A DNA stretch of 64,000 bases from Nocardioides glacieisoli (lineage in GTDB: Bacteria; Actinomycetota; Actinomycetes; Propionibacteriales; Nocardioidaceae): contig NZ_SDWS01000002.1 of assembly GCF_004137245.1 (NCBI RefSeq), positions 310,001 through 374,000 on the forward strand, written 5' to 3'. The translations under genes and the position numbers were made by a program. The first letter of the stretch is position 1; every line of letters begins with the position of its first letter. Of this stretch, positions 1-64,000 are shown one piece after another. The notes beneath the pieces are model-generated. The model saw nothing but the letters and a program-made list of their open reading frames with translations, had not been told where the DNA came from and did no database searches.

Positions 1-1099
1 CCACCCCGACCGGCCGGCCCATCACGAGCCAGGTCGACGGCTTGCTGGCATAGATGTGGGTCGAGTCGTTGAGGAAGTGGCTGTGGAACGTGTAGACGTC
101 CTGGTGGTACGACCACAGCGAGCGCAGCGACTGGGTGACCTCCCCGAACCCGTCCGCGTCCTCCTCCGTCGCGGTCGGCCACTGCGTGCCGCCGCCGTAG
201 GTCGTGTACTGCGTGTTGCTGTAGGCCGCCTCGTAGGCGTCGGCGTGCATCAGCCAGCCGGTCCAGGTCGCGACGTAGGTGACCAGCCCGACCCCGACGA
301 GCGCGAGGAACGCCGGGACGCCGTCGAGGACGATCGAGCGGAGCAGCGGTCGACGCTGGCCGAAGGCCCGCCGGGCGCCGGCGCTCCACAGCCACACCAG
401 GAGCCCGAAGACCGCCAGCGTGTAGGCCGCCGACCACTTGGTGCCGCACGCCAGCCCGAAGGCGACGCCGCCGAGGAGCAGCCAGGGACGCCACAGCACG
501 CGGGTGCCGCCCTCGGCCAGCCGGTCGCGCAGCCACTGGCGGTCCGCGACCACGCAGTGCACGCCGCAGAGGATGAAGAACGCGAGGAAGATGTCGAGCA
601 GGGCCAGCCGCGACAGCACGAGCTGGAGGCCGTCGATCGAGAGCAGCAGTCCGGCGACCAGGCCGAGCACGGTCGAACCGGTGACGCGCCGCACGAAGCG
701 GCACATGAGCAGGACCATCAGCGCGCCGATGACGGCCGAGGCCATCCGCCAGCCCGACGGGTCCATCCCGAAGACCTTGATCCCGGCCGCGATCAGCCAC
801 TTGCCGACCTCCGGGTGGACGATCATCGAGGGGGTGTCCTGCCACAGGCCGGTGACGTTGCCGTTGAGGATCGTCTTGTCGGCGTCCTCGACGTAGGCGC
901 GGACGTAGCCGTGGTTGAGCAGCGACCACGCGTCCTTGGCGTAGTAGGTCTCGTCGAAGGAGAAGGCGTGCGGCGTGCCGAGGTTCCAGCGCCTCAGGAA
1001 GAACGCGAGGCTCGCCAGGCAGATGGCGCCGACCCATCCCGGGAGCTTCTCCTCGGACCTCCAGCGCGGGCGGTTGCGCTCCGCGGCCGTGGGGTTCAC
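1..1099 (-). CDS. pmt: Protein O-mannosyltransferase (PMT family), partial
   Basis: This is the N-terminal 366 codons of a polytopic membrane glycosyltransferase; the gene runs off the left edge. The family transfers mannose from polyprenyl-phosphate-mannose to Ser/Thr of exported proteins. After the first hydrophobic segment comes SFDETYYAKD, the acidic pair in the first extracytoplasmic loop typical of PMTs. Many hydrophobic segments follow, including one near LVAGLLLSIDGLQLVLSR. Family members are about 500 residues, so roughly the last third is missing. The GTG start is supported by TAGAGT six bases upstream and no Shine-Dalgarno, suggesting a leaderless mRNA. The next genes (rsmI, tatD, rpfB) match the order near Rv1002c of M. 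tuberculosis, which supports the assignment. Confidence 0.88.
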   Translation of the reverse strand, partial: MNPTAAERNRPRWRSEEKLPGWVGAICLASLAFFLRRWNLGTPHAFSFDETYYAKDAWSLLNHGYVRAYVEDADKTILNGNVTGLWQDTPSMIVHPEVGKWLIAAGIKVFGMDPSGWRMASAVIGALMVLLMCRFVRRVTGSTVLGLVAGLLLSIDGLQLVLSRLALLDIFLAFFILCGVHCVVADRQWLRDRLAEGGTRVLWRPWLLLGGVAFGLACGTKWSAAYTLAVFGLLVWLWSAGARRAFGQRRPLLRSIVLDGVPAFLALVGVGLVTYVATWTGWLMHADAYEAAYSNTQYTTYGGGTQWPTATEEDADGFGEVTQSLRSLWSYHQDVYTFHSHFLNDSTHIYASKPSTWLVMGRPVGV

Positions 1100-1134
1100 G
1101 CCGGAACTCTAACCAGCACCCGGCCACAGACCCC

Positions 1135-1162
1135 TTGACGTGGCGGCGGTCACATCTAGACT
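1135..1162 (+). promoter_or_regulatory. Candidate promoter of the cupredoxin/PKD gene
   Basis: TTGACG (1135-1140) and TAGACT (1157-1162) are 16 bp apart, a good match to a housekeeping actinobacterial promoter. The leader that follows contains a 7-bp hairpin (GCGGTTC 1170-1176 with GAACCGC 1185-1191) and two GTTCGAC words before the start codon. Function is inferred from the sequence only. Confidence 0.5.
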
Positions 1163-1221
1163 CGTGACAGCGGTTCAGAGATGCGAACCGCGTTCGACAT
1201 GCTGTTCGACGAGAGGCCGCC

Positions 1222-2982
1222 ATGCCCCACCCGACCGGTCCCCGGGTCCGTCTTCGAGCTGGTACGCGCCTGCGTACGACGCTCGCGCTGGTGCTCCTCG
1301 CCGCGACCCTGACGGTCGGAGCCGTCGGTGTGGTCGGGGTGGTCGCCACGACGTCGACGGCGGCCGAGGCGCCGCGGACGTGGGTGGTCGACGCGGTCGA
1401 CGACACCAGCGGCAACCGCTGGGACTCGGTGGACACCGGCACCTCGGTCGTCACGATCAGGGTCGGCGACACCGTCGAGTGGCAGTTCGACCGCGCCACC
1501 CAGGGCCACGACCTCGTCTCGCTCGCGCCGTCACAGCCGTGGGAGACGGTCTGGCCGACGGCCCTCCAGGAGTACCGCGACGCCGGCGGTCCGTCGGTGA
1601 CCTACACCTTCGACCAGCCCGGCACCTACCGCTACGAGTGCTCGCTGCACGGGCCGCTGATGACGGGGACGATCGTGGTCGTCCCGGCCGACAGCACCAA
1701 CCAGCCGCCCACCGCCGACCCTGTCGTCGAGCCGCTGACCGGCCCGGCGCCGCTCGTCGTGCACGCCACGGCCAACGCGTCCGACCCCGACGGCGACGAG
1801 GTCGTCGTCGCCTGGGAGCTCGGCACGGGCGGGGCGCCGACCTACACCGACCACACCATGGTCGAGTACACGACGCCCGGGACGTACGTCGTCCGCCTCC
1901 GCGTCAGCGACTCGCGCGGCGGGCTCCACGTCGAGGAGTTCCCGGTGACGGTCACCGGCACCGGCGGGCCCGGCACGGACCCGCCGACCGACGGGGCGCT
2001 CCCGGCGATCGACGCCCTCGCCGCGCCGGCGCAGGGCACGGCGCCGCTCGCGGTGGCGTTCTCGACGCAGGTCACCACCCGCGGTGAGGTCCACCCCTAC
2101 TCCGTCGGCCTCGACGACTACCCGTCGATCGCGGGCGAGGCCGTGCTGGTCCGCAGCCGGGGCCGCACCCACACCACCCTCAGCGTCACCGGGACCAAGC
2201 CATCTGCCCGGCACGGGTCCGTCCACGTGCACGAGCAGGCCTGCGACGACGAGCTCGGCGGTGCGCACTTCCGCCTCGACACCACCCAGCCCTTCGCCGA
2301 GCCCAACGAGATCTGGCCGCTCTTCACCTCCGACGCCAGCGGTGCGAGCGGTCTCGTCGAGGTCACCAAGGCCGTCCGCGCCGGCCCGCAGGCGGTGTCG
2401 GTCGTGGTGCACGACCCCGACAACGCCGCCCGTCGCATCGGCTGCGCCGACCTCGCGCCCGGCACCGCCGACCTCACCTACTCCTGGGCCTTCGGTGACG
2501 GCACGACGGCGACGGGCGCCGACCCCGACCACACCTACGCCACGCCCGGCACCTACACCGCGACGGTCACCGTCGCCCACGCCTCGGGCGAGCACGCCGG
2601 TCACGCGACCGTCAGCGACGCCGTGACCGTGGTCGTGGGGGCAGCGGCGACCTCGACGCCGTCCCCGACGCCCGTTCCGGTCGTTGACGGCACCCCGCCC
2701 CGGATCTCCCGGGTCGGTCCGGTCCGCACCGTGCGCACCTCCCGACCGGTCGTCACCGCCCGTGTCCGGGACGCCGCCTCGGTCGTGTCGAAGAAGGCCA
2801 TCGTGATCCGCGTCGACGGCCGCCGCGCCACGAAGGTGAGGTGGGACCGGGCGCGCGGGATCGTGCGGTGGCGGCCCGCAAAGGCGCTGGCACCGGGTCG
2901 CCATGTCGTACGACTGGTGGCCACCGACGCCGCCGGCAACCGCGCGGCGCGGAGGTGGCGCTTCGTGGTGCGCCTGCGATGA
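1222..2982 (+). CDS. Secreted cupredoxin-like protein with PKD domains
   Basis: 586 residues. An N-terminal signal segment (about residues 15-48) precedes a plastocyanin/azurin-like domain (about 50-155) with a GHDLVS stretch and a YECSLHGPLMTG end, the usual His...Cys...His...Met copper ligands. Two PKD-type Ig domains follow (about 165-245 and 380-460; the second contains WAFGDGTTATGADPDHTY). A Thr/Pro linker leads to a basic C-terminal Ig-like domain (about 490-586). It is probably an extracellular copper or electron-transfer protein, or a surface adhesin; the substrate is unknown. The start is ATG, with GAGAGG upstream. The rsmI gene begins 8 bp after its stop, but there is no functional link between the two. 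Confidence 0.7.
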   Translation: MPHPTGPRVRLRAGTRLRTTLALVLLAATLTVGAVGVVGVVATTSTAAEAPRTWVVDAVDDTSGNRWDSVDTGTSVVTIRVGDTVEWQFDRATQGHDLVSLAPSQPWETVWPTALQEYRDAGGPSVTYTFDQPGTYRYECSLHGPLMTGTIVVVPADSTNQPPTADPVVEPLTGPAPLVVHATANASDPDGDEVVVAWELGTGGAPTYTDHTMVEYTTPGTYVVRLRVSDSRGGLHVEEFPVTVTGTGGPGTDPPTDGALPAIDALAAPAQGTAPLAVAFSTQVTTRGEVHPYSVGLDDYPSIAGEAVLVRSRGRTHTTLSVTGTKPSARHGSVHVHEQACDDELGGAHFRLDTTQPFAEPNEIWPLFTSDASGASGLVEVTKAVRAGPQAVSVVVHDPDNAARRIGCADLAPGTADLTYSWAFGDGTTATGADPDHTYATPGTYTATVTVAHASGEHAGHATVSDAVTVVVGAAATSTPSPTPVPVVDGTPPRISRVGPVRTVRTSRPVVTARVRDAASVVSKKAIVIRVDGRRATKVRWDRARGIVRWRPAKALAPGRHVVRLVATDAAGNRAARRWRFVVRLR

Positions 2983-2990
2983 TCTGACGC

Positions 2991-3821
2991 ATGGCTGGCG
3001 TCCTCGTCCTCGCGGGCACCCCGATCGGCCAGGCCGGCGACGCACCCCCGAGGCTCGCGGCGGAGCTGTCCGGTGCCGACGTGGTCGCCGCCGAGGACAC
3101 TCGCCGGCTGAAGCGGCTCTGCGCCGACCTCGGCATCACGCTGTCCGGCCGCGTCGTCTCCTACTTCGAGGGCAATGAGCAGGCCCGCACGCCCGTGCTG
3201 CTGGAGGCGCTGCTCGCCGGCGACCGCGTGGTCCTCGTGACCGACGCCGGGATGCCGAGCGTGTCCGACCCGGGCTACCGGCTCGTGGCGGCGGCGGTCG
3301 AGCACGACGTGCGCGTCACTGCCGTCCCCGGGCCCAGCGCGGTGCTGACCGCGCTGGCCGTCAGCGGTCTGCCCGTCGACCGGTTCTGCTTCGAGGGCTT
3401 CCTGCCCCGCAAGGCCGGCGAGCGCGGCCGCCGGCTCGCGGCGCTGGCGACCGAGGAGCGCACGATGGTGTTCTTCGAGGCGCCGCACCGCACCGAGGCC
3501 GCCCTCGCCGCGATGGCCGACGCGTTGGGCGACGACCGTCCCGCCGCCGTCTGTCGTGAGCTGACCAAGACCCACGAGGAGGTGCGCCGCGGTCCGCTGG
3601 CCGAGCTCGTCGCGTGGGCTGCGGACGGCGTACGCGGTGAGGTGACGATCGTCGTCGAGGGCTCGAGCGGTGCCCCCGCGGTCGACACCGACCCCGGGTC
3701 GCTGCGGGCCGCGGTCGCTGCGCTGGAGGAGTCGGGGTCGACCCGCAAGGAGGCGATCGCGGAGGTCGCGAAGCGGGCCGGCCTGCCCAAGCGGGAGGTG
3801 TACGACGTTGTCCACCGCTGA
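2991..3821 (+). CDS. rsmI: 16S rRNA (cytidine1402-2'-O)-methyltransferase RsmI
   Basis: 276 residues, the usual length. It uses S-adenosylmethionine to 2'-O-methylate C1402 in the decoding centre of 16S rRNA. Visible family motifs are the N-terminal LAGTPIGQAGD, the VAAEDTRRLKRL helix, VTDAGMPSVSDPG, VPGPSAV and EAPHRT. A short C-terminal region follows a VVEGSS segment. Its last bases overlap the start of tatD by 14 nt, so the two are probably translationally coupled. Confidence 0.95.
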   Translation: MAGVLVLAGTPIGQAGDAPPRLAAELSGADVVAAEDTRRLKRLCADLGITLSGRVVSYFEGNEQARTPVLLEALLAGDRVVLVTDAGMPSVSDPGYRLVAAAVEHDVRVTAVPGPSAVLTALAVSGLPVDRFCFEGFLPRKAGERGRRLAALATEERTMVFFEAPHRTEAALAAMADALGDDRPAAVCRELTKTHEEVRRGPLAELVAWAADGVRGEVTIVVEGSSGAPAVDTDPGSLRAAVAALEESGSTRKEAIAEVAKRAGLPKREVYDVVHR

Positions 3822-4713
3822 GGCAGGGGAGGGGCCGAACCGGTCCCGCGCCGCGACCGAGGAGAAGACCGGCGCCCGCCGCGACCGCGAGCGCCCGCCC
3901 GCGCCGGAGCCGCTGCCCCACCCGGTCGTGGACAACCACTGCCACCTCGACATCGCCGACGGCAACTGGACCGCCACCTCGGACGCCATCGCCGCGGCGG
4001 CTGCAGTCGGGGTGCCGCGCATCGTGCAGATCGGCTGCGACCTCGAGGGCGCCAGGTGGGCCGTGGCAGCGGCTGCCGAGCACGACGCGCTCGTCGCCGG
4101 GGTCGCGCTGCACCCCAACGAGGCGCCGCGTCTGGCGGCGACCGGTGACCTCGAGGCCGCGCTGGAGGAGATCGAGCGGCTCGCCGCGTCGCACGACAAG
4201 GTGCGTGCGGTCGGCGAGACCGGCCTCGACACCTTCCGGACCGGCGACGAGGGTCGGGCAGCGCAGGAGGAGAGCTTCCGCCGCCACATCGACCTCGCCA
4301 AGCGGCTCGACAAGACGCTGGTCATCCACGACCGCGACGCCCACGACGACGTGCTGCGGATCGTCGACGAGGAGGGTGCGCCGGAGCGGTGGGTGATGCA
4401 CTGCTTCTCGGGCGACGCCGCGTTCGCCCGTCGCTGCCTCGACCGCGGCGCACACCTCAGCTTCGCGGGGACCGTCACCTTCAAGAACGCCCAGCCCCTG
4501 CGGGACGCGCTCGCCATCACGCCGCTCGACCGCATCCTGGTGGAGACCGACGCGCCCTACCTCACCCCCACTCCCTACCGCGGCCGACCCAACGCCTCCT
4601 ACCTCGTCCCGCTCACCGTGCGGGCGATGGCGGATGTGATCGGCGCCGACCTCGAGGAGCTCTGCCGGGCCATCGACGCCACTACCGACGCCGCTTTCGG
4701 GGGGACCTGGTAG
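3808..4713 (+). CDS. tatD: TatD family metal-dependent deoxyribonuclease
   Basis: 301 residues from a TTG start, chosen because GGGAGG lies 9 nt upstream and no better ATG or GTG exists ahead of the first motif. TatD proteins are TIM-barrel metal hydrolases with 3'-5' exonuclease activity. Visible are the metal-binding DNHCHLD, GETGLD, HDRDAHDD, HCFSGD and ETDAPYLTP motifs. A basic/acidic extension of about 35 residues precedes the barrel. It overlaps rsmI by 14 nt. The start is less certain than the function. Confidence 0.92.
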   Translation: MSTAEAGEGPNRSRAATEEKTGARRDRERPPAPEPLPHPVVDNHCHLDIADGNWTATSDAIAAAAAVGVPRIVQIGCDLEGARWAVAAAAEHDALVAGVALHPNEAPRLAATGDLEAALEEIERLAASHDKVRAVGETGLDTFRTGDEGRAAQEESFRRHIDLAKRLDKTLVIHDRDAHDDVLRIVDEEGAPERWVMHCFSGDAAFARRCLDRGAHLSFAGTVTFKNAQPLRDALAITPLDRILVETDAPYLTPTPYRGRPNASYLVPLTVRAMADVIGADLEELCRAIDATTDAAFGGTW

Positions 4714-6096
<1,383 letters not shown>

Positions 6097-6104
6097 CCGT
6101 TGCT

Positions 6105-6146
6105 GGTCGAGTAGCTTGCGAGCGCAGCGAGCGGCGTATCGAGACC
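6105..6146. repeat. Dispersed repeat R1, intergenic copy
   Basis: The element has conserved ends GGTCGAGTA and GTATCGAGACC around a G/C-rich core with repeated GCGAGC words. It lies between rpfB and rsmA. Related copies occur at 46883-46991 and inside nrdJ at 53816-53851. Confidence 0.8.
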
Positions 6147-6166
6147 CACCACTACGCTTGCGCACC

Positions 6167-7042
6167 ATGAGTACCCCTCCGGCCGGCCCGAGGCTCCTCG
6201 GGCCGGCCGAGGTGCGTGCGCTCGCTGCCGAGCTCGACCTCCGGCCGACCAAGCAGCGCGGTCAGAACTTCGTGATCGACGCCAACACCGTGCGCCGCAT
6301 CGTGCGCGAGTCGGGCATCACCGACCAGGACGTCGTCGTCGAGGTCGGCCCGGGTCTCGGCTCGCTCACCCTGGCCCTGCTCGAGGTCGCGAAGCGCGTG
6401 ATCGCGATCGAGCTCGACCCGCTCCTCGCAGAGCGGTTGCCGGACACGATCGCGGCGTACGCCCCGGGCCAGGTCGATGCCTTCGAGGTCGTGCTGGCCG
6501 ACGCGATGCGCGTCGAGGAGGTGCCCGGTCCGCCCCCCACCGCGCTCGTCGCCAACCTCCCCTACAACGTGTCCGTGCCGGTGCTGATCCACCTGCTCAC
6601 GCTGCTGCCGTCGCTCGAGCGCGGGCTGGTCATGGTGCAGGCGGAGGTCGCCGACCGGCTGGCCGCCGGGCCCGGGTCGAAGACCTACGGCGTGCCCAGC
6701 GTGAAGGCCGCCTGGTTCGCCGACGTACGCCGTGCCGGTGCGATCGGACGCAACGTCTTCTGGCCCGCCCCCAACGTCGACTCCGGGTTGGTCGCCTGGA
6801 CCCGGCGCGACCCGCCGGTCACCACGGCCACCCGCCAGGAGGTCTTCGCCGTGGTCGACGCCGCCTTCGCCCAGCGCCGCAAGCAGGTCCGTGCCGCGCT
6901 GCGCGGACTGGCGGGCTCCGCCGAGGTGGCTACGGCGGCCCTCGAGTCGGCCGGCGTCGACCCCACCGCACGCGGCGAGGTGCTCACGGTCGCGGACTTC
7001 GCCCGCATCGCCGAGGGGCTGTCGGCCGCGAGGACCGCATGA
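6167..7042 (+). CDS. rsmA: 16S rRNA dimethyladenosine transferase RsmA (KsgA)
   Basis: 291 residues from ATG 6167. It dimethylates A1518 and A1519 in helix 45 of 16S rRNA. Family features are [17 protein letters not shown], the SAM-binding [12 protein letters not shown], the [10 protein letters not shown] active-site loop, and a C-terminal helical domain with [18 protein letters not shown] lies 8 nt before the start and there is no clear Shine-Dalgarno, so a near-leaderless transcript is possible. The stop overlaps the ispE start by 4 nt (ATGA). Confidence 0.95.
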
Positions 7043-7938
7043 GCATCACCGTCCGCGCCGCCGCCAAGATCAACCTCCACCTCGGCGTCGGCCGGGTCCG
7101 CGACGACGGCTTCCACCCGCTCGACACCGTCTACCAGGCGATCGGGATCCACGACGACCTGTCGCTGGCGGACGCCGCCGACCTCACCCTGACGACCCGC
7201 GTCGCGGACCACATCGAGGCCGACGACGTACCGGACGGGCCCGACAACATCGTGCTGCGAGCAGCACGGCTGCTGGCCGAGCGGGCCGGTCGGAGTGCCA
7301 CGGGTACGTTCGAGGTCCGCAAGGACATCCCGGTCGCGGGCGGCATGGCCGGCGGCTCGGCCGACGCCGCGGCCGCGCTCGTCGCGTGCGACCGACTCTG
7401 GGCGCTCGACACCTCCGATGACGACCTGCTGGCGCTGGCCGCCGAGCTCGGCAGCGACATCCCGTTCTCCCTCGTGGGCGGTACGGCGCGGGGCGCGGGC
7501 CGCGGCGAGCTCGTGACCCCGGTCGACGACCGCGGCGCGTGGTGGTGGGTCGCCGTCCCCGCGTCCGTCGGCCTGTCGACGCCCGCGGTCTACCGCCACT
7601 TCGACGTGCTCCGCCCCGACGCCCCCGAGGTGCCGGCGTCGGCCGAGCCACTGCTGGCGGCGCTGGCCTCCGGTGAGCCCGTACGACTAGCGCGGGCGCT
7701 GCACAACGACCTGCAGGAGCCCGCCATCGACCTGCGTCCCGAGCTCGGCGAGCTGATCACGCTGGGCGAGGCCGAAGGCGCGCTCCGCGGGATCGTCAGC
7801 GGTTCGGGGCCGACGGTCGTCTTCCTCTGCGACTCGGCCGAGGGCGCGCGCGAGACCGCGACAGGGCTGGCCGGTGCCGGTCACGAGGTCGTGCTGACGG
7901 CCACCGGGCCGGTCGCGGGAGCGCACCTCCTGCCCTGA
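7039..7938 (+). CDS. ispE: 4-diphosphocytidyl-2-C-methyl-D-erythritol kinase
   Basis: 299 residues. It is a GHMP kinase of the non-mevalonate isoprenoid pathway. It phosphorylates CDP-methylerythritol. Visible are [12 protein letters not shown] at the N-terminus, the GHMP ATP-binding loop [16 protein letters not shown] and the C-terminal [13 protein letters not shown]. It is translationally coupled to rsmA by an ATGA overlap, the standard actinobacterial arrangement. Confidence 0.95.
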
Positions 7939-7971
7939 GGCGTTCCTCCCCAGACCGGCCGGACGGGCGCT

Positions 7972-7977
7972 AGGGTG
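7972..7977 (+). promoter_or_regulatory. Candidate -10 hexamer for the NfeD-like/flotillin pair
   Basis: TAGGGT lies 38 nt before the GTG start of the NfeD-like gene. GGGGGAGG follows close to that start, so this transcript probably has a short leader. No convincing -35 was assigned. Confidence 0.35.
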
Positions 7978-8015
7978 TGCGTCGCATGTCGCGCAGATGA
8001 CCGGGGGAGGCATTC

Positions 8016-8513
8016 GTGACCGTGTTCCTGGTGCTCGGCGCGCTCGGCGTGCTGCTGCTGCTCGTCGCACTGGTGCTCGGCGACGTCCTCGACGGCGCCC
8101 TCGAGGGCCTGAGCGCGGGCTTCTTCTCGACCGAGGCCCTCGCCGGCTTCCTGGGCGCCCTCGGCTTCGGCGGCGCGATCGCGCTGTCGGTCACCGGGTC
8201 GACCACTGTCGCCGTGGTCATCGGCCTGGTGCTCGGGGTCCTGCTGGGCCTGGCGGCGGCCCGGGCGTCGCGGTTCCTCCGAGGCACCGGCGAGACCGAC
8301 ACCGTCCGCACGTCCGACATGGTCGAGAAGATCGCCTCGGTCGTCAGCGCGATCCCCGAGGGCGGCTTCGGCGTGGTCTCGGTCAGCGTCGGTGGCCACA
8401 TCACCCGGCTCAACGCCCGCTCGAGCGGCGCCGTCCCGGCGGGCACCCAGGTGAGCGTCACGTCGGTCATCTCGCCCACCGCCGTCCACGTCGAGCCCCT
8501 GTTCCTGCCCTGA
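8016..8513 (+). CDS. NfeD/YuaF-like membrane protein, flotillin partner
   Basis: 165 residues. Two or three hydrophobic segments (about 1-25, 45-70 and 72-90) precede a C-terminal soluble domain (about 100-165) with SVSVGGHITRLNAR and AGTQVSVTSV, the pattern of the OB-fold found in NfeD/YuaF proteins. These proteins are encoded beside flotillins and help organise membrane microdomains. The start is GTG, preceded by GGGGGAGG. The flotillin gene begins 49 bp downstream on the same strand, so this is a likely two-gene operon comparable to B. subtilis yuaF-floT. Confidence 0.78.
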   Translation: MTVFLVLGALGVLLLLVALVLGDVLDGALEGLSAGFFSTEALAGFLGALGFGGAIALSVTGSTTVAVVIGLVLGVLLGLAAARASRFLRGTGETDTVRTSDMVEKIASVVSAIPEGGFGVVSVSVGGHITRLNARSSGAVPAGTQVSVTSVISPTAVHVEPLFLP

Positions 8514-8562
8514 CCCACCCGTCGTACGCCATCTCGCCCATCTCGCCTGAGGAGCCCTGCCC

Positions 8563-10110
8563 ATGTTCGGACTGTCCGCCGTCGTCGTCGCCGTGATCGG
8601 CCTCGGCGTCCTCCTGGTGCTGCTCGCGCTGCTGGTGGTGACCCGCTACAAGGTGGCCGGCCCCAACGAGTCGTTCATCATCACCGGACGCAAGGGCAAG
8701 GGGGAGGTACGCAACCCGGAGACGGGCGAGATCTCCACCGACCTGTCCGGCCAGAAGGTCGTCATGGGCGGCGGCGTGTTCGTCATCCCGTTCGTGCAGC
8801 GGCTCGCGACGCTCGACCTGTCCTCGCGGCGCATCTCCGTGCAGATCCGCGGCGCGGTGTCGGGACAGGGCATCAAGCTCAACCTCGATGGCGTGGCCCT
8901 GGTCAAGGTGGGCGGCAACGAGGACTCGATCCGCGCCGCCGGCCAGCGCTTCCTCAGCCAGCAGGCCGAGATCGAGACGTTCACCCAGGAGGTCCTCGCC
9001 GGTGCGCTCCGCTCGATCGTCGGCTCGATGTCGGTCGAGCAGATCATCCGAGACCGTGCCGCTTTCGCCCAGCGGGTGGCCGAGGAGTCCGAGTCCTCGC
9101 TGACCGGTCAGGGGCTGGTGCTCGACACGTTCCAGATCCAGGACATCACCGACGACGGCTCCTACCTCGCCGACCTCGGCCGGCCCGAGGCCGCCAAGCT
9201 CAACCAGCTCGCCTCCATCGCCGAGGCCAACGCCCGCCAGGCGGCGGAGCAGGCGCGCATCGCGGCGGAGCAGGAGATCGCGATCACCCAGCGCGCTCTC
9301 GCGCTGAAGAGCGCCGAGATCAAGGCCGAGACCGACGCCGCCAACGCGCAGGCCTCCGCCGCCGGCCCGCTCGCGCAGGCCGACCGCGACCAGGCGATCC
9401 TCCTCGAGCAGGAGAAGGTGGCCGTGCGGCAGGCCGCGCTCAAGGAGCGCGAGCTCGACACCGAGGTCCGCAAGCCGGCCGACGCCGAGCGCTACCGCGT
9501 GGAGACCGAGGCGCAGGGTCGCCGCAACTCCCAGATCCTCGAGGCCGAGGCCAAGAAGGCCGCGTCGATCGCTGCCGCCGAGGCGGATGCCGAGAAGGCC
9601 CGGCTGACCGGTGAGGGCGAGAAGTCCCGCCGCTCGGCGCTCGCGGAGGCCGAGGCCATCGAGGGCGCCAAGCGCGGTGAGGCGGAGAAGGCCCGCCGCG
9701 TCGCCGAGGCGGACGCCCTGCGAGCCGAGGGTGAGGCGCAGGGTGCCGCCATCCTGGCTGCAGGCCAGGCCGAGGCCGAGGCGATGGAGAAGAAGGCCGA
9801 GGCCTTCGCCGGCTACAACGAGGCCGCGGTCCTGCAGATGCTCATCGAGGTGATGCCCAAGGTGGCCGCCGAGCTCGCCCGGCCGATGGCCGGCATCGAC
9901 AAGCTCACGGTGATCTCGACCGACGGCGCCGGCGAGCTCCCGCGGCAGGTGAGCAACAACCTCGTCCAGACCATGGAGCTGCTGAAGACGACGACGGGCC
10001 TCGACATCGAGTCGCTCATCCAGAAGTACGGCACCACCTCCGCGGTGGCCACGCCGACCCTCGAGGCCGGCGCGCCGGCCTCCTCGCAGGACCAGCCGCC
10101 GCTCAGCTGA
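8563..10110 (+). CDS. floT: Flotillin-family (SPFH/PHB domain) protein
   Basis: 515 residues. An N-terminal membrane segment (residues 1-25) is followed by an SPFH/PHB domain (about 27-200, containing GRKGKGEVRNPETGEIST and LNLDGVALVKVGG). A long Ala/Glu-rich coiled coil (about 210-400) contains repeated EAEA-type words. The C-terminal region (about 405-515) includes MLIEVMPKVAAELARP, typical of flotillins. It scaffolds membrane microdomains at the inner face of the cytoplasmic membrane. The small NfeD-like gene upstream supports the call. Two hairpins of one repeat family lie just after its stop. Confidence 0.9.
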   Translation: MFGLSAVVVAVIGLGVLLVLLALLVVTRYKVAGPNESFIITGRKGKGEVRNPETGEISTDLSGQKVVMGGGVFVIPFVQRLATLDLSSRRISVQIRGAVSGQGIKLNLDGVALVKVGGNEDSIRAAGQRFLSQQAEIETFTQEVLAGALRSIVGSMSVEQIIRDRAAFAQRVAEESESSLTGQGLVLDTFQIQDITDDGSYLADLGRPEAAKLNQLASIAEANARQAAEQARIAAEQEIAITQRALALKSAEIKAETDAANAQASAAGPLAQADRDQAILLEQEKVAVRQAALKERELDTEVRKPADAERYRVETEAQGRRNSQILEAEAKKAASIAAAEADAEKARLTGEGEKSRRSALAEAEAIEGAKRGEAEKARRVAEADALRAEGEAQGAAILAAGQAEAEAMEKKAEAFAGYNEAAVLQMLIEVMPKVAAELARPMAGIDKLTVISTDGAGELPRQVSNNLVQTMELLKTTTGLDIESLIQKYGTTSAVATPTLEAGAPASSQDQPPLS

Positions 10111-10119
10111 TCCCGCCGA

Positions 10120-10252
10120 GCGGTGGTCCACCCACATTCGCGGCGCGCAGAATGTGGGTCGACCACCGCCCCCTGGTGTGGCGTGCGCCGACACGCTGAT
10201 GAGCGGTGGTCCAGCCACATTCGCCGCGAGCAGATTGTGGGTGGACCACCGC
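10120..10252. repeat. Twin hairpins of repeat family R2
   Basis: Two related hairpins lie in tandem. The first has arms 10120-10139 and 10150-10169, with one mismatch in 20. The second has arms 10203-10222 and 10233-10252, with two mismatches in 20. Both begin GCGGTGGTCCA and contain CCACATTC. They may terminate flotillin transcription, but the near-identity of the two copies points to a dispersed element. The promoter of the ABC-F gene must lie here or just after. Confidence 0.8.
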
Positions 10253-10316
10253 CCGTCCGGTGAGTCGTACGCCGAAGCACGCCCAGATGGTGCCGCCTGA
10301 GAGGATCGGCTCCGAC

Positions 10317-12107
10317 ATGGCGAACCTCATCAACCTCGAGCGCGTCTCGAAGTCCTACGGCGTCCGGCCGCTGCTCGACGACGTCTCCCTCGGCATCTCC
10401 GTGGGGGAGCGGGTCGGCGTCGTCGGCCGCAACGGCGACGGCAAGACCACGCTGCTCGAGGTGATGACCGGGATCGAGCAGCCCGACGCGGGCCGTGTCT
10501 CGCGCACCCGTGGCGTCGAGATCGGCTTCCTCCACCAGGGCGACGAGCTCGTCGACAGCCACAGCGTCCGCGAGGCGGTGCTCGGTGGTCGCGAGGACCA
10601 TGAGTGGGCGGCCGACGCGACGACCCGGCAGGTCGTCGAGGAGCTGCTCGCGGGCGTCACCCTCGACCGGGCCGTCGTCGGGCTGTCGGGCGGCGAACGC
10701 CGACGCTGCGCGCTGGCCGCGCTGCTGCTCTCGCGCCACGACCTGATCGTCCTCGACGAGCCGACCAACCACCTCGACGTCGAGGCCGTCGCGTGGCTCG
10801 CCGCCCACCTCATCAGCCTGCCGAGCGCGCTGATCGTGGTGACCCACGACCGGTGGTTCCTCGACGAGGTCTGCCAGACGACGTGGGAGGTGCACGACGG
10901 CGCGGTCGACTCCTACGAGGGCGGTTACGCCGCGTTCGTGCTCGCGAAGGCCGAGCGCTCACGCCAGGCCGCCGCCTCGGAGACGCGCCGGGCCAACCTC
11001 GCCCGCAAGGAGCTCGCCTGGCTGCGACGCGGCCCGCCGGCGCGTACGTCGAAGCCGAAGTTCCGCATCGACGCGGCCAACGCCCTCATCGACGACGTAC
11101 CGCCACCGCGCGACCGGATGGAGCTCCAGCGCTTCGCCAGCCAGCGGCTCGGCAAGGACGTCGTCGACATCGAGGACGTCGACCTCGCACGCGGCGACAA
11201 GGTGCTGCTCGACCACGCCACCTGGCGGATCGGCCCGGGCGACCGCATCGGGATCGTCGGCGTCAATGGAGCGGGCAAGACCTCGCTGCTGTCGCTGATC
11301 TCCGGTGCGCTGCCGCCCGATGTCGGGCGGGTCAAGCACGGCCGGACGATCGCGATGCAGCACCTCACGCAGGCGCTCGACGACGTCGACCCGGAGGGCC
11401 GCGTGCTGCCGACGGTCGAGGCGATCCGACGCGTGACGAAGACGCTCGACGGCCAGGAGATCACCGCGACGTCGATGCTCGAGCGCTTCGGCTTCACCGG
11501 AGACCGGCTGACCGCGCGGCTCGGCGACCTGTCCGGTGGCGAGCGGCGACGCTTCCAGCTGCTCAAGCTGCTGCTCACCGAGCCCAATGTGCTGCTGCTC
11601 GACGAGCCGACCAACGACCTCGACATCGACACCCTCAACGTCCTCGAGGACTTCCTCGACGGCTGGCCCGGCACGCTCATCGTGGTCTCGCACGACCGCT
11701 ACTTCCTCGAGCGGGTCACCGACTCCGTCTGGGCGCTGCTCGGCGACGGACAGGTGTCGATGCTCCCGCGCGGGGTGGACGAGTACCTCGAACGACGCGC
11801 TGCCTCGGCCGCCGTGGGTGGCGGCACATCGCAGGTCTCGACGCCGTCCGATGGCAATGTGCCGCCACCCCCCACCAAGGCGCGCGCCGGGTCGGCCGAG
11901 GACCGCGCCACCCGCAAGGTGCTGGCCCGCGTGGAGAAGCAGCTCGAGCGGATCGCCGCCCGCGAGGCGGAGCTCCACGCCGAGATGGAGGCGAACCTCA
12001 GCGACTACGACCTGCTCGCCCGCGTCGGCAACCAGCTCGGCGAGCTCGCCGCCGAGAAGGACGAGCTCGAGATGGAGTGGCTCGAGGCGTCCGAGGCCGT
12101 CGAGTAG
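10317..12107 (+). CDS. ABC-F family ATPase
   Basis: 596 residues from ATG 10317 (MANLINLERVSKSYG); the frame is open further upstream but only through the R2 hairpins. GAGAGGA precedes the start. The protein has two ABC domains: GRNGDGKTTL and GVNGAGKTSL Walker A, two LSGGERRR signatures, and LLLDEPTNDLD/LIVLDEPTNHLD Walker B. They are joined by a basic linker (about 215-275), and a C-terminal coiled coil follows (about 525-596). There are no membrane segments. ABC-F proteins act on ribosomes, as translation factors or antibiotic protection; which role applies here cannot be told. A 14-bp inverted repeat lies in the coding sequence near residues 500-518. Confidence 0.9.
   Translation: MANLINLERVSKSYGVRPLLDDVSLGISVGERVGVVGRNGDGKTTLLEVMTGIEQPDAGRVSRTRGVEIGFLHQGDELVDSHSVREAVLGGREDHEWAADATTRQVVEELLAGVTLDRAVVGLSGGERRRCALAALLLSRHDLIVLDEPTNHLDVEAVAWLAAHLISLPSALIVVTHDRWFLDEVCQTTWEVHDGAVDSYEGGYAAFVLAKAERSRQAAASETRRANLARKELAWLRRGPPARTSKPKFRIDAANALIDDVPPPRDRMELQRFASQRLGKDVVDIEDVDLARGDKVLLDHATWRIGPGDRIGIVGVNGAGKTSLLSLISGALPPDVGRVKHGRTIAMQHLTQALDDVDPEGRVLPTVEAIRRVTKTLDGQEITATSMLERFGFTGDRLTARLGDLSGGERRRFQLLKLLLTEPNVLLLDEPTNDLDIDTLNVLEDFLDGWPGTLIVVSHDRYFLERVTDSVWALLGDGQVSMLPRGVDEYLERRAASAAVGGGTSQVSTPSDGNVPPPPTKARAGSAEDRATRKVLARVEKQLERIAAREAELHAEMEANLSDYDLLARVGNQLGELAAEKDELEMEWLEASEAVE
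11816..11870. repeat. Inverted repeat inside the ABC-F gene
   Basis: GGGTGGCGGCACAT (11816-11829) and its exact complement ATGTGCCGCCACCC (11857-11870) flank a 27-nt loop. It encodes a Gly/Ser/Pro-rich linker between the second ABC domain and the C-terminal coiled coil. It may be an in-frame palindromic insertion; its arms only loosely resemble R2. Confidence 0.7.
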
Positions 12108-12110
12108 GGC

Positions 12111-12596
12111 TCAGCTGAAGGGCGCGAGCAGCGAGCGCAGCAGGCCGGCCAGCTGGGTGCGCTGCTTGTCCGGCAGGTCGGCGAGCAGGTCGGCCTCGGC
12201 CGCGAGGAGGGCCTCGAACGCACCGTCGACGGCCGCCTTGCCCTCGACCGTGAGCCGCACCAGCACGCCGCGGCGGTCCTTCGGGTCCGGCAGGCGCTCG
12301 ACGAGGCCGCGCGCGGCGAGCCGGTCGACCCGGTTGGTCATGGTGCCGCTGGTCACGAGGGTCTCGCGGAGCAGGCGACCGGGGGAGAGCTCGTACGGCG
12401 ACCCGGCCCGGCGCAGTGCGGCGAGCACGTCGAACTCCCACGACTCGATGCCGTGCGCGGTGAATGCATCGCGCCGGGCGAGGTCGAGGTGGCGGGCCAG
12501 CCGGCTGATCCGCGAGAAGACCTCGACGGGCGCGAGGTCGAGGTCGCCGCGTTCGCGCCCCCAGGCCTCGACCAGGTCGTCCACCTCGTCCCGCAT
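12111..12596 (-). CDS. MarR family regulator, TamR-like
   Basis: 161 residues from ATG 12596, chosen for GCAGGA 8 nt upstream; the frame is open further but without a good ribosome site. The winged-helix domain (about 50-125) contains ESWEFDVLAALRRAG, LVTSGTMTNRVDRL (recognition helix) and PDPKDRRGVLVRLT (wing). It lies divergent from a trans-aconitate methyltransferase gene, the arrangement described for TamR of Streptomyces coelicolor, which senses trans-aconitate or citrate. Two operator-like near-palindromes lie between the genes. The MarR assignment is firm; the ligand is inferred from context. Confidence 0.85.
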   Translation of the reverse strand: MRDEVDDLVEAWGRERGDLDLAPVEVFSRISRLARHLDLARRDAFTAHGIESWEFDVLAALRRAGSPYELSPGRLLRETLVTSGTMTNRVDRLAARGLVERLPDPKDRRGVLVRLTVEGKAAVDGAFEALLAAEADLLADLPDKQRTQLAGLLRSLLAPFS

Positions 12597-12633
12597 GCCG
12601 GCCATCCTGCCAGACGACCGCTTCGGTCGAGAA

Positions 12634-12684
12634 TCTTGACATCGAGAGAGATGTGACGGAGGGTGAGTTATCTCGACATCAAGA
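12634..12684. promoter_or_regulatory. Two MarR-type operator candidates
   Basis: Two near-palindromes, TCTTGACATCGAGA (12634-12647) and TCTCGACATCAAGA (12671-12684), are centred 37 bp apart between the divergent regulator and methyltransferase genes. Each box is a 6-2-6 inverted repeat with at most one mismatch. They are good candidate binding sites for the adjacent MarR protein. Confidence 0.6.
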
Positions 12685-12704
12685 CACATTCCCGTCCCCA
12701 TCGA

Positions 12705-12771
12705 CGGGTAGTCCGCAGCAAAAGGCCGGTGGTCGAAGCCTCTTCACCAGCTATTTGCAGCGGACTACCGT
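12705..12771. repeat. Long imperfect hairpin, repeat family R3
   Basis: GGTAGTCCGC (12707-12716) pairs exactly with GCGGACTACC (12760-12769). The stem continues inward with few mismatches (AGCAAAAGGCCGGTG against CACCAGCTATTTGCA) to a small loop. It lies between the operators and the methyltransferase start. It may be a dispersed element, a leader structure, or both. Confidence 0.7.
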
Positions 12772-12808
12772 CCGGGGGTGTGGACACCAGCCTGAGGAGG
12801 AGCACCAC

Positions 12809-13615
12809 ATGAGCCACACCTGGGACCCCGACCGCTACCTGGCGTACGCCGACGAGCGCGGGAGGCCGTTCGTCGACCTGCTCGCCCGGGTGCCTGCCGA
12901 GGCGCCGAAGGTCGTGGTCGACCTCGGCTGCGGCCCCGGCAACCTGACATCGCTCCTCGCCGACCGGTGGCGCGGTGCGCAGGTCACCGGCATCGACAGC
13001 AGCCCCGAGATGATCGCGGCCGCGGCACAGATCGACGGCATCCGGTGGGAGGTCGCCGACCTGCGCGACTGGGCGACGCCCGATCCGCTGGCACTCCGCG
13101 CGCCGGTCGACGTGCTGGTCTCCAACGCCACCCTCCAGTGGCTGCCCGAGCACCTCGACCTCCTGCCCGGCCTCATCGACCGGGTCGCACCCGGCGGCTG
13201 GTTCGCCTTCCAGGTCCCCGGCAACTTCGACGAGCCGAGCCACACCACCCGCACCGAGCTCGCCGCCCGCGAGCCGTACGCCGAGCACACCCGCGGTGCC
13301 CGGGTGCCGACGAGCCACGGCCCCGACGACTACGCCCGCCTCCTGCTGGACCTCGGCTGCGAGGTCGACGCGTGGGAGACGACGTACCTTCACGTGCTCT
13401 CCGGGCCCGACCCGGTCTTCGACTGGGTCTCCGGCACCGGCGCGCGCCCGACGCTCCAGGCGCTGCCCGACGACCTGCGTCCGCTGTTCGAGGAGGAGTT
13501 CCGTGCGCTGCTGCGCGAGGCCTACCCGGCAGACTCCTCCGGCCGCGTGATCCTGCCGTTCCGCCGGATCTTCGTCGTGGCGCGCAAGCCGCTCGCGCAG
13601 CCGGTGAGCGCATGA
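12809..13615 (+). CDS. tam: Trans-aconitate 2-methyltransferase
   Basis: 268 residues from ATG 12809 with GAGGAGG upstream. It is a class I SAM methyltransferase: WDPDRYLAYADERGRPF at the N-terminus, SAM loop VVDLGCGPGNLT, acidic ribose-binding VTGIDSSPEMI, and SNATLQWLPEH, the family hallmark of Tam. The enzyme methylates trans-aconitate, a by-product of aconitase that inhibits the TCA cycle. The divergent MarR gene probably controls it. A glyoxalase-fold gene overlaps its stop by 4 nt (ATGA). Confidence 0.88.
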   Translation: MSHTWDPDRYLAYADERGRPFVDLLARVPAEAPKVVVDLGCGPGNLTSLLADRWRGAQVTGIDSSPEMIAAAAQIDGIRWEVADLRDWATPDPLALRAPVDVLVSNATLQWLPEHLDLLPGLIDRVAPGGWFAFQVPGNFDEPSHTTRTELAAREPYAEHTRGARVPTSHGPDDYARLLLDLGCEVDAWETTYLHVLSGPDPVFDWVSGTGARPTLQALPDDLRPLFEEEFRALLREAYPADSSGRVILPFRRIFVVARKPLAQPVSA

Positions 13616-14004
13616 TGCGGCTCCACCACGTGCAGGTCGCCTGCCCGCCCGGTGGCGAGGACGCCGCGCGCCGGTTCTACGCCGACGGGCTCGGGATGAC
13701 GGAGGTCGACAAGCCCGTCGACCTCGTGGCCCGCGGCGGGTGCTGGTTCCGGGCGTACGACGACGCGGGTGCCGTCGCTGCCGAGCTGCACGTGGGCGTC
13801 GAGGACCCGTTCGCGCCGGCCCGAAAGGCGCACCCGGCCTTCGTCCTGGACGACCTCGGCGCCTTCGACGAGGTGGCCGCCCGACTGCGGGACCTCGGCT
13901 TCGAGGTCGACGAGAGCCAGCGCGGCACCTTCCCCGGGCACGTCCGGTTCCACACCTCCGACGCCCACGGAAATCAGGTCGAGGTCCTCGCGGTCTCTGC
14001 CTAG
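13612..14004 (+). CDS. VOC (glyoxalase/bleomycin resistance fold) protein
   Basis: 130 residues. A single vicinal-oxygen-chelate module with the opening LHHVQVACPPGGEDAARRFY and the closing TSDAHGNQVEVL, the characteristic beta-alpha-beta-beta-beta ends carrying His and Glu metal ligands. The substrate is unknown. It starts inside the stop of tam (ATGA overlap), so the two are probably co-translated, although no joint pathway is apparent. Confidence 0.85.
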   Translation: MMRLHHVQVACPPGGEDAARRFYADGLGMTEVDKPVDLVARGGCWFRAYDDAGAVAAELHVGVEDPFAPARKAHPAFVLDDLGAFDEVAARLRDLGFEVDESQRGTFPGHVRFHTSDAHGNQVEVLAVSA

Positions 14005-14013
14005 CATCGCCGC

Positions 14014-14589
14014 ATGCACCTGCTGCTGATCCTCGGACCTCCCGCTGTGGGCAAGATGACGGTCGGGCGGGCGGTGGCCAAGCGGTCGGACTACAAGCTC
14101 TTCCACAACCACCACACGATCGAGCTGCTGCTCGACGTCTTCGACTACGGCACACCGCCCTTCAGGACCCTCAACACCGAATTCCGCCGGCGCCTGCTCG
14201 AGGAGGCCGCGACCGCAGGCACGGACCTCGTCTTCACGTTCGTGATGGGGATGGACGAGCAGGCCGAGGCCGACTACCTCGAGCGGCTGGTGGAGCCGTA
14301 CGACGGCCACGTCGCCGTCGTCGAGCTGGTCGCCGACCTCGACACCCGGTTGGTGCGCAACCGCACCGAGCACCGGCTCGCGGAGAAGAAGTCCAAGCGC
14401 GACGTCGACTGGTCGGACAACAACGTGCGCGAGCTGGAGGCCGACTACCGGATGACCGCCGAGCCCGGGCGGGACGCACCGGGGGAGCGGCTGCTCGCAC
14501 GGTGGCCGCACCTCGCCATCGACAACACCGAGCTCTCGGCGGACGAGACGGCTGACCGCATCCTCGCGTGGCTCGTTACCGACGGGTAA
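14014..14589 (+). CDS. P-loop NTPase, small-molecule kinase-like
   Basis: 191 residues. Walker A GPPAVGKMTVG lies near the N-terminus, followed by KLFHNHHTIELLLDV. A lid-like segment contains EHRLAEKKSKRDVDW and the end is LAIDNTELSADETAD. The overall layout resembles shikimate kinase or chloramphenicol phosphotransferase-type folds, often annotated as AAA ATPases. The substrate cannot be assigned. TAGCAT lies 6 nt before the ATG and there is no Shine-Dalgarno, which suggests a leaderless transcript. Confidence 0.72.
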   Translation: MHLLLILGPPAVGKMTVGRAVAKRSDYKLFHNHHTIELLLDVFDYGTPPFRTLNTEFRRRLLEEAATAGTDLVFTFVMGMDEQAEADYLERLVEPYDGHVAVVELVADLDTRLVRNRTEHRLAEKKSKRDVDWSDNNVRELEADYRMTAEPGRDAPGERLLARWPHLAIDNTELSADETADRILAWLVTDG

Positions 14590-14599
14590 CGTACGCGGC

Positions 14600-15070
14600 A
14601 TGCCTGCCGTCCTGGACCTCTGGAAGAAGACCTCCGCGCTGCCCCTGGGCACGAGGATCTTCTCGCTCGCCTTCAGCCAGAAGGCGCCCTACTTCGCCAC
14701 CATCCGACCGCGGTTCACCATGCTCGAGCCCGATCGCGCCGAGCTGGTGATCACCAAGCGCCGGCGGGTGCACAACCACATCGGCACGGTCCACGCGATC
14801 GCGCTGTGCAACGGCCTCGAGGCCGCGATGGGCGCGCTCGCCGAGGCGACGATCCCCCGCGACCGCCGCTGGATCCCCAAGGGCATGGAGGTCGCCTACA
14901 CGGCCAAGGCCGACTCCGACGTCACCTGCATCGCCGAGACCGACCCGGAGCAGTGGACGCAGGAGATCGGTGAGGGGTACGACCTCCCGGTCCGCGTGCG
15001 CGGTGTCCGCGCCGACGGGACCGTGGTGGTCGAGGGCACCATCACCCTCTACGTGTCCGCGAAGCGCTGA
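14600..15070 (+). CDS. DUF4442 hotdog-fold thioesterase-like protein
   Basis: 156 residues. The segment RVHNHIGTVHAIALCNGLEAAMG is in two pieces the hallmark of DUF4442: an HNHIGTVHA active-site-like turn followed by the long hotdog helix. Strands ending in VVEGTITLYVSAKR complete the fold. It is probably an acyl-CoA thioesterase-like enzyme; the substrate is unknown. TAACGT lies 7 nt before the ATG. It is convergent with gluD, whose stop codon abuts this one. Confidence 0.8.
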   Translation: MPAVLDLWKKTSALPLGTRIFSLAFSQKAPYFATIRPRFTMLEPDRAELVITKRRRVHNHIGTVHAIALCNGLEAAMGALAEATIPRDRRWIPKGMEVAYTAKADSDVTCIAETDPEQWTQEIGEGYDLPVRVRGVRADGTVVVEGTITLYVSAKR

Positions 15071-15931
15071 TCAGTTGGTGATCGGACCGGGCTGGGCCGA
15101 CTGCTCTCCCACCGCCGCCACCTGGAGCACCTTCTTCTCGCCCACGAAGCGCTTCTGGACCCAGGTGGCGATCGCGGTGAGGAGCAGGTTGACCACGATG
15201 TAGACCGCGGCGATCACGAGGTAGACCGGCACGTGGTTCTGGAACTCGAGGTAGATCGGCCGCGCGACAGCGGTCAGGCCGGGGGCGGCGATGGCGTAGC
15301 CGAGGCTGGTGTCCTTCAGCGTCACCACGCACTGGCTGATGATCGCCGGGATCATGATCTTGACCGCCTGAGGCAGCAGCACGATCCAGATCACCTGGCT
15401 CTTGCGCATGCCGATGGCGTACGCCGCCTCGGACTGGCCCTTCGGGACGGCGAGCAGCCCGGCGCGGAACACCTCGGCCAGCACGGCCCCGTTGTAGAGC
15501 GTCAGGGCCCACACCACGCACCAGAACGGTCCGGTCGTGCCGTTGTAGATGCCGTAGATGGAGAAGAAGAAGATCATCAGCATCAGCACGGGCACCGCGC
15601 GGAAGAACTCCACGATCGCCCAGCTGGGCCCCCGGATGATCTGGTGGTCGGAGATCTTGCCGATGCCCAGCACGAGGCCCAGGACCATCGCGCCGACGAT
15701 CGCGGCGCCGGCCATCTGGAGGGTGTCGACGAGGCCACCGAGGATGAACTCGACGTAGGCGGGGGTCACGAAGACCTCCCACTTGTCACCGGCGAACTGG
15801 CCGCGCTCGTTGAGCCGGAACGCGACAAGGCCCACCGCGGCCAGGAGGACGGCCAGCGTCACCACGGTGTAGATGCGGTGGCGCTGGATGGTCTTCGGCC
15901 CGGGGGCGTCGAAGAGGACGCTCTGATTCAT
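15071..15931 (-). CDS. gluD: Glutamate-type ABC transporter permease GluD
   Basis: 286 residues from ATG 15931, overlapping the gluC stop by 4 nt. It is a polar amino acid permease with several hydrophobic segments and the cytoplasmic EAA loop (AYAIGMRKSQVIWIVLLPQA). The N-terminus (about 1-45) precedes the first membrane span and the C-terminus carries a tail of about 30 residues. With GluC it forms the channel for an importer of glutamate or a similar amino acid. Confidence 0.9.
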   Translation of the reverse strand: MNQSVLFDAPGPKTIQRHRIYTVVTLAVLLAAVGLVAFRLNERGQFAGDKWEVFVTPAYVEFILGGLVDTLQMAGAAIVGAMVLGLVLGIGKISDHQIIRGPSWAIVEFFRAVPVLMLMIFFFSIYGIYNGTTGPFWCVVWALTLYNGAVLAEVFRAGLLAVPKGQSEAAYAIGMRKSQVIWIVLLPQAVKIMIPAIISQCVVTLKDTSLGYAIAAPGLTAVARPIYLEFQNHVPVYLVIAAVYIVVNLLLTAIATWVQKRFVGEKKVLQVAAVGEQSAQPGPITN

Positions 15932-16623
15932 GCGATCCTCCACTTGCGCTCGAAGCGGTTGCTGATCAGCGAGACCAGCTCGACGAGCACCACGAAGATG
16001 CCGGCGAAGACCGCGAGCAGCCACCAGCGGTCACCGGGGTTGGCGTCGAGCAGCTGCTTGAGGGCGTACGCCGCCTCGAGCACCAGCACGCTCAGCGCGA
16101 CCGTCGTGTTCTTGAGCAGCGCGATCTGGGTGCTGGCCAGGGGCGGGAGCCCGGCGCGGATGGCCTGGGGGAGCACGACGTTGCGCATCACCCCGGAGAA
16201 CGGGAGACCGATGGCGCGGGCCGCCTCGGCCTGGCCGATCGGCACGGCGTTGACGCCCGAGCGCAGCGCCTCGCAGACGAAGGTGGCGGTGTAGAGGGTG
16301 AGGCCGACGACGGCGCCCGCGAAGGCGTTGGTCATCCGGATGTCACCCCAACCGGTGGGGATGATGATGCGGACGAACTGGAAGTTGATGCCGATCTTGG
16401 GCGCCGCGATCGAGAAGAACAGCAGGATCAGCAGCAGCGGCGTGTTGCGCACGAGCACCACGTAGGTGGCCGCCGCACGGCGCATCACCGCGATCGGTCC
16501 GACGCGCATGGCGACCAGCAGCGTGCCGAGCAGGAGCGAGCCGATGGAGGCGAAGACGAACAACAGGATCGTGGTGGCGAAGCTGATGACGATCAGCTGG
16601 TAGTTGTCGGTGATGGCGTCCAT
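15928..16623 (-). CDS. gluC: Glutamate-type ABC transporter permease GluC
   Basis: 231 residues, with AGAGGAG before the ATG. It is a His/Glu/Gln permease-family protein with about five membrane spans. TYVVLVRNTPLLLILLFF and the EAA loop (AARAIGLPFSGVMRNVVLPQA) are typical. It is translationally coupled to gluD. The gene order gluA-B-C-D is the one known from Corynebacterium glutamicum. Confidence 0.9.
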   Translation of the reverse strand: MDAITDNYQLIVISFATTILLFVFASIGSLLLGTLLVAMRVGPIAVMRRAAATYVVLVRNTPLLLILLFFSIAAPKIGINFQFVRIIIPTGWGDIRMTNAFAGAVVGLTLYTATFVCEALRSGVNAVPIGQAEAARAIGLPFSGVMRNVVLPQAIRAGLPPLASTQIALLKNTTVALSVLVLEAAYALKQLLDANPGDRWWLLAVFAGIFVVLVELVSLISNRFERKWRIA

Positions 16624-16688
16624 GCGGCTCCTCTCATGACGTGTCGGGCGGCGCGGTCAGCGCGGTGGGTTCGGGACCGTCGGGCCCA

Positions 16689-16713
16689 CCGGGGCGGCCA
16701 TGGGCCGCCCCGG
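16689..16713. terminator. Hairpin between gluB and gluC
   Basis: CCGGGGCGGCC (16689-16699) and GGCCGCCCCGG (16703-16713) form a perfect 11-bp stem with a 3-nt ATG loop, without a U tract. It follows the gluB stop on the minus strand. It could stabilise or partly terminate the mRNA, allowing more binding protein than permease. Confidence 0.55.
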
Positions 16714-16727
16714 CAGGTCCGTCACGA

Positions 16728-17624
16728 TCACTCGCAGGAGTCGAGCTCCGGCGGGTCCGGCGTCTCGCTGCCCGACGCGCCGAGGGTCTCCTCGAACGCG
16801 GCCTCCCAGTCGCCGTTGTCGTACGACTCCTGGAGCACGTCGGTGATCCACTGGCACATCTCGGGGGCGTCGGGGCTGTAGCCGATGCCGATGCGCTCCT
16901 CGGAGAACTCCTCGCCGACGACCTTCAGCTCACCGTCGTACTGGGCGGCGAGGCCCAGCAGGATCGAGCCGTCGGTCGACATGGCCGGCACGGAGCCGTC
17001 GGCGACCTGCTCGGCGCAGATGCTGTAGGTGTCGGCCGGGACGCCGACGGCGCCGGCGGCGGTGACGTTCTCCAGCGACGTCGAACCCGACGCGGAGCAC
17101 ACCTCCTCGCCCTTGAGGTCCTCGATCGACTCGACGTCGCTGTCGGCGGGCACGAGGACCTGCTGACCGGTCAGGAAGTAGGGACCGGCCTGGCCGACGA
17201 TCTCGCGGCGCTCGTCGGTGATGGAGTACGACGCGGCGACCAGGTCGACGCGGCCCGTCTCGAGGTAGGGCTCGCGGTTGTCGGAGATGGTCTCCTCGTA
17301 GTTCACCGCGTCCGTGTCGTCGGGGTCGATGCAGAGGTCGGCCACGAGCAGCTTGGCGATCGAGACGTCGAAGCCGGAGGGCAGCTCGTCGGTGCCGCCC
17401 TTGAAGCCCAGACCGGGCTGGTCGAAGCGCACGCCCACGTTGATCGCACCGGCCTCGGCGAGCTCGGCCATGCGCGAGCCCTCCTCGAACTTGCCGTCGC
17501 AGTCGCTGGCGGCCTCGGGGGCGGCCGCGCCCTCGCCGCCTTCCTCGCCCGCGTCACCGCATGCAGCCAGTGAGAACGCGAGGGCCGTGACGGCCAGTGC
17601 CGCCTTGGTCCTGGTGAATCGCAT
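16728..17624 (-). CDS. gluB: Glutamate-type ABC transporter binding lipoprotein GluB
   Basis: 298 residues. The lipoprotein signal ends in LAAC (residues 19-22), followed by an acidic Gly/Glu linker and a family 3 solute-binding domain with LPSGFDVSIAKLLVADL, ASYSITDERREIVG and GPYFLTGQQVLVP. Secretion and lipid anchoring outside the membrane are predicted. AAGGAG precedes the ATG. A 7-bp hairpin (17645-17661) lies between it and gluA. Confidence 0.92.
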   Translation of the reverse strand: MRFTRTKAALAVTALAFSLAACGDAGEEGGEGAAAPEAASDCDGKFEEGSRMAELAEAGAINVGVRFDQPGLGFKGGTDELPSGFDVSIAKLLVADLCIDPDDTDAVNYEETISDNREPYLETGRVDLVAASYSITDERREIVGQAGPYFLTGQQVLVPADSDVESIEDLKGEEVCSASGSTSLENVTAAGAVGVPADTYSICAEQVADGSVPAMSTDGSILLGLAAQYDGELKVVGEEFSEERIGIGYSPDAPEMCQWITDVLQESYDNGDWEAAFEETLGASGSETPDPPELDSCE

Positions 17625-17681
17625 TGCTTCTCCTTCTGTCCCGAGCCGAAGTGTCTTCGGCCCCCGTTGGGTTTGGATGGA

Positions 17682-18458
17682 TCAGTGCTTGAGGATCTTG
17701 CCGAGGAAGTCCTTGGCGCGATCCGAGGACGGGTTGGTGAAGAACTCCTCGGGGGTGTTCTCCTCGACGATGGCGCCGTCCGCCATGAAGATCACGCGGT
17801 CGGCCGCGGTGCGGGCGAACCCCATCTCGTGGGTGACGACGACCATCGTCATGCCCTGCTGGGCGAGGTCGACCATGACGTCGAGGACCTCCTTGATCAT
17901 CTCCGGGTCGAGGGCCGAGGTCGGCTCGTCGAAGAGCATCACCTTCGGCTCCATCGCCAGCGCGCGGGCGATCGCCACGCGCTGCTGCTGGCCGCCGGAG
18001 AGCTGGGCGGGGTACTTCTCGGCCTGATGGCCGACGCCGACGCGGTCGAGGAGCTCGCGTGCCTTCTTCTCCGCCGTCTCCTTCTTCATCCCGCGGACCT
18101 TGATCGGACCGAGGGTGACGTTCTCGAGGATCGTCTTGTGGGCGAAGAGGTTGAAGCTCTGGAAGACCATCCCGACCTCGGCCCGCAGTGCGGCGAGGGC
18201 CTTGCCCTCCTGCGGCAGCGGCTGGCCGTCGAGGGTGATCGTGCCCTCGTCGATCGTCTCGAGACGGTTGATCGTGCGGCACAGGGTCGACTTGCCCGAT
18301 CCCGACGGACCGATGACCACGACGACCTCGCCGCGCGTGACGGTGAGGTCGATGTCCTTGAGGGCGTGGAGCTGGCCGAAGTGCTTCTGCACGTCGCTCA
18401 GCACGACGAGCGGCTCGCCCTTGCCGGCGCTGACAGGGACGGTCTCCTGCGCGGTCAT
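17682..18458 (-). CDS. gluA: Glutamate-type ABC transporter ATPase GluA
   Basis: 258 residues. Walker [12 protein letters not shown]-loop FQSFNLFAH, signature LSGGQQQR, Walker [15 protein letters not shown] and the switch His in VTHEMGFA are all present. It energises the importer formed with GluBCD. TAGGTT lies 6 nt before the ATG with no Shine-Dalgarno, suggesting a leaderless operon mRNA. Further upstream are two CCATCACA words 23 bp apart (18492-18499 and 18515-18522) and a TGGCCCG/CGGGCCA hairpin, which may be regulator sites. Confidence 0.93.
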
Positions 18459-18464
18459 AGGCGC

Positions 18465-18522
18465 AACCTATCGGCAGGTGGCCCGTTCGGGCCATCACAC
18501 ATGGCCCGGACTGACCATCACA
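18465..18522 (-). promoter_or_regulatory. gluA promoter with paired CCATCACA words
   Basis: Read on the minus strand, TAGGTT (18470-18465) is the likely -10. Direct repeats of TGTGATGG occur at 18522-18515 and 18499-18492, one overlapping the expected -35 region. TGGCCCG/CGGGCCA (18479-18494) forms a short hairpin. The binding factor is unknown. Confidence 0.4.
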
Positions 18523-19012
18523 GAGTGGTGACGATTCCCGCCTCGGGATCCCACCGCCGCAGCGTGGTCAGGGTGAGCATGGCGTCGTCGTGGCCGAGGA
18601 CCTCCAGGGCTGCGGGTACGTCGACCCGCCTGACGCGACGGGCCAGGGTGACGTGCGGCAGCCAGCCGGCGTGCTGCACCGCGAGGCCGGAGCGCAGGTC
18701 GAGCACGGCCCGGACGAGCTCGTCGGGCACGTCGAGCAGGCGGACCAGCGAGACCTTGGCCCCGCCGAGGAGCGCGATGCCGCCAGTCCCGACCTCCACG
18801 GGCAGCAGCGGCGCGACGAGCTCACGCGCCCGCTGCTCGTCGTCGGCGCCCAGCGATGGTGCGGCGACCACCGTGGCGTGCGGGCTGTTGGTGGTGCCGC
18901 GGTGGTCCAGCTGGGAGGGAAGTCCCGCGTCGCTCAGGGCCTGCCAGTCACGACGTACGACGTCACAGCCGGCGTCGTCCGGCAGCAGCTCGATCGCGTG
19001 CAGTCGCGGCAT
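18518..19012 (-). CDS. 2'-5' RNA ligase family (2H phosphoesterase) protein
   Basis: 164 residues. Two H-x-T/S-like motifs, SPHATVV and LPHVTLARRV, are spaced as in the 2H phosphoesterase superfamily (LigT/ThpR). Members ligate RNA 2'-5' or hydrolyse cyclic phosphodiesters; the actual substrate is not predictable. TAGGCT lies 6 nt upstream of the ATG, again a leaderless signature. The start region overlaps the decayed GH16 fragment. Confidence 0.78.
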   Translation of the reverse strand: MPRLHAIELLPDDAGCDVVRRDWQALSDAGLPSQLDHRGTTNSPHATVVAAPSLGADDEQRARELVAPLLPVEVGTGGIALLGGAKVSLVRLLDVPDELVRAVLDLRSGLAVQHAGWLPHVTLARRVRRVDVPAALEVLGHDDAMLTLTTLRRWDPEAGIVTTL

Positions 19013-19022
19013 GCGGTGAGCC

Positions 19023-19318
19023 TAGATCGGGAGCGAGCACGAGCCGCTCGGCGACCTCGACCACCTCGTAGTCGCAGGTGAGCACGGAGCGGACGATGCG
19101 CTGCCGGGGGAGCACCACGCCCCTGCGCTCGCGGTGGTGCTCCTTGCCGTCGACGCCGAACACCCGCTCCCACGCGGTCCACTCGACCGAGTAGACGTGG
19201 GGTTCATCGGAGCTCATGACGTGCCCGATCCGACGACGCCAACCAGGCTGCCCGTGCGCGGCCGCGCGACGAGGAATGCTGCGAGACAGGCGAGCGTGAC
19301 GACGGACGGGGTGCGCAC
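19023..19318 (-). pseudogene. Decayed GH16 glycosidase copy
   Basis: GTG 19318 with GGGAGG upstream begins a 34-codon frame that reads like a signal peptide (SVVTLACLAAFLVA) and stops at 19214. The stop overlaps an ATG (19217) opening another frame, where HVYSVEWTAWERVFGVDGK and DYEVVEV match the C-terminal part of the adjacent GH16 enzyme (HVFSVEWTPTEYVFRVDGR, DYELAEL). The catalytic core is absent. It appears to be a duplicate that lost its middle and was frameshifted. Confidence 0.7.
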
Positions 19319-19428
19319 TGGACCTCCCGAGCGGGTAGAGCGAACCGTTTGTTACCTTCCTGTTGATCTAACGTGGAGAATGTGGAGAAGTTACGACGGC
19401 GCTCCCGGAGATCTGGCCAGCGGTCTGG

Positions 19429-20712
19429 TCAGCGACCTGTGCGGCGGGCGACGCGGCGGCCGTGGGTGGCACGCGACGCTGCGGTCGAGGAGGCGTCGAA
19501 CACCCGCACCCAGTCGACCTGGGCGGTGTCGGCCATCTCGTCGGCCGTCAGCTCGGCGAGCTCGTAGTCCGAGGTGAGGTTCGACAGGACGAGGTACTGC
19601 TGCGCCTGCGACACCGCCTCGGCCTCGCGGTAGTACTCCCGACCGTCGACGCGGAAGACGTACTCGGTGGGGGTCCACTCGACGGAGAACACGTGGAACT
19701 CGTCCCACCAGTCGTTCTTCCTGGCCAGCACACGCCGGGCGGCCGGGACGGGGTCACCGAGGCTGACCTTGTTCCAGCCGCCCTGGTAGTAGTGGATGCT
19801 CGAGCTGATGGTCTCCGTGCCCCGGCCGTTCTCGCCGAAGAACTCCATCACGTCGATCTCGGTCCCCGCGGCAGGTTGGCCGTCGGCGTACGTCGTGCCG
19901 TTGGGCAGCATCCAGAAGCCCGAGTGCATGCCCTTCGCGCGCTGCGGCTTGATGCGTGCGGCGACGATGCCGTGCTGGAAGAAGCGGGTGTGCTCCGTCG
20001 CCACCTGGCTGTTGAGGAGGTAGGGGCTCGTTCCCGAGACGGTTCCGGCGGCGCGGGTGGACGTGTAGCTGCACGGGGTGCCTGCGAGCGCCGGGTCGAG
20101 GGCGACGCCGAGGCGCAGCACGCCGTTGCTCACGCGACGCGCGCTGGGGTCGACGCGGGCGCAGGTGCGGGGCGCGTAGACGCTCTCGTGCTCACGCTTC
20201 TGGTCGTTCCAGACCGACGTGTCCAGAGCGGTGCCGGAGAACGTGTCCTCGAAGCTCGGCTCCCAGCGGGAGGTGGTGACGCGGCCGGTGACCCACGTGC
20301 GGCCGTCGGAGGTGGTGCGCGCACGGTAGGTGCCGGCGCTGGGGGCGAAGGCTGCCGAGCCCCAGGCGTCCTCGACGGTGGTGGCGACGGTCCGCCAGCC
20401 GTTGCGGGTCTGCCGCTCGAGGGTCACCCGCTGGCCGGGCGAGGCCGGGGTGAAGGTGGCGACCAGCGCGCCCTTCTCGGACGGCGCCGCGGGGGACGTC
20501 CCGGGCTGGACGATCGGCGGCAGGGAGGCGAGCGTTCCGCGGACCTCGACCTGGCGTGCCACCCGTGGGCGGTGCTCGACCGCATCCGCCCGCCCGAGAC
20601 CGATCGACAGCAACAGGATGGTGACAAGCACGCCCAGTGCCCCGCGTGCGGCACGCCGGACCCTCAGGTGCACGCGGGCGTCTGCGGACGAGAAGACCTC
20701 GAGGATGCTCAC
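19429..20712 (-). CDS. Secreted glycoside hydrolase family 16
   Basis: 427 residues from GTG 20712 with AGGAGA upstream. A signal/membrane segment lies at about 20-45. A beta-sandwich domain follows (about 70-150, with VTLERQTRNGWRTVATTV). Then comes a GH16 domain (about 150-410) containing the catalytic motif GTEIDVMEFFGE (Glu-Ile-Asp-x-x-Glu) and GMHSGFWMLP. GH16 enzymes cleave beta-1,3 or mixed beta-glucans, agar or related polymers; the substrate is not determined. A truncated paralogue lies immediately downstream. Confidence 0.88.
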   Translation of the reverse strand: MSILEVFSSADARVHLRVRRAARGALGVLVTILLLSIGLGRADAVEHRPRVARQVEVRGTLASLPPIVQPGTSPAAPSEKGALVATFTPASPGQRVTLERQTRNGWRTVATTVEDAWGSAAFAPSAGTYRARTTSDGRTWVTGRVTTSRWEPSFEDTFSGTALDTSVWNDQKREHESVYAPRTCARVDPSARRVSNGVLRLGVALDPALAGTPCSYTSTRAAGTVSGTSPYLLNSQVATEHTRFFQHGIVAARIKPQRAKGMHSGFWMLPNGTTYADGQPAAGTEIDVMEFFGENGRGTETISSSIHYYQGGWNKVSLGDPVPAARRVLARKNDWWDEFHVFSVEWTPTEYVFRVDGREYYREAEAVSQAQQYLVLSNLTSDYELAELTADEMADTAQVDWVRVFDASSTAASRATHGRRVARRTGR

Positions 20713-21004
20713 GGCGTGTCTCCTGTGCTGGATCCGTGGTGGGGGAGCGGGCGCGATCTACGCGTGTTGTGGGGTATTTGTTGATCGCAGTAGGAACCTT
20801 GTGTCGAAGTAACAGCGAAATCCGAGGAATCTTGATGTTCGCCCTCGATGGACTACGTCGTCTAGTCACAACGGGCCATGCGGATGTCTCCGGACGACCC
20901 ATCTCGACGGCCTGGGCCCACCACGCGGTGGGAGCGCGTCCCTCCGAGCCGCAGGACGCCGGGATTCCTGCGGCACCTCGCGCGGCCGTACCCTTGGACC
21001 CGCC

Positions 21005-22516
21005 ATGAGCACCCTTTTCGACAGCGCCGCCGACGCCCCCGCGCGCACCTACGAGGTCAAGACCCACGGGTGCCAGATGAACGTCCACGACTCCGAGCGC
21101 CTCGCCGGGCTGCTGGAGGACGCCGGCTACGTCCGGGCGGACTCGGGGCAGGCCGACGTCGTCGTGCTCAACACCTGCGCTGTCCGGGAGAACGCGGACA
21201 ACAAGCTCTACGGCAACCTGGGCCAGCTCGCCTCGGTGAAGGCCGCGACGCCCGGCATGCAGATCGCCGTCGGCGGCTGCCTGGCGCAGAAGGACCGCGA
21301 GACGATCACGTCGCGCGCGCCGTGGGTCGACGTCGTCTTCGGCACCCACAACATCGGCTCGCTGCCGGTGCTGCTCGAGCGGGCGCGGTTCGCCGAGGAG
21401 GCGCAGGTCGAGATCCTCGAGTCCCTGTCGGTCTTCCCCTCGACGCTGCCGACGCGGCGCGAGTCGGCGTACGCCGCCTGGGTGTCGGTGTCGGTCGGGT
21501 GCAACAACACCTGCACGTTCTGCATCGTCCCGGCGCTGCGCGGCAAGGAGAAGGACCGCCGGCCGGGCGAGATCCTTGCCGAGATCGAGGCGCTCGTGGC
21601 CGAGGGAGTCACGGAAATCACCCTGCTGGGGCAGAACGTGAATGCGTACGGCGTCGAGTTCGGCGACCGGCAGGCCTTCTCCAAGCTGCTGCGCGCGTGC
21701 GGCGGCGTCGAGGGTCTCGAGCGGGTCCGCTTCACCTCACCCCACCCGGCCGAGTTCACCGACGACGTCATCGAGGCGATGGCGGAGACGCCCAACGTCA
21801 TGCCGTCGCTCCACATGCCGCTGCAGTCCGGCTCCGACAAGGTCCTGCGAGACATGCGCCGGTCCTACCGCCAGTCGAAGTACCTCGGGATCATCGACCG
21901 CGTGCGGGCCGCGATCCCGGACGCCGCGATCACGACCGACATCATCGTCGGCTTCCCCGGTGAGACCGAGGAGGACTTCCAAGCCACGCTCGACGTCGTA
22001 CGAGCCGCGCGCTTCTCGTCGGCCTTCACCTTCCAGTACTCCAAGCGCCCCGGCACGCCCGCCGCGACGCTCGACGACCAGGTCCCGCCCGACGTGGTCA
22101 AGGACCGCTACCTCCGCCTCGCCGCGGTGGTGGACGAGGTCGCGTGGACAGAAGGCAAGGCGGTCGTCGGCCGCACCGTCGAGCTGATGGTGTCCGAGGG
22201 CGAGGGCCGCAAGGACATCGAGACCAAGCGACTCTCCGGCCGCGCTCCCGACAACCGCCTCGTCCACTTCGCCGCGGACTTCTCCTCGGTGCCCGAGTCC
22301 TCCGTGCGCCCGGGCGACATGGTGACGGTCTCGGTGACGTACGCCGCCCCCCACCACCTGGTCGCCGACGGCCCGATCCACTCCGTCCGCCGCACCCGTG
22401 CGGGGGACGCGTGGGAGCGGCGTACGTCGTCTTCCTCCGCGCCGACCGGCGTGGGGCTCGGGATGCCGACCGTCGGGGTGCCCGCGCCCCTGCCGCCGGC
22501 TGCCGCCTGCGGCTGA
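21005..22516 (+). CDS. miaB: tRNA-2-methylthio-N6-dimethylallyladenosine synthase MiaB
   Basis: 503 residues. It is a radical-SAM methylthiotransferase acting on A37 of tRNA. The UPF0004 domain cysteines are in [21 protein letters not shown] and VGGCLAQKD. The radical SAM cluster is in [15 protein letters not shown]-terminal TRAM domain contains [11 protein letters not shown]. The MiaA prenyltransferase that makes its substrate is encoded about 2.4 kb downstream. The usual neighbours recA and recX are not in this window. Confidence 0.96.
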
Positions 22517-22521
22517 CCCCC

Positions 22522-22602
22522 TGTCGGAGTCCCCGCCTGAGCGGGGACTCATGCACGATCGTGGAGCTTTCGAGCCGGCTCCCGGCTCAGGACTTCCACG
22601 AT
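22522..22602. repeat. Left copy of long inverted repeat around the DUF559 gene
   Basis: An 81-nt element made of two hairpins. The first is GAGTCCCCGC-CTGA-GCGGGGACTC. The second is a longer stem starting ATCGTGGA and closing TCCACGAT. It matches the reverse complement of 23650-23730 at about 69 of 81 positions by eye. Confidence 0.85.
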
Positions 22603-22666
22603 CCCTTCGTCCACAGATCGGTCCAGACGGGTCGCGCGCCACGTCGCGACGTCCGATCGTGGGGGA

Positions 22667-23644
22667 GTGGACCCCTTGGCCGACCTGCTCGCCTCGCAGG
22701 ACGGCGTCGTCTCGCGGAGCCAAGCCATCGGCGTCGGTCTTCAGCCCCACGACGTACGCCGTCTCGTGCGCCGCCGTGACCTGACGCCGCTGTTCCCCGG
22801 TGTGTTCATCGACCACACGGGTGTCCCGACGTGGGTGCAGCGGGCTTGGGCGGGGGTCCTCGCGTGCGCGGCCCCGGGTGGAGCCTCCGGCAGCGACCTG
22901 GGTGCGGCCCTCGCCGGAGCCTCCGCGATGCGCGCTGCGGACGGACCGGGGCGAGCGGGGTCCGAGGACGGACCGATCACGGTCGCTGTCCCACGCACGC
23001 GCCGCGTGGTCGCACCCCGGGGCGTCCGGGTCGTGAGGACCTTCGGCATGGAGGACCGGGTCCAGTGGAACCTCGGGCCGCCGCGCATGCGCTACGACGA
23101 AGCCGCCCTGGATGTCGCACTGCAGGAGACGGGCGACTTCGCCGCCATCGGCGCTGTCTCGCGAGCCGTGCAGAGCAGGCACACCACGGCACTCCGCATG
23201 GTCGCCGCGCTGGATGCTCGCACGAGAGCTCCGCGGCGGGACTTCCTCGCCGGCGTCCTGAGAGACGTAGCAGCGGGGAGCTGCTCGGTCCTCGAGCACG
23301 GGTTCCTGACGTTGGTCGAGCGACCGCACGGCCTGCCGCCCGCCCAGCGCCAGAAGCGTGTCGGCACCGCCAGCGGCATCGTCTACCGCGACGCGGCCTA
23401 CGGAGAAAGGCTGATCGAGCTCGACGGTCGGTTGTGGCACGACACGGCGGAGCAGCGCGACAAGGACTTCGAACGGGACCTCGATGCTGCAGTCGCCGGG
23501 CAGGGCACCGTACGACTCACGTGGGGGCAGGTCTACGAACGGCCGTGCTCGACGGCAGCGAAGCTCTCCCGTCTTCTCGAGGTGGACGGTTGGCCGGCGG
23601 CTCGCCCGTGTGGTTCCGGATGCGCCGTCGCCGACGCGGCCTGA
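22667..23644 (+). CDS. AbiEi-like N-domain plus DUF559 nuclease-like protein
   Basis: 325 residues from GTG 22667 with GGGGGAG upstream. The N-terminal winged-helix part (about 1-50: VVSRSQAIGVGLQPHDVRRL, then LTPLFPGVF) resembles the AbiEi antitoxin-type domain. The C-terminal part (about 240-300: ERLIELDGRLWHD, QRDKDFERDLDA, TVRLTWGQV) has the Vsr-like PD-(D/E)XK pattern of DUF559, with Asp and Glu/Asp catalytic candidates. Its function is unknown; related actinobacterial genes are annotated as type IV antitoxin-like. It is enclosed by two inverted copies of an 81-nt element, suggesting it moved as a unit. Confidence 0.75.
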   Translation: MDPLADLLASQDGVVSRSQAIGVGLQPHDVRRLVRRRDLTPLFPGVFIDHTGVPTWVQRAWAGVLACAAPGGASGSDLGAALAGASAMRAADGPGRAGSEDGPITVAVPRTRRVVAPRGVRVVRTFGMEDRVQWNLGPPRMRYDEAALDVALQETGDFAAIGAVSRAVQSRHTTALRMVAALDARTRAPRRDFLAGVLRDVAAGSCSVLEHGFLTLVERPHGLPPAQRQKRVGTASGIVYRDAAYGERLIELDGRLWHDTAEQRDKDFERDLDAAVAGQGTVRLTWGQVYERPCSTAAKLSRLLEVDGWPAARPCGSGCAVADAA

Positions 23645-23649
23645 CAGCC

Positions 23650-23730
23650 ATTGTGGAAGATCCGAGCCGGCATCCGGCTCGGAACTTCCACGATCCTGCA
23701 TGAGTCCCCGCACAGGCGGGGAGTCCGACA
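23650..23730. repeat. Right copy of long inverted repeat around the DUF559 gene
   Basis: In reverse complement it begins TGTCGGACTCCCCGCC and ends TCCACAAT, pairing with the left copy. It also forms two internal hairpins, so it may terminate transcription from both sides. Confidence 0.85.
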
Positions 23731-23739
23731 ACGAGAAGG

Positions 23740-24033
23740 TCAGGCCGGAGGCTCCGGCGACCCGTCCTCGGCCTCCTGGCCGGCCTCCGGCGACTCGGCC
23801 GTCGTGTCGGCCTCCGCATCGTCCGCCTCGCCCTCGGGGGCCTGCGACTTGTCGTCGGGCTCCGAGATCTCGTCGGGCAGCACGTCGTCGACCGCGGGGT
23901 TGTCCTCCGGGGTCAGGTCGCGGCCCAGGCCGTTGTCCTCCGGGTCGTCGGCGATCGCGTCCACGCCGCCCGGGTAGAGCTCCGGGTCCTCGGTGACCGG
24001 GGTCGGCATCGGGCTCAGCTCTTCGTTGCTCAT
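23740..24033 (-). CDS. Small acidic, probably disordered protein
   Basis: 97 residues from ATG 24033 (MSNEELSPMPTPV), chosen for GGGAGG 7 nt upstream. The composition is dominated by Asp, Glu, Pro and Ala, with no predicted hydrophobic core, membrane span or cysteine. No function can be assigned. It follows a Nudix gene on the same strand, with about 90 bp between. Similar acidic proteins are common in Nocardioidaceae, but I recognise no named family. Confidence 0.6.
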   Translation of the reverse strand: MSNEELSPMPTPVTEDPELYPGGVDAIADDPEDNGLGRDLTPEDNPAVDDVLPDEISEPDDKSQAPEGEADDAEADTTAESPEAGQEAEDGSPEPPA

Positions 24034-24119
24034 CGGGTTCCCTCCCACAGGTTGGTTCGTTCGATCGTGCCGCGCGGGTCATGAACTGACCACCCCCGAG
24101 GGGCGGGGCCAGCCCGGAC

Positions 24120-24572
24120 TCAGAACCCGAACGTCAGGTAGACGGCGCCGGACGACAGGTGCGCGAGGGCGCACGCCTCGTGCGGCACCATCGGCTCCGG
24201 CAGCGCCGAGAGCGGGAACCACTCGATCGCAGCGGCCTTGTCGGGCTCCACGACGCGGGGAGTCCCGGTCCACGACCGCGCGGTGAAGAACCAGTCGACG
24301 CGCTCGTCGATCGGCTCGCCGTGCTGGGTGCGCTGCATGGTGAACTCGAGGTCGAGCGAGACGTCGGTGACGCCGAGCTCCTCGAGCGCCTCGCGGCGCG
24401 CGGCGTCGTACGCCGTCTCGCCGCGCTCGACGTGCCCGGCCGCGGCGGCTGCCCAGTGGCCGTCCATGTAGGGCGTGCCCTGCCGCAGCTGGAGCAGCAC
24501 CTCGGTCCCCGCGTCGCCCTCGCGCAGGAGGTAGACGTAGGACGCCGGGACGAGCACGAAGCGGTCGGTCAC
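24120..24572 (-). CDS. Nudix hydrolase
   Basis: 150 residues from GTG 24572. A full Nudix box (GX5EX7REUXEEXGU, starting GHVERGET) occupies about residues 46-68. A PYMDGHWAAAAAGH segment precedes it and DERVDWFFTARSW follows. It hydrolyses a nucleoside diphosphate linked to another moiety, substrate unknown. TAGGGT lies 7 nt before the GTG, supporting that start and a leaderless mRNA. Confidence 0.88.
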   Translation of the reverse strand: MTDRFVLVPASYVYLLREGDAGTEVLLQLRQGTPYMDGHWAAAAAGHVERGETAYDAARREALEELGVTDVSLDLEFTMQRTQHGEPIDERVDWFFTARSWTGTPRVVEPDKAAAIEWFPLSALPEPMVPHEACALAHLSSGAVYLTFGF

Positions 24573-24591
24573 GCGGCCGACCCTAGGGCCG

Positions 24592-24813
24592 TCAGGGTGC
24601 GGGGGTGGCCGGCGGGATGTCGTCGTTCTTGCCGTCGAGGTTGTCGAGGGCGTCGCGGGCCTTGCCGGTGGCCTGGTCGATCTTGTCGGCGTGCTTGCCG
24701 CCGGTCTTCTCGTTCGCGAACTTGCCGGCCTTGTCGATGCCGTCGGCGATCTTGTCGCCGTGCTGGTCGACCGCGTCGGTGAGCTTGGCCTTCGCCTTGT
24801 CCAGGAAACTCAT
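24592..24813 (-). CDS. MT0933-type antitoxin-like protein
   Basis: 73 residues from ATG 24813 with GAGGAGGA upstream. MSFLDKAKAKLTDAVDQHG and KTGGKHADKIDQATGKARD match the small MT0933-type antitoxin family of Actinobacteria (amphipathic, Lys/Asp rich). No toxin partner is visible next to it, so its role as an antitoxin is family-based only. It is divergent from miaA. Confidence 0.75.
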   Translation of the reverse strand: MSFLDKAKAKLTDAVDQHGDKIADGIDKAGKFANEKTGGKHADKIDQATGKARDALDNLDGKNDDIPPATPAP

Positions 24814-24894
24814 CAGGGTCCTCCTCGAGGAACGCCGGCCCACCCCGACGGGTGAGGACTCCGGTGCCGCCGACAGTAGCCAAGAGGAGACAAT

Positions 24895-25812
24895 GTGCCC
24901 ATGCCCCAGCCGATCGTCGCCCTCGTCGGCGCGACCGCATCCGGCAAGACCGGGCTCAGCCTCGACCTCGCCGAGCGCCTCGGCGGGGAGGTGGTCAACA
25001 CCGACGCGATGCAGGTCTACCGCGGCATGGACATCGGCACGGCGAAGCTGCCGGTCGCCGAACGCCGCGGGGTCCCGCACCACCTGCTCGACATCCTCGA
25101 CGTCACCGAGCCCGCCACCGTCGCGCACTTCCAGGGGTGGGCCCGCTCGTCGATCGCGGACATCCGCGGCCACGGCGCGACGCCGGTGCTCGTGGGTGGA
25201 TCGGCGCTCTACACCCGGGCGATCGTCGATCGCTTCGAGTTCCCCGGCACCGACGAGTCGCTGCGCCGTGAGCTGGAGGCGGAGCTCGAGCGGATCGGCG
25301 GGCCTGCCCTCCATGCCCGGCTCGAGGGCGTCGACCCGGCCGCCGCCGCGCAGATCGAGCCCGACAACGGGCGCCGCACGGTCCGCGCCCTCGAGGTCAT
25401 CGCCCTGACCGGCCGCCCCTACGGCGCCGGCATGCCGCGCCTGGAGTACGCCGACCCGCTGACCGTCCAGATCGGCGTCGACATCGACCGCCCGACGCTC
25501 GACGAGCGGATCGCCCGGCGGGTGGACGAGATGTTCGCCGCCGGCTTCGTCGAGGAGGTCGAGGCCCTCCTCGACCGCGGCCTCGCGGACGGGCTCACCT
25601 CGCAGCGGGCCATCGGCTACCGCGAGGTCATCGGCTTCCTCACCGGCGACCGGACGCTGGCCGAGGCGATCGAGCAGACCAAGACCGGCACCCGCCGGTT
25701 CTCGCGACGCCAGGACGGCTGGTTCCGCAAGGACCCGCGCATCGTCTGGGTCGCGCACGACGACCCCGACCGTGTGGCGAAGGCGGTCGGGGCGATCGAG
25801 TCGCTCAGCTGA
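24895..25812 (+). CDS. miaA: tRNA dimethylallyltransferase MiaA
   Basis: 305 residues. It transfers a dimethylallyl group to A37 of tRNAs reading codons that begin with U; MiaB then adds the methylthio group. The P-loop GATASGKTGLSLDLA, the substrate residues in VNTDAMQVYRGMDIGTAK, and RAIGYREVIGFL are present. GTG 24895 has AGGAG five bases upstream; ATG 24901 is an alternative. The stop overlaps the convergent oxidoreductase gene by 8 nt. Confidence 0.95.
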   Translation: MPMPQPIVALVGATASGKTGLSLDLAERLGGEVVNTDAMQVYRGMDIGTAKLPVAERRGVPHHLLDILDVTEPATVAHFQGWARSSIADIRGHGATPVLVGGSALYTRAIVDRFEFPGTDESLRRELEAELERIGGPALHARLEGVDPAAAAQIEPDNGRRTVRALEVIALTGRPYGAGMPRLEYADPLTVQIGVDIDRPTLDERIARRVDEMFAAGFVEEVEALLDRGLADGLTSQRAIGYREVIGFLTGDRTLAEAIEQTKTGTRRFSRRQDGWFRKDPRIVWVAHDDPDRVAKAVGAIESLS

Positions 25813-26416
25813 CCCGCGCCAGCGGTCGTACGACTCCGGCCCGGGCCGGGCGCGCGGCGTCGGCGGCGCCGAGGTCGGCGGCCTCCCGGATCCAGGTGGC
25901 GATGTCGGCCTCGCTGCGGCCCCGCACGTCGGCGTACCTGGTCAGCTTCGTCGGCTTGATGCCGCAGAACTCCATCGTCCGGCCCTTGACCTGCTTGACC
26001 GTCGAGTCGCCGACGAACGGGAGGTACCACCCCGGCGAGTCCGAGGTGACCGCGAGCCGCCCGGTCCGGCCGGCGAGCAGGCCCTCCGGCATGCCGTTCT
26101 CCTTGTAGCGGAAGGCCCAGCCGCGCTCGAGCGTGCGGTCGAAGAAGCCCTTCAGCAGCGCGGGCACCGACCCCCACCACAGGGGCGTGAAGACCGCGAC
26201 GTGGTCGGCCCACTCGAGCAGCTCCTGTGCCCGGACCAGGTCGGGCTCGAGGTCCTGCGGCGTGCGGTAGCCGGTGCGCAGGGTGAGGTCGAAGTCGAGG
26301 TCGCGCAGCACGAGCGCGACCGCGTCGTCGCCCGCGCCGGCGGTGTACGACGCGGCGAGCTGGGCGGTGAGGGAGGCGGGGTCGGGGTGACCGTCGATGA
26401 CGAGGATGCGGGCCAT
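25805..26416 (-). CDS. NAD(P)H-dependent flavin oxidoreductase (KefF/NQO-like)
   Basis: 203 residues from ATG 26416 with AGGAG 6 nt upstream. The flavodoxin-like fold starts ILVIDGHPDPAS. It continues with VFTPLWWGSVPALLKGFFDRTL (FMN-site region, in the typical PLWWxxxPAxLKGF pattern) and TSDSPGWY. Members reduce quinones or drugs two electrons at a time. It is divergent from a TetR gene, which likely regulates it. Confidence 0.85.
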   Translation of the reverse strand: MARILVIDGHPDPASLTAQLAASYTAGAGDDAVALVLRDLDFDLTLRTGYRTPQDLEPDLVRAQELLEWADHVAVFTPLWWGSVPALLKGFFDRTLERGWAFRYKENGMPEGLLAGRTGRLAVTSDSPGWYLPFVGDSTVKQVKGRTMEFCGIKPTKLTRYADVRGRSEADIATWIREAADLGAADAARPARAGVVRPLARVS

Positions 26417-26436
26417 GGGAGCTCCTAAGTAGACAC

Positions 26437-26453
26437 TGTCAAGAATGTGGACA
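26437..26453. promoter_or_regulatory. Candidate TetR operator
   Basis: TGTC and GACA flank a 9-nt centre between the divergent oxidoreductase and TetR genes. The short arms make this only a tentative operator. Confidence 0.35.
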
Positions 26454-26472
26454 ACGCCCAGATTGGAGTAGG

Positions 26473-27057
26473 ATGTTGCTCATGTCAAGATCTGTCGGCG
26501 GATACCACCACGGGAATCTCCAGGCCGCGCTCGAGGACGCCGCCCTCGACCTGCTCGAGACGACCTCGGCGCCGAAGATCAGCCTCCGCGAGGTCGCCCG
26601 TCGCGCCGGCGTCAGCCACAACGCGCCCTACCACCACTTCGGCGACCGGGCGGCGCTGCTGAGCGCGCTCGGCGTGCGGGGGATGGCCGCCCTGCTCGCG
26701 GCGCAGGAGGAGGCAGTGGCGTCCGCAGCCGGCCCCGTCGAGCGGGTGCGCGCGCTCGGCCTCGCCTACATCCGGTACGCCGCCGCGCACCCGCAGACGT
26801 TCGCGCTGGTCTTCGACCCCGACTACTGCGCGGCCGGCTCCCCGAGCGCGGAGATGGCGCCGTTGATCGCCCGCAACGAGGACCTGCTCGGCGGTGAGGT
26901 GGCCGCCCTCGTGCAGGAGCCCGGCTGGGAGGGGCGGGACGTGATGGCCCTGTCGGCGGCGCTGTGGTCGACCGTCCACGGGATGGCCCAGCTGATCATG
27001 CTGGGGCACCTGCCGCTCGAGGCGGCGGAGCCGGCGCTCGACGCCCTCGTGCGCTAG
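26473..27057 (+). CDS. TetR/AcrR family regulator (WHG C-terminal domain)
   Basis: 194 residues. The HTH domain (about 10-60) contains ISLREVARRAGVSHNAPYHHF, shown here at its 21-residue core as ISLREVARRAG and VSHNAPYHHF. The C-terminal ligand domain includes LGLAYIRYAAAHPQTFALVF and WSTVHGMAQL, typical of the WHG class. It most likely represses the divergent NAD(P)H oxidoreductase gene. The start is ATG 26473 with GGAG close by; ATG 26482 is an alternative. Confidence 0.88.
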   Translation: MLLMSRSVGGYHHGNLQAALEDAALDLLETTSAPKISLREVARRAGVSHNAPYHHFGDRAALLSALGVRGMAALLAAQEEAVASAAGPVERVRALGLAYIRYAAAHPQTFALVFDPDYCAAGSPSAEMAPLIARNEDLLGGEVAALVQEPGWEGRDVMALSAALWSTVHGMAQLIMLGHLPLEAAEPALDALVR

Positions 27058-27108
27058 ACGGCAATCTCGATCAAGCGCACTGTCGGTGGCCGGTGTCAGG
27101 GTGGGTCG

Positions 27109-27624
27109 ATGGCGACGATCTACTACACCGGCTGCACCCTCGACGGCTTCATCGCGACCGACGACCACTCCCTCGACTGGCTGACCTCGCGCGACATCGA
27201 CATGGACGGCCCGATGGCCTACCCCGGCTTCAGCGAGCGCACGGGCGCGTGCGTGATGGGAGCCAACACCTGGCAGTGGATCCTCGACCACGACGACGAC
27301 CCGTGGGGTCCGAAGCCGACGTGGGTGGTCACGCACCGCGACTTCGCACCGAGCAAGCAGGTCCGCTTCACCGACGCTGCCGTCGCCGACGTGCACGCAG
27401 AGATGACCGAGGTCGCCGACGGCAAGGACCTCTGGATCGTCGGTGGTGGCGAGCTCGTGGGGCAGTTCCACGACCTCGGCCTGCTCGACGAGGTGTGGGT
27501 CCAGTTCGCGCCGGTGACGATCGGCAGCGGCGCTCCGGTGCTCCCGCGCCACGTCGAGCTGCGGCTGGAGGAGACCGCGCGCAACCTCGACTTCATGTGC
27601 GGGCGCTACAGCGTCGTCCGCTGA
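27109..27624 (+). CDS. RibD C-terminal/dihydrofolate reductase-like protein
   Basis: 171 residues. The N-terminus IYYTGCTLDGFIATDD, the ACVMGANTWQWIL segment and the LWIVGGGELVGQFHDLGLLDE stretch are typical of the RibD_C/DHFR-like superfamily of NADPH reductases. It is unlikely to be the housekeeping dihydrofolate reductase. The substrate is unknown. CAGGGT lies 6 nt before the ATG, a weak leaderless signature. Confidence 0.82.
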   Translation: MATIYYTGCTLDGFIATDDHSLDWLTSRDIDMDGPMAYPGFSERTGACVMGANTWQWILDHDDDPWGPKPTWVVTHRDFAPSKQVRFTDAAVADVHAEMTEVADGKDLWIVGGGELVGQFHDLGLLDEVWVQFAPVTIGSGAPVLPRHVELRLEETARNLDFMCGRYSVVR

Positions 27625-27700
27625 GACACCCTCGGGAGGGCGTGGACAGCCCGCGCGGACTGGGGGCAGGGTGGACGGACCATCTCTCGGGAGGACCCCC

Positions 27701-29542
27701 ATGCACCTGCGTACGTCCCTCGCCGCCGTCACCGCGACAGGCCTCATCACCGGACTCGTGCTCGCGACCCCCACGGGCGCGACCGGAGCCCAGCCGCCCG
27801 GCGCGCCTGACCAGCGGCCCACGGCCAAGATCCCGATCGCGATCGGCACGGGTGGCGCCGTCACGACCGTCGACCCCGAGGCCAGCGCGGCCGGCCTCAA
27901 GGTGCTGAAGGCCGGTGGCAACGCGGTCGACGCCGCCGTCGCCGCGGCCGCGACGCTCGGCGTGACCGAGCCCTACAGCGCCGGCATCGGCGGTGGCGGC
28001 TACTTCGTCTACTACAACGCCAAGACCGGCAAGGTCCGCACGCTCGACGGTCGCGAGACCGCGCCCAACAAGATGCCGCAGGACGCCTTCATCGACCCGG
28101 CGACCGGCAAGCCGTACACCTTCACGCCCGACCTGGTCACCAGCGGCGTCAGCGTCGGCACTCCCGGCACCCTCGCGACGTGGGACAAGGCCCTGGCCAA
28201 CTGGGGCACCTTCTCGCTCGGCGAGGCACTCGCCCCGGCGACCAAGGTCGCGACGCGCGGGTTCAAGGTCGACGACACCTTCCGCCAGCAGACCCTGGAC
28301 AACGAGGAGCGGTTCCGCGCCTTCAAGGACACCAAGAAGCTGTTCCTCCGCGGCGGCGACGCCCCCGCGGTGGGCTCGATCTTCCGCAACCCCGACCTCG
28401 CCGAGACCTACCGGCTGATCGCGGAGAAGGGCACGTCCGCGTTCTACCGCGGCCCGCTCGCACGGCTGATGTCCGACGTGGTCCGCAAGCCCCGGACCAC
28501 GAAGAACACCGAGCTGCCGACGCCGAAGGGCTACCTCACGCCGCGCGACCTGCGCGACTACAAGGTGCGCTCGCAGCGCGCGAGCAGGACGAGCTACCGC
28601 GGCCACGACGTCTACGGCATGGCGCCGTCGTCGTCCGGCGGCACCACCGTCGGTGAGGCGCTCAACATCCTGGAGCGCTACGACCTCGGCTCGATGACGC
28701 CCGAGGCCGCGCTCCACCACTACCTCGAGGCGAGCGCGCTCGCCTTCGCCGACCGCGGGAAGTACGTCGGTGACCCGGCCTTCGTCGACGTGCCGGTCAA
28801 GCGGCTGCTCGACGACACCTTCGCCGCCGAGCGCGCCTGCTCGCTGAACCCGGCCAAGGCCGCGACCAAGCCGGTCGCCGCCGGTGACGTGACGTCGTAC
28901 GACGGTGTGTGCGGTCCGGCGACCGCGAAGGGCACGACCGACGCCGACACCGAGAACATCTCCACCACCAACCTCACCGTCGCCGACAGGTGGGGCAACG
29001 TCGTCGAGTACACGCTCACCATCGAGCAGACCGGCGGCTCCGGCATCACGGTGCCGGGCCACGGCTTCCTGCTCAACAACGAGCTGACCGACTTCTCCAC
29101 GGTGTACGACGCCGCCGACCCGAACCGGATCCAGCCGGGCAAGCGGCCGCGCAGCTCCATGTCGCCGACGATCGTGCTCAAGGACGGCAAGCCGTTCCTC
29201 GCGCTCGGCTCGCCCGGCGGCTCGACGATCATCACCACCGTCCTGCAGATGCTGGTCAACCGGATCGACCTCGGCATGACCCTCGAGGAGGCTATCGCGG
29301 CGCCGCGTGCGAGTCAGCGCAACACCGCGAGCGTCACCGCGGAGCCGGCCTTCATCACCGCCTCCGGGCCCGCCCTCACTGCGCTCGGCCACACCCTCGC
29401 GCCGGCGGGCGACGCGTTCACCAGCGCCTCCGAGATCGGTGCCGCGACGGCCATCGAGTTCGGCCCGCGCAAGCTGCTGACCGCGGTCGCCGAGCCGAGC
29501 CGGCGCGGCAAGGGGTCCGCGAAGGTGGTCGACCCGCAGTAG
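27701..29542 (+). CDS. ggt: Secreted gamma-glutamyltransferase
   Basis: 613 residues from ATG 27701 with GGGAGGA upstream. The signal peptide (about 1-30) ends near TGATGAQ. The GGT fold has VTEPYSAGIGGGGYFVYY, the autoprocessing site ISTTNLTVAD (Thr nucleophile at the small-subunit N-terminus) and LLNNELTDF. SPGGSTIITTVLQ follows. It hydrolyses or transfers gamma-glutamyl groups from glutathione and related peptides outside the cell. The usual TTHFSV is altered to TTNLTV but keeps the Thr pair. Confidence 0.9.
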   Translation: MHLRTSLAAVTATGLITGLVLATPTGATGAQPPGAPDQRPTAKIPIAIGTGGAVTTVDPEASAAGLKVLKAGGNAVDAAVAAAATLGVTEPYSAGIGGGGYFVYYNAKTGKVRTLDGRETAPNKMPQDAFIDPATGKPYTFTPDLVTSGVSVGTPGTLATWDKALANWGTFSLGEALAPATKVATRGFKVDDTFRQQTLDNEERFRAFKDTKKLFLRGGDAPAVGSIFRNPDLAETYRLIAEKGTSAFYRGPLARLMSDVVRKPRTTKNTELPTPKGYLTPRDLRDYKVRSQRASRTSYRGHDVYGMAPSSSGGTTVGEALNILERYDLGSMTPEAALHHYLEASALAFADRGKYVGDPAFVDVPVKRLLDDTFAAERACSLNPAKAATKPVAAGDVTSYDGVCGPATAKGTTDADTENISTTNLTVADRWGNVVEYTLTIEQTGGSGITVPGHGFLLNNELTDFSTVYDAADPNRIQPGKRPRSSMSPTIVLKDGKPFLALGSPGGSTIITTVLQMLVNRIDLGMTLEEAIAAPRASQRNTASVTAEPAFITASGPALTALGHTLAPAGDAFTSASEIGAATAIEFGPRKLLTAVAEPSRRGKGSAKVVDPQ

Positions 29543-29580
29543 GACTTCGTCGGGGTGGCTCGCTCTGCCACAATCGCAGG

Positions 29581-30366
29581 GTGAGCTACCTCTTCCTCAA
29601 GGGCCACGGCACGGAGAACGACTTCGTGGTGCTGCCCGACGCCGACGGCACGGTCCACGGTGACCTGTCCGCCGAGCGCGTCCGCGCGCTCTGCGACCGG
29701 CGCGCGGGCATCGGTGGCGACGGTGTGTTGCGGGCCGTCCGCCGCGACGGTGGCTGGTTCATGGACTACCGCAACTCCGACGGCTCGGTCAGCGAGATGT
29801 GCGGCAACGGGATTCGGGTGTTCGCGCGCTACCTGCACGAGCGCGAGGGCGAGCCCTTCCCGATGAAGATCCACACCCGCGACGGCATCAAGGTCCTCGA
29901 CCGCACCGGCGACGACTTCACCGCCGACATGGGCGCGCCGGAGGTCTTCGGCGAGACCGAGGTGACCGTCACGGGCCGGAGCTACCCGGCCGCGCACGTC
30001 TCGATGGGCAACCCGCACGCCGTCGTGTTCGTCGACAACCTCGCCGAGGCCGGTGCCCTCGACGAGGAGCCCGAGCACGACGACTCGATCTACCCCGACG
30101 GCGTCAACGTCGAGTTCGTCGCACGTCGTGGCGAGCACCACGTCGCCATGCGGGTGCACGAGCGCGGCTCGGGCGAGACCCGGTCCTGCGGAACCGGCGC
30201 CTGCGCCGTCGCGGTGGCCACCTCGCTGGTCGACGACGCACCCCGCGGTACGCCGTACCGCATCGACGTCCCCGGCGGCACGCTCACCGTCGTGTGGACC
30301 GAGGAGGATCGCGTCCTGCTCAGCGGGCCGGCCGTGCTGGTGGCCGAGGGCCTGACGGACCTCTGA
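29581..30366 (+). CDS. dapF: Diaminopimelate epimerase
   Basis: 261 residues from GTG 29581. It interconverts LL- and meso-diaminopimelate for lysine and peptidoglycan synthesis. Both catalytic cysteines are present, in SVSEMCGNGIRVFA and in RSCGTGACAVAVA. The N-terminus FLKGHGTENDFVVLPD is standard. CACAAT lies 6 nt before the GTG, the same arrangement as at 50221. The gene follows miaA in mycobacteria; here ggt and others intervene. Confidence 0.95.
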   Translation: MSYLFLKGHGTENDFVVLPDADGTVHGDLSAERVRALCDRRAGIGGDGVLRAVRRDGGWFMDYRNSDGSVSEMCGNGIRVFARYLHEREGEPFPMKIHTRDGIKVLDRTGDDFTADMGAPEVFGETEVTVTGRSYPAAHVSMGNPHAVVFVDNLAEAGALDEEPEHDDSIYPDGVNVEFVARRGEHHVAMRVHERGSGETRSCGTGACAVAVATSLVDDAPRGTPYRIDVPGGTLTVVWTEEDRVLLSGPAVLVAEGLTDL

Positions 30367-30415
30367 GGTCGAGTGCGCTCCCGGTAGTAGCCGCCGCGTA
30401 GCCGAGCACTCGACC
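30367..30415. terminator. Hairpin after dapF
   Basis: GGTCGAGTGC (30367-30376) and GCACTCGACC (30406-30415) form a perfect 10-bp stem around 29 nt. It lies between the dapF stop and the dehydrogenase gene. Its GGTCGAGT arm resembles the end of repeat R1, so it may be a relative rather than only a terminator. Confidence 0.5.
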
Positions 30416-30432
30416 CTTCTACGATCCTCCGC

Positions 30433-31209
30433 ATGGACATCACCGGATCCTCCGCCATCGTCACCGGCGGCGCGAGCGGCATCGGTGCCGCCGTCGCGCG
30501 CGCCCTCGCCGCCAGGGGCGCCGTCGTGGTCGTCGCCGACCTCAACGCCGAGAAGGGCGAGGCGCTGGCCGCCGAGATCAACGGCGTCTTCGCCTCCGTC
30601 GACGTGACGAGGACCGACCAGGTCGCCGCCGCCGTCGAAGCCGCCGCCGAGATCGCCCCGCTGCGCGCGTGCGTCAACTCCGCCGGCATCGGCTGGGCCC
30701 AGCGCACGATCGGCCGCGACGGGCTGCTCGAGCAGGCCCACGACCTCGACGCCTTCCGCAAGGTCGTCGAGATCAACCTGATCGGCACCTTCGACATGAC
30801 CCGCCAGGCCGCGACGGTGATGAGCCGCAACGAGCCCGACGAGGACGGCCAACGCGGCGCGATCGTCAACCTCGCCTCGGTCGCCGCCTTCGACGGGCAG
30901 ATCGGCCAGGCCTCCTACTCCGCGTCCAAGGGCGGCGTCGTCGGGATGACCCTCCCGGTCGCCCGCGACCTGTCGGCTGCCGGCATCCGCCTCAACACCG
31001 TCGCGCCCGGGCTGATCGACACCCCGATCTACGACGCGTTCCCCGACCCCGCCGAGTTCAAGGCCAACCTCGGGCAGAACGTGCTCTTCCCCAAGCGGCT
31101 CGGGCATGCCGAGGAGCTCGCCAGCATGGTGGTGGAGTGCCTCACCAACTCCTACATGAACGGCGAGACGATCCGCGTCGACGGCGGCATCCGGATGCCA
31201 CCGAAGTGA
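30433..31209 (+). CDS. Short-chain dehydrogenase/reductase
   Basis: 258 residues. The NAD-binding VTGGASGIGAAVARAL, NSAGIG, the catalytic Ser and Tyr-x-x-x-Lys (YSASKGG) and PGLIDTPIYDAFP are all present. The sequence pattern is closest to 3-hydroxyacyl-CoA dehydrogenase type 2 (HSD10-like) members, so fatty acid or branched amino acid breakdown is plausible. TACGAT lies 7 nt before the ATG and no Shine-Dalgarno is seen. Confidence 0.85.
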   Translation: MDITGSSAIVTGGASGIGAAVARALAARGAVVVVADLNAEKGEALAAEINGVFASVDVTRTDQVAAAVEAAAEIAPLRACVNSAGIGWAQRTIGRDGLLEQAHDLDAFRKVVEINLIGTFDMTRQAATVMSRNEPDEDGQRGAIVNLASVAAFDGQIGQASYSASKGGVVGMTLPVARDLSAAGIRLNTVAPGLIDTPIYDAFPDPAEFKANLGQNVLFPKRLGHAEELASMVVECLTNSYMNGETIRVDGGIRMPPK

Positions 31210-31259
31210 CCGCGCCATCGGTGAGGTTTCGGGCACCGAGGGCGGGGTAGGACCCGAGC

Positions 31260-32354
31260 ATGGGGGACACACGGGGGATGCGCGCGCTCGTAGCGATGGT
31301 GCTGCTGATGACGACGGGGTTCGTGACCCTCGCATCGGGTCCGGCAGCCGTCGCCGCCGGTGGGTTACCTGATCGGTGCGTGGAGTCGCGGAGCGGCACC
31401 ACCGTGCGGTTCGACTCCAACGTGCCCGCCACCGATCTGGACGTCCGGATCTGGGTGGGCTACCAGGAGATTCGCAGCGACATCTACCTCGTCAGCGGAC
31501 CGGAGTACCAGTACGGCCCGCGCTGGCTGTTGACGGACCAGTTCAACCGGCTCGGACAGCCTGGCGGAGTCACCTTCGACAACCAGGCACCTTATGGGTA
31601 CTACGACTCCCCTCCGAGCAGCGGTGAGGTCCGGGTGCGTCCCAAGCAGGAGCTGCCCGAGTACTGGTCGGGCGATTACACGTTCTCCATCGAGTCAGGC
31701 ATGCCGATGCCGTCGGACATCACCGTCACCGTCACGTGGGCGGACTGCGACGAGGACCGCGACTTCCACGGGGACAAGACCCGCGACAACTGCGTCGGTC
31801 TCCACAACCCCGAGCAGTTCGACCTCGACCGGGACGGCAAGGGCGATCCCTGCGACCCCGACGACGACAACGACAACGTCGCCGACGTCAGCGACAACTG
31901 CCCGACGACCGCGAACGACCAGACCGATTGGGACGGCGACCGCATCGGCAACGCCTGCGACACCACTCCCGGCATCGCGCCGCCCCCGCCGGCGACCACC
32001 CCGGTCCCGCCGGGGACCACGACGCCGCCGGGGACCGTGCCACCGCCCCCCGGGTGCACCGCGAGCTGCGCCTACGCCAGCACGATAGGGCTGCGGCACC
32101 AGAAGGCCCGCCACCGCCTCACCGGCAAGGTCGAGTCGGTCGCGTTCGGCTGTCGCGCGGGCGTCGAGGTCACGATCTGGCGCAAGAAGTCGGGCGAGGG
32201 CCGCAAGCTCGTCGTGGTGACCACCCGATCGACCGCGAAGTTCCGCACCAGGGCGCCGCGTCGGGCCGGGCGCTACTACGCCACCGTCGGGTCACCCGCG
32301 CAACCGCTCTGCGGCAACGCGACCTCGCGTGTCGTACGCATCCGCAAGCGCTGA
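31260..32354 (+). CDS. Secreted protein with TSP3 repeats, paralogue 1
   Basis: 364 residues. The signal peptide (about 7-33) is followed by a unique beta-rich domain (about 35-160). Calcium-binding thrombospondin type 3-like repeats follow (about 162-240; DLDRDGKGDPCDPDDDNDN and GDRIGNACD). A Pro/Thr linker comes next (about 240-265). The C-terminal domain of about 95 residues starts CTASCAY and contains VTIWRKKSG, FRTRAPRRAGRYYATV and paired cysteines. The same C-terminal domain ends the next two proteins. No function is known. Confidence 0.8.
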   Translation: MGDTRGMRALVAMVLLMTTGFVTLASGPAAVAAGGLPDRCVESRSGTTVRFDSNVPATDLDVRIWVGYQEIRSDIYLVSGPEYQYGPRWLLTDQFNRLGQPGGVTFDNQAPYGYYDSPPSSGEVRVRPKQELPEYWSGDYTFSIESGMPMPSDITVTVTWADCDEDRDFHGDKTRDNCVGLHNPEQFDLDRDGKGDPCDPDDDNDNVADVSDNCPTTANDQTDWDGDRIGNACDTTPGIAPPPPATTPVPPGTTTPPGTVPPPPGCTASCAYASTIGLRHQKARHRLTGKVESVAFGCRAGVEVTIWRKKSGEGRKLVVVTTRSTAKFRTRAPRRAGRYYATVGSPAQPLCGNATSRVVRIRKR

Positions 32355-32400
32355 CCGCAGAGGTGTGGCCGGCCCCGCCGGTCCCACCTACCCTGTGCCG

Positions 32401-33516
32401 ATGCGCCTGCTCCCGATCCGCCTCGCCCTGACCGCACTGGTGGCCGGGTTCGTCTCGACGGTCGCAGCACCGGCCCCGGCCGCCTCCGCGCCCGTGCCGT
32501 GCGTGCGCACCTTCAGCGGATCCGCGACGGCCGTCGCGCCGGACGCGGCCGGCGACCCGCCGTCCACCACGACGACGGCCTCGCTCGCCGTACCGGCTGC
32601 ACCCGGAGTGGTCGAGGACGTCGACGTCACCGTCGCGATCGAGCACCCCGATGCCTTCCAGCTGCGCGTACGCCTCTCGCACGCCACCAGCACCACCATC
32701 CTCCAGAAGCGGTTCGCCGACAGCGGCCCGCAGGTGCGCCCGCTCTCGTGGGACGACGAGGCCGCGGCGGTCTACGGCCCGACCTCGGCGCCCGGCTCCT
32801 ACCGCCCCGACCAGCCGCTCAGCCTCCACGACGGAGCCGCGATCGGCGGCGCGTGGCGGTTGCTCGTGGACAACTGGGGCCCGTCCGCGGGCCGCGTGCT
32901 GTCCTGGAGCGTCACCATCAGCTACAGCATCTGCGACGCGGACGGCGACGGCGTCGAGGACCACGTCGACAACTGCGACCCGGTGGCCAACCCCGACCAG
33001 GCCGACATCGACCGCGACGGCGTGGGTGACGCGTGCGACGGCGACCCCGACGGTGACGGGATCAGCGGCCCGGCCGACAACTGCCCGAGGGCCGCCAACC
33101 CGACACAGGCCAACAGCGACGCCGACGCGCTCGGCGACGCGTGCGACGCGGATGACGACGACGACGGCCGCGCCGACGCGGACGACGGCTGCCGCCTGGA
33201 GTCCGCCGCCACGTCGTCGGGCTGCCCGTCGGTCGCGACCAAGGTCCGCCTCCGCAAGGAGAAGTCGCGCCTCGTCGGCAAGGTGCGCTCCGACCGCGCG
33301 GCGTGCGTGGACGAGGTCCGCGCGACGTTGAAGAGGAAGAAGGCGGGGCGCGACACCAAGCTCCTGGTCGTCACGACGAAGTCCAGCGGTCGCTTCCGCA
33401 CGCGCGTCCCGAAGGCAGCCGGCCGCTACTACGTTGTGGTCCGCAAGCGGTACGCCGTCGGCGTCGCCGAGTGCGGCAGCAGCAGGTCGACGACGGTGCG
33501 GGTGCGGCGCCGCTGA
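32401..33516 (+). CDS. Secreted P-domain/TSP3 protein, paralogue 2
   Basis: 371 residues from ATG 32401, with TACCCT 6 nt upstream. The signal peptide (about 1-30) precedes a proprotein-convertase P-like beta-sandwich (about 40-180; VRLSHATSTTILQKRFADSG and GAWRLLVDNWGPSAG). TSP3-like calcium repeats follow (about 182-275). The C-terminal domain is shared with its neighbours (VRLRKEKSRLVGKV, FRTRVPKAAGRYYVVV) and ends in a basic tail. Its N-terminal half differs from paralogues 1 and 3, so it is a domain-shuffled relative. Confidence 0.82.
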   Translation: MRLLPIRLALTALVAGFVSTVAAPAPAASAPVPCVRTFSGSATAVAPDAAGDPPSTTTTASLAVPAAPGVVEDVDVTVAIEHPDAFQLRVRLSHATSTTILQKRFADSGPQVRPLSWDDEAAAVYGPTSAPGSYRPDQPLSLHDGAAIGGAWRLLVDNWGPSAGRVLSWSVTISYSICDADGDGVEDHVDNCDPVANPDQADIDRDGVGDACDGDPDGDGISGPADNCPRAANPTQANSDADALGDACDADDDDDGRADADDGCRLESAATSSGCPSVATKVRLRKEKSRLVGKVRSDRAACVDEVRATLKRKKAGRDTKLLVVTTKSSGRFRTRVPKAAGRYYVVVRKRYAVGVAECGSSRSTTVRVRRR

Positions 33517-33569
33517 GGCCGCCCCGTCCCGGAGGTTTCGGGAGCCCGCCTGCGGGGCATGTCCGTCGC

Positions 33570-34319
33570 ATGGGACAGCAGCGCGGGAGTCGGGTCTTCG
33601 TCGGGGTGGTGCTGGGCGTCGTGGCGGCACTCGGGGTCACCCAGCCGGGTGCCTCCGCGGAGTCGGCCGGGTCCGCACCCGCCGGTCAGGTCGCCGACGG
33701 ATCGGTCTCGCCCGACATCGAGCAGTACCCGACGGTGTGCCCGAAGCCCTCGAGCGGCGCCGGTGCCGACTCGCAGCTGCCCTGCGAGCCGCCGGACCCG
33801 TGCAGCGAAGACTCCGACGGCGACGGTGTCTACGACTGCGAGGACCCCTGCCCGCGGGATCCGTACGACACCTGCGACGACCCGACGCCGACCACGCCTC
33901 CCACCACGCAGCCTCCGACCACCCAGCCCCCGACGACCCAGCCCCCGACGACGCAGCCGCCCACCACGCAGCCGCCGGTGCCGACCAGCACGCCGACCGT
34001 CGGCGTACCCACTGTGTCCCCCGGGTGCCAGGCGTCCTGCGCGTACCTGCGCGAGGTCGACCTGCGCGTGACGACGACCAAGCTCAAGGGTGCCGTCGAC
34101 TCGGTCGCCCAGGGCTGCCGCGCGGACGCGACGATCACCCTGTGGCGCCAGAAGAAGGGCGCCGACCGCCGCCTGGTGGTGCTGACCAGCAAGCAGACGG
34201 GCACCTTCCGCACCGGGCGTCCCGCCCGCGCCGGCCGCTACTACGTCACCGTCACCTCGCCGGAGCAGCCGCTCTGCGCCTCGGCGACGTCCCCCACCGT
34301 GCGGGTGAAGCGCTCCTGA
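33570..34319 (+). CDS. Secreted TSP3/Pro-Thr linker protein, paralogue 3
   Basis: 249 residues from ATG 33570. A signal peptide (about 8-32) is followed by a short acidic region with one TSP3-like motif (SDGDGVYDCEDPC). Then come about seven repeats of a PTTQP unit (about 110-140) and the shared C-terminal domain (about 155-249; CQASCAYLREVDL, ITLWRQKKG, FRTGRPARAGRYYVTV). It is the shortest paralogue. A GAGGTTTCGGG box about 38 bp upstream is shared with paralogue 1. Confidence 0.8.
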   Translation: MGQQRGSRVFVGVVLGVVAALGVTQPGASAESAGSAPAGQVADGSVSPDIEQYPTVCPKPSSGAGADSQLPCEPPDPCSEDSDGDGVYDCEDPCPRDPYDTCDDPTPTTPPTTQPPTTQPPTTQPPTTQPPTTQPPVPTSTPTVGVPTVSPGCQASCAYLREVDLRVTTTKLKGAVDSVAQGCRADATITLWRQKKGADRRLVVLTSKQTGTFRTGRPARAGRYYVTVTSPEQPLCASATSPTVRVKRS

Positions 34320-34381
34320 GTGCCGCCGCAGCGTGAATCCGTTCGCGCTCGGCGTGCCTGCCGACCTACGCTTGTCGGCAT

Positions 34382-35920
34382 ATGACGAACGCACCTGACT
34401 TCAACCTCAAGGACGCCCTCGACGCGACCCGCGGCTGGGACGACGACTCGATCGAGCTGGACGACGACCTCCTCGACCCCGAGGACTCCTTCGAGTCCGG
34501 CTACGCCGACGACGGCTCGTCCGACGACGCCTATGACGAGCCGGACCCCGAAGAGCTGACGATCGGCGCGCAGGAGCTCGCCGAGCGCCACGCGCTGCGA
34601 CGCGTCGCCGCGCTGCGCACGGAGCTCGAGGACATCACCGAGGTCGAGTACCGCCAGCTGCGCCTCGAGAAGGTCGTGCTCGTCGGCGTGTGGACGCAAG
34701 GAACCGTCGCCGACGCCGAGAACTCGATGGCCGAGCTCGCGCTGCTCGCGGAGACCGCCGGCTCCGAGGTGCTCGAGGCGATCTTCCAGCGCCGCCAGTC
34801 GCCCGACCCGGCGACCTTCATCGGCCGCGGCAAGGTCGAGGCGATCCGCGAGATCGTCCAGGCGACCGGCGCCGACACGGTGATCTGCGACGGCGAGCTC
34901 GCGCCGAGCCAGCTGCGCAACCTCGAGGACAAGATCAAGGTCAAGGTCGTCGACCGCACCGCGCTGATCCTCGACATCTTCGCCCAGCACGCGAAGAGCA
35001 AGGAGGGCCAGGCGCAGGTCGAGCTGGCGCAGCTGCAGTACATGAAGCAGCGCCTCCGCGGCTGGGGTGGCAACCTCTCGCGCCAGGCCGGCGGTCGTGC
35101 CGCCGGCGGTGACGGCATCGGTGGCCGCGGCCCCGGTGAGACGAAGATCGAGACCGACCGGCGTCGCATCAACACGAAGATCGCCAAGCTTCGCAAGGAG
35201 CTCAAGGACCTGCGCGGCACCCGTGACGTCAAGCGCCAGTCGCGTCGTCGCAACCACATCCCCAGTGTCGCGATCGCCGGCTACACCAACGCAGGCAAGT
35301 CCTCGCTGCTCAACCGGCTCACCGACGCGGGCGTGCTCGTCGAGGACTCGCTCTTCGCGACCCTCGACCCCACCACGCGTCGTACGACGACCGCTGACGG
35401 CCGCATCTACACGATGTCCGACACCGTGGGCTTCGTCCGCCACCTGCCCCACGGCCTCGTCGAGGCCTTCCGCTCGACGCTGGAGGAGGTCGCCGACAGC
35501 GACCTGCTGCTCCACGTCGTCGACGGGTCGCACCCCGACCCCGAGGGCCAGATCGCGGCGGTCCGCGAGGTGCTCGCCGAGATCGGTGCCACCAAGGTCC
35601 CCGAGATCATCGTGATCAACAAGGCCGACGCGGCCGACCCGATGGTGATCAGCCGCCTGCGCGCCCGCGAGCCGCACAGCGTCGTGGTCAGCGCGAAGAC
35701 CGGCGACGGCATCGAGGACGCGCTGCGGACGATCGAGTCCGAGCTGCCGCGGCCGCAGGTCGAGTTCGACGTGCTGCTGCCCTACGAGCGCGGCGACCTG
35801 GTCAACCGGATCCACCAGGAGGCCGAGATCGGCTCGCTGGAGCACACCGGCGACGGCACGCTCGTCGTCGGCCGTGCCAACGCCGACCTCGCGAGCGAGC
35901 TGACGGCGTACGCTCGCTGA
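34382..35920 (+). CDS. hflX: GTPase HflX
   Basis: 512 residues. It is a ribosome-associated GTPase that splits stalled or heat-stressed ribosomes. The HflX N-terminal domain contains FIGRGKVEAIREIV and CDGELAPSQLRNLEDK. The glycine-rich RGPGETKIETDRRRI linker follows. The GTPase domain has G1 GYTNAGKSSLLN, G3 DTVGFVRHLPH and G4 NKAD. An acidic extension of about 60 residues precedes it. TACGCT lies 9 nt before the ATG. Confidence 0.95.
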   Translation: MTNAPDFNLKDALDATRGWDDDSIELDDDLLDPEDSFESGYADDGSSDDAYDEPDPEELTIGAQELAERHALRRVAALRTELEDITEVEYRQLRLEKVVLVGVWTQGTVADAENSMAELALLAETAGSEVLEAIFQRRQSPDPATFIGRGKVEAIREIVQATGADTVICDGELAPSQLRNLEDKIKVKVVDRTALILDIFAQHAKSKEGQAQVELAQLQYMKQRLRGWGGNLSRQAGGRAAGGDGIGGRGPGETKIETDRRRINTKIAKLRKELKDLRGTRDVKRQSRRRNHIPSVAIAGYTNAGKSSLLNRLTDAGVLVEDSLFATLDPTTRRTTTADGRIYTMSDTVGFVRHLPHGLVEAFRSTLEEVADSDLLLHVVDGSHPDPEGQIAAVREVLAEIGATKVPEIIVINKADAADPMVISRLRAREPHSVVVSAKTGDGIEDALRTIESELPRPQVEFDVLLPYERGDLVNRIHQEAEIGSLEHTGDGTLVVGRANADLASELTAYAR

Positions 35921-35930
35921 CGTTGCCTTC

Positions 35931-36024
35931 CAGCGATCCCCGGCTGACCGGGGATCGCTGAAGTTGTCAGGCCTTGCACGGGCCGACATGTTCAGGGATC
36001 CCCGGCTGACCGGGGATCCCTGAA
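35931..36024. repeat. Repeat module R4 between convergent hflX and M14 genes
   Basis: Two perfect hairpins with a CTGA loop: 35931-35960 (13-bp stem, CAGCGATCCCCGG) and 35991-36024 (15-bp stem, TTCAGGGATCCCCGG). They are joined by about 30 nt containing GTCAGGCC and GCACG. It lies between convergent genes and could terminate both. A related module is at 40685-40748. Confidence 0.8.
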
Positions 36025-36031
36025 CAGCGGG

Positions 36032-38188
36032 TCAGCCCTTCGTGCGCCGGCAGACGTTGCCGACGTCGACGGCCTGGCCGCGCTTGATCACCAGGTCCTG
36101 CGTGCTCACCACGGTGCCGCGCTTGTCGGCGCACGAGAGCACCCACGCCTCGGTGATGCCGGTCTCGATCGGCGGCGTCGGGCCTTCGAAGGTGACGGTG
36201 CCGGACCAGTCGTACTCCGGCGCTCCGCCGGCGTAGTTGTCGGCGACGACCGTGTACGTCCCCGGCTTGGGGTCGGGGATGCGGATCGTCTCCGGGTTGC
36301 TGAGCGTCGCCCCCGAGCCGACCGCGACGCCGTCGGGCCCGATGACGGTGAAGTCCCAGTCCTGCGCCTCCGGGTCCGACGTGGCCGGCCACGAGATCGA
36401 GACGTTGGCGAAGCCGTTGTCGGCCTGCGGGAGGCCCTGCACCGTGAAGGTCGTCGACTCGGAGCTGCCGACGGCCGGCACGCCGGCCGGGTTGGTCAGC
36501 GTGATCGGCGACTGCGCCGGCCCCTGCGGCTGGCGTCCGTAGCGGCCGACCACGAGCGGCCGGGTGGACGGGTTCACGTCGAAGGTGAAGGCGCCGCCGG
36601 TCGAGGCGTAGTCGGTCGTCAGGGTGTCCTCGTAGAGGATCGGTGCCGCCGGCGGACCGGACGGCTGGATCACCGGTGACGTCGGCGAGACGACGTTCTT
36701 GTAGACGCTGATCGTGTGCTTGGCCGGGGCCGTGCCGGTGATGCGGCTGTGGTGCACGGGGTCGGCCGCTGCGTCGAGCGCGATCCAGTACGCCTCCCCG
36801 TTGCCGCCGCGACCGGCGCTGTCGGCGGGCGCCTCACCGAGGTACTCGCCGACGACGGCCTCCTCGTAGGCCGGGTGGAAGCCCTCGTCGCCGATCTCGA
36901 AGGTGTAGCCGTAGCCGCCGGTGATCCAGTAGCTCCAGTCCTCGGTCGAGCCCGAGGTGTCGTAGAGCTGGTATGACGCCTGGTTGACGTAGCTGTTCTG
37001 GTCCGCCATCGCCTGGCCGATCGAGGCCAGCGCCGGCTCGTCGGGTGCGCGCCCGGTGGCGGCGATGGCCGGCGGGCGCAGGACCAGGTTGCTGTAGGTG
37101 TGGTTGGAGATCATCATCGTGACGGCTCGCTCGGAGATGAGCTGGCGCACGGCGTCGCTCTCCGGCTCGCTGCCCGGGCCGTCGCCGCGGTAGGTGTCGC
37201 TCGACCAGCTCGGGCTCGCGCCGCCGCCGCCCCAGAAGCCGGGGTAGTTGCGGTTGAGGTCGGTGCCGCGCAGCCGACCGGCCGGGTTGTCGGCACACGT
37301 GCCGGACCGGTAGTCCGGGACGGTGGCGCTCGGCGGCGTGGTGTTCGCCGAGATCGAGCAGTTCTTGCGCTTCATCTCGTAGTCGAACTGCGAGAAGTCG
37401 CCGCGCGGGGTGGCCCCGCGCGAGATCGTGAACCCGTCGACGTTGACCACCGGCACCAGGATCACGCGGGAGCGTGAGAGCAGGTCGCGCGCCCGGGCAT
37501 CGCCGGCGCGGTAGGACTGGAGCAGGTCGAAGGCGAACTCCATGGTGTGCTCCGCGCTCGGCCACTCGCGCGCGTGGTGCGCGCCCATGAGCAGGAAGAC
37601 CGGCTTGCCGTCGGCGACCCGGTCGGCCCCGACGGTGACCTCGATGCCGCGGATGTCCGCTCCGAGCACCGTCGTGTTGGCCAGCGTCAGCGGCTTGGTG
37701 AGCGACGGGTAGGTGCGCGCGAGCTGGTCCATGTCGCTGAGGTAGTCGGCGTACTGCCGGTAGGACGTGCGGCCGCTCGGCAGCGCGGACTCCGCGACCG
37801 AGGCGGCGTACGCACGGTCGAGCTTGCGGTTCTTCTTCGTCAGCGCCTCGAGGTCGTCGACGGTGACGGTCCAGGTGAAGCCGGCGTCGCGGAGCACCTG
37901 GGCGTCGCGGGAGTCGTGGAGGACGACCTCGATTCCCTTCTTGTCCGCGTGCTCGGTGACGTCGAGTCCGAGGGCGATGACCTCGTTGCGGTCGGCGACC
38001 GACGGGGCGGCGACCTTGACGACCTGGGTGACGTCGCCGTCGGCGGTGCGGGCGAGCTCGCGCGGGACGGTGCTGCGGCTCTCGTCATCGGTGGCGCCCG
38101 CCGCGGTGGCGGCGGCGAGCCCGGCGGCGACGAGCGCCGTGATTGTGGCCAGCCGGGTGGCGGCGGCCCTGGGCGTGCGTGGTGACAT
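36032..38188 (-). CDS. Secreted M14 zinc carboxypeptidase
   Basis: 718 residues from ATG 38188 with GGGAGA 6 nt upstream. The signal peptide (about 5-32) precedes a propeptide-like region (about 40-125). The catalytic domain (about 130-460) has the zinc ligands His and Glu in MGAHHAREWPSAEH, a further His in MISNHTYSN, the substrate Arg in DLNRNYPGFW, and the catalytic Glu in YTFEIGDEGFHP. C-terminal beta-sandwich domains (about 500-718) are likely for substrate or cell-surface binding. It resembles carboxypeptidase T/B-type enzymes. Confidence 0.92.
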   Translation of the reverse strand: MSPRTPRAAATRLATITALVAAGLAAATAAGATDDESRSTVPRELARTADGDVTQVVKVAAPSVADRNEVIALGLDVTEHADKKGIEVVLHDSRDAQVLRDAGFTWTVTVDDLEALTKKNRKLDRAYAASVAESALPSGRTSYRQYADYLSDMDQLARTYPSLTKPLTLANTTVLGADIRGIEVTVGADRVADGKPVFLLMGAHHAREWPSAEHTMEFAFDLLQSYRAGDARARDLLSRSRVILVPVVNVDGFTISRGATPRGDFSQFDYEMKRKNCSISANTTPPSATVPDYRSGTCADNPAGRLRGTDLNRNYPGFWGGGGASPSWSSDTYRGDGPGSEPESDAVRQLISERAVTMMISNHTYSNLVLRPPAIAATGRAPDEPALASIGQAMADQNSYVNQASYQLYDTSGSTEDWSYWITGGYGYTFEIGDEGFHPAYEEAVVGEYLGEAPADSAGRGGNGEAYWIALDAAADPVHHSRITGTAPAKHTISVYKNVVSPTSPVIQPSGPPAAPILYEDTLTTDYASTGGAFTFDVNPSTRPLVVGRYGRQPQGPAQSPITLTNPAGVPAVGSSESTTFTVQGLPQADNGFANVSISWPATSDPEAQDWDFTVIGPDGVAVGSGATLSNPETIRIPDPKPGTYTVVADNYAGGAPEYDWSGTVTFEGPTPPIETGITEAWVLSCADKRGTVVSTQDLVIKRGQAVDVGNVCRRTKG

Positions 38189-38374
38189 GTGTTCTCCCGA
38201 GAGGTGTGCGCCGCGAGATCTGTCGCGGGTGTGATCCACACAACACCGGGGCGCGGCGAGTTGTCGAGGGGTGGCGACGGCCGGTGACGACCGGAACCTT
38301 TGCCGGGGGTCGGCCGTTGAGCCCCCATGTGCCCGGATTCGGGCTCCTGAGTCTCGTGGTGGAGGATGTCGCGC

Positions 38375-40666
38375 ATGTCACGTGGTGTCTGGGTCCGGTT
38401 CTTCCTCGTGCTCGGCCTCCTGGTCGGGTGCCTGGCGCTGGCGATCAACGTCAAGCCCAACCTGGGTCTCGACCTCAAGGGCGGCGCGCAGTTCGTCTTC
38501 CAGGCAGAAGGCACGGAGCAGACCCCGGCCAACGCGGAGAACGTCGACAAGACCCTGCAGGTGCTCCGCGGTCGCGTGGACTCCCTCGGTGTCTCGGAGC
38601 CCACGCTCGTGCGCCAGGGCGAGAACCGCATCCTCGTCGAGCTGCCCGGCGTCGCCAGCGACGAGGAGGCGCAGGAGGCCGAAGAGCGCATCGGCACCAC
38701 CGCCAAGCTGACGATCCACGAGGTGATCGCGACCGCCCAGGCCGAGCAGGAGCCCGCCAAGGAGGGCAACGAGATCCTGCCGTCCGACCAGGGCGACACA
38801 CTGGAGGTCGGCCCGACGGTCATCCAGGGTGAGGAGATCACCGGCGCCAGCGCCGTGCAGCGCGACCAGAGCGTGGAGTGGGTCGTCGCGATCGACTTCA
38901 ACGGCAAGGGTGGCGACACCTGGGCCGACATCACCGGCAAGGCCGCCTGCGAACCGTCCGGCGACCCCAAGCGCCGCATCGCGATCGTCCTCGACGGCGA
39001 GATCATCTCCTCGCCCGAGGTCAACACCGGTGTCGGCTGCGACGTCGGCATCCGGGGCGGCTCCACCGACATCACCGGCAACTTCAGCGCGACCGACGCC
39101 AGGGAGCTCGCGGCGCTGATCGAGGGCGGCTCGCTCCCGCTCGAGCTCAGGGCCATCTCCGACCGCCTCGTCGGCCCCTCGCTGGGTGCCGCGGCGATCG
39201 ACGCCTCCATCGAGGCCGGCATCATCGGCATCGTCCTGACCGGCCTGTTCATCATCTTCGTCTACCGCCTCGTCGGGTTCGCCGCCACCGTCGCGCTGGC
39301 GTCGTACGCCCTGCTCGCCTACGCGATGCTCGTCGGCCTCGGCTCGACGCTGACGCTGCCCGGCCTCGCCGGCTTCGTGCTCGCGATCGGTATGGCCATC
39401 GATGCCAACGTGCTCGTCTTCGAACGAGCACGGGAGGAGTACGTCGCCTACCCGAGTGCCGGACTGAGACGGGCCCTTGCGGTCGGCTTCAACAAGGCGT
39501 GGAGCGCGATCATCGACTCCAACGTGACGACCCTGCTCGCGGCCGGGCTGCTGTTCTTCCTCGGCTCCGGTCCGATCAAGGGCTTCGGTGTGACGCTGAC
39601 GATCGGTGTCGTCGCCTCGATGGTCTCGGCGCTGATCATCGCCCGCGTGCTGTGCGACCTCGCGGTCGCCAACAAGCCCGTCTCCGCGCGTCCCGCGATC
39701 AGCGGCCTGAGCCACCACGGCAGGGTGCGCCTCTGGCTCGACAAGAAGGACCCGCAGCTGATGAGGCGCCGCGGGACGTGGCTCGGTGTCTCCGCCGCCG
39801 GTCTGCTGATCGCCATCGCCGGCATCGTGACGCAGGGCCTCCAGCTCGGTGTCGAGTTCACCGGCGGCCGTCAGCTCGACTACTCCGTCAGCAACGACAT
39901 GACCGTCGAGCAGGCCCGTACGGCCGTCGCCGACGCCGGCTTCGCCGAGGCCGTCGTGCAGACCGCCGACACCGGCGACACCGCCTTCACCGTCCGCACC
40001 TCGACGATCACCAACGAGGAGGAGCAGCGGATCGAGGAGGAGCTGGGCAAGGTCGGTGGCACGGTCGAGAAGATCGACGACCAGACGATCGGAGCCTCGC
40101 TCGGCGACGAGCTGCGCAACAACGCGCTCATCGCCTTCGGTGTCGCGTTCCTGGCCCAGCTGCTCTACCTCGCCATCCGGTTCAAGTGGACCTTCGGCGT
40201 CGCTGCCGTGCTCGCGATGCTCCACGACGTGATACTCGTGGTCGGCCTCTTCGCCTGGCTGCAGAAGCCGATCGACGGCATCTTCCTGGCCGCCGCGATG
40301 ACCATCATCGGTCTCTCGGTCAACGACACCGTCGTGGTGTTCGACCGCATCCGCGAACGCTGGTGGGGCTCGAAGCCCGAGGACAACTTCACGGACGTCT
40401 CCAACAAGGCCGCGGTTGAGACCATCCCGCGCACGGTCAACACCGGTCTCGGCTCGATGTTCATCCTGGCGGCGCTGGTGTTCCTCGGTGGCGACTCGCT
40501 CCAGGACTTCGCCGTCGCGCTGCTCGTCGGTCTCGTCGTCGGCACGTTCTCCTCGGTCTTCGTCGCCACCCCGCTGCTGACCTACCTGCAGGAGCGCTAC
40601 CCGATGTCGCGGGTGAAGAAGGAGAAGGTCGAGCGGACTCCCGAGGACTCGGGCGCCGTCGTCTGA
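38375..40666 (+). CDS. secDF: Fused protein translocase subunit SecDF
   Basis: 763 residues from ATG 38375 (GGAGG nine bases upstream; ATG 38366 is only adjacent to it). SecD and SecF are fused: an N-terminal SecD half (about 1-440; VKPNLGLDLKGGAQFVFQ, then an extracytoplasmic domain and six spans with AIGMAIDANVLVFER) and a SecF half (about 450-740; LGVEFTGGRQLDYSV, GLSVNDTVVVFDRIRERWW). It uses the proton gradient to aid late steps of Sec export. Fusion is not the usual actinobacterial form, so it may be an additional copy. Confidence 0.92.
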   Translation: MSRGVWVRFFLVLGLLVGCLALAINVKPNLGLDLKGGAQFVFQAEGTEQTPANAENVDKTLQVLRGRVDSLGVSEPTLVRQGENRILVELPGVASDEEAQEAEERIGTTAKLTIHEVIATAQAEQEPAKEGNEILPSDQGDTLEVGPTVIQGEEITGASAVQRDQSVEWVVAIDFNGKGGDTWADITGKAACEPSGDPKRRIAIVLDGEIISSPEVNTGVGCDVGIRGGSTDITGNFSATDARELAALIEGGSLPLELRAISDRLVGPSLGAAAIDASIEAGIIGIVLTGLFIIFVYRLVGFAATVALASYALLAYAMLVGLGSTLTLPGLAGFVLAIGMAIDANVLVFERAREEYVAYPSAGLRRALAVGFNKAWSAIIDSNVTTLLAAGLLFFLGSGPIKGFGVTLTIGVVASMVSALIIARVLCDLAVANKPVSARPAISGLSHHGRVRLWLDKKDPQLMRRRGTWLGVSAAGLLIAIAGIVTQGLQLGVEFTGGRQLDYSVSNDMTVEQARTAVADAGFAEAVVQTADTGDTAFTVRTSTITNEEEQRIEEELGKVGGTVEKIDDQTIGASLGDELRNNALIAFGVAFLAQLLYLAIRFKWTFGVAAVLAMLHDVILVVGLFAWLQKPIDGIFLAAAMTIIGLSVNDTVVVFDRIRERWWGSKPEDNFTDVSNKAAVETIPRTVNTGLGSMFILAALVFLGGDSLQDFAVALLVGLVVGTFSSVFVATPLLTYLQERYPMSRVKKEKVERTPEDSGAVV

Positions 40667-40684
40667 CCTGGTGTGCCGTGTTTC

Positions 40685-40748
40685 CAGTGATCCCCGGCTG
40701 GCCGGGAATCACTGAACATGTCAGGCCGTGCACGCCCTGACATGTTCA
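40685..40748. repeat. Second copy of repeat module R4 after secDF
   Basis: The first hairpin, CAGTGATCCCCGG-CTGG-CCGGGAATCACTG (40685-40714), has one mismatch. The second is a perfect 13-bp stem of TGAACATGTCAGG (40713-40725) with CCTGACATGTTCA (40736-40748). The centre GTCAGGCC-GTGCACG is shared with the copy near hflX. A terminator role after secDF is plausible. Confidence 0.8.
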
Positions 40749-40802
40749 GCGAGAGCCTGACAAGTCCCGCCAGACCTTGCTGGGTCGGCGTACGCTCGCT
40801 GC

Positions 40803-40934
40803 ATGTTGTGGCTCCTGCTGATCGTCGTCCTGGGTGTCGTCGCCTACCGCTACCGGGTCAAGCTCCTCGCGAGGATCCTCGGCCAGCCCGAGCGTCGCAT
40901 CGAGCGCCAGATCGGCCGCAAGAAGAACTACTGA
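40803..40934 (+). CDS. 43-residue membrane protein upstream of dinG
   Basis: A short gene with TACGCT 6 nt before its ATG. MLWLLLIVVLGVVAYRYR forms one membrane span. The rest is strongly basic (ARILGQPERRIERQ, ending GRKKNY). The third codon positions are almost all G or C, as in neighbouring genes, and the stop is a clean TGA 56 bp before dinG. The function is unknown; a small inner membrane protein with a cytoplasmic basic tail is predicted. Confidence 0.65.
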   Translation: MLWLLLIVVLGVVAYRYRVKLLARILGQPERRIERQIGRKKNY

Positions 40935-40990
40935 GCACCCCTGTGGATGGCGTACGCCGTCCTGTCGGCGCCGCCCCGTAGGGTTCTCTG

Positions 40991-42988
40991 GTGCCCGAGA
41001 CCGCCGCGACCACCACGCCCGTCAGCGAGGTGCTCGCGAAGGCGGTCACGGCCCTCGGCGGCCAGCAGCGCGACGGCCAGGTGCAGATGGCCGGCGAGGT
41101 CGCGGAGGCCATGCAGGAGGGCCGCCACCTCCTCGTCCAGGCCGGCACCGGCACGGGCAAGTCACTGGGCTACCTCGTCCCGGCGATGCTCCACGACAAG
41201 CGCGTCGTCGTCGCCACGGCGACCCTCGCGCTCCAGCACCAGCTCGTCGAGCGCGACCTCCCGCGCCTGGTCGAGGCGGTCAAGGGCGTGCCCGGCCTCG
41301 ACACGTCGTACGCCGTCCTCAAGGGGCGGTCCAACTACGCCTGCCTGCACCGCATCCGGGCCGGCGTCCCCGATGACCAGGGCACCCTCGTCGACGTCCC
41401 GACGGGGTCGATGGCCGAGAAGGTCCTCGAGCTGCGGGCGTGGGCGGAGGAGGAGTCCGAGCAGGGCGGCTCGGGCGAGCGCGACAACGCGCCGCGCCAC
41501 ACCGACCGCGAGTGGCGCCAGGTCGCGGTCAACCACCGTGAGTGCCTCGGCGCCTCGAAGTGCCCGTTCGGCGCGGAGTGCTTCGCCGAGCTCGCGAAGG
41601 AGAAGGCGCAACGCAGCCACCTGATCGTCACCAACCACTCCCTCCTCGCGATCGACGCGATCGAGGACGTGCCAATGATCCCCGACTACGACACGGTCGT
41701 GATCGACGAGGCCCACGAGCTCACCGCCCGCGTCACCCAGGCCGCCACCGACGAGCTCGGCGCAGGCGACATCGAGCGCGCGGCCCGTCGCGCCACCCGC
41801 TGGACGGCGGACGCCGCGGGCGATCCCGCCGGCGACCTCGAGGACGCCGCGGGGGCCCTGGCCGAGGCGATCGAGGCGACGTCGCCCGGCCGCATCGACA
41901 ACGTGTCCACCCAGCTGGCCGACGCGCTGGTGCTGGTCCGCGACGCGGCGCGCGCCTGCCTGTCGGCGTTCCCGCGGGAGTCCGGCGGCGGTGAGGGCGA
42001 GGGCGACGCGGGCCGCACCCAGGCGAAGGGCATGGTGCAGGAGGTCTTCGTCAACGCCGAGCGGATGGCCGCAGGTTCGCAGGCCGACGTGCTGTGGCTG
42101 GGGGAGGCGCGCGACCGGTTCCCGGCGCGGCTGCACGTCGCGCCGCTCCAGGTGTGGGGCCCGATGCGCGACAAGCTCCTCACCGACAAGACCGTCGTCT
42201 TCACGAGCGCGACGCTCATGCTCGGCGGCGACTTCAGCGCCGTCGCCACCTCGCTCGGCCTCAAGCCGACGGAGCGCGAGGGCTCGATCGTGGCGCCCGC
42301 GGACGACGACACCGTCCTGCCGTGGAAGGGCCTCGACGTCGGCTCGCCGTTCGACTACGGACAGCAGGCCATCCTCTACGTCGCCCGCCACCTGCCGCAG
42401 CCCGGCCGCGATGGCCTCGGGCAGGCGCAGCTCGACGAGATCTGCGACCTCGTCGACAAGCTCGACGGGCGCACCCTCGGCCTGTTCTCGAGCCGTCGCG
42501 CCGCCGAGACCGCGGCCGAGGCCGTCCGTGCGAGGCTGCCGCACCTCACCACGCTCGCGCAGGGTGACGCGCAGCTGCCCGAGCTCGCCAAGCAGTTCGT
42601 CGAGGACCCGCACACCTGCCTCTTCGGCACCCTCTCCCTGTGGCAGGGCCTCGACGTGCCGGGCGAGACGTGCCAGCTCGTGATCATCGACCGGATCCCG
42701 TTCCCGCGGCCCGACGACCCGCTGATGTCGGCGCGCGCCAAGGCGGCCGACGCCTCGGGCGGCAACGGGTTCATGGAGGTGTCGGCGACCCACGCGGCGC
42801 TGCTGCTCGCCCAGGGCGCGGGTCGGCTCATCCGCACGATGACCGATCGCGGCGTCGTCGCCGTGCTCGACCCGCGTCTCGAGACCGCCCGCTACGGGCG
42901 CTTCCTCAAGGCGTCGTTGCCGCCGATGTGGTCGACGATCGACCCCGCGCTCGTGCGCCAGGCGCTGTCGCGACTGGGTCAGGCGTAG
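40991..42988 (+). CDS. dinG: ATP-dependent helicase DinG family
   Basis: 665 residues from GTG 40991, with TAGGGT 6 nt upstream. It is an XPD-like superfamily 2 helicase. Walker A is AGTGTGKSLGYL, the DEAH box is VVIDEAHELT, and a C-terminal helicase motif lies around LLAQGAGRLIRTMTDRG. Four cysteines for the iron-sulfur cluster lie at NYACLHR and CLGASKCPFGAEC. It unwinds DNA or R-loops during repair. It overlaps the convergent DivIVA-like gene by 10 nt. Confidence 0.92.
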   Translation: MPETAATTTPVSEVLAKAVTALGGQQRDGQVQMAGEVAEAMQEGRHLLVQAGTGTGKSLGYLVPAMLHDKRVVVATATLALQHQLVERDLPRLVEAVKGVPGLDTSYAVLKGRSNYACLHRIRAGVPDDQGTLVDVPTGSMAEKVLELRAWAEEESEQGGSGERDNAPRHTDREWRQVAVNHRECLGASKCPFGAECFAELAKEKAQRSHLIVTNHSLLAIDAIEDVPMIPDYDTVVIDEAHELTARVTQAATDELGAGDIERAARRATRWTADAAGDPAGDLEDAAGALAEAIEATSPGRIDNVSTQLADALVLVRDAARACLSAFPRESGGGEGEGDAGRTQAKGMVQEVFVNAERMAAGSQADVLWLGEARDRFPARLHVAPLQVWGPMRDKLLTDKTVVFTSATLMLGGDFSAVATSLGLKPTEREGSIVAPADDDTVLPWKGLDVGSPFDYGQQAILYVARHLPQPGRDGLGQAQLDEICDLVDKLDGRTLGLFSSRRAAETAAEAVRARLPHLTTLAQGDAQLPELAKQFVEDPHTCLFGTLSLWQGLDVPGETCQLVIIDRIPFPRPDDPLMSARAKAADASGGNGFMEVSATHAALLLAQGAGRLIRTMTDRGVVAVLDPRLETARYGRFLKASLPPMWSTIDPALVRQALSRLGQA

Positions 42989-43395
42989 AACGCGTAGACC
43001 ACGATCGCGAGCAGCACCACCAGCGCCAGCACCAGCATGATGCGCGACGAGCTCGGCCTCACCTCGGTGATGGCGTCCGACCGCGTGCCGCCCGTGGTCT
43101 CGTACGCCGACGGTGCGGGCGTCGCGGGAGCGGCCGGGGCCGCCGGTGCCGCGCCTCCTGACGTCCGACCGAGCTCCGCCGCCGCCTGGTCGAGCCAGGT
43201 GTCGACCTCGCCCATGTCGTAGCCCGCTGCCAGCCGCACGGGGTTGAACCTCAGGCTGCTGACGTCCGAGGCCGTCATCGACGTCGCCCCGTCGGCCAGT
43301 GCGACGAAGACGCGGTCGACCGCGGCGTCGACGTCCGCGATGTCGTAGCCCTCGCGGAGCTTGGTCGTGCCGAAGCGTGGCCGCTCGAGCGCCAT
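42979..43395 (-). CDS. DivIVA-domain membrane protein
   Basis: 138 residues with AGGAGG before the ATG. Two DivIVA-like modules (LREGYDIADVDAAVDRVF and LAAGYDMGEVDTWLDQ) occupy about 1-75. An Ala/Pro-rich linker follows, and a C-terminal membrane span (about 115-138). It may attach to curved membrane or to the division or growth machinery; this is inferred from the modules. It follows a sulfotransferase gene by 3 bp. Confidence 0.8.
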   Translation of the reverse strand: MALERPRFGTTKLREGYDIADVDAAVDRVFVALADGATSMTASDVSSLRFNPVRLAAGYDMGEVDTWLDQAAAELGRTSGGAAPAAPAAPATPAPSAYETTGGTRSDAITEVRPSSSRIMLVLALVVLLAIVVYAFYA

Positions 43396-43398
43396 CTG

Positions 43399-44139
43399 TC
43401 AGTCCTCCTGGTCGGGGGCGTCGGGTGGGTAGCCGAAGACCTGGTAGTCGCGGCGGTACATCGTTCTCACCAGCTCGCGCAGCTCGGCCGACACCTGCCG
43501 GCCGCGGCCGCCGGGGGCGGTCTGGTTCTTCGGGGCGGTCGGCACGGCGGGTGCGCCGATCCGCTCGCACACCTCGGCGAAGTCGCGGTCGAACGTCTCC
43601 AGCCGACCCACGAAGTCGACCCGGTTGAGGTCGATCATCCGGCTCTGCAGCGTCAGGTGCTGGTCGGTGCCCGGCACCGCCGACAGGTCGTGGGTGGCCG
43701 TCCACCGCGCGAACTCCTCGACCCGCTGCATCCGCTCGTGGGTGCCTGCGTCGAAGTCGTAGTAATTGTGGTCGACGACCTTGTCGTGCCATGCGGACAC
43801 GAACCGGTCGAGCGGGTCGCGCACGAAGGCGAACGTGAAGTAGTCGGCGTACGACGCCAGCGGGTAGCGCACCCGCATCGCGTGGTCGACGTCGAGCGTC
43901 ACGCCGTGCGTCTCGCAGTGGTGCCGGATCGTGCGCGTCGCGACCTTGGCCACGCGGTACCAGACGAACCGGTGGCTGTGGCTGATCGTCAGGTTGTACG
44001 CCAGCGGGCTGAGCCAGCCCGATGCCTCACCTGCCGCGGTGAGCCGGTCGATCTCGGCCTGCCCGGCCGGCGTCAGCCGCCGGCGGTTCGCCTCACGGGT
44101 GCGGAACACCTCGGGCGCAGGAACGGCAGGCTCGGACAT
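43399..44139 (-). CDS. Sulfotransferase family 2 protein
   Basis: 246 residues. The PAPS-binding 5' loop (YRVAKVATRTIRHH) and 3' loop (FVRDPLDRFVSAW) are both visible. An N-terminal region of about 50 residues precedes the core. Members transfer sulfate to carbohydrates or lipids; the acceptor is unknown. TAGCCT lies 7 nt before the ATG. It is packed between a flavoprotein and a DivIVA-like gene on the same strand. Confidence 0.85.
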   Translation of the reverse strand: MSEPAVPAPEVFRTREANRRRLTPAGQAEIDRLTAAGEASGWLSPLAYNLTISHSHRFVWYRVAKVATRTIRHHCETHGVTLDVDHAMRVRYPLASYADYFTFAFVRDPLDRFVSAWHDKVVDHNYYDFDAGTHERMQRVEEFARWTATHDLSAVPGTDQHLTLQSRMIDLNRVDFVGRLETFDRDFAEVCERIGAPAVPTAPKNQTAPGGRGRQVSAELRELVRTMYRRDYQVFGYPPDAPDQED

Positions 44140-44149
44140 CGCCGCGAGG

Positions 44150-45367
44150 CTACTCGAAGGGGATCCGCCCCCGCAGCGACTCCACGTCTGTCAGCGGCTC
44201 CTTGCCGGTCTCCGCGATCAGCTCGCGGGCCTGGTCGACGCTGTCCCAGACGTTCCAGAGCAGCACGCCCCGCACCGCGCCGGACTGCAGGTAGTAGACG
44301 ACTCCGGTGCCGACCTGCCCGTCCTTCCAGTCCTCGACCATGTCGAGCCGGCTGCTGGTCTCGCCGATCGCCTCGTAGCCGGCGTCGAGGATGTCGGACC
44401 AGAAGAACGGCGTGTAGTCGTAGGCCTCGTCGGCGCCTGCCATCACCTTTCCGGCGTGCTCGCCGGACTTCTCGGCGTGGTCGACGTGCTCGACGCGGCG
44501 GCGCCCGAGGAGGGCATCGGGGTACGACGCGACGTCGCCCGCGGCGTACACATCGGTCGCGCTCGTGCGGAGGTGGTCGTCGACGACGACGCCGTTGTCG
44601 ACGTCGAGGCCGGCGGCCTCGGCGAGCCCGGTGCGGGGGAGGACCCCGACGCCGATCACCGCGGCGTCCGCGGCGATGTCGGTGCCGTCCTCGAGGCGGA
44701 TGCGGACACTGCCGTCGGCCTCCTCGCCGCCCGCGACCGAGCCGTGCACGACGGTGACGCCGCGGTCGGCGAAGGCCTTGGTCAGGCTGGCCGCGAGCGC
44801 GCGCGGGAACATCTGCTCCTGCACGTCCTCGAGGTCGAGCACGAGCGTCACCTGGACGTCGTTCTGCACGAGCGCGGACGCGATCTCGGAGCCGATGTAG
44901 CCGCCACCGACGACGGCGACGTGGCTGCCCGGGGTGGCGATCGCACGGAGCCGCTCGTAGTCGGCTGCCGTGCGGTAGTAGACGACGCGCGGCCCGGGGT
45001 CGACCGCGAGCGTGCGCGGCTCGGCGCCGGTGGCGAGCAGCAGCTTGCCGTAGCCGACGCTCGTGCCGTCGGCGAGGCGTACGACGTGCGCGTCGGGGTC
45101 GATCGCCGTCACGGTCGTGTCGGTGACCAGGTCGACGTGGTCGTCGTCGTCGAGGTCGCCGGCGAGCGAGCTCCCCTCGAGGGTCTCGTCGTCCTTGAGC
45201 CAGAGGTCCTTCGACAGCACGGGCCGGTAGACCGGCTTGTCGGGCTCGGAGCCGTACACCCCGATCGAACCGCTGGAGTCCCCGGACCGGATGCCCTTCA
45301 CGGCACTGGCCGCGGCCACTCCTGCTCCGACGATGACGTAGTCGTAGGTCTTCTCGGCGTCGCTCAT
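44150..45367 (-). CDS. FAD-dependent pyridine nucleotide oxidoreductase
   Basis: 405 residues. The N-terminal FAD fold has YVIVGAGVAAASAV and LLLATGAEPR. A second Rossmann fold, HVAVVGGGYIGSEIASAL, binds NAD(P)H. The conserved VYAAGDVASYPD precedes a C-terminal domain similar to AIF or ferredoxin reductase (about 330-405). The electron acceptor, perhaps a ferredoxin, is unknown. CACGAT lies 6 nt before the ATG. Confidence 0.9.
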   Translation of the reverse strand: MSDAEKTYDYVIVGAGVAAASAVKGIRSGDSSGSIGVYGSEPDKPVYRPVLSKDLWLKDDETLEGSSLAGDLDDDDHVDLVTDTTVTAIDPDAHVVRLADGTSVGYGKLLLATGAEPRTLAVDPGPRVVYYRTAADYERLRAIATPGSHVAVVGGGYIGSEIASALVQNDVQVTLVLDLEDVQEQMFPRALAASLTKAFADRGVTVVHGSVAGGEEADGSVRIRLEDGTDIAADAAVIGVGVLPRTGLAEAAGLDVDNGVVVDDHLRTSATDVYAAGDVASYPDALLGRRRVEHVDHAEKSGEHAGKVMAGADEAYDYTPFFWSDILDAGYEAIGETSSRLDMVEDWKDGQVGTGVVYYLQSGAVRGVLLWNVWDSVDQARELIAETGKEPLTDVESLRGRIPFE

Positions 45368-45423
45368 GCCGCCATCGTGTCCCGGTGGGTGGCTGCTTTC
45401 AACGGCCGTCCCACCCCGTCGGG

Positions 45424-46146
45424 CTACAGGCTGCGCAGCACCGCGGTGACGACGCCGAGGATCGTGGCGTTGTCACCGGGGATCGGGTCGTACGCCGCGT
45501 TGTGCGGCAGCAGCCAGACGTGGCCGTCCTTGCGCTGGAACGTCTTCACGGTGGCCTCGCCGTCGATGAGCGCGGCGACGATCTGGCCGTTCTCGGCCGT
45601 CTGCTCCTGGCGGATCACGACGTAGTCGCCGTTGCAGATGGCCGCGTCGACCATCGAGTCGCCGGAGACCTCGAGCAGGAAGAGGGTGCCGTCGCCGACG
45701 AGCTGCTTGGGCAGCGGGAACACGTCGGTGACCTGCTCCTCGGCGAGGATCGGGCCACCGGCGGCGATCCGGCCGACGACGGGGATGTTGACCGCGGTCG
45801 GGGAGAAGTCGCCGATGCCGGTCTCGTCGACGCTCGACTCGTCGCTGCTGGACATCGAGCGACGGGCGGCCATCACCTCGGGCAGGAACACCTCGAGGGC
45901 GCGGGGCCGGTTGGGGTCGCGCTTGAGAAAGCCCTTGCCCTCGAGCACGCGCAGCTGGTGGGCCACGCTGGAAGACGACGTGAGGCCGACGGCCTGGCCG
46001 ATCTCGCGCATGCTGGGCGGGTAGCCCTTGGTCTCGATGGAGTCCTTGATGGTGGCGAGCACGCGCTGCTGGCGCGGGGTCAGTCCGGTGGCGTCCGGGG
46101 GACCGTCCGGCATCTCGATGACTGTCTTGTCGTCCGACCTGGCCAT
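45424..46146 (-). CDS. lexA: LexA repressor
   Basis: 240 residues from ATG 46146 with GAGAGG upstream. The winged-helix domain (about 15-75) contains [31 protein letters not shown] and [13 protein letters not shown]. The autoprotease domain contains the cleavage site [12 protein letters not shown] and the catalytic Ser in [11 protein letters not shown], with Lys in DGEATVKTF. It represses DNA-damage genes until RecA triggers self-cleavage. Four SOS-like boxes lie between it and the divergent LysM gene, so both should respond. Confidence 0.96.
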
Positions 46147-46210
46147 GACTGGGAACCTCTCGACGCGGGAAGCAAGTCCGCTCACCGTAGTCCTCGGAGC
46201 GGCCCGGGAT

Positions 46211-46326
46211 CAAACACCTGTTCGAACCTGCGTGTCGCGAAATCCGTCTGTTCGACACGCCGAACACATGTTCGATCGGGTGCTTGCGTTGTTCGAACAC
46301 GTGCTCTAACGTCGTACACCTGTTCG
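46211..46326. promoter_or_regulatory. Four SOS boxes between lexA and the LysM gene
   Basis: Matches to the actinobacterial box CGAAC-N4-GTTCG: CGAACACATGTTCG (46261-46274, perfect), AAAC-ACCT-GTTC (46212-46223), CGTAC-ACCT-GTTCG (46313-46326) and GAAC-ACGT-GCTC (46295-46306). They are in the divergent promoter region. Confidence 0.75.
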
Positions 46327-46432
46327 ATCGAACGTCTGATCGACCCCGACGATCCAGACCCATTGTCGGTGGCTCCCTCTAGACATAGATCAACAGACAC
46401 CAGACCGGCTGACACTTCCCCAGGAGGCCACC

Positions 46433-46783
46433 ATGAGCACCCTCAGCCTTTCCCCCGCTTTCGTCCCCACCACCGTTCGCCGCTCGACGGTCCGCCTGAC
46501 CCGTCGCGGTCGACTGGTCGTCTTCCTGACCGCGCTGTTCATCGCGCTCGCCGCCGCCTTCGTGCTGGCCGGCGGCGCGGTCGGCACCGACGAGGCCGGT
46601 CAGCCCGAGCCGACCGAGATCGTCCAGGTCGCGCCCGGCGACACGCTGTGGGGCATCGCCAGCGAGATCGCCGTCGACGGCGACGTCCGCGGCGTCATGA
46701 ACGACATCGAGCGGCTCAACGCCCTCGAGTCGACCGGCCTCGCCGCCGGCCAGAAGCTCCGCGTCCCGGTCGTCACCGACTGA
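46433..46783 (+). CDS. LysM-domain membrane protein, Rv2719c-like
   Basis: 116 residues with AGGAGG before the ATG. A cytoplasmic N-terminus, one membrane span (about 28-50) and an extracytoplasmic LysM domain (about 62-112; VAPGDTLWGIASEIA, GLAAGQKLRVP) are visible. Divergence from lexA with nrdR downstream matches Rv2719c of M. tuberculosis, an SOS-induced protein affecting cell division. SOS boxes in its promoter agree with that role, inferred by position. Confidence 0.88.
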   Translation: MSTLSLSPAFVPTTVRRSTVRLTRRGRLVVFLTALFIALAAAFVLAGGAVGTDEAGQPEPTEIVQVAPGDTLWGIASEIAVDGDVRGVMNDIERLNALESTGLAAGQKLRVPVVTD

Positions 46784-46838
46784 CGCAGAGGCCTCCATCA
46801 GCCGCTTCGACCCCGGCTGGTGGAACCAAGGGGAAGAC

Positions 46839-46866
46839 GAGGGGCGGGCCCAGTGGCCCGCCCCTC
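46839..46866. terminator. Terminator-like hairpin after the LysM gene
   Basis: GAGGGGCGGGCC (46839-46850) pairs perfectly with GGCCCGCCCCTC (46855-46866) around a CAGT loop. A weaker stem (CCATCAGCCG/CGGCTGGTGG) precedes it at about 46795-46822. It is the likely end of the LysM transcript. Confidence 0.7.
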
Positions 46867-46882
46867 GCACATTTGCACGGGT

Positions 46883-46991
46883 GGTCGAGTAGCCCGCGAA
46901 GAACGCACCCATCGGCGGTCGAGTAGCCGCGAGGTGCGCTTCCCGTCGGTGGTCGAGTAGCCCGCGAGGAACGAGCGGGCGTATCGAGACC
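46883..46991. repeat. Dispersed repeat R1, three units at 34-bp spacing
   Basis: GGTCGAGTAG begins units at 46883, 46917 and 46951. The first two are half-length and the third ends with GTATCGAGACC. The regular 34-bp period suggests tandem amplification of the left half. This occupies most of the gap between the LysM gene and the lipoprotein gene. Confidence 0.75.
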
Positions 46992-47099
46992 CCTCAGCCT
47001 CGGCGCCAGTTCTCCACAGGCTTTGCCGAGGGGCTGTTTCTCGGGCAGCTCCCATGGGTAGTTTCAGCGGTGCAGACGTTGTCTCGGGAAGGCAGTTTC

Positions 47100-47624
47100 A
47101 TGCACGTACGCCGCATCCTCGCGCTGGCCCTCGCAGGACCTCTCCTGCTCGCGGGCTGTTCCGACCCCGAACCGATCCTGCCCGACCCGCCGACCACATC
47201 GCCGTCTCCGACAACGCCTTCGCCTACGGACTCGGAGACGCCGGAGCAGGAGAGCGCGGAGGACTTCATCCGGCGTTGGGCCGACGAGAACCAGCGGATG
47301 TTCGTGACCGGCGACACGGAACGCTTTTTGAGCTTGGGTCCGGACTGCGACGACTGCAAGCGAATCGCCGAAACGGTCGACGGCATCTATGACGGCGGAG
47401 GGTCAGTCGAGTGGGACGGGTGGAAGATCTTGAACCTCGCGCCGCGGGGTGCACCGAGTGCTAACGCCTTCCGATTCGTCGTCCGATCGGCGCCCACGAG
47501 GTATCGAGAAACCGCGAACGGTCCTTGGAAGCAGCTAGAGGGTGGCCGGGGTGTGCAGCTGATCGTGCTCAAGCCGGTGGACTCAAGCTGGCAGGTCCTT
47601 GAGAGCAAGGAACTGCCCGGATGA
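47100..47624 (+). CDS. Lipoprotein, probable DUF6318 family
   Basis: 174 residues from ATG 47100. A lipoprotein signal ends in LLLAGC (residues 16-21). A Pro/Ser/Thr linker follows, and a globular domain of about 115 residues contains FIRRWADENQRMFVTGD and the CDDCKRIAE motif. I recognise it as similar to the DUF6318 lipoproteins of Nocardioides and relatives, but have no alignment. The stop overlaps the next start by 4 nt, implying a coupled pair. Confidence 0.7.
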   Translation: MHVRRILALALAGPLLLAGCSDPEPILPDPPTTSPSPTTPSPTDSETPEQESAEDFIRRWADENQRMFVTGDTERFLSLGPDCDDCKRIAETVDGIYDGGGSVEWDGWKILNLAPRGAPSANAFRFVVRSAPTRYRETANGPWKQLEGGRGVQLIVLKPVDSSWQVLESKELPG

Positions 47625-48424
47625 TGCGTCGATGGGTTTGTCTCGTTGTGATCGCGGCGTTTCTTGCGCTCGTTCCTGCCGGTGCTGCCGTCGCCGGATG
47701 CGGCGAGGACGTCGACCTCACGTTTGCGAGCCAAGAGTGCGCTGACAAGTCCTCTGCGGAGATAGAGGACATGAAGACGCAGTACCCCACCGCCACCTGG
47801 ACCGTCCGTCAGCTCTGCAAGGACGACGGGCGCACCCCCGAGGGCGTGTGCTTCAACCCCCAGGAGTGCACAACCGCCGCTGGCGTCCCCGGCACCCGGT
47901 ACACCCTCTACCGTGACGGCGAGGTCTTCGGGACGGCGTGCCTCACCGCAGACGAGGAGCGGAAGGTGGGCGACCCGCCGCCCATCCGCATCCTGGTGCT
48001 CAAGGCGTTCGAGAACCTCGACTGGCCCGCCTCCGAGCTCGAGGTCCAACCGCCCGACGGCCGGACCCTGGTCAACCTCGACACGAACTTCTACACGTCC
48101 AACACGGAGGCGACGAGCATCCCCGTCAGCCTCGTCCAGGCGAGGGTCGTCGTCACCGCCGAGCCCATCGCGTACAGGTGGCATTTCGGCGACGGCAGCT
48201 CGACGACCACGACCAGCCCGGGCGCGCCGTACCCCGACCTCGACGTCGCCCACGTCTACGAGACGACCGACAAGGTCCTCGTCAGTGTGGACACGCAGTA
48301 CGGCGCGGCGAGCTTCACCGTGAACGGCGGTCCGCCCGAGGAGATCCCGTCGACCATCTGGATCAACGGCGAGGACCAGGACCTCGAGGTCGTCGAGGCA
48401 CTCCCGCAGCTCGTCGTCCGCTGA
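47621..48424 (+). CDS. Secreted PKD-domain protein
   Basis: 267 residues. The signal peptide (about 1-26) precedes a Cys-containing region (about 27-105) with DLTFASQECADKSS. The C-terminal beta domain (about 150-240) contains YRWHFGDGSSTTTTSPG and HVYETTDKVLVSV, the PKD pattern. It is translationally coupled to the lipoprotein gene before it, and the two probably act together at the cell surface. No enzymatic motif is visible. Confidence 0.75.
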   Translation: MMRRWVCLVVIAAFLALVPAGAAVAGCGEDVDLTFASQECADKSSAEIEDMKTQYPTATWTVRQLCKDDGRTPEGVCFNPQECTTAAGVPGTRYTLYRDGEVFGTACLTADEERKVGDPPPIRILVLKAFENLDWPASELEVQPPDGRTLVNLDTNFYTSNTEATSIPVSLVQARVVVTAEPIAYRWHFGDGSSTTTTSPGAPYPDLDVAHVYETTDKVLVSVDTQYGAASFTVNGGPPEEIPSTIWINGEDQDLEVVEALPQLVVR

Positions 48425-48426
48425 TT

Positions 48427-48469
48427 GTGCGGTGTCCGTGGTGCAGCTGACGCACCGTGGACGCCGCAC
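48427..48469. terminator. Bidirectional terminator between convergent genes
   Basis: Arms of 18 nt (48427-48444 and 48452-48469) match at 15 positions by Watson-Crick pairing, with the rest mostly G-U. It lies between the PKD gene and the convergent serine hydrolase, whose stop it touches. Confidence 0.6.
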
Positions 48470-49863
48470 TAGCGCGGACGGTGCAGCGTCTTGATCCTGC
48501 CGCCGTCCAAGGGGGCGGTGCGCCAGGTGGCGTGCGAGGCCCCTGAAGAGAGCGAGCACTCGACATCGATGCGGTGGGGTGTCTCGAGGAAGACGACCTC
48601 GACCCGGAGCGTGTCGCCGTCGATCCAGCCGCCCGACGCCGCGAGCGGGACGGGGTCGCCGTACGCATCCACGGGCTCCGAGGTCAGCCACGAGCCCAAC
48701 CCCACGGGGAAGGTCAGAATGTTGTCGCCCTCGGTCGCCGTGACCTCGATCCGATCGTCGCCCCTCGAGACCGTGAAGGTGCCTGCCGCCAGTCCGGGGC
48801 CGGCCTCGTCCGCGCGGACGACAGGTGAAGGGTCAGCCGCGCACGGCGGGAGGCCGAGCGTGCGAAGCCGATCATCAAGGGCGTCCTGAGCAGACGCGTC
48901 GACGGAGCCACCCAAACCAGGGAGGAGTTGCGACCACACGTGGTCGACCACCTCCTGCATCGCCTCGGTGCCGCCGGTGATCGCGATGACCGCGTCGTGC
49001 TCCGGCAGCACGATGCAGAACTGGCCGAACGCCCCGTCGCCGCGGTAGCCGTGGCGCGCGATCCAGAAGCAGTAGCCGTAGCCCTGGCTCCAGTCGGGCT
49101 GGTCCATGTCGGGCGAGGGCACCTGCGCGGACGTGGCCTCGTCGACGTACGCAACCGGGATGAGCTGGTCGTCGCCCCACCGGCCGCGCTGGAGGTAGAG
49201 CTGGCCGAGCTTGGCGACGTCCTCGAGCCGGGCGAAGAGCCCACTGAAGCCCTGCTCGCGCCCGGGCGGGAAGCAGCGCCAGCCCACCTCGCCGATGCCG
49301 AGCGGGTCGAAGAGACGGGCTCGGAGGTACTCGCTCAGCCGCTGCCCCGTCCGGCGCTGGATCGCGGCGGCGACCGTGTAGGTGCACGGCTGGCTGTAGG
49401 CGAAGACGCTGCCGGGAGCGTGCTCGGGAGCAGCCGAGACCAGGAAGCCGCGGACGGGCTCGCTCGGATCCGCGGCCACCGCCTCGGGCCACATCTCGCG
49501 ACCGTGGCCGCTCGCCATCGAGGCGAGGTGTCGCAGGGTCGTCGACCGGGTGTACGCCGACAGGTCCTCGTCGGCGTACTCGGGGAAGTGGTCGAGCACC
49601 GTGTCGTCGAGCCCGAGCAGGCCTTCGTCCACGGCGAGCGCGAGGGCCGTCGAGGTGAAGCTCTTGCTGATCGAGTAGAGCAGGCGGGTCCGCTCGGGCG
49701 TGTGCGGCGCCCACCAGCCCTCCGCCACGACGTGCCCGTGCCGCAGCACCATCAGGCCGTGGAGCTCGACCGCGGGGTCGGCGTCCACCGCGTCGAGGAA
49801 TCCGAGGACGGCGGCGGGGTCGACGCCCTGGCTGGCGGGGGTGTCGCGCGGGAGCTGGTGCAC
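48469..49863 (-). CDS. Serine hydrolase (beta-lactamase/class C PBP fold)
   Basis: 464 residues from GTG 49863. This start is favoured because TAGGGT lies 7 nt upstream; an open frame adds 7 codons. The active-site SISK of Ser-x-x-Lys lies in LLYSISKSFTSTAL, and the YxN-like motif is in VFAYSQPCTYT. Other conserved stretches are GVDPAAVLGFLDAV and FGQFCIVLPEH. No signal peptide is seen. The substrate is unknown; esterase or D-aminopeptidase activity is common in this fold. Confidence 0.85.
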   Translation of the reverse strand: MHQLPRDTPASQGVDPAAVLGFLDAVDADPAVELHGLMVLRHGHVVAEGWWAPHTPERTRLLYSISKSFTSTALALAVDEGLLGLDDTVLDHFPEYADEDLSAYTRSTTLRHLASMASGHGREMWPEAVAADPSEPVRGFLVSAAPEHAPGSVFAYSQPCTYTVAAAIQRRTGQRLSEYLRARLFDPLGIGEVGWRCFPPGREQGFSGLFARLEDVAKLGQLYLQRGRWGDDQLIPVAYVDEATSAQVPSPDMDQPDWSQGYGYCFWIARHGYRGDGAFGQFCIVLPEHDAVIAITGGTEAMQEVVDHVWSQLLPGLGGSVDASAQDALDDRLRTLGLPPCAADPSPVVRADEAGPGLAAGTFTVSRGDDRIEVTATEGDNILTFPVGLGSWLTSEPVDAYGDPVPLAASGGWIDGDTLRVEVVFLETPHRIDVECSLSSGASHATWRTAPLDGGRIKTLHRPR

Positions 49864-49888
49864 CTCAGTGACCCTAGGCGACACCAGC

Positions 49889-50221
49889 TCAGCGAGCGGC
49901 GCGCTTGCCCCCGACGGGGCGAGGCTCGGAAGACGGCTTTTCCGGGGCCTCGGTGATCCCCAGCGCCCGGAGCAGGCGGGCTACCAGCAGCAGTCCCACG
50001 AACAGGCAGGCCATCGCGCCGAGGCAGGCCAGGGCCATGAACCACCACGCCGACGAGCTGCCCCCGCGTGCCGCCGTACCGAAGTCGATGGCGGCGTAGA
50101 CGAGGTAGCCCCAGGCAACGACGCACAGCGTGATCGCGGCGCCGAGGACGAGGGCTGCCTTGTTCAGTGTCCGTGGCGCGGATGCCCCGCGACGCGACCC
50201 TGCTCGCTTCCCCGTGGACAC
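49889..50221 (-). CDS. Small membrane protein with two spans
   Basis: 110 residues from GTG 50221, supported by CACAAT 6 nt upstream. A basic N-terminus (STGKRAGSRRGASAP) precedes two spans (about 22-45 and 55-85). A basic, Pro-rich C-terminus follows. No family is recognised. It ends 25 bp before the serine hydrolase start on the same strand. A longer frame reading from 50404 passes through the NrdR region and is not supported. Confidence 0.65.
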   Translation of the reverse strand: MSTGKRAGSRRGASAPRTLNKAALVLGAAITLCVVAWGYLVYAAIDFGTAARGGSSSAWWFMALACLGAMACLFVGLLLVARLLRALGITEAPEKPSSEPRPVGGKRAAR

Positions 50222-50400
50222 GGGCTCATTGTGACGGATGTGGCCTGAGTGGGGCACCTGATCAGCCAACCGGATGTGTCCGACACGCCGCCCCCAGAGG
50301 GAATCCAGCGCACTGACCTGCGGTTTTACCTGATGACGCAAATACCCAGGGAGATCTCCGGCGTTCCCTTGCCAAGTGTTGTGGTCGGGACGTACGGTTA

Positions 50401-50416
50401 CCACTACATCTAGTAC
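50401..50416. promoter_or_regulatory. Candidate NrdR box
   Basis: CCACTACATCTAGTAC is palindromic and resembles the A/T-rich NrdR consensus with CACTA...TAGTG-like arms. It lies about 145 bp upstream of nrdR. A second, weaker site at the usual spacing is not convincing. Confidence 0.5.
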
Positions 50417-50429
50417 TTACACCGCTGTA

Positions 50430-50504
50430 GTTATCCCCAGCTCATTCACAGAGGGACCGGGCGTCGCCCACACCCCAGAGCCGGTTATCCACAGTTCATT
50501 CACA
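50430..50504. repeat. Paired direct repeats with DnaA-box cores before nrdR
   Basis: GTTATCCCCAGCTCATTCAC (from 50430) and GTTATCCACAGTTCATTCAC (from 50484) match at 18 of the 20 positions shown and also share the following A. The second carries a perfect TTATCCACA (50485-50493). They lie in the nrdR promoter region, 54 bp apart. Confidence 0.75.
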
Positions 50505-50560
50505 CCCCACGCAGGGCCTATGAAGCGCGCCTGCACGACGACTCGAGAGGAGAGGCTGCC

Positions 50561-51037
50561 ATGCACTGTCCCTACTGCAAGAACGAGGACACCAAGGTCC
50601 TCGACTCCCGCGTCGCCGACGACGGCGGGTCGATCCGCCGGCGTCGTACGTGCTCGGAGTGCGACCGCCGCTTCACGACGGTCGAGAAGATGCAGCTCAC
50701 GGTGCTCAAGCGCTCCGGCGCGACCGAGCCCTTCAACCGCGACAAGGCGATCGCCGGCGTCCGCAAGGCCTGCAAGGGCCGACCGGTGACCGACGCCCAG
50801 CTCGCGTGCCTGGGCCAGGACGTCGAGGACGCGCTGCGCCTCAGCGGCCAGGCCGAGTTCGACGCCAACGAGGTCGGGCTCGCGATCCTCGCCCCGCTGC
50901 GCGCGCTCGACGAGGTGGCCTACCTCCGCTTCGCGAGCGTCTACCGCGCCTTCGAGTCGGCCGACGACTTCACGGCCGAGATCGCCATGCTGCGACTCGA
51001 ACGCGCGACCCACGATCAGCCCGCCACGACAGGCTGA
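50561..51037 (+). CDS. nrdR: Transcriptional repressor NrdR
   Basis: 158 residues with AGAGGAGAGG before the ATG. The N-terminal zinc ribbon has MHCPYC...TCSECDRRF. An ATP-cone domain (about 48-138) follows, containing [20 protein letters not shown]. It senses ATP/dATP and represses ribonucleotide reductase genes. It lies between the LysM gene region and nrdJ; Rv2718c has the same relation to Rv2719c. Its own promoter carries an NrdR-like box. Confidence 0.97.
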
Positions 51038-51046
51038 CCCCAAGCG

Positions 51047-51082
51047 GGCCCGGCAGATCGTGGGGAAGCGGTCTGCCGGGCC
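51047..51082. terminator. Hairpin between nrdR and nrdJ
   Basis: GGCCCGGCAGA (51047-51057) pairs perfectly with TCTGCCGGGCC (51072-51082), 11 bp with a 14-nt loop, and no U tract follows. It may partially terminate nrdR transcripts or control nrdJ expression. No B12-box was found in this gap. Confidence 0.55.
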
Positions 51083-51145
51083 TCACCAAGCACCAGCGAG
51101 ACGACTCGCAACAGTTCAGCAACCACACGGGATAGAGGACACAGC

Positions 51146-54073
51146 ATGACCGAGACGGTGAGCACCGGCGCTTCGAAGGCCAAGGGCGCGAAGGGCAAGG
51201 GCCTGTCGCTGGAGCGTGTCTTCAGCACTCCGGGCACGCACCCCTACGACGCCATCACCTGGGAGCGTCGCGACGTCGTGCAGCAGAACTGGAAGACCGG
51301 CGACGTGGTCTTCGAGCAGCGCGGTGTCGAGTTCCCCGACTTCTGGTCCGTCAACGCCTCGACCATCGTCACGACGAAGTACTTCCGCGGCGCGGTCGGC
51401 ACCGACGCCCGCGAGTGGAGCCTCAAGCAGCTCATCGACCGGGTCGTGAAGACGTACACCAAGGCCGGCATCGAGCACGGCTACTTCTCCACCGACGCCG
51501 ACGCCGAGACGTTCGAGCACGAGCTCACCTGGCTGCTCGTCAACCAGTACTTCTCCTTCAACAGCCCCGTCTGGTTCAACGTCGGCACCGCCTCGCCGCA
51601 ACAGGTCAGCGCCTGCTTCATCCTGAGCGTGGACGACTCGATGGACTCGATCCTCAACTGGTACAAGGAGGAGGGCTTCATCTTCAAGGGCGGCTCCGGT
51701 GCCGGCCTCAACCTCTCCCGCATCCGCTCGTCGAAGGAGCTGCTCTCCAGCGGCGGTACGGCGTCGGGTCCGGTCTCCTTCATGCGCGGCGCCGACGCCT
51801 CCGCGGGCACCATCAAGTCGGGCGGCGCGACGCGTCGTGCGGCCAAGATGGTCGTCCTCGACGTCGACCACCCGGACATCGAGGAGTTCGTGATGACGAA
51901 GGCGAAGGAGGAGGACAAGATCCGCGCCCTCCGCGACGCCGGGTTCGACATGGACCTCGGCGGCGCCGACATCACCTCTGTGCAGTACCAGAACGCCAAC
52001 AACTCCGTCCGCGTCACCGACGAGTTCATGCGCGCGGTCGAGGACGGCACGTCGTTCGGCCTCAAGGCCCGCGAGGACGGCCGGGTCATCGAGACCGTCG
52101 ACGCCCGCGACCTCTTCCGCAAGATCAGCGAGGCCGCCTGGGCCTGCGCCGACCCGGGCCTGCAGTACGACGACACGATCAACGACTGGCACACGAACCC
52201 GGAGACCGGCCGCATCACCGCGTCCAACCCGTGCTCGGAGTACATGTCGCTCGACAACTCGTCCTGCAACCTCGCCAGCCTCAACCTGCTGAAGTTCCTC
52301 AAGGACGACGACACCTTCGACGCCGCCCTCTTCGCGAAGGCCGTCGAGTTCATCATCACCGCGATGGACATCTCGATCTGCTTCGCCGACTTCCCGACCG
52401 ACCCGATCGGCGACACCACCCGCGACTACCGCCAGCTCGGCATCGGCTACGCCAACCTCGGAGCGCTGCTGATGGCGATGGGCCTCGGGTACGACTCCGA
52501 GGGCGGCCGCTCGATGGCTGCCGCGCTCACGTCGCTCATGACCGGTACGTCGTACAAGCGCAGCGCCGAGCTCGCCGGCATCGTCGGGCCCTACGCCGGC
52601 TACGCCCGCAACGCCGACGCCCACAAGCGCGTGATGCGCAAGCACCAGGCGGCCAACGACGTCGTCCGCGTGCTGCACACCGAGGACGGCCGCGTGCACA
52701 AGCTCGCGACGCAGGCCTGGGCCGACGTGATCAAGACCGGTGAGAAGAACGGCTTCCGCAACGCGCAGGCCTCGGTGCTCGCGCCGACCGGCACGATCGG
52801 CTTCATGATGGACTGCGACACGACGGGCATCGAGCCCGACTTCTCGCTGGTGAAGTTCAAGAAGCTCGTCGGTGGCGGCTCGATGCAGATCGTCAACCAG
52901 ACGATCCCGCGGGCCCTGAAGAAGCTGGGCTACCAGGAGGAGCAGATCGAGGCGATCGTCGCCTACATCGGCGAGCACGGCCACGTCATCGACGCCCCCG
53001 GCCTCAAGACCGAGCACTACGAGATCTTCGACACCGCGATGGGCGCCCGCTCGCTCAAGCCGATGGGCCACGTGCGGATGATGGCTGCCGCGCAGCCGTT
53101 CCTGTCGGGCGCGATCTCGAAGACGGTCAACCTGCCGGAGACGGCCACGGTCGAGGAGATCGAGGACGTCTACATGCAGTCCTGGAAGCTCGGCCTCAAG
53201 GCCACCGCGATCTACCGCGACAACTGCAAGGTCGGCCAGCCCCTGTCCGACGGTGGCGGCAAGGCCAAGAAGGACGCGGCCGACAAGCTCGCCTCCGACT
53301 CTGCAGTCGAGGCCAAGGTCGTCGAGAAGGTCGTCTACGCCCCGGTCCGCAAGCGCCTGCCGAAGTCGCGCACCGCTCGCACCACGTCGTTCACCGTCGG
53401 CGGTGCCGAGGGCTACATGACCTCCGGCGCCCACGACGACGGCACCCTCGGCGAGGTCTTCCTCAAGCTCGGCAAGCAGGGCTCGACCCTGGCCGGCGTG
53501 ATGGACGCCTTCTCGATCGCGGTGTCGGTCGGCCTGCAGTACGGCGTCCCGCTGGAGACCTACGTCTCGAAGTTCACCAACCTGCGCTTCGAGCCCGCCG
53601 GCCTCACCGACGACCCGGACGTGCGGATGTCGCAGTCGATCATGGACTACATCTTCCGCCGCCTCGCCCTGGACTACCTGTCCTTCGAGGACCGCTCGAT
53701 GCTCGGCATCTACTCGGCCACGGAGCGCCAGCGCCACCTCGAGACCGGCTCCTACGAGCCGCTCGTGGAGGAGACGGGCTCGGCTGCCGAGCTCGTCGAG
53801 GCGGAGCCCACTGCTGGTCGAGTAGCGAGCGCCAGCGAGCGTATCGAGACCGAGGTCATCGACATCGAGACCAAGGACACCCACGGCAACGAGGCCCGCG
53901 AGGTCCCGGCCAAGCTCACGACGGGCGAGGCCAAGACCACCGCCGAGCTCTTCGAGAAGCTCACCGGCACCGCCGTCGACTCGCCGCTCTGCATGACCTG
54001 CGGCACGAAGATGCGCCCGGCCGGCTCGTGCTACGTGTGCGAGGGCTGCGGGAGCACCAGCGGCTGCAGCTGA
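51146..54073 (+). CDS. nrdJ: B12-dependent (class II) ribonucleotide reductase NrdJ
   Basis: 975 residues from ATG 51146 with AGAGGA upstream. It reduces ribonucleotides to deoxyribonucleotides using adenosylcobalamin. NPCSEYMSLDNSSCNLASLN is the active-site Asn-x-Cys-x-Glu region. VSACFILSVDDSMDS carries the redox cysteine. The C-terminus has a zinc/thiol-like cluster (CMTCGTKMRPAGSCYVCEG...). A 36-nt R1 repeat lies in frame within an acidic linker at about residues 891-902. It follows nrdR and is presumably under its control. Confidence 0.96.
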   Translation: MTETVSTGASKAKGAKGKGLSLERVFSTPGTHPYDAITWERRDVVQQNWKTGDVVFEQRGVEFPDFWSVNASTIVTTKYFRGAVGTDAREWSLKQLIDRVVKTYTKAGIEHGYFSTDADAETFEHELTWLLVNQYFSFNSPVWFNVGTASPQQVSACFILSVDDSMDSILNWYKEEGFIFKGGSGAGLNLSRIRSSKELLSSGGTASGPVSFMRGADASAGTIKSGGATRRAAKMVVLDVDHPDIEEFVMTKAKEEDKIRALRDAGFDMDLGGADITSVQYQNANNSVRVTDEFMRAVEDGTSFGLKAREDGRVIETVDARDLFRKISEAAWACADPGLQYDDTINDWHTNPETGRITASNPCSEYMSLDNSSCNLASLNLLKFLKDDDTFDAALFAKAVEFIITAMDISICFADFPTDPIGDTTRDYRQLGIGYANLGALLMAMGLGYDSEGGRSMAAALTSLMTGTSYKRSAELAGIVGPYAGYARNADAHKRVMRKHQAANDVVRVLHTEDGRVHKLATQAWADVIKTGEKNGFRNAQASVLAPTGTIGFMMDCDTTGIEPDFSLVKFKKLVGGGSMQIVNQTIPRALKKLGYQEEQIEAIVAYIGEHGHVIDAPGLKTEHYEIFDTAMGARSLKPMGHVRMMAAAQPFLSGAISKTVNLPETATVEEIEDVYMQSWKLGLKATAIYRDNCKVGQPLSDGGGKAKKDAADKLASDSAVEAKVVEKVVYAPVRKRLPKSRTARTTSFTVGGAEGYMTSGAHDDGTLGEVFLKLGKQGSTLAGVMDAFSIAVSVGLQYGVPLETYVSKFTNLRFEPAGLTDDPDVRMSQSIMDYIFRRLALDYLSFEDRSMLGIYSATERQRHLETGSYEPLVEETGSAAELVEAEPTAGRVASASERIETEVIDIETKDTHGNEAREVPAKLTTGEAKTTAELFEKLTGTAVDSPLCMTCGTKMRPAGSCYVCEGCGSTSGCS
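53816..53851. repeat. Dispersed repeat R1 inserted in frame in nrdJ
   Basis: GGTCGAGTA at the left and GTATCGAGACC at the right match the intergenic copies. It is exactly 36 nt and encodes GRVASASERIET (12 residues) in the linker before the C-terminal cysteine cluster. Confidence 0.88.
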
Positions 54074-54080
54074 TGATCGC

Positions 54081-54138
54081 CAGGTAGGTGGGCCCTTACG
54101 CGTCGAGCGTGGGGCCCATCTGCCTATGGGCCTACCTG
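54081..54138. terminator. Branched hairpin after nrdJ
   Basis: CAGGTAGG (54081-54088) pairs with CCTACCTG (54131-54138). Inner GGGCCC words add a second stem. It is the probable end of the nrdJ transcript. The remaining sequence to 54262 is visibly lower in GC and contains no gene I can support. Confidence 0.55.
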
Positions 54139-54262
54139 CAAAAATCCGCTGCGACGGCGTGGCGGCAAATGGGCCGGACAAGTTGTGTTTTGGCGGCGAG
54201 GTTAAGGCGCCGCTTGAGTAAAACTCGCAGTGCGGCTCGCTCCGAACTGATTCGATCGGCAG

Positions 54263-54853
54263 ATGATGTTTGATCCTCCGCAGGCTCCCCGTCTGACCGG
54301 GACCGAGCCGTTTGAGGGCGTGGAAGCAGCAGTCATCGACTTCTGGCGATTCGCGATGACCGACCTGCGCACTAACAACGTCCGCGGCTACCTCGCCGAG
54401 TTCTTGGTCGCTCGCGCTGTCGGCTCAACGGCTGCCCGAGTTGAGTGGGCCCCATGGGACGTCACGAGTCCGAATGGCGCGCGGATCGAGGTCAAGTCGT
54501 CGGGATACCTACAGGCGTGGGGACAAAGCAAGCTCAGTGTTCCGAGATTCCAGGTCGGCGCTGCGTACGGATGGGATGAAGCCACGGGAGCATGGTCGAC
54601 GACGCAACTCTTCCATGCAGATGCGTACGTGTTCGGCCTTCACACCGCCGTGACTCACGACGAATATGACCCGCTAGCTGTCTCGCAGTGGCAGTTCTAC
54701 GTCACCGGACGCGAGGCCATCGCGACACAAGCAGGCGCCTCCATGAGCTTGACGACGCTCTCGAGCACTGCAGGACGGCCACATCCATTCTCTGAACTTG
54801 ACGAAGCGATCGCGTCCGCAGCCGAGCCGAGCCGCGTCAGACGGTCGAACTAA
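54263..54853 (+). CDS. Orphan PD-(D/E)XK nuclease-like protein
   Basis: 196 residues. WDVTSPNGARIEVKSSGYL has the Asp...Glu-x-Lys layout of the PD-(D/E)XK nuclease superfamily, preceded by a helical region (about 20-60; LRTNNVRGYLAEFLVARAVG). The second half (about 100-165) has aromatic-rich strands. It is about 60% GC by eye, lower than its surroundings. It may be an orphan restriction or repair nuclease; I recognise no exact family. It is convergent with the helicase gene. Confidence 0.6.
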   Translation: MMFDPPQAPRLTGTEPFEGVEAAVIDFWRFAMTDLRTNNVRGYLAEFLVARAVGSTAARVEWAPWDVTSPNGARIEVKSSGYLQAWGQSKLSVPRFQVGAAYGWDEATGAWSTTQLFHADAYVFGLHTAVTHDEYDPLAVSQWQFYVTGREAIATQAGASMSLTTLSSTAGRPHPFSELDEAIASAAEPSRVRRSN

Positions 54854-54891
54854 GCGCATCGCTTGCGTCACTTCCGGGCGGCGGGGCTGCC

Positions 54892-57800
54892 CTAGTGCGC
54901 GATCGCTGACGCGTGGTTGAAGAAGTCCGTCGGCATCGGCGTGGCTAGACGCCAGGTGATCGCGATGGGTCGGTCGCCGGTGTGAGACACGTACGACGCC
55001 GGGCCAAGGAACAGGTAGGGCGACGTTCCGAAGCCGTCCTTCGGCTCCTGACGCACGAAGAGCAGGACCGTCGAGCTGCTGTCGAGGTAGCGACGACCCG
55101 TGGGGGAGTTGGTTGAGGTTGTCGATTGCGACTCCCAGTGAAACAGGTCCCGCGATATCGGGTAGTCGGCGTACATCGTCGTTGGCGAGTAGTCGGCCTC
55201 GGACTTCCTGAGCGTGATGAAGAAAGCGTCCACATTCCGCTCCGCGAAGTAGAAGACGCCCTCGCGGAAGCTGTTCGGCAGGCGAGGGAAGTCGAGCGCC
55301 GACAGGATTTCTTCACGTTGGTAGCGAGCGTGGACTTGGAGTGGGATGTCGGCCAGAGCTCCGCCAAGAGGGACGGGGACGTGTCGAGCTGCCTCGAAGC
55401 TCAGGTCGACGACGGTCGCGACCTCCGCCCGGGCGGCCGCCTCGTGACGCATCGCGTCGAAACCTTCCTCGATCGATTCGAACCCTCCGCCGTCGTACCA
55501 GAACGAGTGGTAAAGCATGCGTGCGATGCGCTGCTCCCCAGCAGTGAGTTCGGCGTACCGCGGTGACTCGTCGGCAAGCAGCGAGCGATAGGCAGTCGCA
55601 CGCTGCGGGTCGTCGACATGGGCGAAGGCTCGTACCCGCTTGAGAAGCTTCGCCTCAAGCTCTGAGCCCGGAAGCGTCTCGAGTCCAGCGTCTTGACGGA
55701 GCTTCGTCCAGGAGTGGCTACCGCGCCGAAGGATGTCGCTGAGCTCGAGACCAGAGGACTCCAAGAACGAGTCCAGCGAGTCGTCCTGTGTGACACGAAG
55801 CTGGGCCACGATTTGTGCCCATCGATTGGCGATCTGAGACTTGAGGTTCTCCAGCACCACCTCTTGGGTCTGTTTGTCGAGGCGCACCTGGCAACCGGAT
55901 GGCAGGAAGGGGAAGTCCTCCTTCACGGCCTTCTCCAGGTGCTTGCCGTGGATGCCGGTCAGGACGCCGAACTTCCTCGAGAAGCTGAACTCCTTGCGGT
56001 GGTAGCCCACGAAGTCGAGCACCGTGAGAACCGCCTTGCGGTGCGTGCGTCGGAGGCCACGGCCCAGCTGCTGCATGAAGATCGTCGAGCTCTCAGTGGG
56101 CCGCAGGAACAGCACAGTGTCGACGTCGGGGATATCGAGACCCTCGTTGAACACGTCGACGGTGAACAGCACGTTCGTCTCGGCCGCCCGTAGCTGCCTG
56201 AGAGCGTTCGCACGGTCATCGCTAGGGGTACCACCGGTAACTGTCTGTGCAGGTATGCCGGCTTCGTTGAAGACTCGGGTCATGTACTCGGCATGCGCGA
56301 CGCTGACGCAGAAGCCCAGTGCCCGCATCTCGCCCACGTTAGCGATCTTGTCTCGGACCTGAGTGAGCACGATGCGAGCTCGGGCGTCGTTGCCGGTATA
56401 CACGTCTGCCAGCTGACCCTCGTCGTACCGCCCGCGACTCCACGTGATCTGACGAAGGTCCGTCCCGTCTGCAATGCCGAAGTAGTGGAAGGGGCACAAG
56501 AGGTCGGCGCCGAGGGCATCCCACAGACGGAGCTCGGTAGCGGTGCGACCATCGAAGAACGAGCGCACATCGGTGCCGTCGGCGCGTTCCGGTGTGGCAG
56601 TGAGACCAAGGAGCTCTTGCGCTCGCAGGTGGTCGATGAGGCGGCGGTAGGTCTTCGCCTCAGCGTGGTGGAACTCGTCGATCACCACAACGTCGTACGC
56701 ATCCGACGGGATATTGGCTACGCCGTACGACGTGAGCGATTGCACACTCGCGAAGACGTGCTTCCAGCGCTCGGGCCGCTGCCCACCGACGTAGAGCTCA
56801 CCGAAGTCGCCATCGGAAAGCACTTCCCGGTAGGTGCGCATTGATTGTTCGAGGATCTCGCGGCGGTGCGCAACGAATAGGAGGCTGGGCATCTGACCGC
56901 CTGCCTGCTGGACCAAGTGGCGGTAGTCCAATGCTGCGATGACCGTCTTCCCCGTGCCGGTCGCAGCGACGACCAGGTTTCGGTGGCGGTCGTGGAGGAC
57001 ACGTTCGACCTCGATCGCGTCCAGCATCTCCTGCTGATACGGGTAGGCGCGGACCTCGAGTCCGACCAGGCTGATGGTGACTCGATCTGAGCTCTTGACC
57101 CCTTTCGCTTCGAGGAGGGCGTCGTCAAGACGATCGCGGTCGCGCTCCGGGTCGTACGACTCGAACTCTGGGCTGTTCCAGTAGGCATCGAACGTCGCAC
57201 GGAACTTGTCCAAGAGGCTGGGGGTCGCAGCCTTGCTGAGTCGAACGTTCCACTCAACGCCCTCAAGCATTGCGGAAGTCGTCAGGTTGGAAGACCCGAC
57301 GTAGGCAGTGTCGAAGCCGCTGTCGCGACCGAATAGCCAGGCCTTGGCGTGGAGGCGGGTGCGCTTGGCGTCGTACTGGACCTTGACCTCGGCGCCGAAG
57401 TCGGAAACCAGGCGATCAAGCGCTTCGCGTTGGGTGCCGCCGATGTAGGTGGTCGTCACGACGCGAATGGGGATGCCTGCTTCGCGGGCCAATGCGAGCT
57501 CGCCCTCGATGAGACGCAGCCCATGCCACATGACGAATGCGCACAGGAGGTCGATCGAGTTGGCGGACCCAATCTCGGCGCGCAACTCGGACGCAAGGCT
57601 GGGTTCGCCCTGAGCGTTGGTCAGCAGGGCGGCGTCGTTAAGGGGGGTCTTGGGCCGCTGTGTGAACCGCGTGACCTGACCTGGGCCGAGTGCTGGTCGA
57701 AGGGAGTGCAGTTGCTGCACGGGTCCCAGGACGGAGTCCGCTGGATGCTCGATAGCGCCGAGAAGCTCGTTGGCCACGACGAGGCGTGCGGCGGGGTCTT

Positions 57801-57984
57801 TGATGGACGCCAGTCGGCGGTGGAGGGCCGCGCTGATGTGGCGTACCAGCACGTGTGTCTGATCCCCATCATCAACTTTCCCGAGCTCTACCAACCGGGT
57901 GACTTCTGCCAGAAGCTGGTCCTGCAGCTGAGCCGTAACCACCGACTCGTGTAGTCCGGTCGGGAGTTCGCCTGCGGTCGTCAC
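54892..57984 (-). CDS. PLD-nuclease/DEAD-box helicase with DUF3427 C-terminus
   Basis: 1030 residues from GTG 57984 (GGAAGG nine bases upstream). A phospholipase D-type module (about 130-290) has the HKD signature in LHAKAWLFGRDSG and SNLTTS. An SF2 helicase follows (about 330-700): Walker A AATGTGKTVIA, Walker B VVIDEFHHAEA, motif III LGLTATPERADG, motif VI QLGRGLRRTHRK. A C-terminal DUF3427-type region (about 740-1030) includes FHWESQSTTSTNSPTGR in two pieces. Such proteins accompany Nudix enzymes in defence-like neighbourhoods; the target is unknown. Confidence 0.85.
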   Translation of the reverse strand: MTTAGELPTGLHESVVTAQLQDQLLAEVTRLVELGKVDDGDQTHVLVRHISAALHRRLASIKDPAARLVVANELLGAIEHPADSVLGPVQQLHSLRPALGPGQVTRFTQRPKTPLNDAALLTNAQGEPSLASELRAEIGSANSIDLLCAFVMWHGLRLIEGELALAREAGIPIRVVTTTYIGGTQREALDRLVSDFGAEVKVQYDAKRTRLHAKAWLFGRDSGFDTAYVGSSNLTTSAMLEGVEWNVRLSKAATPSLLDKFRATFDAYWNSPEFESYDPERDRDRLDDALLEAKGVKSSDRVTISLVGLEVRAYPYQQEMLDAIEVERVLHDRHRNLVVAATGTGKTVIAALDYRHLVQQAGGQMPSLLFVAHRREILEQSMRTYREVLSDGDFGELYVGGQRPERWKHVFASVQSLTSYGVANIPSDAYDVVVIDEFHHAEAKTYRRLIDHLRAQELLGLTATPERADGTDVRSFFDGRTATELRLWDALGADLLCPFHYFGIADGTDLRQITWSRGRYDEGQLADVYTGNDARARIVLTQVRDKIANVGEMRALGFCVSVAHAEYMTRVFNEAGIPAQTVTGGTPSDDRANALRQLRAAETNVLFTVDVFNEGLDIPDVDTVLFLRPTESSTIFMQQLGRGLRRTHRKAVLTVLDFVGYHRKEFSFSRKFGVLTGIHGKHLEKAVKEDFPFLPSGCQVRLDKQTQEVVLENLKSQIANRWAQIVAQLRVTQDDSLDSFLESSGLELSDILRRGSHSWTKLRQDAGLETLPGSELEAKLLKRVRAFAHVDDPQRATAYRSLLADESPRYAELTAGEQRIARMLYHSFWYDGGGFESIEEGFDAMRHEAAARAEVATVVDLSFEAARHVPVPLGGALADIPLQVHARYQREEILSALDFPRLPNSFREGVFYFAERNVDAFFITLRKSEADYSPTTMYADYPISRDLFHWESQSTTSTNSPTGRRYLDSSSTVLLFVRQEPKDGFGTSPYLFLGPASYVSHTGDRPIAITWRLATPMPTDFFNHASAIAH

Positions 57985-58055
57985 GTCTCGAACCCTTCCA
58001 GAGTTGGGTGGTGATCGATGGCGCTCGGTAGCAAGACAGCGTCCGCCTCGGTCCG

Positions 58056-58469
58056 TCAGCCTGCGCTTCTCGAGACACCAAAGCGTTGTTCGATGAGTTG
58101 GACCGCTGGGATGTCTGCTGGGGCCCACACCAGATCGCGGAGATCGGCAGGATCTCTCCACGTCATGTCCGAGTGCTCCGAAAGTTGAGGAGATCCATCG
58201 ACGAGTTCGCAGTAGAACGTGGAGAGGTGGACGATGCCGAAGTCATACGTGTGGCGCGTGGTGGTGAACTCTTCGCCTACGTGCACGTGGCACTGAAGCT
58301 CCTCCACGACCTCGCGACGCAATGCTTCCTGCGCGGTCTCACCAGGCTCGATCTTGCCCCCGGGAAACTCCCACAGGCCCGGCAGAGTGCCATCTGGCCC
58401 ACGTTGAACGCACAGCACTTTGCCCGATGACACGATGACCGCGCCCACGACGTGGATGTCCTTCTTCAC
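58056..58469 (-). CDS. MutT-like Nudix hydrolase
   Basis: 137 residues. It has a canonical MutT Nudix box starting GGKIEPGETAQEAL and ending VVEELQ. The short KVLCVQRGPDGTLPGLWEF segment precedes it. It is likely to hydrolyse 8-oxo-dGTP or similar nucleotides. Its stop is 71 bp before the helicase start on the same strand, so the two may be one operon. As a partner of a nuclease-helicase it may act on modified or damaged nucleotides, but this is inferred. Confidence 0.88.
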   Translation of the reverse strand: MKKDIHVVGAVIVSSGKVLCVQRGPDGTLPGLWEFPGGKIEPGETAQEALRREVVEELQCHVHVGEEFTTTRHTYDFGIVHLSTFYCELVDGSPQLSEHSDMTWRDPADLRDLVWAPADIPAVQLIEQRFGVSRSAG

Positions 58470-58564
58470 CGAACTCCTTTGCCTGATCGCCGGGTTAGGT
58501 CAACTCCCGGTCTCCGGAGTAGCGAGTGGGCCGGGCGACTGCGCTCATCGAAGCAAAGGCGAGG

Positions 58565-59023
58565 TTAGAGTCCGTTCTTCTTGGCCCCGAACGCGGCCTG
58601 CTCCGGCGTGAAGCCTTCGAACTTCAGCTGCTGGATGAGGCCATCGCGCGAGAAGGAGCTCATGTCCAGATAGTTCTCAGCGGAGGCCGCGGCCTGCTTC
58701 ATCCAGTCGGCCTTCTGGGCGTCGACGCCATAGGTCGCGTCCTTCTCCGAGTAGCCCTCGAACTTGAGCTGCTTGATGAGCCCCGTGCGAGAGAACGCGC
58801 TGACGTCGAGGTACGACTCGGCACTCTCGCGAGCGTTCTCCTGCCCGGCAGTCTCCTTAGGCGCTTCGCTCTTGGCCTTGTCAGCCTTCGCGGGCTTGTC
58901 TTTCTTCTTCTGATTGACGGACGCGCCATCGGCAGCGGTCCCCCCGTCCTCCGGGACCTCGCAGGCCGTCATGCTCATCGTCAGAATTGAGGCGAGCATC
59001 GCTGCGCCAAGGATCTTCTTCAT
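58565..59023 (-). CDS. Lipoprotein with two Ltp-type repeats
   Basis: 152 residues. The lipoprotein signal ends MTAC (residues 18-21). A Lys/Ala-rich spacer follows. Two repeats (about 70-105 and 112-147) share SAESYLDVSAFSRTGLIKQL / SAENYLDMSSFSRDGLIQQL and a FEGYS.. or FEGFT.. turn. This is the Ltp/host-cell surface lipoprotein pattern; a phage-encoded relative blocks superinfection. Role here is unknown. Confidence 0.82.
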   Translation of the reverse strand: MKKILGAAMLASILTMSMTACEVPEDGGTAADGASVNQKKKDKPAKADKAKSEAPKETAGQENARESAESYLDVSAFSRTGLIKQLKFEGYSEKDATYGVDAQKADWMKQAAASAENYLDMSSFSRDGLIQQLKFEGFTPEQAAFGAKKNGL

Positions 59024-59238
59024 GACTTGTTCCCCCGTGATGCTGAATGTGTGGAAGCAGACTAGGTAAGACGCCTCGCATCCCGTGGCGCTTTCGTCAA
59101 AGTCGTCTTGACGGCTCTGAAGTCCCGGTCACGTCGCTCGCTCGTGTCGGCGGGCAACTCACCGAAACCCGGACACGGGGCGAAACGGCATGTACGTTTC
59201 GCCGAGCCGAAAGCCAACGCAACGCCACTGGGGGACCT

Positions 59239-59733
59239 GTGACCGAGAACAACGACGTGACGACTAGCCCGATCCAGGGACAGAACTGGCCCGCTCCGCA
59301 GCAGCCGGGGTACCCGATGATCCCCGCGACGACCGGCTACCCCGTCGCAACGGCGTATGCACCAGCTGCGGGTCCGGTTGGCAAGGTTCGCAGCACAGGG
59401 ACCTGCTTTGCGCTCTGCATCGTCACCCTGGGCATCTACTCGCTGTACTGGTACTACGCGACGCACGACGAGATGAAGCGTCACACGGGTGACGGTCTGG
59501 GTGGAGGGCTCGCTCTCGTGCTGGCGATCTTCATCGGCATCGCGAGCCCGTTCCTCTCGTCGAGCGAGGTGGGAAAGCTCTATGAGCGCCGAGGCATGCG
59601 GGGTCCCGTCAGCGGAGTCACCGGACTGTGGATGCTACTGCTCGGCTGGTTCTTCCTGGTTGGCGCCATCGTGTGGTTCGTAAAGACCAACGGGGCGCTC
59701 AACGCGTACTGGCGTTCGCAGGGCGCCCGCTGA
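59239..59733 (+). CDS. DUF4234 membrane protein
   Basis: 164 residues from GTG 59239 with GGGGGA upstream. A Pro-rich N-terminus (about 1-50) precedes three membrane spans. LGIYSLYWYYATHDEMKRHT is the DUF4234 hallmark, followed by GGLALVLAIFIGIASP and a third span near MLLLGWFFLVGAIVW. The function of DUF4234 proteins is unknown. Confidence 0.8.
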   Translation: MTENNDVTTSPIQGQNWPAPQQPGYPMIPATTGYPVATAYAPAAGPVGKVRSTGTCFALCIVTLGIYSLYWYYATHDEMKRHTGDGLGGGLALVLAIFIGIASPFLSSSEVGKLYERRGMRGPVSGVTGLWMLLLGWFFLVGAIVWFVKTNGALNAYWRSQGAR

Positions 59734-59788
59734 GATCCGCTGCTGCGATGTTCGCAGCATGCGTCCGTGCACTCACAGTGGAGTTCTC

Positions 59789-60700
59789 TTGCCGTCACCG
59801 ATCATTCCGTCCGCGTCACTCCCAACGCTCATGCGTGCTGCGGTCAGTGCCGCTGCGGTCATCCTGACCGTCACTAGCTTTCTCCCGATTGCCGCCGCTG
59901 CGGCACCATCAACTGCGGGCCTCGTCGAGCGAGTCGCCGACGGCGACACGATCGTTGCGACGGTCGATGGCGTCGAGGAACGAGTGCGTTTCCTCAACAT
60001 CGACACACCTGAGGTCGGGACATGCATGGCCGATCAAGCGACCGACTTCACGTCTGTGCAGCTACCTGCCGGAGAAGTGATCGCTCTTCGGTACGACCGC
60101 GACCTTCGCGATCCGTACGAGCGCTTACTGGCGCTGGTGAAGCCGGCCGAGGGCGAGTGGCTTTCGGTTTCCCTCGCAGAACGCGGTCTGGGGTTCCCGC
60201 TCATGATCGCGCCGAACAGCGCCTTCTACCCCCGCGTTGTCTCAGCCGCGAATCGGGCCAAGCGAGGAAAAGTGGGGATGTTCAGCCCGACGCGGACGTG
60301 CACGCCAATCGCACGCACGCGCCGAGCCAACGCTTTGGTTTCCCAGGCAGCATCAGCGCCTGTGCGCACACGCGCGCAGTACGAGGCTGCCAACCGAAAG
60401 CTAAATCGCGCGCTGGCCGTACTGGCGCTCGCTGCGGCGTCGCGCTACGGCGTAAAGTCGGCCTACTTCACGGCGTACACCAAGGCATTGATGGCCCCAG
60501 TGCGTCGGCGTGCCAACGCCGTTCGAGCATCCAACACGCGGCAGTGGAACATCGTGCGCAATGCGTCTTCTGGTCACAACGACACTGATGACGACTCATC
60601 TAGCTCGAACAATGGCGGGTGGTGGCCGCCTGGTGTCTCGCACAGCTACACGGGGCCGCGCTGTTATGAACCGGGCGGCGTCATCTGGTACCCCTGCTAG
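59789..60700 (+). CDS. Secreted thermonuclease-like protein (SNase fold)
   Basis: 303 residues from TTG 59789, chosen for GGAG five bases upstream; ATG 59759 and ATG 59831 are alternatives. The signal segment (about 14-40) is followed by an SNase fold (about 42-165): VERVADGDTIVATV, VRFLNIDTPEVGTC and RDPYERLLALVKP carry the expected Arg, Asp, Glu and Arg positions. A helical region and a Ser/Asn/Trp-rich C-terminus with two Cys follow. It likely degrades nucleic acid outside the cell. Confidence 0.8.
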   Translation: MPSPIIPSASLPTLMRAAVSAAAVILTVTSFLPIAAAAAPSTAGLVERVADGDTIVATVDGVEERVRFLNIDTPEVGTCMADQATDFTSVQLPAGEVIALRYDRDLRDPYERLLALVKPAEGEWLSVSLAERGLGFPLMIAPNSAFYPRVVSAANRAKRGKVGMFSPTRTCTPIARTRRANALVSQAASAPVRTRAQYEAANRKLNRALAVLALAAASRYGVKSAYFTAYTKALMAPVRRRANAVRASNTRQWNIVRNASSGHNDTDDDSSSSNNGGWWPPGVSHSYTGPRCYEPGGVIWYPC

Positions 60701-60737
60701 TCAACGCTGTGCCGCCACGAAACCCCCGCTCGATCTG

Positions 60738-60980
60738 TCAGTACTCGTGACGGTGGGAGGTGTCGGCGGGGACGTCCGGGCCGTGGAAGTGCCACTCGGG
60801 GCGGGTAGAGAGTCGTGGCCCACAGACGTTCGGTGAGCGAGTGGCTCCTCGGTCATGACGGCGCGGTTCGCGTGGAGGCCGACCTCCTGCGGGCCGTTCG
60901 TGCAGGTACGGTCGCGATAGACGCCGGTGATGGGGTCGCTGCTGCAGCTGGTCGAGGTCGCCGGCGAGGGACGTGCCCAA
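60738..60980 (-). pseudogene. Frameshifted DUF2237 gene remnant
   Basis: Read on the minus strand, pieces of the DUF2237 family appear in different frames: GTSLAGDLDQ, then CSSDPITGVYRDRTCTNGPQ, then STRPEWHFHGPDVPAD (compare family patterns CS.DP.TG..RDG.C and STP.PE..FPGL.PGD). At least two frameshifts break it. There is no intact start-to-stop frame with this content. It lies between the SNase gene and the kinase-like gene. Confidence 0.65.
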
Positions 60981-60992
60981 CGACTGCGTCGG

Positions 60993-61583
60993 TCAGCGTG
61001 GGCGTACGTCGGACGAGATGTCGAGCGGCCCCATCGCCGAGTCGCGGATCAGCTGTGAGACGAGCTTCTGCCCCGACGCGATCGCCTCGCTGAGGCGCTC
61101 GAGCCCGACGTCGGAGCGGCCGGCCTCGAGCGCCCACTTGGCTGCGGCCATGTCCTGGAGCAGCGAGTCGTTGATCTCGACCGCCTCTCGGTGGAGCAGC
61201 TCACGCTCGACCTGCTCGACCCGGGCCTGCTCGGCACGGCGCAGGCGGTCCGAGGCGTCGCCCAGGACCAAGCCGACGAGCATGATCGGTACGACACGCG
61301 CGGCCCAGCCGAGGGGGGTGAGGTCCACGCCGTCGATCGCCACCCACAGCGCGAGCAGGGCCAGGGCGGACGCTGACGCGACCACGCCGGGCAGGCGGCC
61401 CCAGGCCAGGGCGACGAGGCTGATCGGCACGACGTAAAACAGCGTGATGCCCACCGTGGGGTCGTCGCCCAGCGCGAGCCGCGCCGCTGTGATGGCCACG
61501 AACATCGCCAGCACTCCAGCGAGCGCAAGCCGAGGGCGGCGACTGAACCACGGCACGTACACGTGCGAGGAGCTCGAGGTCAT
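60993..61583 (-). CDS. Membrane histidine kinase-like protein without ATPase domain
   Basis: 196 residues from ATG 61583, with CACACT 6 nt upstream. Four hydrophobic segments (about 17-110) resemble MASE/DUF4118-type sensors. The C-terminus (about 120-180) has a coiled coil and a dimerisation-like helix, AVEINDSLLQDMAAAKWALE, as in kinases. No HATPase domain, N box or G box is found before the stop. It may be a sensor half lacking kinase activity, or a truncated gene. Confidence 0.65.
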   Translation of the reverse strand: MTSSSSHVYVPWFSRRPRLALAGVLAMFVAITAARLALGDDPTVGITLFYVVPISLVALAWGRLPGVVASASALALLALWVAIDGVDLTPLGWAARVVPIMLVGLVLGDASDRLRRAEQARVEQVERELLHREAVEINDSLLQDMAAAKWALEAGRSDVGLERLSEAIASGQKLVSQLIRDSAMGPLDISSDVRPR

Positions 61584-61687
61584 CTGGCCAGTGTGGGCTC
61601 CGGTTCGCGCAGGGCGCAGGGCCTTTGGTCCCGATCTGTGGGCCGACCGGCCACCACGGCCGAGCGGCTGCGACGTTCGCGCTCCGG

Positions 61688-62482
61688 TCAGGCCTTGCGG
61701 GCCAGCTCCAGGCGCCAGAGCTCGGGGCCGGACTCGCGGTAGTCCACTGCGAAGGCGCCAGGAGCGCGCTGCTCGAGCTGGGCCAGGAGCGGTAGCGGGT
61801 TGTGGTCGGCGACCAGCAGCAAGCCGGAGCCGAGGCGCAGACCCTCCAGTGCGCCGAAGATCGTCGCGTGGCGGATGGCGTGCGGGATGGTGCGGGCGTC
61901 GAGCTCGGGCAGGCCCACCTCGTCGTGGCCGCCGCACGCGCACTGGTGCCCACCGGTGGCGGCGATCGGAGCGGCCTCCTCGACGTGGTCGTGGCCGTCG
62001 TGACCGCCGCCGAGGAGGTCGTGCATGCCGTCGAGCATCTCGGCCACCGAGTACGCCGACGAGGCGACGAGCGTCGGGATGAGCTGGTCGTTCTCCTTGG
62101 CGAGGTGGCTGTCGAAGACGGTCTCGAGGGCGCGGGCGATCGCGGCGGCCTCGACCGGGTCGGCCGCGGCCTCGAGGTCGGCCACGAGCCGGTGGATGAG
62201 GACGTGCTCGGCGAGCATCGCCTCGACCAGCAGCCGCGTCTCCGGGAGCTGCGCGGCCGCCGGGTAGAGCGTCTGCTCCTCCGCGGTCGCGTGCGGCACG
62301 AGGTCGTCGCGCAGCCAGGACAGGAGCTCGTCCCGCGCGATCTCGGCGCGGTCGGTGCGTGCCGCGCGGACGACGTCGGCCGTGAGGAGGTCGAGCCGGC
62401 CGGCCATCGCGGCATGGTGCTGCTCGACCTTCTCGGCCGCTTCTGCGTCGGCGTGGCTGCTGGCGATGGTGACGGTGGACAT
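61688..62482 (-). CDS. Hemerythrin HHE protein with DUF2249 domain
   Basis: 264 residues. The N-terminal HHE cation-binding four-helix domain (about 20-150) has EQHHAAMAGRL, LVPHATAEEQTLYP, EHVLIHRLVAD and DSHLAKENDQL iron-ligand segments. A His/Cys-rich linker (GGHQCACGGHDE) leads to a DUF2249/TusA-like domain (about 190-260; ELDARTIPHAIRHATIF). It likely binds oxygen or nitric oxide. It is divergent from an HTH regulator and probably shares its promoter. Confidence 0.88.
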   Translation of the reverse strand: MSTVTIASSHADAEAAEKVEQHHAAMAGRLDLLTADVVRAARTDRAEIARDELLSWLRDDLVPHATAEEQTLYPAAAQLPETRLLVEAMLAEHVLIHRLVADLEAAADPVEAAAIARALETVFDSHLAKENDQLIPTLVASSAYSVAEMLDGMHDLLGGGHDGHDHVEEAAPIAATGGHQCACGGHDEVGLPELDARTIPHAIRHATIFGALEGLRLGSGLLLVADHNPLPLLAQLEQRAPGAFAVDYRESGPELWRLELARKA

Positions 62483-62515
62483 GGGGTGTCTCCTCTGTTG
62501 GGGTTGCTAATAATC

Positions 62516-62521
62516 TACAAT
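62516..62521 (+). promoter_or_regulatory. Candidate -10 of the HTH regulator gene
   Basis: TACAAT overlaps the nominal ATG (62520). A start site seven bases further, at GTG 62529, would give a leaderless mRNA like many others in this window. The AT-rich divergent gap to the hemerythrin gene is only about 45 bp. Confidence 0.5.
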
Positions 62522-62528
62522 GAACCCC

Positions 62529-63161
62529 GTGGAAATAAACGAGCAGGGTGTGACCGCGGCCCAGGCCCGCGTGCTGGCCACCCTTCGCGAGGCCGGCCGA
62601 CCGGTGACGTTGGGGGAGCTGGAGGACCTCACCGGGCTGCACCCGAACACCCTGCGCGGTCACCTCGACGCGATCGTGGCGGGCGGCAACGCGAGCCGCA
62701 TCGCCAGCCGGAGCGGCGGTCGCGGTCGCCCGGCGTGGGGCTACCTCGCCCGCGAGCCGGAGTATGCGGCGCTCGCCATGGCGCTCGCCTCCGGCCTGGA
62801 CCAGGAACCAGCGTCGGACGCAGACACGAGTGCCGGCGTCGATCGTGGCGAGCGGCCCTCGCTCGACCCCGCCGCCGTGCGCGGCGGCCGGGCCTGGGGC
62901 GAACGACTCCGCTCCCAGCTCGGAGCGGTCGAGGACGGCCGCGAGCGCGTGCTGCTGGCCCTCGCCCATACCGGCTTCGCCCCCGAGGCCAGTGGCGACC
63001 GGATCGCCCTGAACGCCTGTCCCATCCTCCAGGCGGCACGGTCGCACCCCTCGGTCGTGTGCGCGGTCCACCTCGGGCTCGTCGAGGGGGTGCTCGGCGC
63101 CGACGGTGCGGGGCTCCGTCCGCGCCCCGACACCCTGGGCTGCGTGGTGAGCCTCCCGTGA
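62529..63161 (+). CDS. HTH regulator with C-terminal cysteines
   Basis: 210 residues from GTG 62529; ATG 62520 would add 3 residues. The HTH domain (about 5-65) contains VTAAQARVLATLREAG, TGLHPNTLRGHL and SGGRGRPAWGY. The C-terminal half (about 120-210) has cysteines at NACPILQ, VVCAVHLG and TLGCVVS, possibly an iron-sulfur or metal site as in SufR-type regulators. The downstream NnrS-like gene and the divergent hemerythrin gene suggest a role in nitric oxide or redox response. Confidence 0.7.
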   Translation: MEINEQGVTAAQARVLATLREAGRPVTLGELEDLTGLHPNTLRGHLDAIVAGGNASRIASRSGGRGRPAWGYLAREPEYAALAMALASGLDQEPASDADTSAGVDRGERPSLDPAAVRGGRAWGERLRSQLGAVEDGRERVLLALAHTGFAPEASGDRIALNACPILQAARSHPSVVCAVHLGLVEGVLGADGAGLRPRPDTLGCVVSLP

Positions 63162-64000
63162 GCGAGCGGCGAGCACCCGCGCCGCGCGCGCTGCTGGCGA
63201 TCCCCGCAGCCGTCGCGATGGTCGTCGGCGTCGACGCCGGCCTGACCCTGCTGGGCGTGTGGGCGCCGGTGCCCTCCGGTCGCCTGGGTGAGGCCCACGG
63301 GCTGCTCATGGTGCTCGGCTTCGTCGGCACGCTCGTGGCACTCGAGCGCGCGGTCGCCCTCGGCACGTCCTGGGGCTACGCCGCGCCCGCCCTCCTCGGG
63401 TCCGGCGGCCTGACGCTGCTCGTCCCGGGTGGGGAGCGGCTCGGCCACCTCCTCCTCGTGGCCGGCACGGCCGGGCTGTGCGCGATCTACGTCCCCCTGT
63501 GGCGGCGCCAGCGCGATGACGCGGTCCTCGTCACCGCGCTCGGCGCGGTCCTCGCGCTGGGTGGCGCGGTGCTCGTCCTCGGTGGCGCCGACACAGCCCT
63601 GGCGCTGCCGTGGCTGGCCGGCTTCGTCGTGCTGACGATCGGCGGCGAGCGGCTCGAGCTGGCCCGGCTGGCCATGCCGGTGGGAGCGGGGACCTCGCTG
63701 GTGCTGCTGGGCCTCGCGGTCACCGTCGGCGTCCCGGCTGCGACCATGTGGCCGCGGGTCGGGGCCGGCGTCCTGGGCCTGGTGATCCTGCTGCTGGTCG
63801 CCTGGCTGGTGACGTACGACGTGGCGAGGCGGACCCTCCGCAGCAGCGGTCTCCCGCGCTTCGCGGCTGCCTGCATGCTCGCCGGTCAGGGCTGGCTGGC
63901 CGTTGCGGGCGGCATCTGGCTGGTCTCGGGACAGCCGGCCGACGGGGCGGCGTACGACGCGCTGGTGCACGCGGTCTTCCTCGGCTTCACCATCTCGATG
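63158..64000 (+). CDS. NnrS-like polytopic membrane protein, partial
   Basis: 281 codons are present; the gene runs off the right edge. The start is GTG 63158, overlapping the stop of the regulator by 4 nt. At least seven hydrophobic segments are visible. GEAHGLLMVLGFVGTLVALER and HAVFLGFTISM place His residues in membrane spans, as in NnrS-type heme-copper proteins of nitric oxide metabolism. The family assignment is tentative without the C-terminus. Coupling with the regulator suggests one operon. Confidence 0.6.
   Translation, partial: MSERRAPAPRALLAIPAAVAMVVGVDAGLTLLGVWAPVPSGRLGEAHGLLMVLGFVGTLVALERAVALGTSWGYAAPALLGSGGLTLLVPGGERLGHLLLVAGTAGLCAIYVPLWRRQRDDAVLVTALGAVLALGGAVLVLGGADTALALPWLAGFVVLTIGGERLELARLAMPVGAGTSLVLLGLAVTVGVPAATMWPRVGAGVLGLVILLLVAWLVTYDVARRTLRSSGLPRFAAACMLAGQGWLAVAGGIWLVSGQPADGAAYDALVHAVFLGFTISM

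Follow-up and report, generated by a model that had tools for sequence, protein, structure and literature searches.

A single nuclease-like gene in the soil actinobacterium Nocardioides glacieisoli lies between two long inverted elements, and the locus raises the question of what ties gene and elements to each other. The window analysed here is the whole stretch of 64,000 nucleotides taken from contig NZ_SDWS01000002.1 (positions 310,001 to 374,000). An earlier note on this DNA had read the layout either as a non-autonomous mobile cassette or as a selfish gene with its own terminator/target pair. REP-like palindromes are widespread, and HUH (Y1) transposases are, to our knowledge, the enzymes that spread them.

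Results and Discussion

Structure of the inverted pair

The two 81-nt elements at 22522-22602 and 23650-23730 match at 69 of 81 positions (85%) with 1047 nt between the arms, exactly where the earlier note had placed them, and the runner-up inverted repeat in the 4 kb around the pair is 27 nt long. Folding bears out the two hairpins proposed for each element (DNA folding z-scores of -7.0 and -6.4, with no shuffle as good). Only one gene (22667-23644, forward strand) and no transposase is found between the elements, and the neighbours are miaB (21005-22516) and a gene for a 102-aa acidic protein (23740-24048, minus strand), again as had been described. An Rfam scan of the window gave no matches.

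Each element is a composite of an inner 47-nt palindrome and an outer 24-nt hairpin. In the upstream element, both on the forward strand, the outer hairpin (GAGTCCCCGC..GCGGGGACTC) occupies 22527-22550 and the inner palindrome (GATCGTGGA..TCCACGATC, referred to as type R1) occupies 22557-22603. In the downstream element, on the minus strand, the inner palindrome is also of type R1 and lies at 23649-23695, 4 nt past the stop codon, followed by the outer hairpin at 23702-23725. The outer hairpin accompanies either type of cassette at the miaB site of other genomes and elsewhere occurs alone or beside solo palindromes; it therefore looks like a separate dispersed family that combines with the inner palindrome into composites and is tied to the site or genome, not to the gene version. 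Partial solo copies of it occur at four loci of the same genome (L003, L005, L008, L009). At these loci, around position 1501, a second composite repeat is formed by GGGAGGGCGAGTC, a ACTTGGAGGCC..CTCCAAGTGTC hairpin and the GAGTCCCCGC hairpin in a row. A GGAGTCNCCGGATATCCGGGG hairpin plus inner palindrome also recurs as a solo composite, like the 81-nt element, at three loci (L257, L258, L264) of genomes G135 and G136. The window holds one more dispersed repeat, GGTGGTCGAGTAGCC..GAGCGGGCGTATCGAGACC at 46880-46993, which has at least two copies and no relation to the palindromes.

The encoded protein

For the 325-aa product, an AbiEi-like N-domain and a Vsr/DUF559-like nuclease domain had been proposed. 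The first of these is upheld. The N-terminus resembles Pfam AbiEi_4 (E 1.6e-4, under the curated cut-off), and the only significant Foldseek matches of the AlphaFold model (pLDDT 82) are Rv2827c (1zel) and AbiEi (6y8q), at E 7e-5 to 1e-4; the full-length search retrieved the AbiEi part alone, with the AbiEi-like fold in the first ~200 residues. This part is like the antitoxins of AbiE type IV toxin-antitoxin systems, which bind inverted repeats in their own promoters (PMC7319586). Unlike AbiE systems, no DUF1814 nucleotidyltransferase toxin gene adjoins the gene (the acidic neighbour has no Pfam match), a nuclease domain is fused to the protein, and the palindromes are dispersed.

The nuclease assignment is weak by sequence, the match to MTES_1575 having an E of 0.06 at full length and 0.015 for the C-terminus alone; eight of 12 relatives also match it weakly, with a best E of 0.0033, below the cut-off. 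No match was found in NCBIfam, and a PDB sequence search with the family profile gave nothing relevant. E210, D242, E251, D253 and H258 are invariant in 12 sequences and correspond to the E-D-ExD-H catalytic residues of PD-(D/E)XK enzymes, which implies catalysis. Like the Vsr/DUF559/MTES_1575 nucleases and the Vsr-fold homing endonuclease I-Bth0305I, the C-terminal part has these residues and a predicted alpha-beta-beta-beta-alpha-beta-alpha topology, and its model gives weak Foldseek matches to PD-(D/E)XK nucleases (E of at least 0.1), I-Bth0305I (3r3p) among them. Unlike those nucleases, the gene lies in neither an intron nor an intein and is bracketed by palindromes, and its Pfam match is below cut-off. 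From sequence and predicted structure we read the protein as a DNA-binding nuclease, the nuclease part being less certain than the binding part.

Homologs and their flanking palindromes

Homologs were found in Nocardioides, one Mycobacterium and three other families. They often carry a 40-55-nt palindrome upstream and a second that mostly starts about -4 to +10 nt from the stop codon. The arms of these palindromes differ among loci and agree inside a locus: the best upstream-downstream alignment averages 30 when both flanks come from one locus and 12 when flanks are swapped, and in 50 of 95 homologs no other pairing scores above the own one. The flanking palindromes are thus locus-specific and match each other. 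Matched pairs align better as inverted repeats in 23 cases and as direct repeats in 22.

When homologs were thinned to <70% identity, with thresholds that 5% of control windows pass, a strong ungapped palindrome was present on at least one flank in 70% and on both flanks in 35%. Neither flank had one in 21 of 69 (~30%), some of which carry matched bulged copies, so the bracketed layout is a family trait with losses, and a minority of distant homologs are without recognisable palindromes. The earlier note had named DUF559 genes lacking the elements as evidence against its idea. Such genes do occur among the diverged homologs, and the link between gene and palindrome, looser across the family, is strong in the window's clade. 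Three paralogs in the same genome (L013 at C22:170641, L014 at C30:296890 and L015 at C30:92303) have palindromes of other arm types, L015 with perfect CGTCATGAGAATC palindromes on both sides. No relative was found among the plasmids searched, and phages and viral contigs gave one weak match each, so nothing points to a phage or plasmid as carrier.

In 85 of 95 homologs the sense strand carries the motif TCCACAG, mostly at 56-59 nt 5′ of the start codon and immediately inside the upstream palindrome, against a background of 0.006 per 200 nt. The copy in the window lies at 22610-22616 on the forward strand, 57 nt 5′ of the start codon. Its context there is the usual one, TTNTCCACA, which is similar to TTGTCCACA, the DnaA box of M. 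tuberculosis and S. coelicolor (PMC4285127). The box is probably part of the proposed selfish unit, perhaps with a role in regulation or processing. A TTCTCCACAG box also occurs at 47010-47019, upstream of a lipoprotein gene that starts at ~47100, and at five loci of other genomes (L224-L226, L219, L228) a palindrome adjoins the box ahead of that same gene, as in the DUF559 cassettes.

The fixed positions of TCCACAG and palindrome upstream of the gene would suit a reading in which the palindromes are binding sites of an AbiEi-like regulator, within a regulon or the nucleoid. The flanking copies would then be autoregulatory and the solo copies operators, with sites changing along with the gene version and no palindrome mobility. 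Structural likeness to AbiEi and Rv2827c, antitoxins that autoregulate through inverted repeats, also speaks for it. However, the sites are 43-47 nt long with long compensated stems, far beyond the needs of an operator, and the invariant E-D-ExD-H residues imply a catalytic role.

Cassette versions at the miaB site

The orthologous site between miaB and the acidic gene was compared in 30 Nocardioides genomes. Several cassette versions are found there: forward cassettes with GATCGTGGA arms (R1), reverse cassettes with GTGCGGT arms (R2), whose protein is ~53% identical to that of the window, and GAGTGTGG cassettes. The palindrome arms travel with the gene version, even at one chromosomal site, and a site-bound repeat independent of the gene was rejected on this comparison. 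The earlier note had suggested looking for empty sites in relatives, and empty or solo sites exist: one (L104) has a composite copy and no gene, and another (L125) has neither element nor gene.

The presence of both orientations at this site, the near-equal numbers of direct and inverted pairs and the existence of empty and solo sites would all fit a non-autonomous cassette that is moved by a transposase or recombinase encoded elsewhere and carries the nuclease gene as cargo. Against this, Y1 transposases are absent from the clade genomes, and the palindrome type tracks the variety of the nuclease gene, which alone is shared by every bracketed locus. We consider the cargo reading quite unlikely, and the mobile cassette of the earlier note loses ground accordingly. 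The other half of its proposal, a selfish gene with its own target pair, agrees well with arms that travel with the gene version, the same layout in relatives and the empty and solo sites.

Solo palindromes across Nocardioides

Outside the cassettes, palindromes of types R1 and R2 occur as solo copies, typically at about 2-14 places per genome, not hundreds. In the window's own genome a strict R1 arm pattern recovered the upstream cassette copy and solos at C30:249509 and C33:152557, and a slightly looser pattern added C5:44763 and C11:640521; the reversed-pattern control for the strict pattern had no matches. In a survey of 216 Nocardioides genomes, the strict pattern was present in 15 of the 19 genomes of the window's clade (those with the gene at ≥64% identity) vs 21 of the 197 others, and here too the reversed pattern was found in none. 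Covariance models of the 47-nt palindrome (R1) and the GTGCGGT type (R2) were also searched, the latter because the pattern TGCGGTC..GACCGCA proved too loose, its reversed control being about as frequent in many genomes. Model counts cover both strands, include the cassette's own two palindromes (four strand matches) and refer to the best ~28 scored candidates per genome. The median number of R1 strand matches was 20 in clade genomes and 0 in the others, with at least 12 in 16/19 vs 7/197 (Fisher 3.5e-16, MWU 4e-14). Each of the 10 genomes with a verified GTGCGGT cassette had at least eight R2 matches. Both models were trained partly on surveyed genomes; for R1, the strict pattern, which needed no training, leads to the same result.

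The stems are kept through compensatory changes (covariation 0.292 vs 0.147 and 0.441 vs 0.225 in shuffles), and R1 solos are more alike inside a genome than between genomes (similarity 0.72 vs 0.57, p 0.0002). Occupancy varies, as at the VOC/MOSC site, where the palindrome is present in five of 30 genomes and absent from 25. Comparison of the near-identical pair G135/G136 yielded no insertion junction, all five compared solo sites being common to both, and no target-site duplication or clean new insertion was seen between these very close strains. At one locus of this pair (L259) the palindrome is far better conserved than its flanks.

Many copies adjoin stop codons or sit between convergent genes. 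This placement, together with the finding of the outer hairpin alone, would agree with ordinary dispersed 3′-end hairpins, acting as terminators or mRNA stabilisers and homogenised by gene conversion, with the gene merely caught between two of them. We disfavour this as very improbable, since a T-tract was present at 0 of 224 palindrome ends and no terminator-like site was called, the arms match inside a locus and differ between loci, and the type follows the gene version independently of phylogeny. Canonical intrinsic terminators, in the sense of a GC hairpin with a T-tract, are rejected on the same evidence, and the terminator pair of the earlier note is unsupported in that sense. One solo between two divergent genes (L128) speaks for binding sites of a regulator, but the many sites at stop codons or in the gaps of convergent gene pairs speak against them, and the exchange of unrelated arms at ~10 places per genome through point mutation is implausible. 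On balance, the regulator reading is unlikely.

The earlier note would also have been weakened by elements that are common and solitary with no association to such genes. Solitary copies do exist, yet they are strongly associated with the gene. Its idea is thus partly supported, and the main point absent from it is this dispersed, gene-dependent population of solos.

Palindromes follow the resident gene

Mapped on a tree built from a single housekeeping-type gene of 30 genomes, cassette type changes nine times, vs a mean of 7.8 for shuffled labels. The swapping of cassette versions at the miaB site therefore shows no phylogenetic signal. The majority type of the palindromes nonetheless agrees with the cassette type in 23 of 27 genomes, with two ties and two against; G019 and G152 run against the rule, and G000 (the window's genome) and G156 carry both types. 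The pattern is clearest on neighbouring branches. G179, with an R2 gene, has 0/21 R1/R2 matches, vs 19/0 and 20/5 in G087 and G093, which have R1 genes; likewise G007 (R2 gene) has 2/10, vs 22/0 and 16/0 in G065 and G201 (R1 genes). Since types swap without phylogenetic signal, shared ancestry does not explain the match between palindromes and gene.

In G000 the counts are 18/16 while its neighbour G070 (R2 gene) has 2/29, which suggests a recent cassette swap in G000. The window itself contains an R2 solo (GTGCGGT..CGCCGCAC; 48427-48469, forward strand), read directly from the sequence and placed directly 3′ of the stop codon of a PKD-like gene. As the resident cassette is R1, it is a probable relic of an earlier gene version. 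This is a second orthologous solo site, between convergent genes, where in most genomes a palindrome takes up a large part of the gap between the genes. The variable inner stem at this site resembles that of the genome's own cassette (0.81) more than those of other cassettes of the same type (0.59; permutation p 0.0008). Both the type and the variable inner stem of solo palindromes therefore follow the resident gene. At the same convergent-gene site, four loci (L241, L247, L239, L245) carry a third type with TCGAAG..CTTCGA arms, as in cassettes L047/L048.

Comparison with REP/RAYT systems

In REPtrons (Nunvar 2010) a RAYT gene is bracketed by palindromes that also have dispersed copies, evolve with preservation of their stems and are linked to the gene version (PMC2817692). 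The system described here is alike in placing one nuclease-type gene between two palindromes (strongly in the window's clade, and with at least one in ~70% of thinned homologs), in the dispersal of the same palindromes as solos, here at about 2-14 places per genome, and in compensated stems and a palindrome type linked to the gene version. It differs in its enzyme, AbiEi-like plus PD-(D/E)XK in place of a Y1/HUH transposase; in its 43-55-nt palindromes at low copy number and without a GTAG/CGTC tag; in flanking pairs that are direct as often as inverted; and in its conserved TCCACAG box. Y1_Tnp (Pfam PF01797; IS200/RAYT) was found in 0 of 19 clade genomes, with positive controls, and a RAYT was rejected as the driver on this count; the nuclease gene has no match to the Y1 transposase profile. 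A GTAG or CGTC tag occurs at 11 of 224 palindrome ends and is absent from the R1 and R2 consensus. Because both the Y1/HUH transposase and the tag are absent, the palindrome-nuclease system is not a member of REP/RAYT, which is its closest analogue.

A probable selfish unit with its own palindromes

Taken together, we think it probable that the gene makes up a single selfish unit together with its two inner palindromes, similar in habit to REP/RAYT and driven by an unrelated enzyme. By likeness to the AbiEi-family antitoxins, the AbiEi-like part would bind the palindrome. The PD-(D/E)XK part may then nick or cut either this palindrome or a target, for example a competing palindrome at the end of a gene; through repair, the palindrome or even the entire cassette would be copied into the cut site. 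The solos would then be incomplete copies or remnants and, once the gene is replaced, the old palindromes would be lost or replaced as the new type accumulates. Cassette swapping at one site is compatible with the habit of homing endonucleases, which cleave alleles without the element and copy themselves in.

A broader proposal, which we hold as readily as we doubt it, is that this is a new class of actinobacterial selfish element. Its AbiEi-PD-(D/E)XK protein would recognise a lineage-specific long palindrome, cut competing palindromes or gene-end sites and convert them to its own type, so that replacement of the gene rewrites the scattered palindromes. Such an element would have arisen by fusion of a toxin-antitoxin-like regulator to a Vsr-like nuclease and would be the functional counterpart of REP/RAYT. 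Among open-access papers we found no publication linking DUF559/AbiEi genes to palindromes.

If true, a second and unrelated enzyme family would be tied to its own palindromes, and this lifestyle would have arisen at least twice. A large and mostly unnamed family of actinobacterial AbiEi/DUF559 proteins would gain a function as well. Moreover, with natural swaps of the gene version at one site and scattered palindromes that follow them, the spread and persistence of extragenic palindromes would become directly testable, both by comparing genomes and in laboratory strains.
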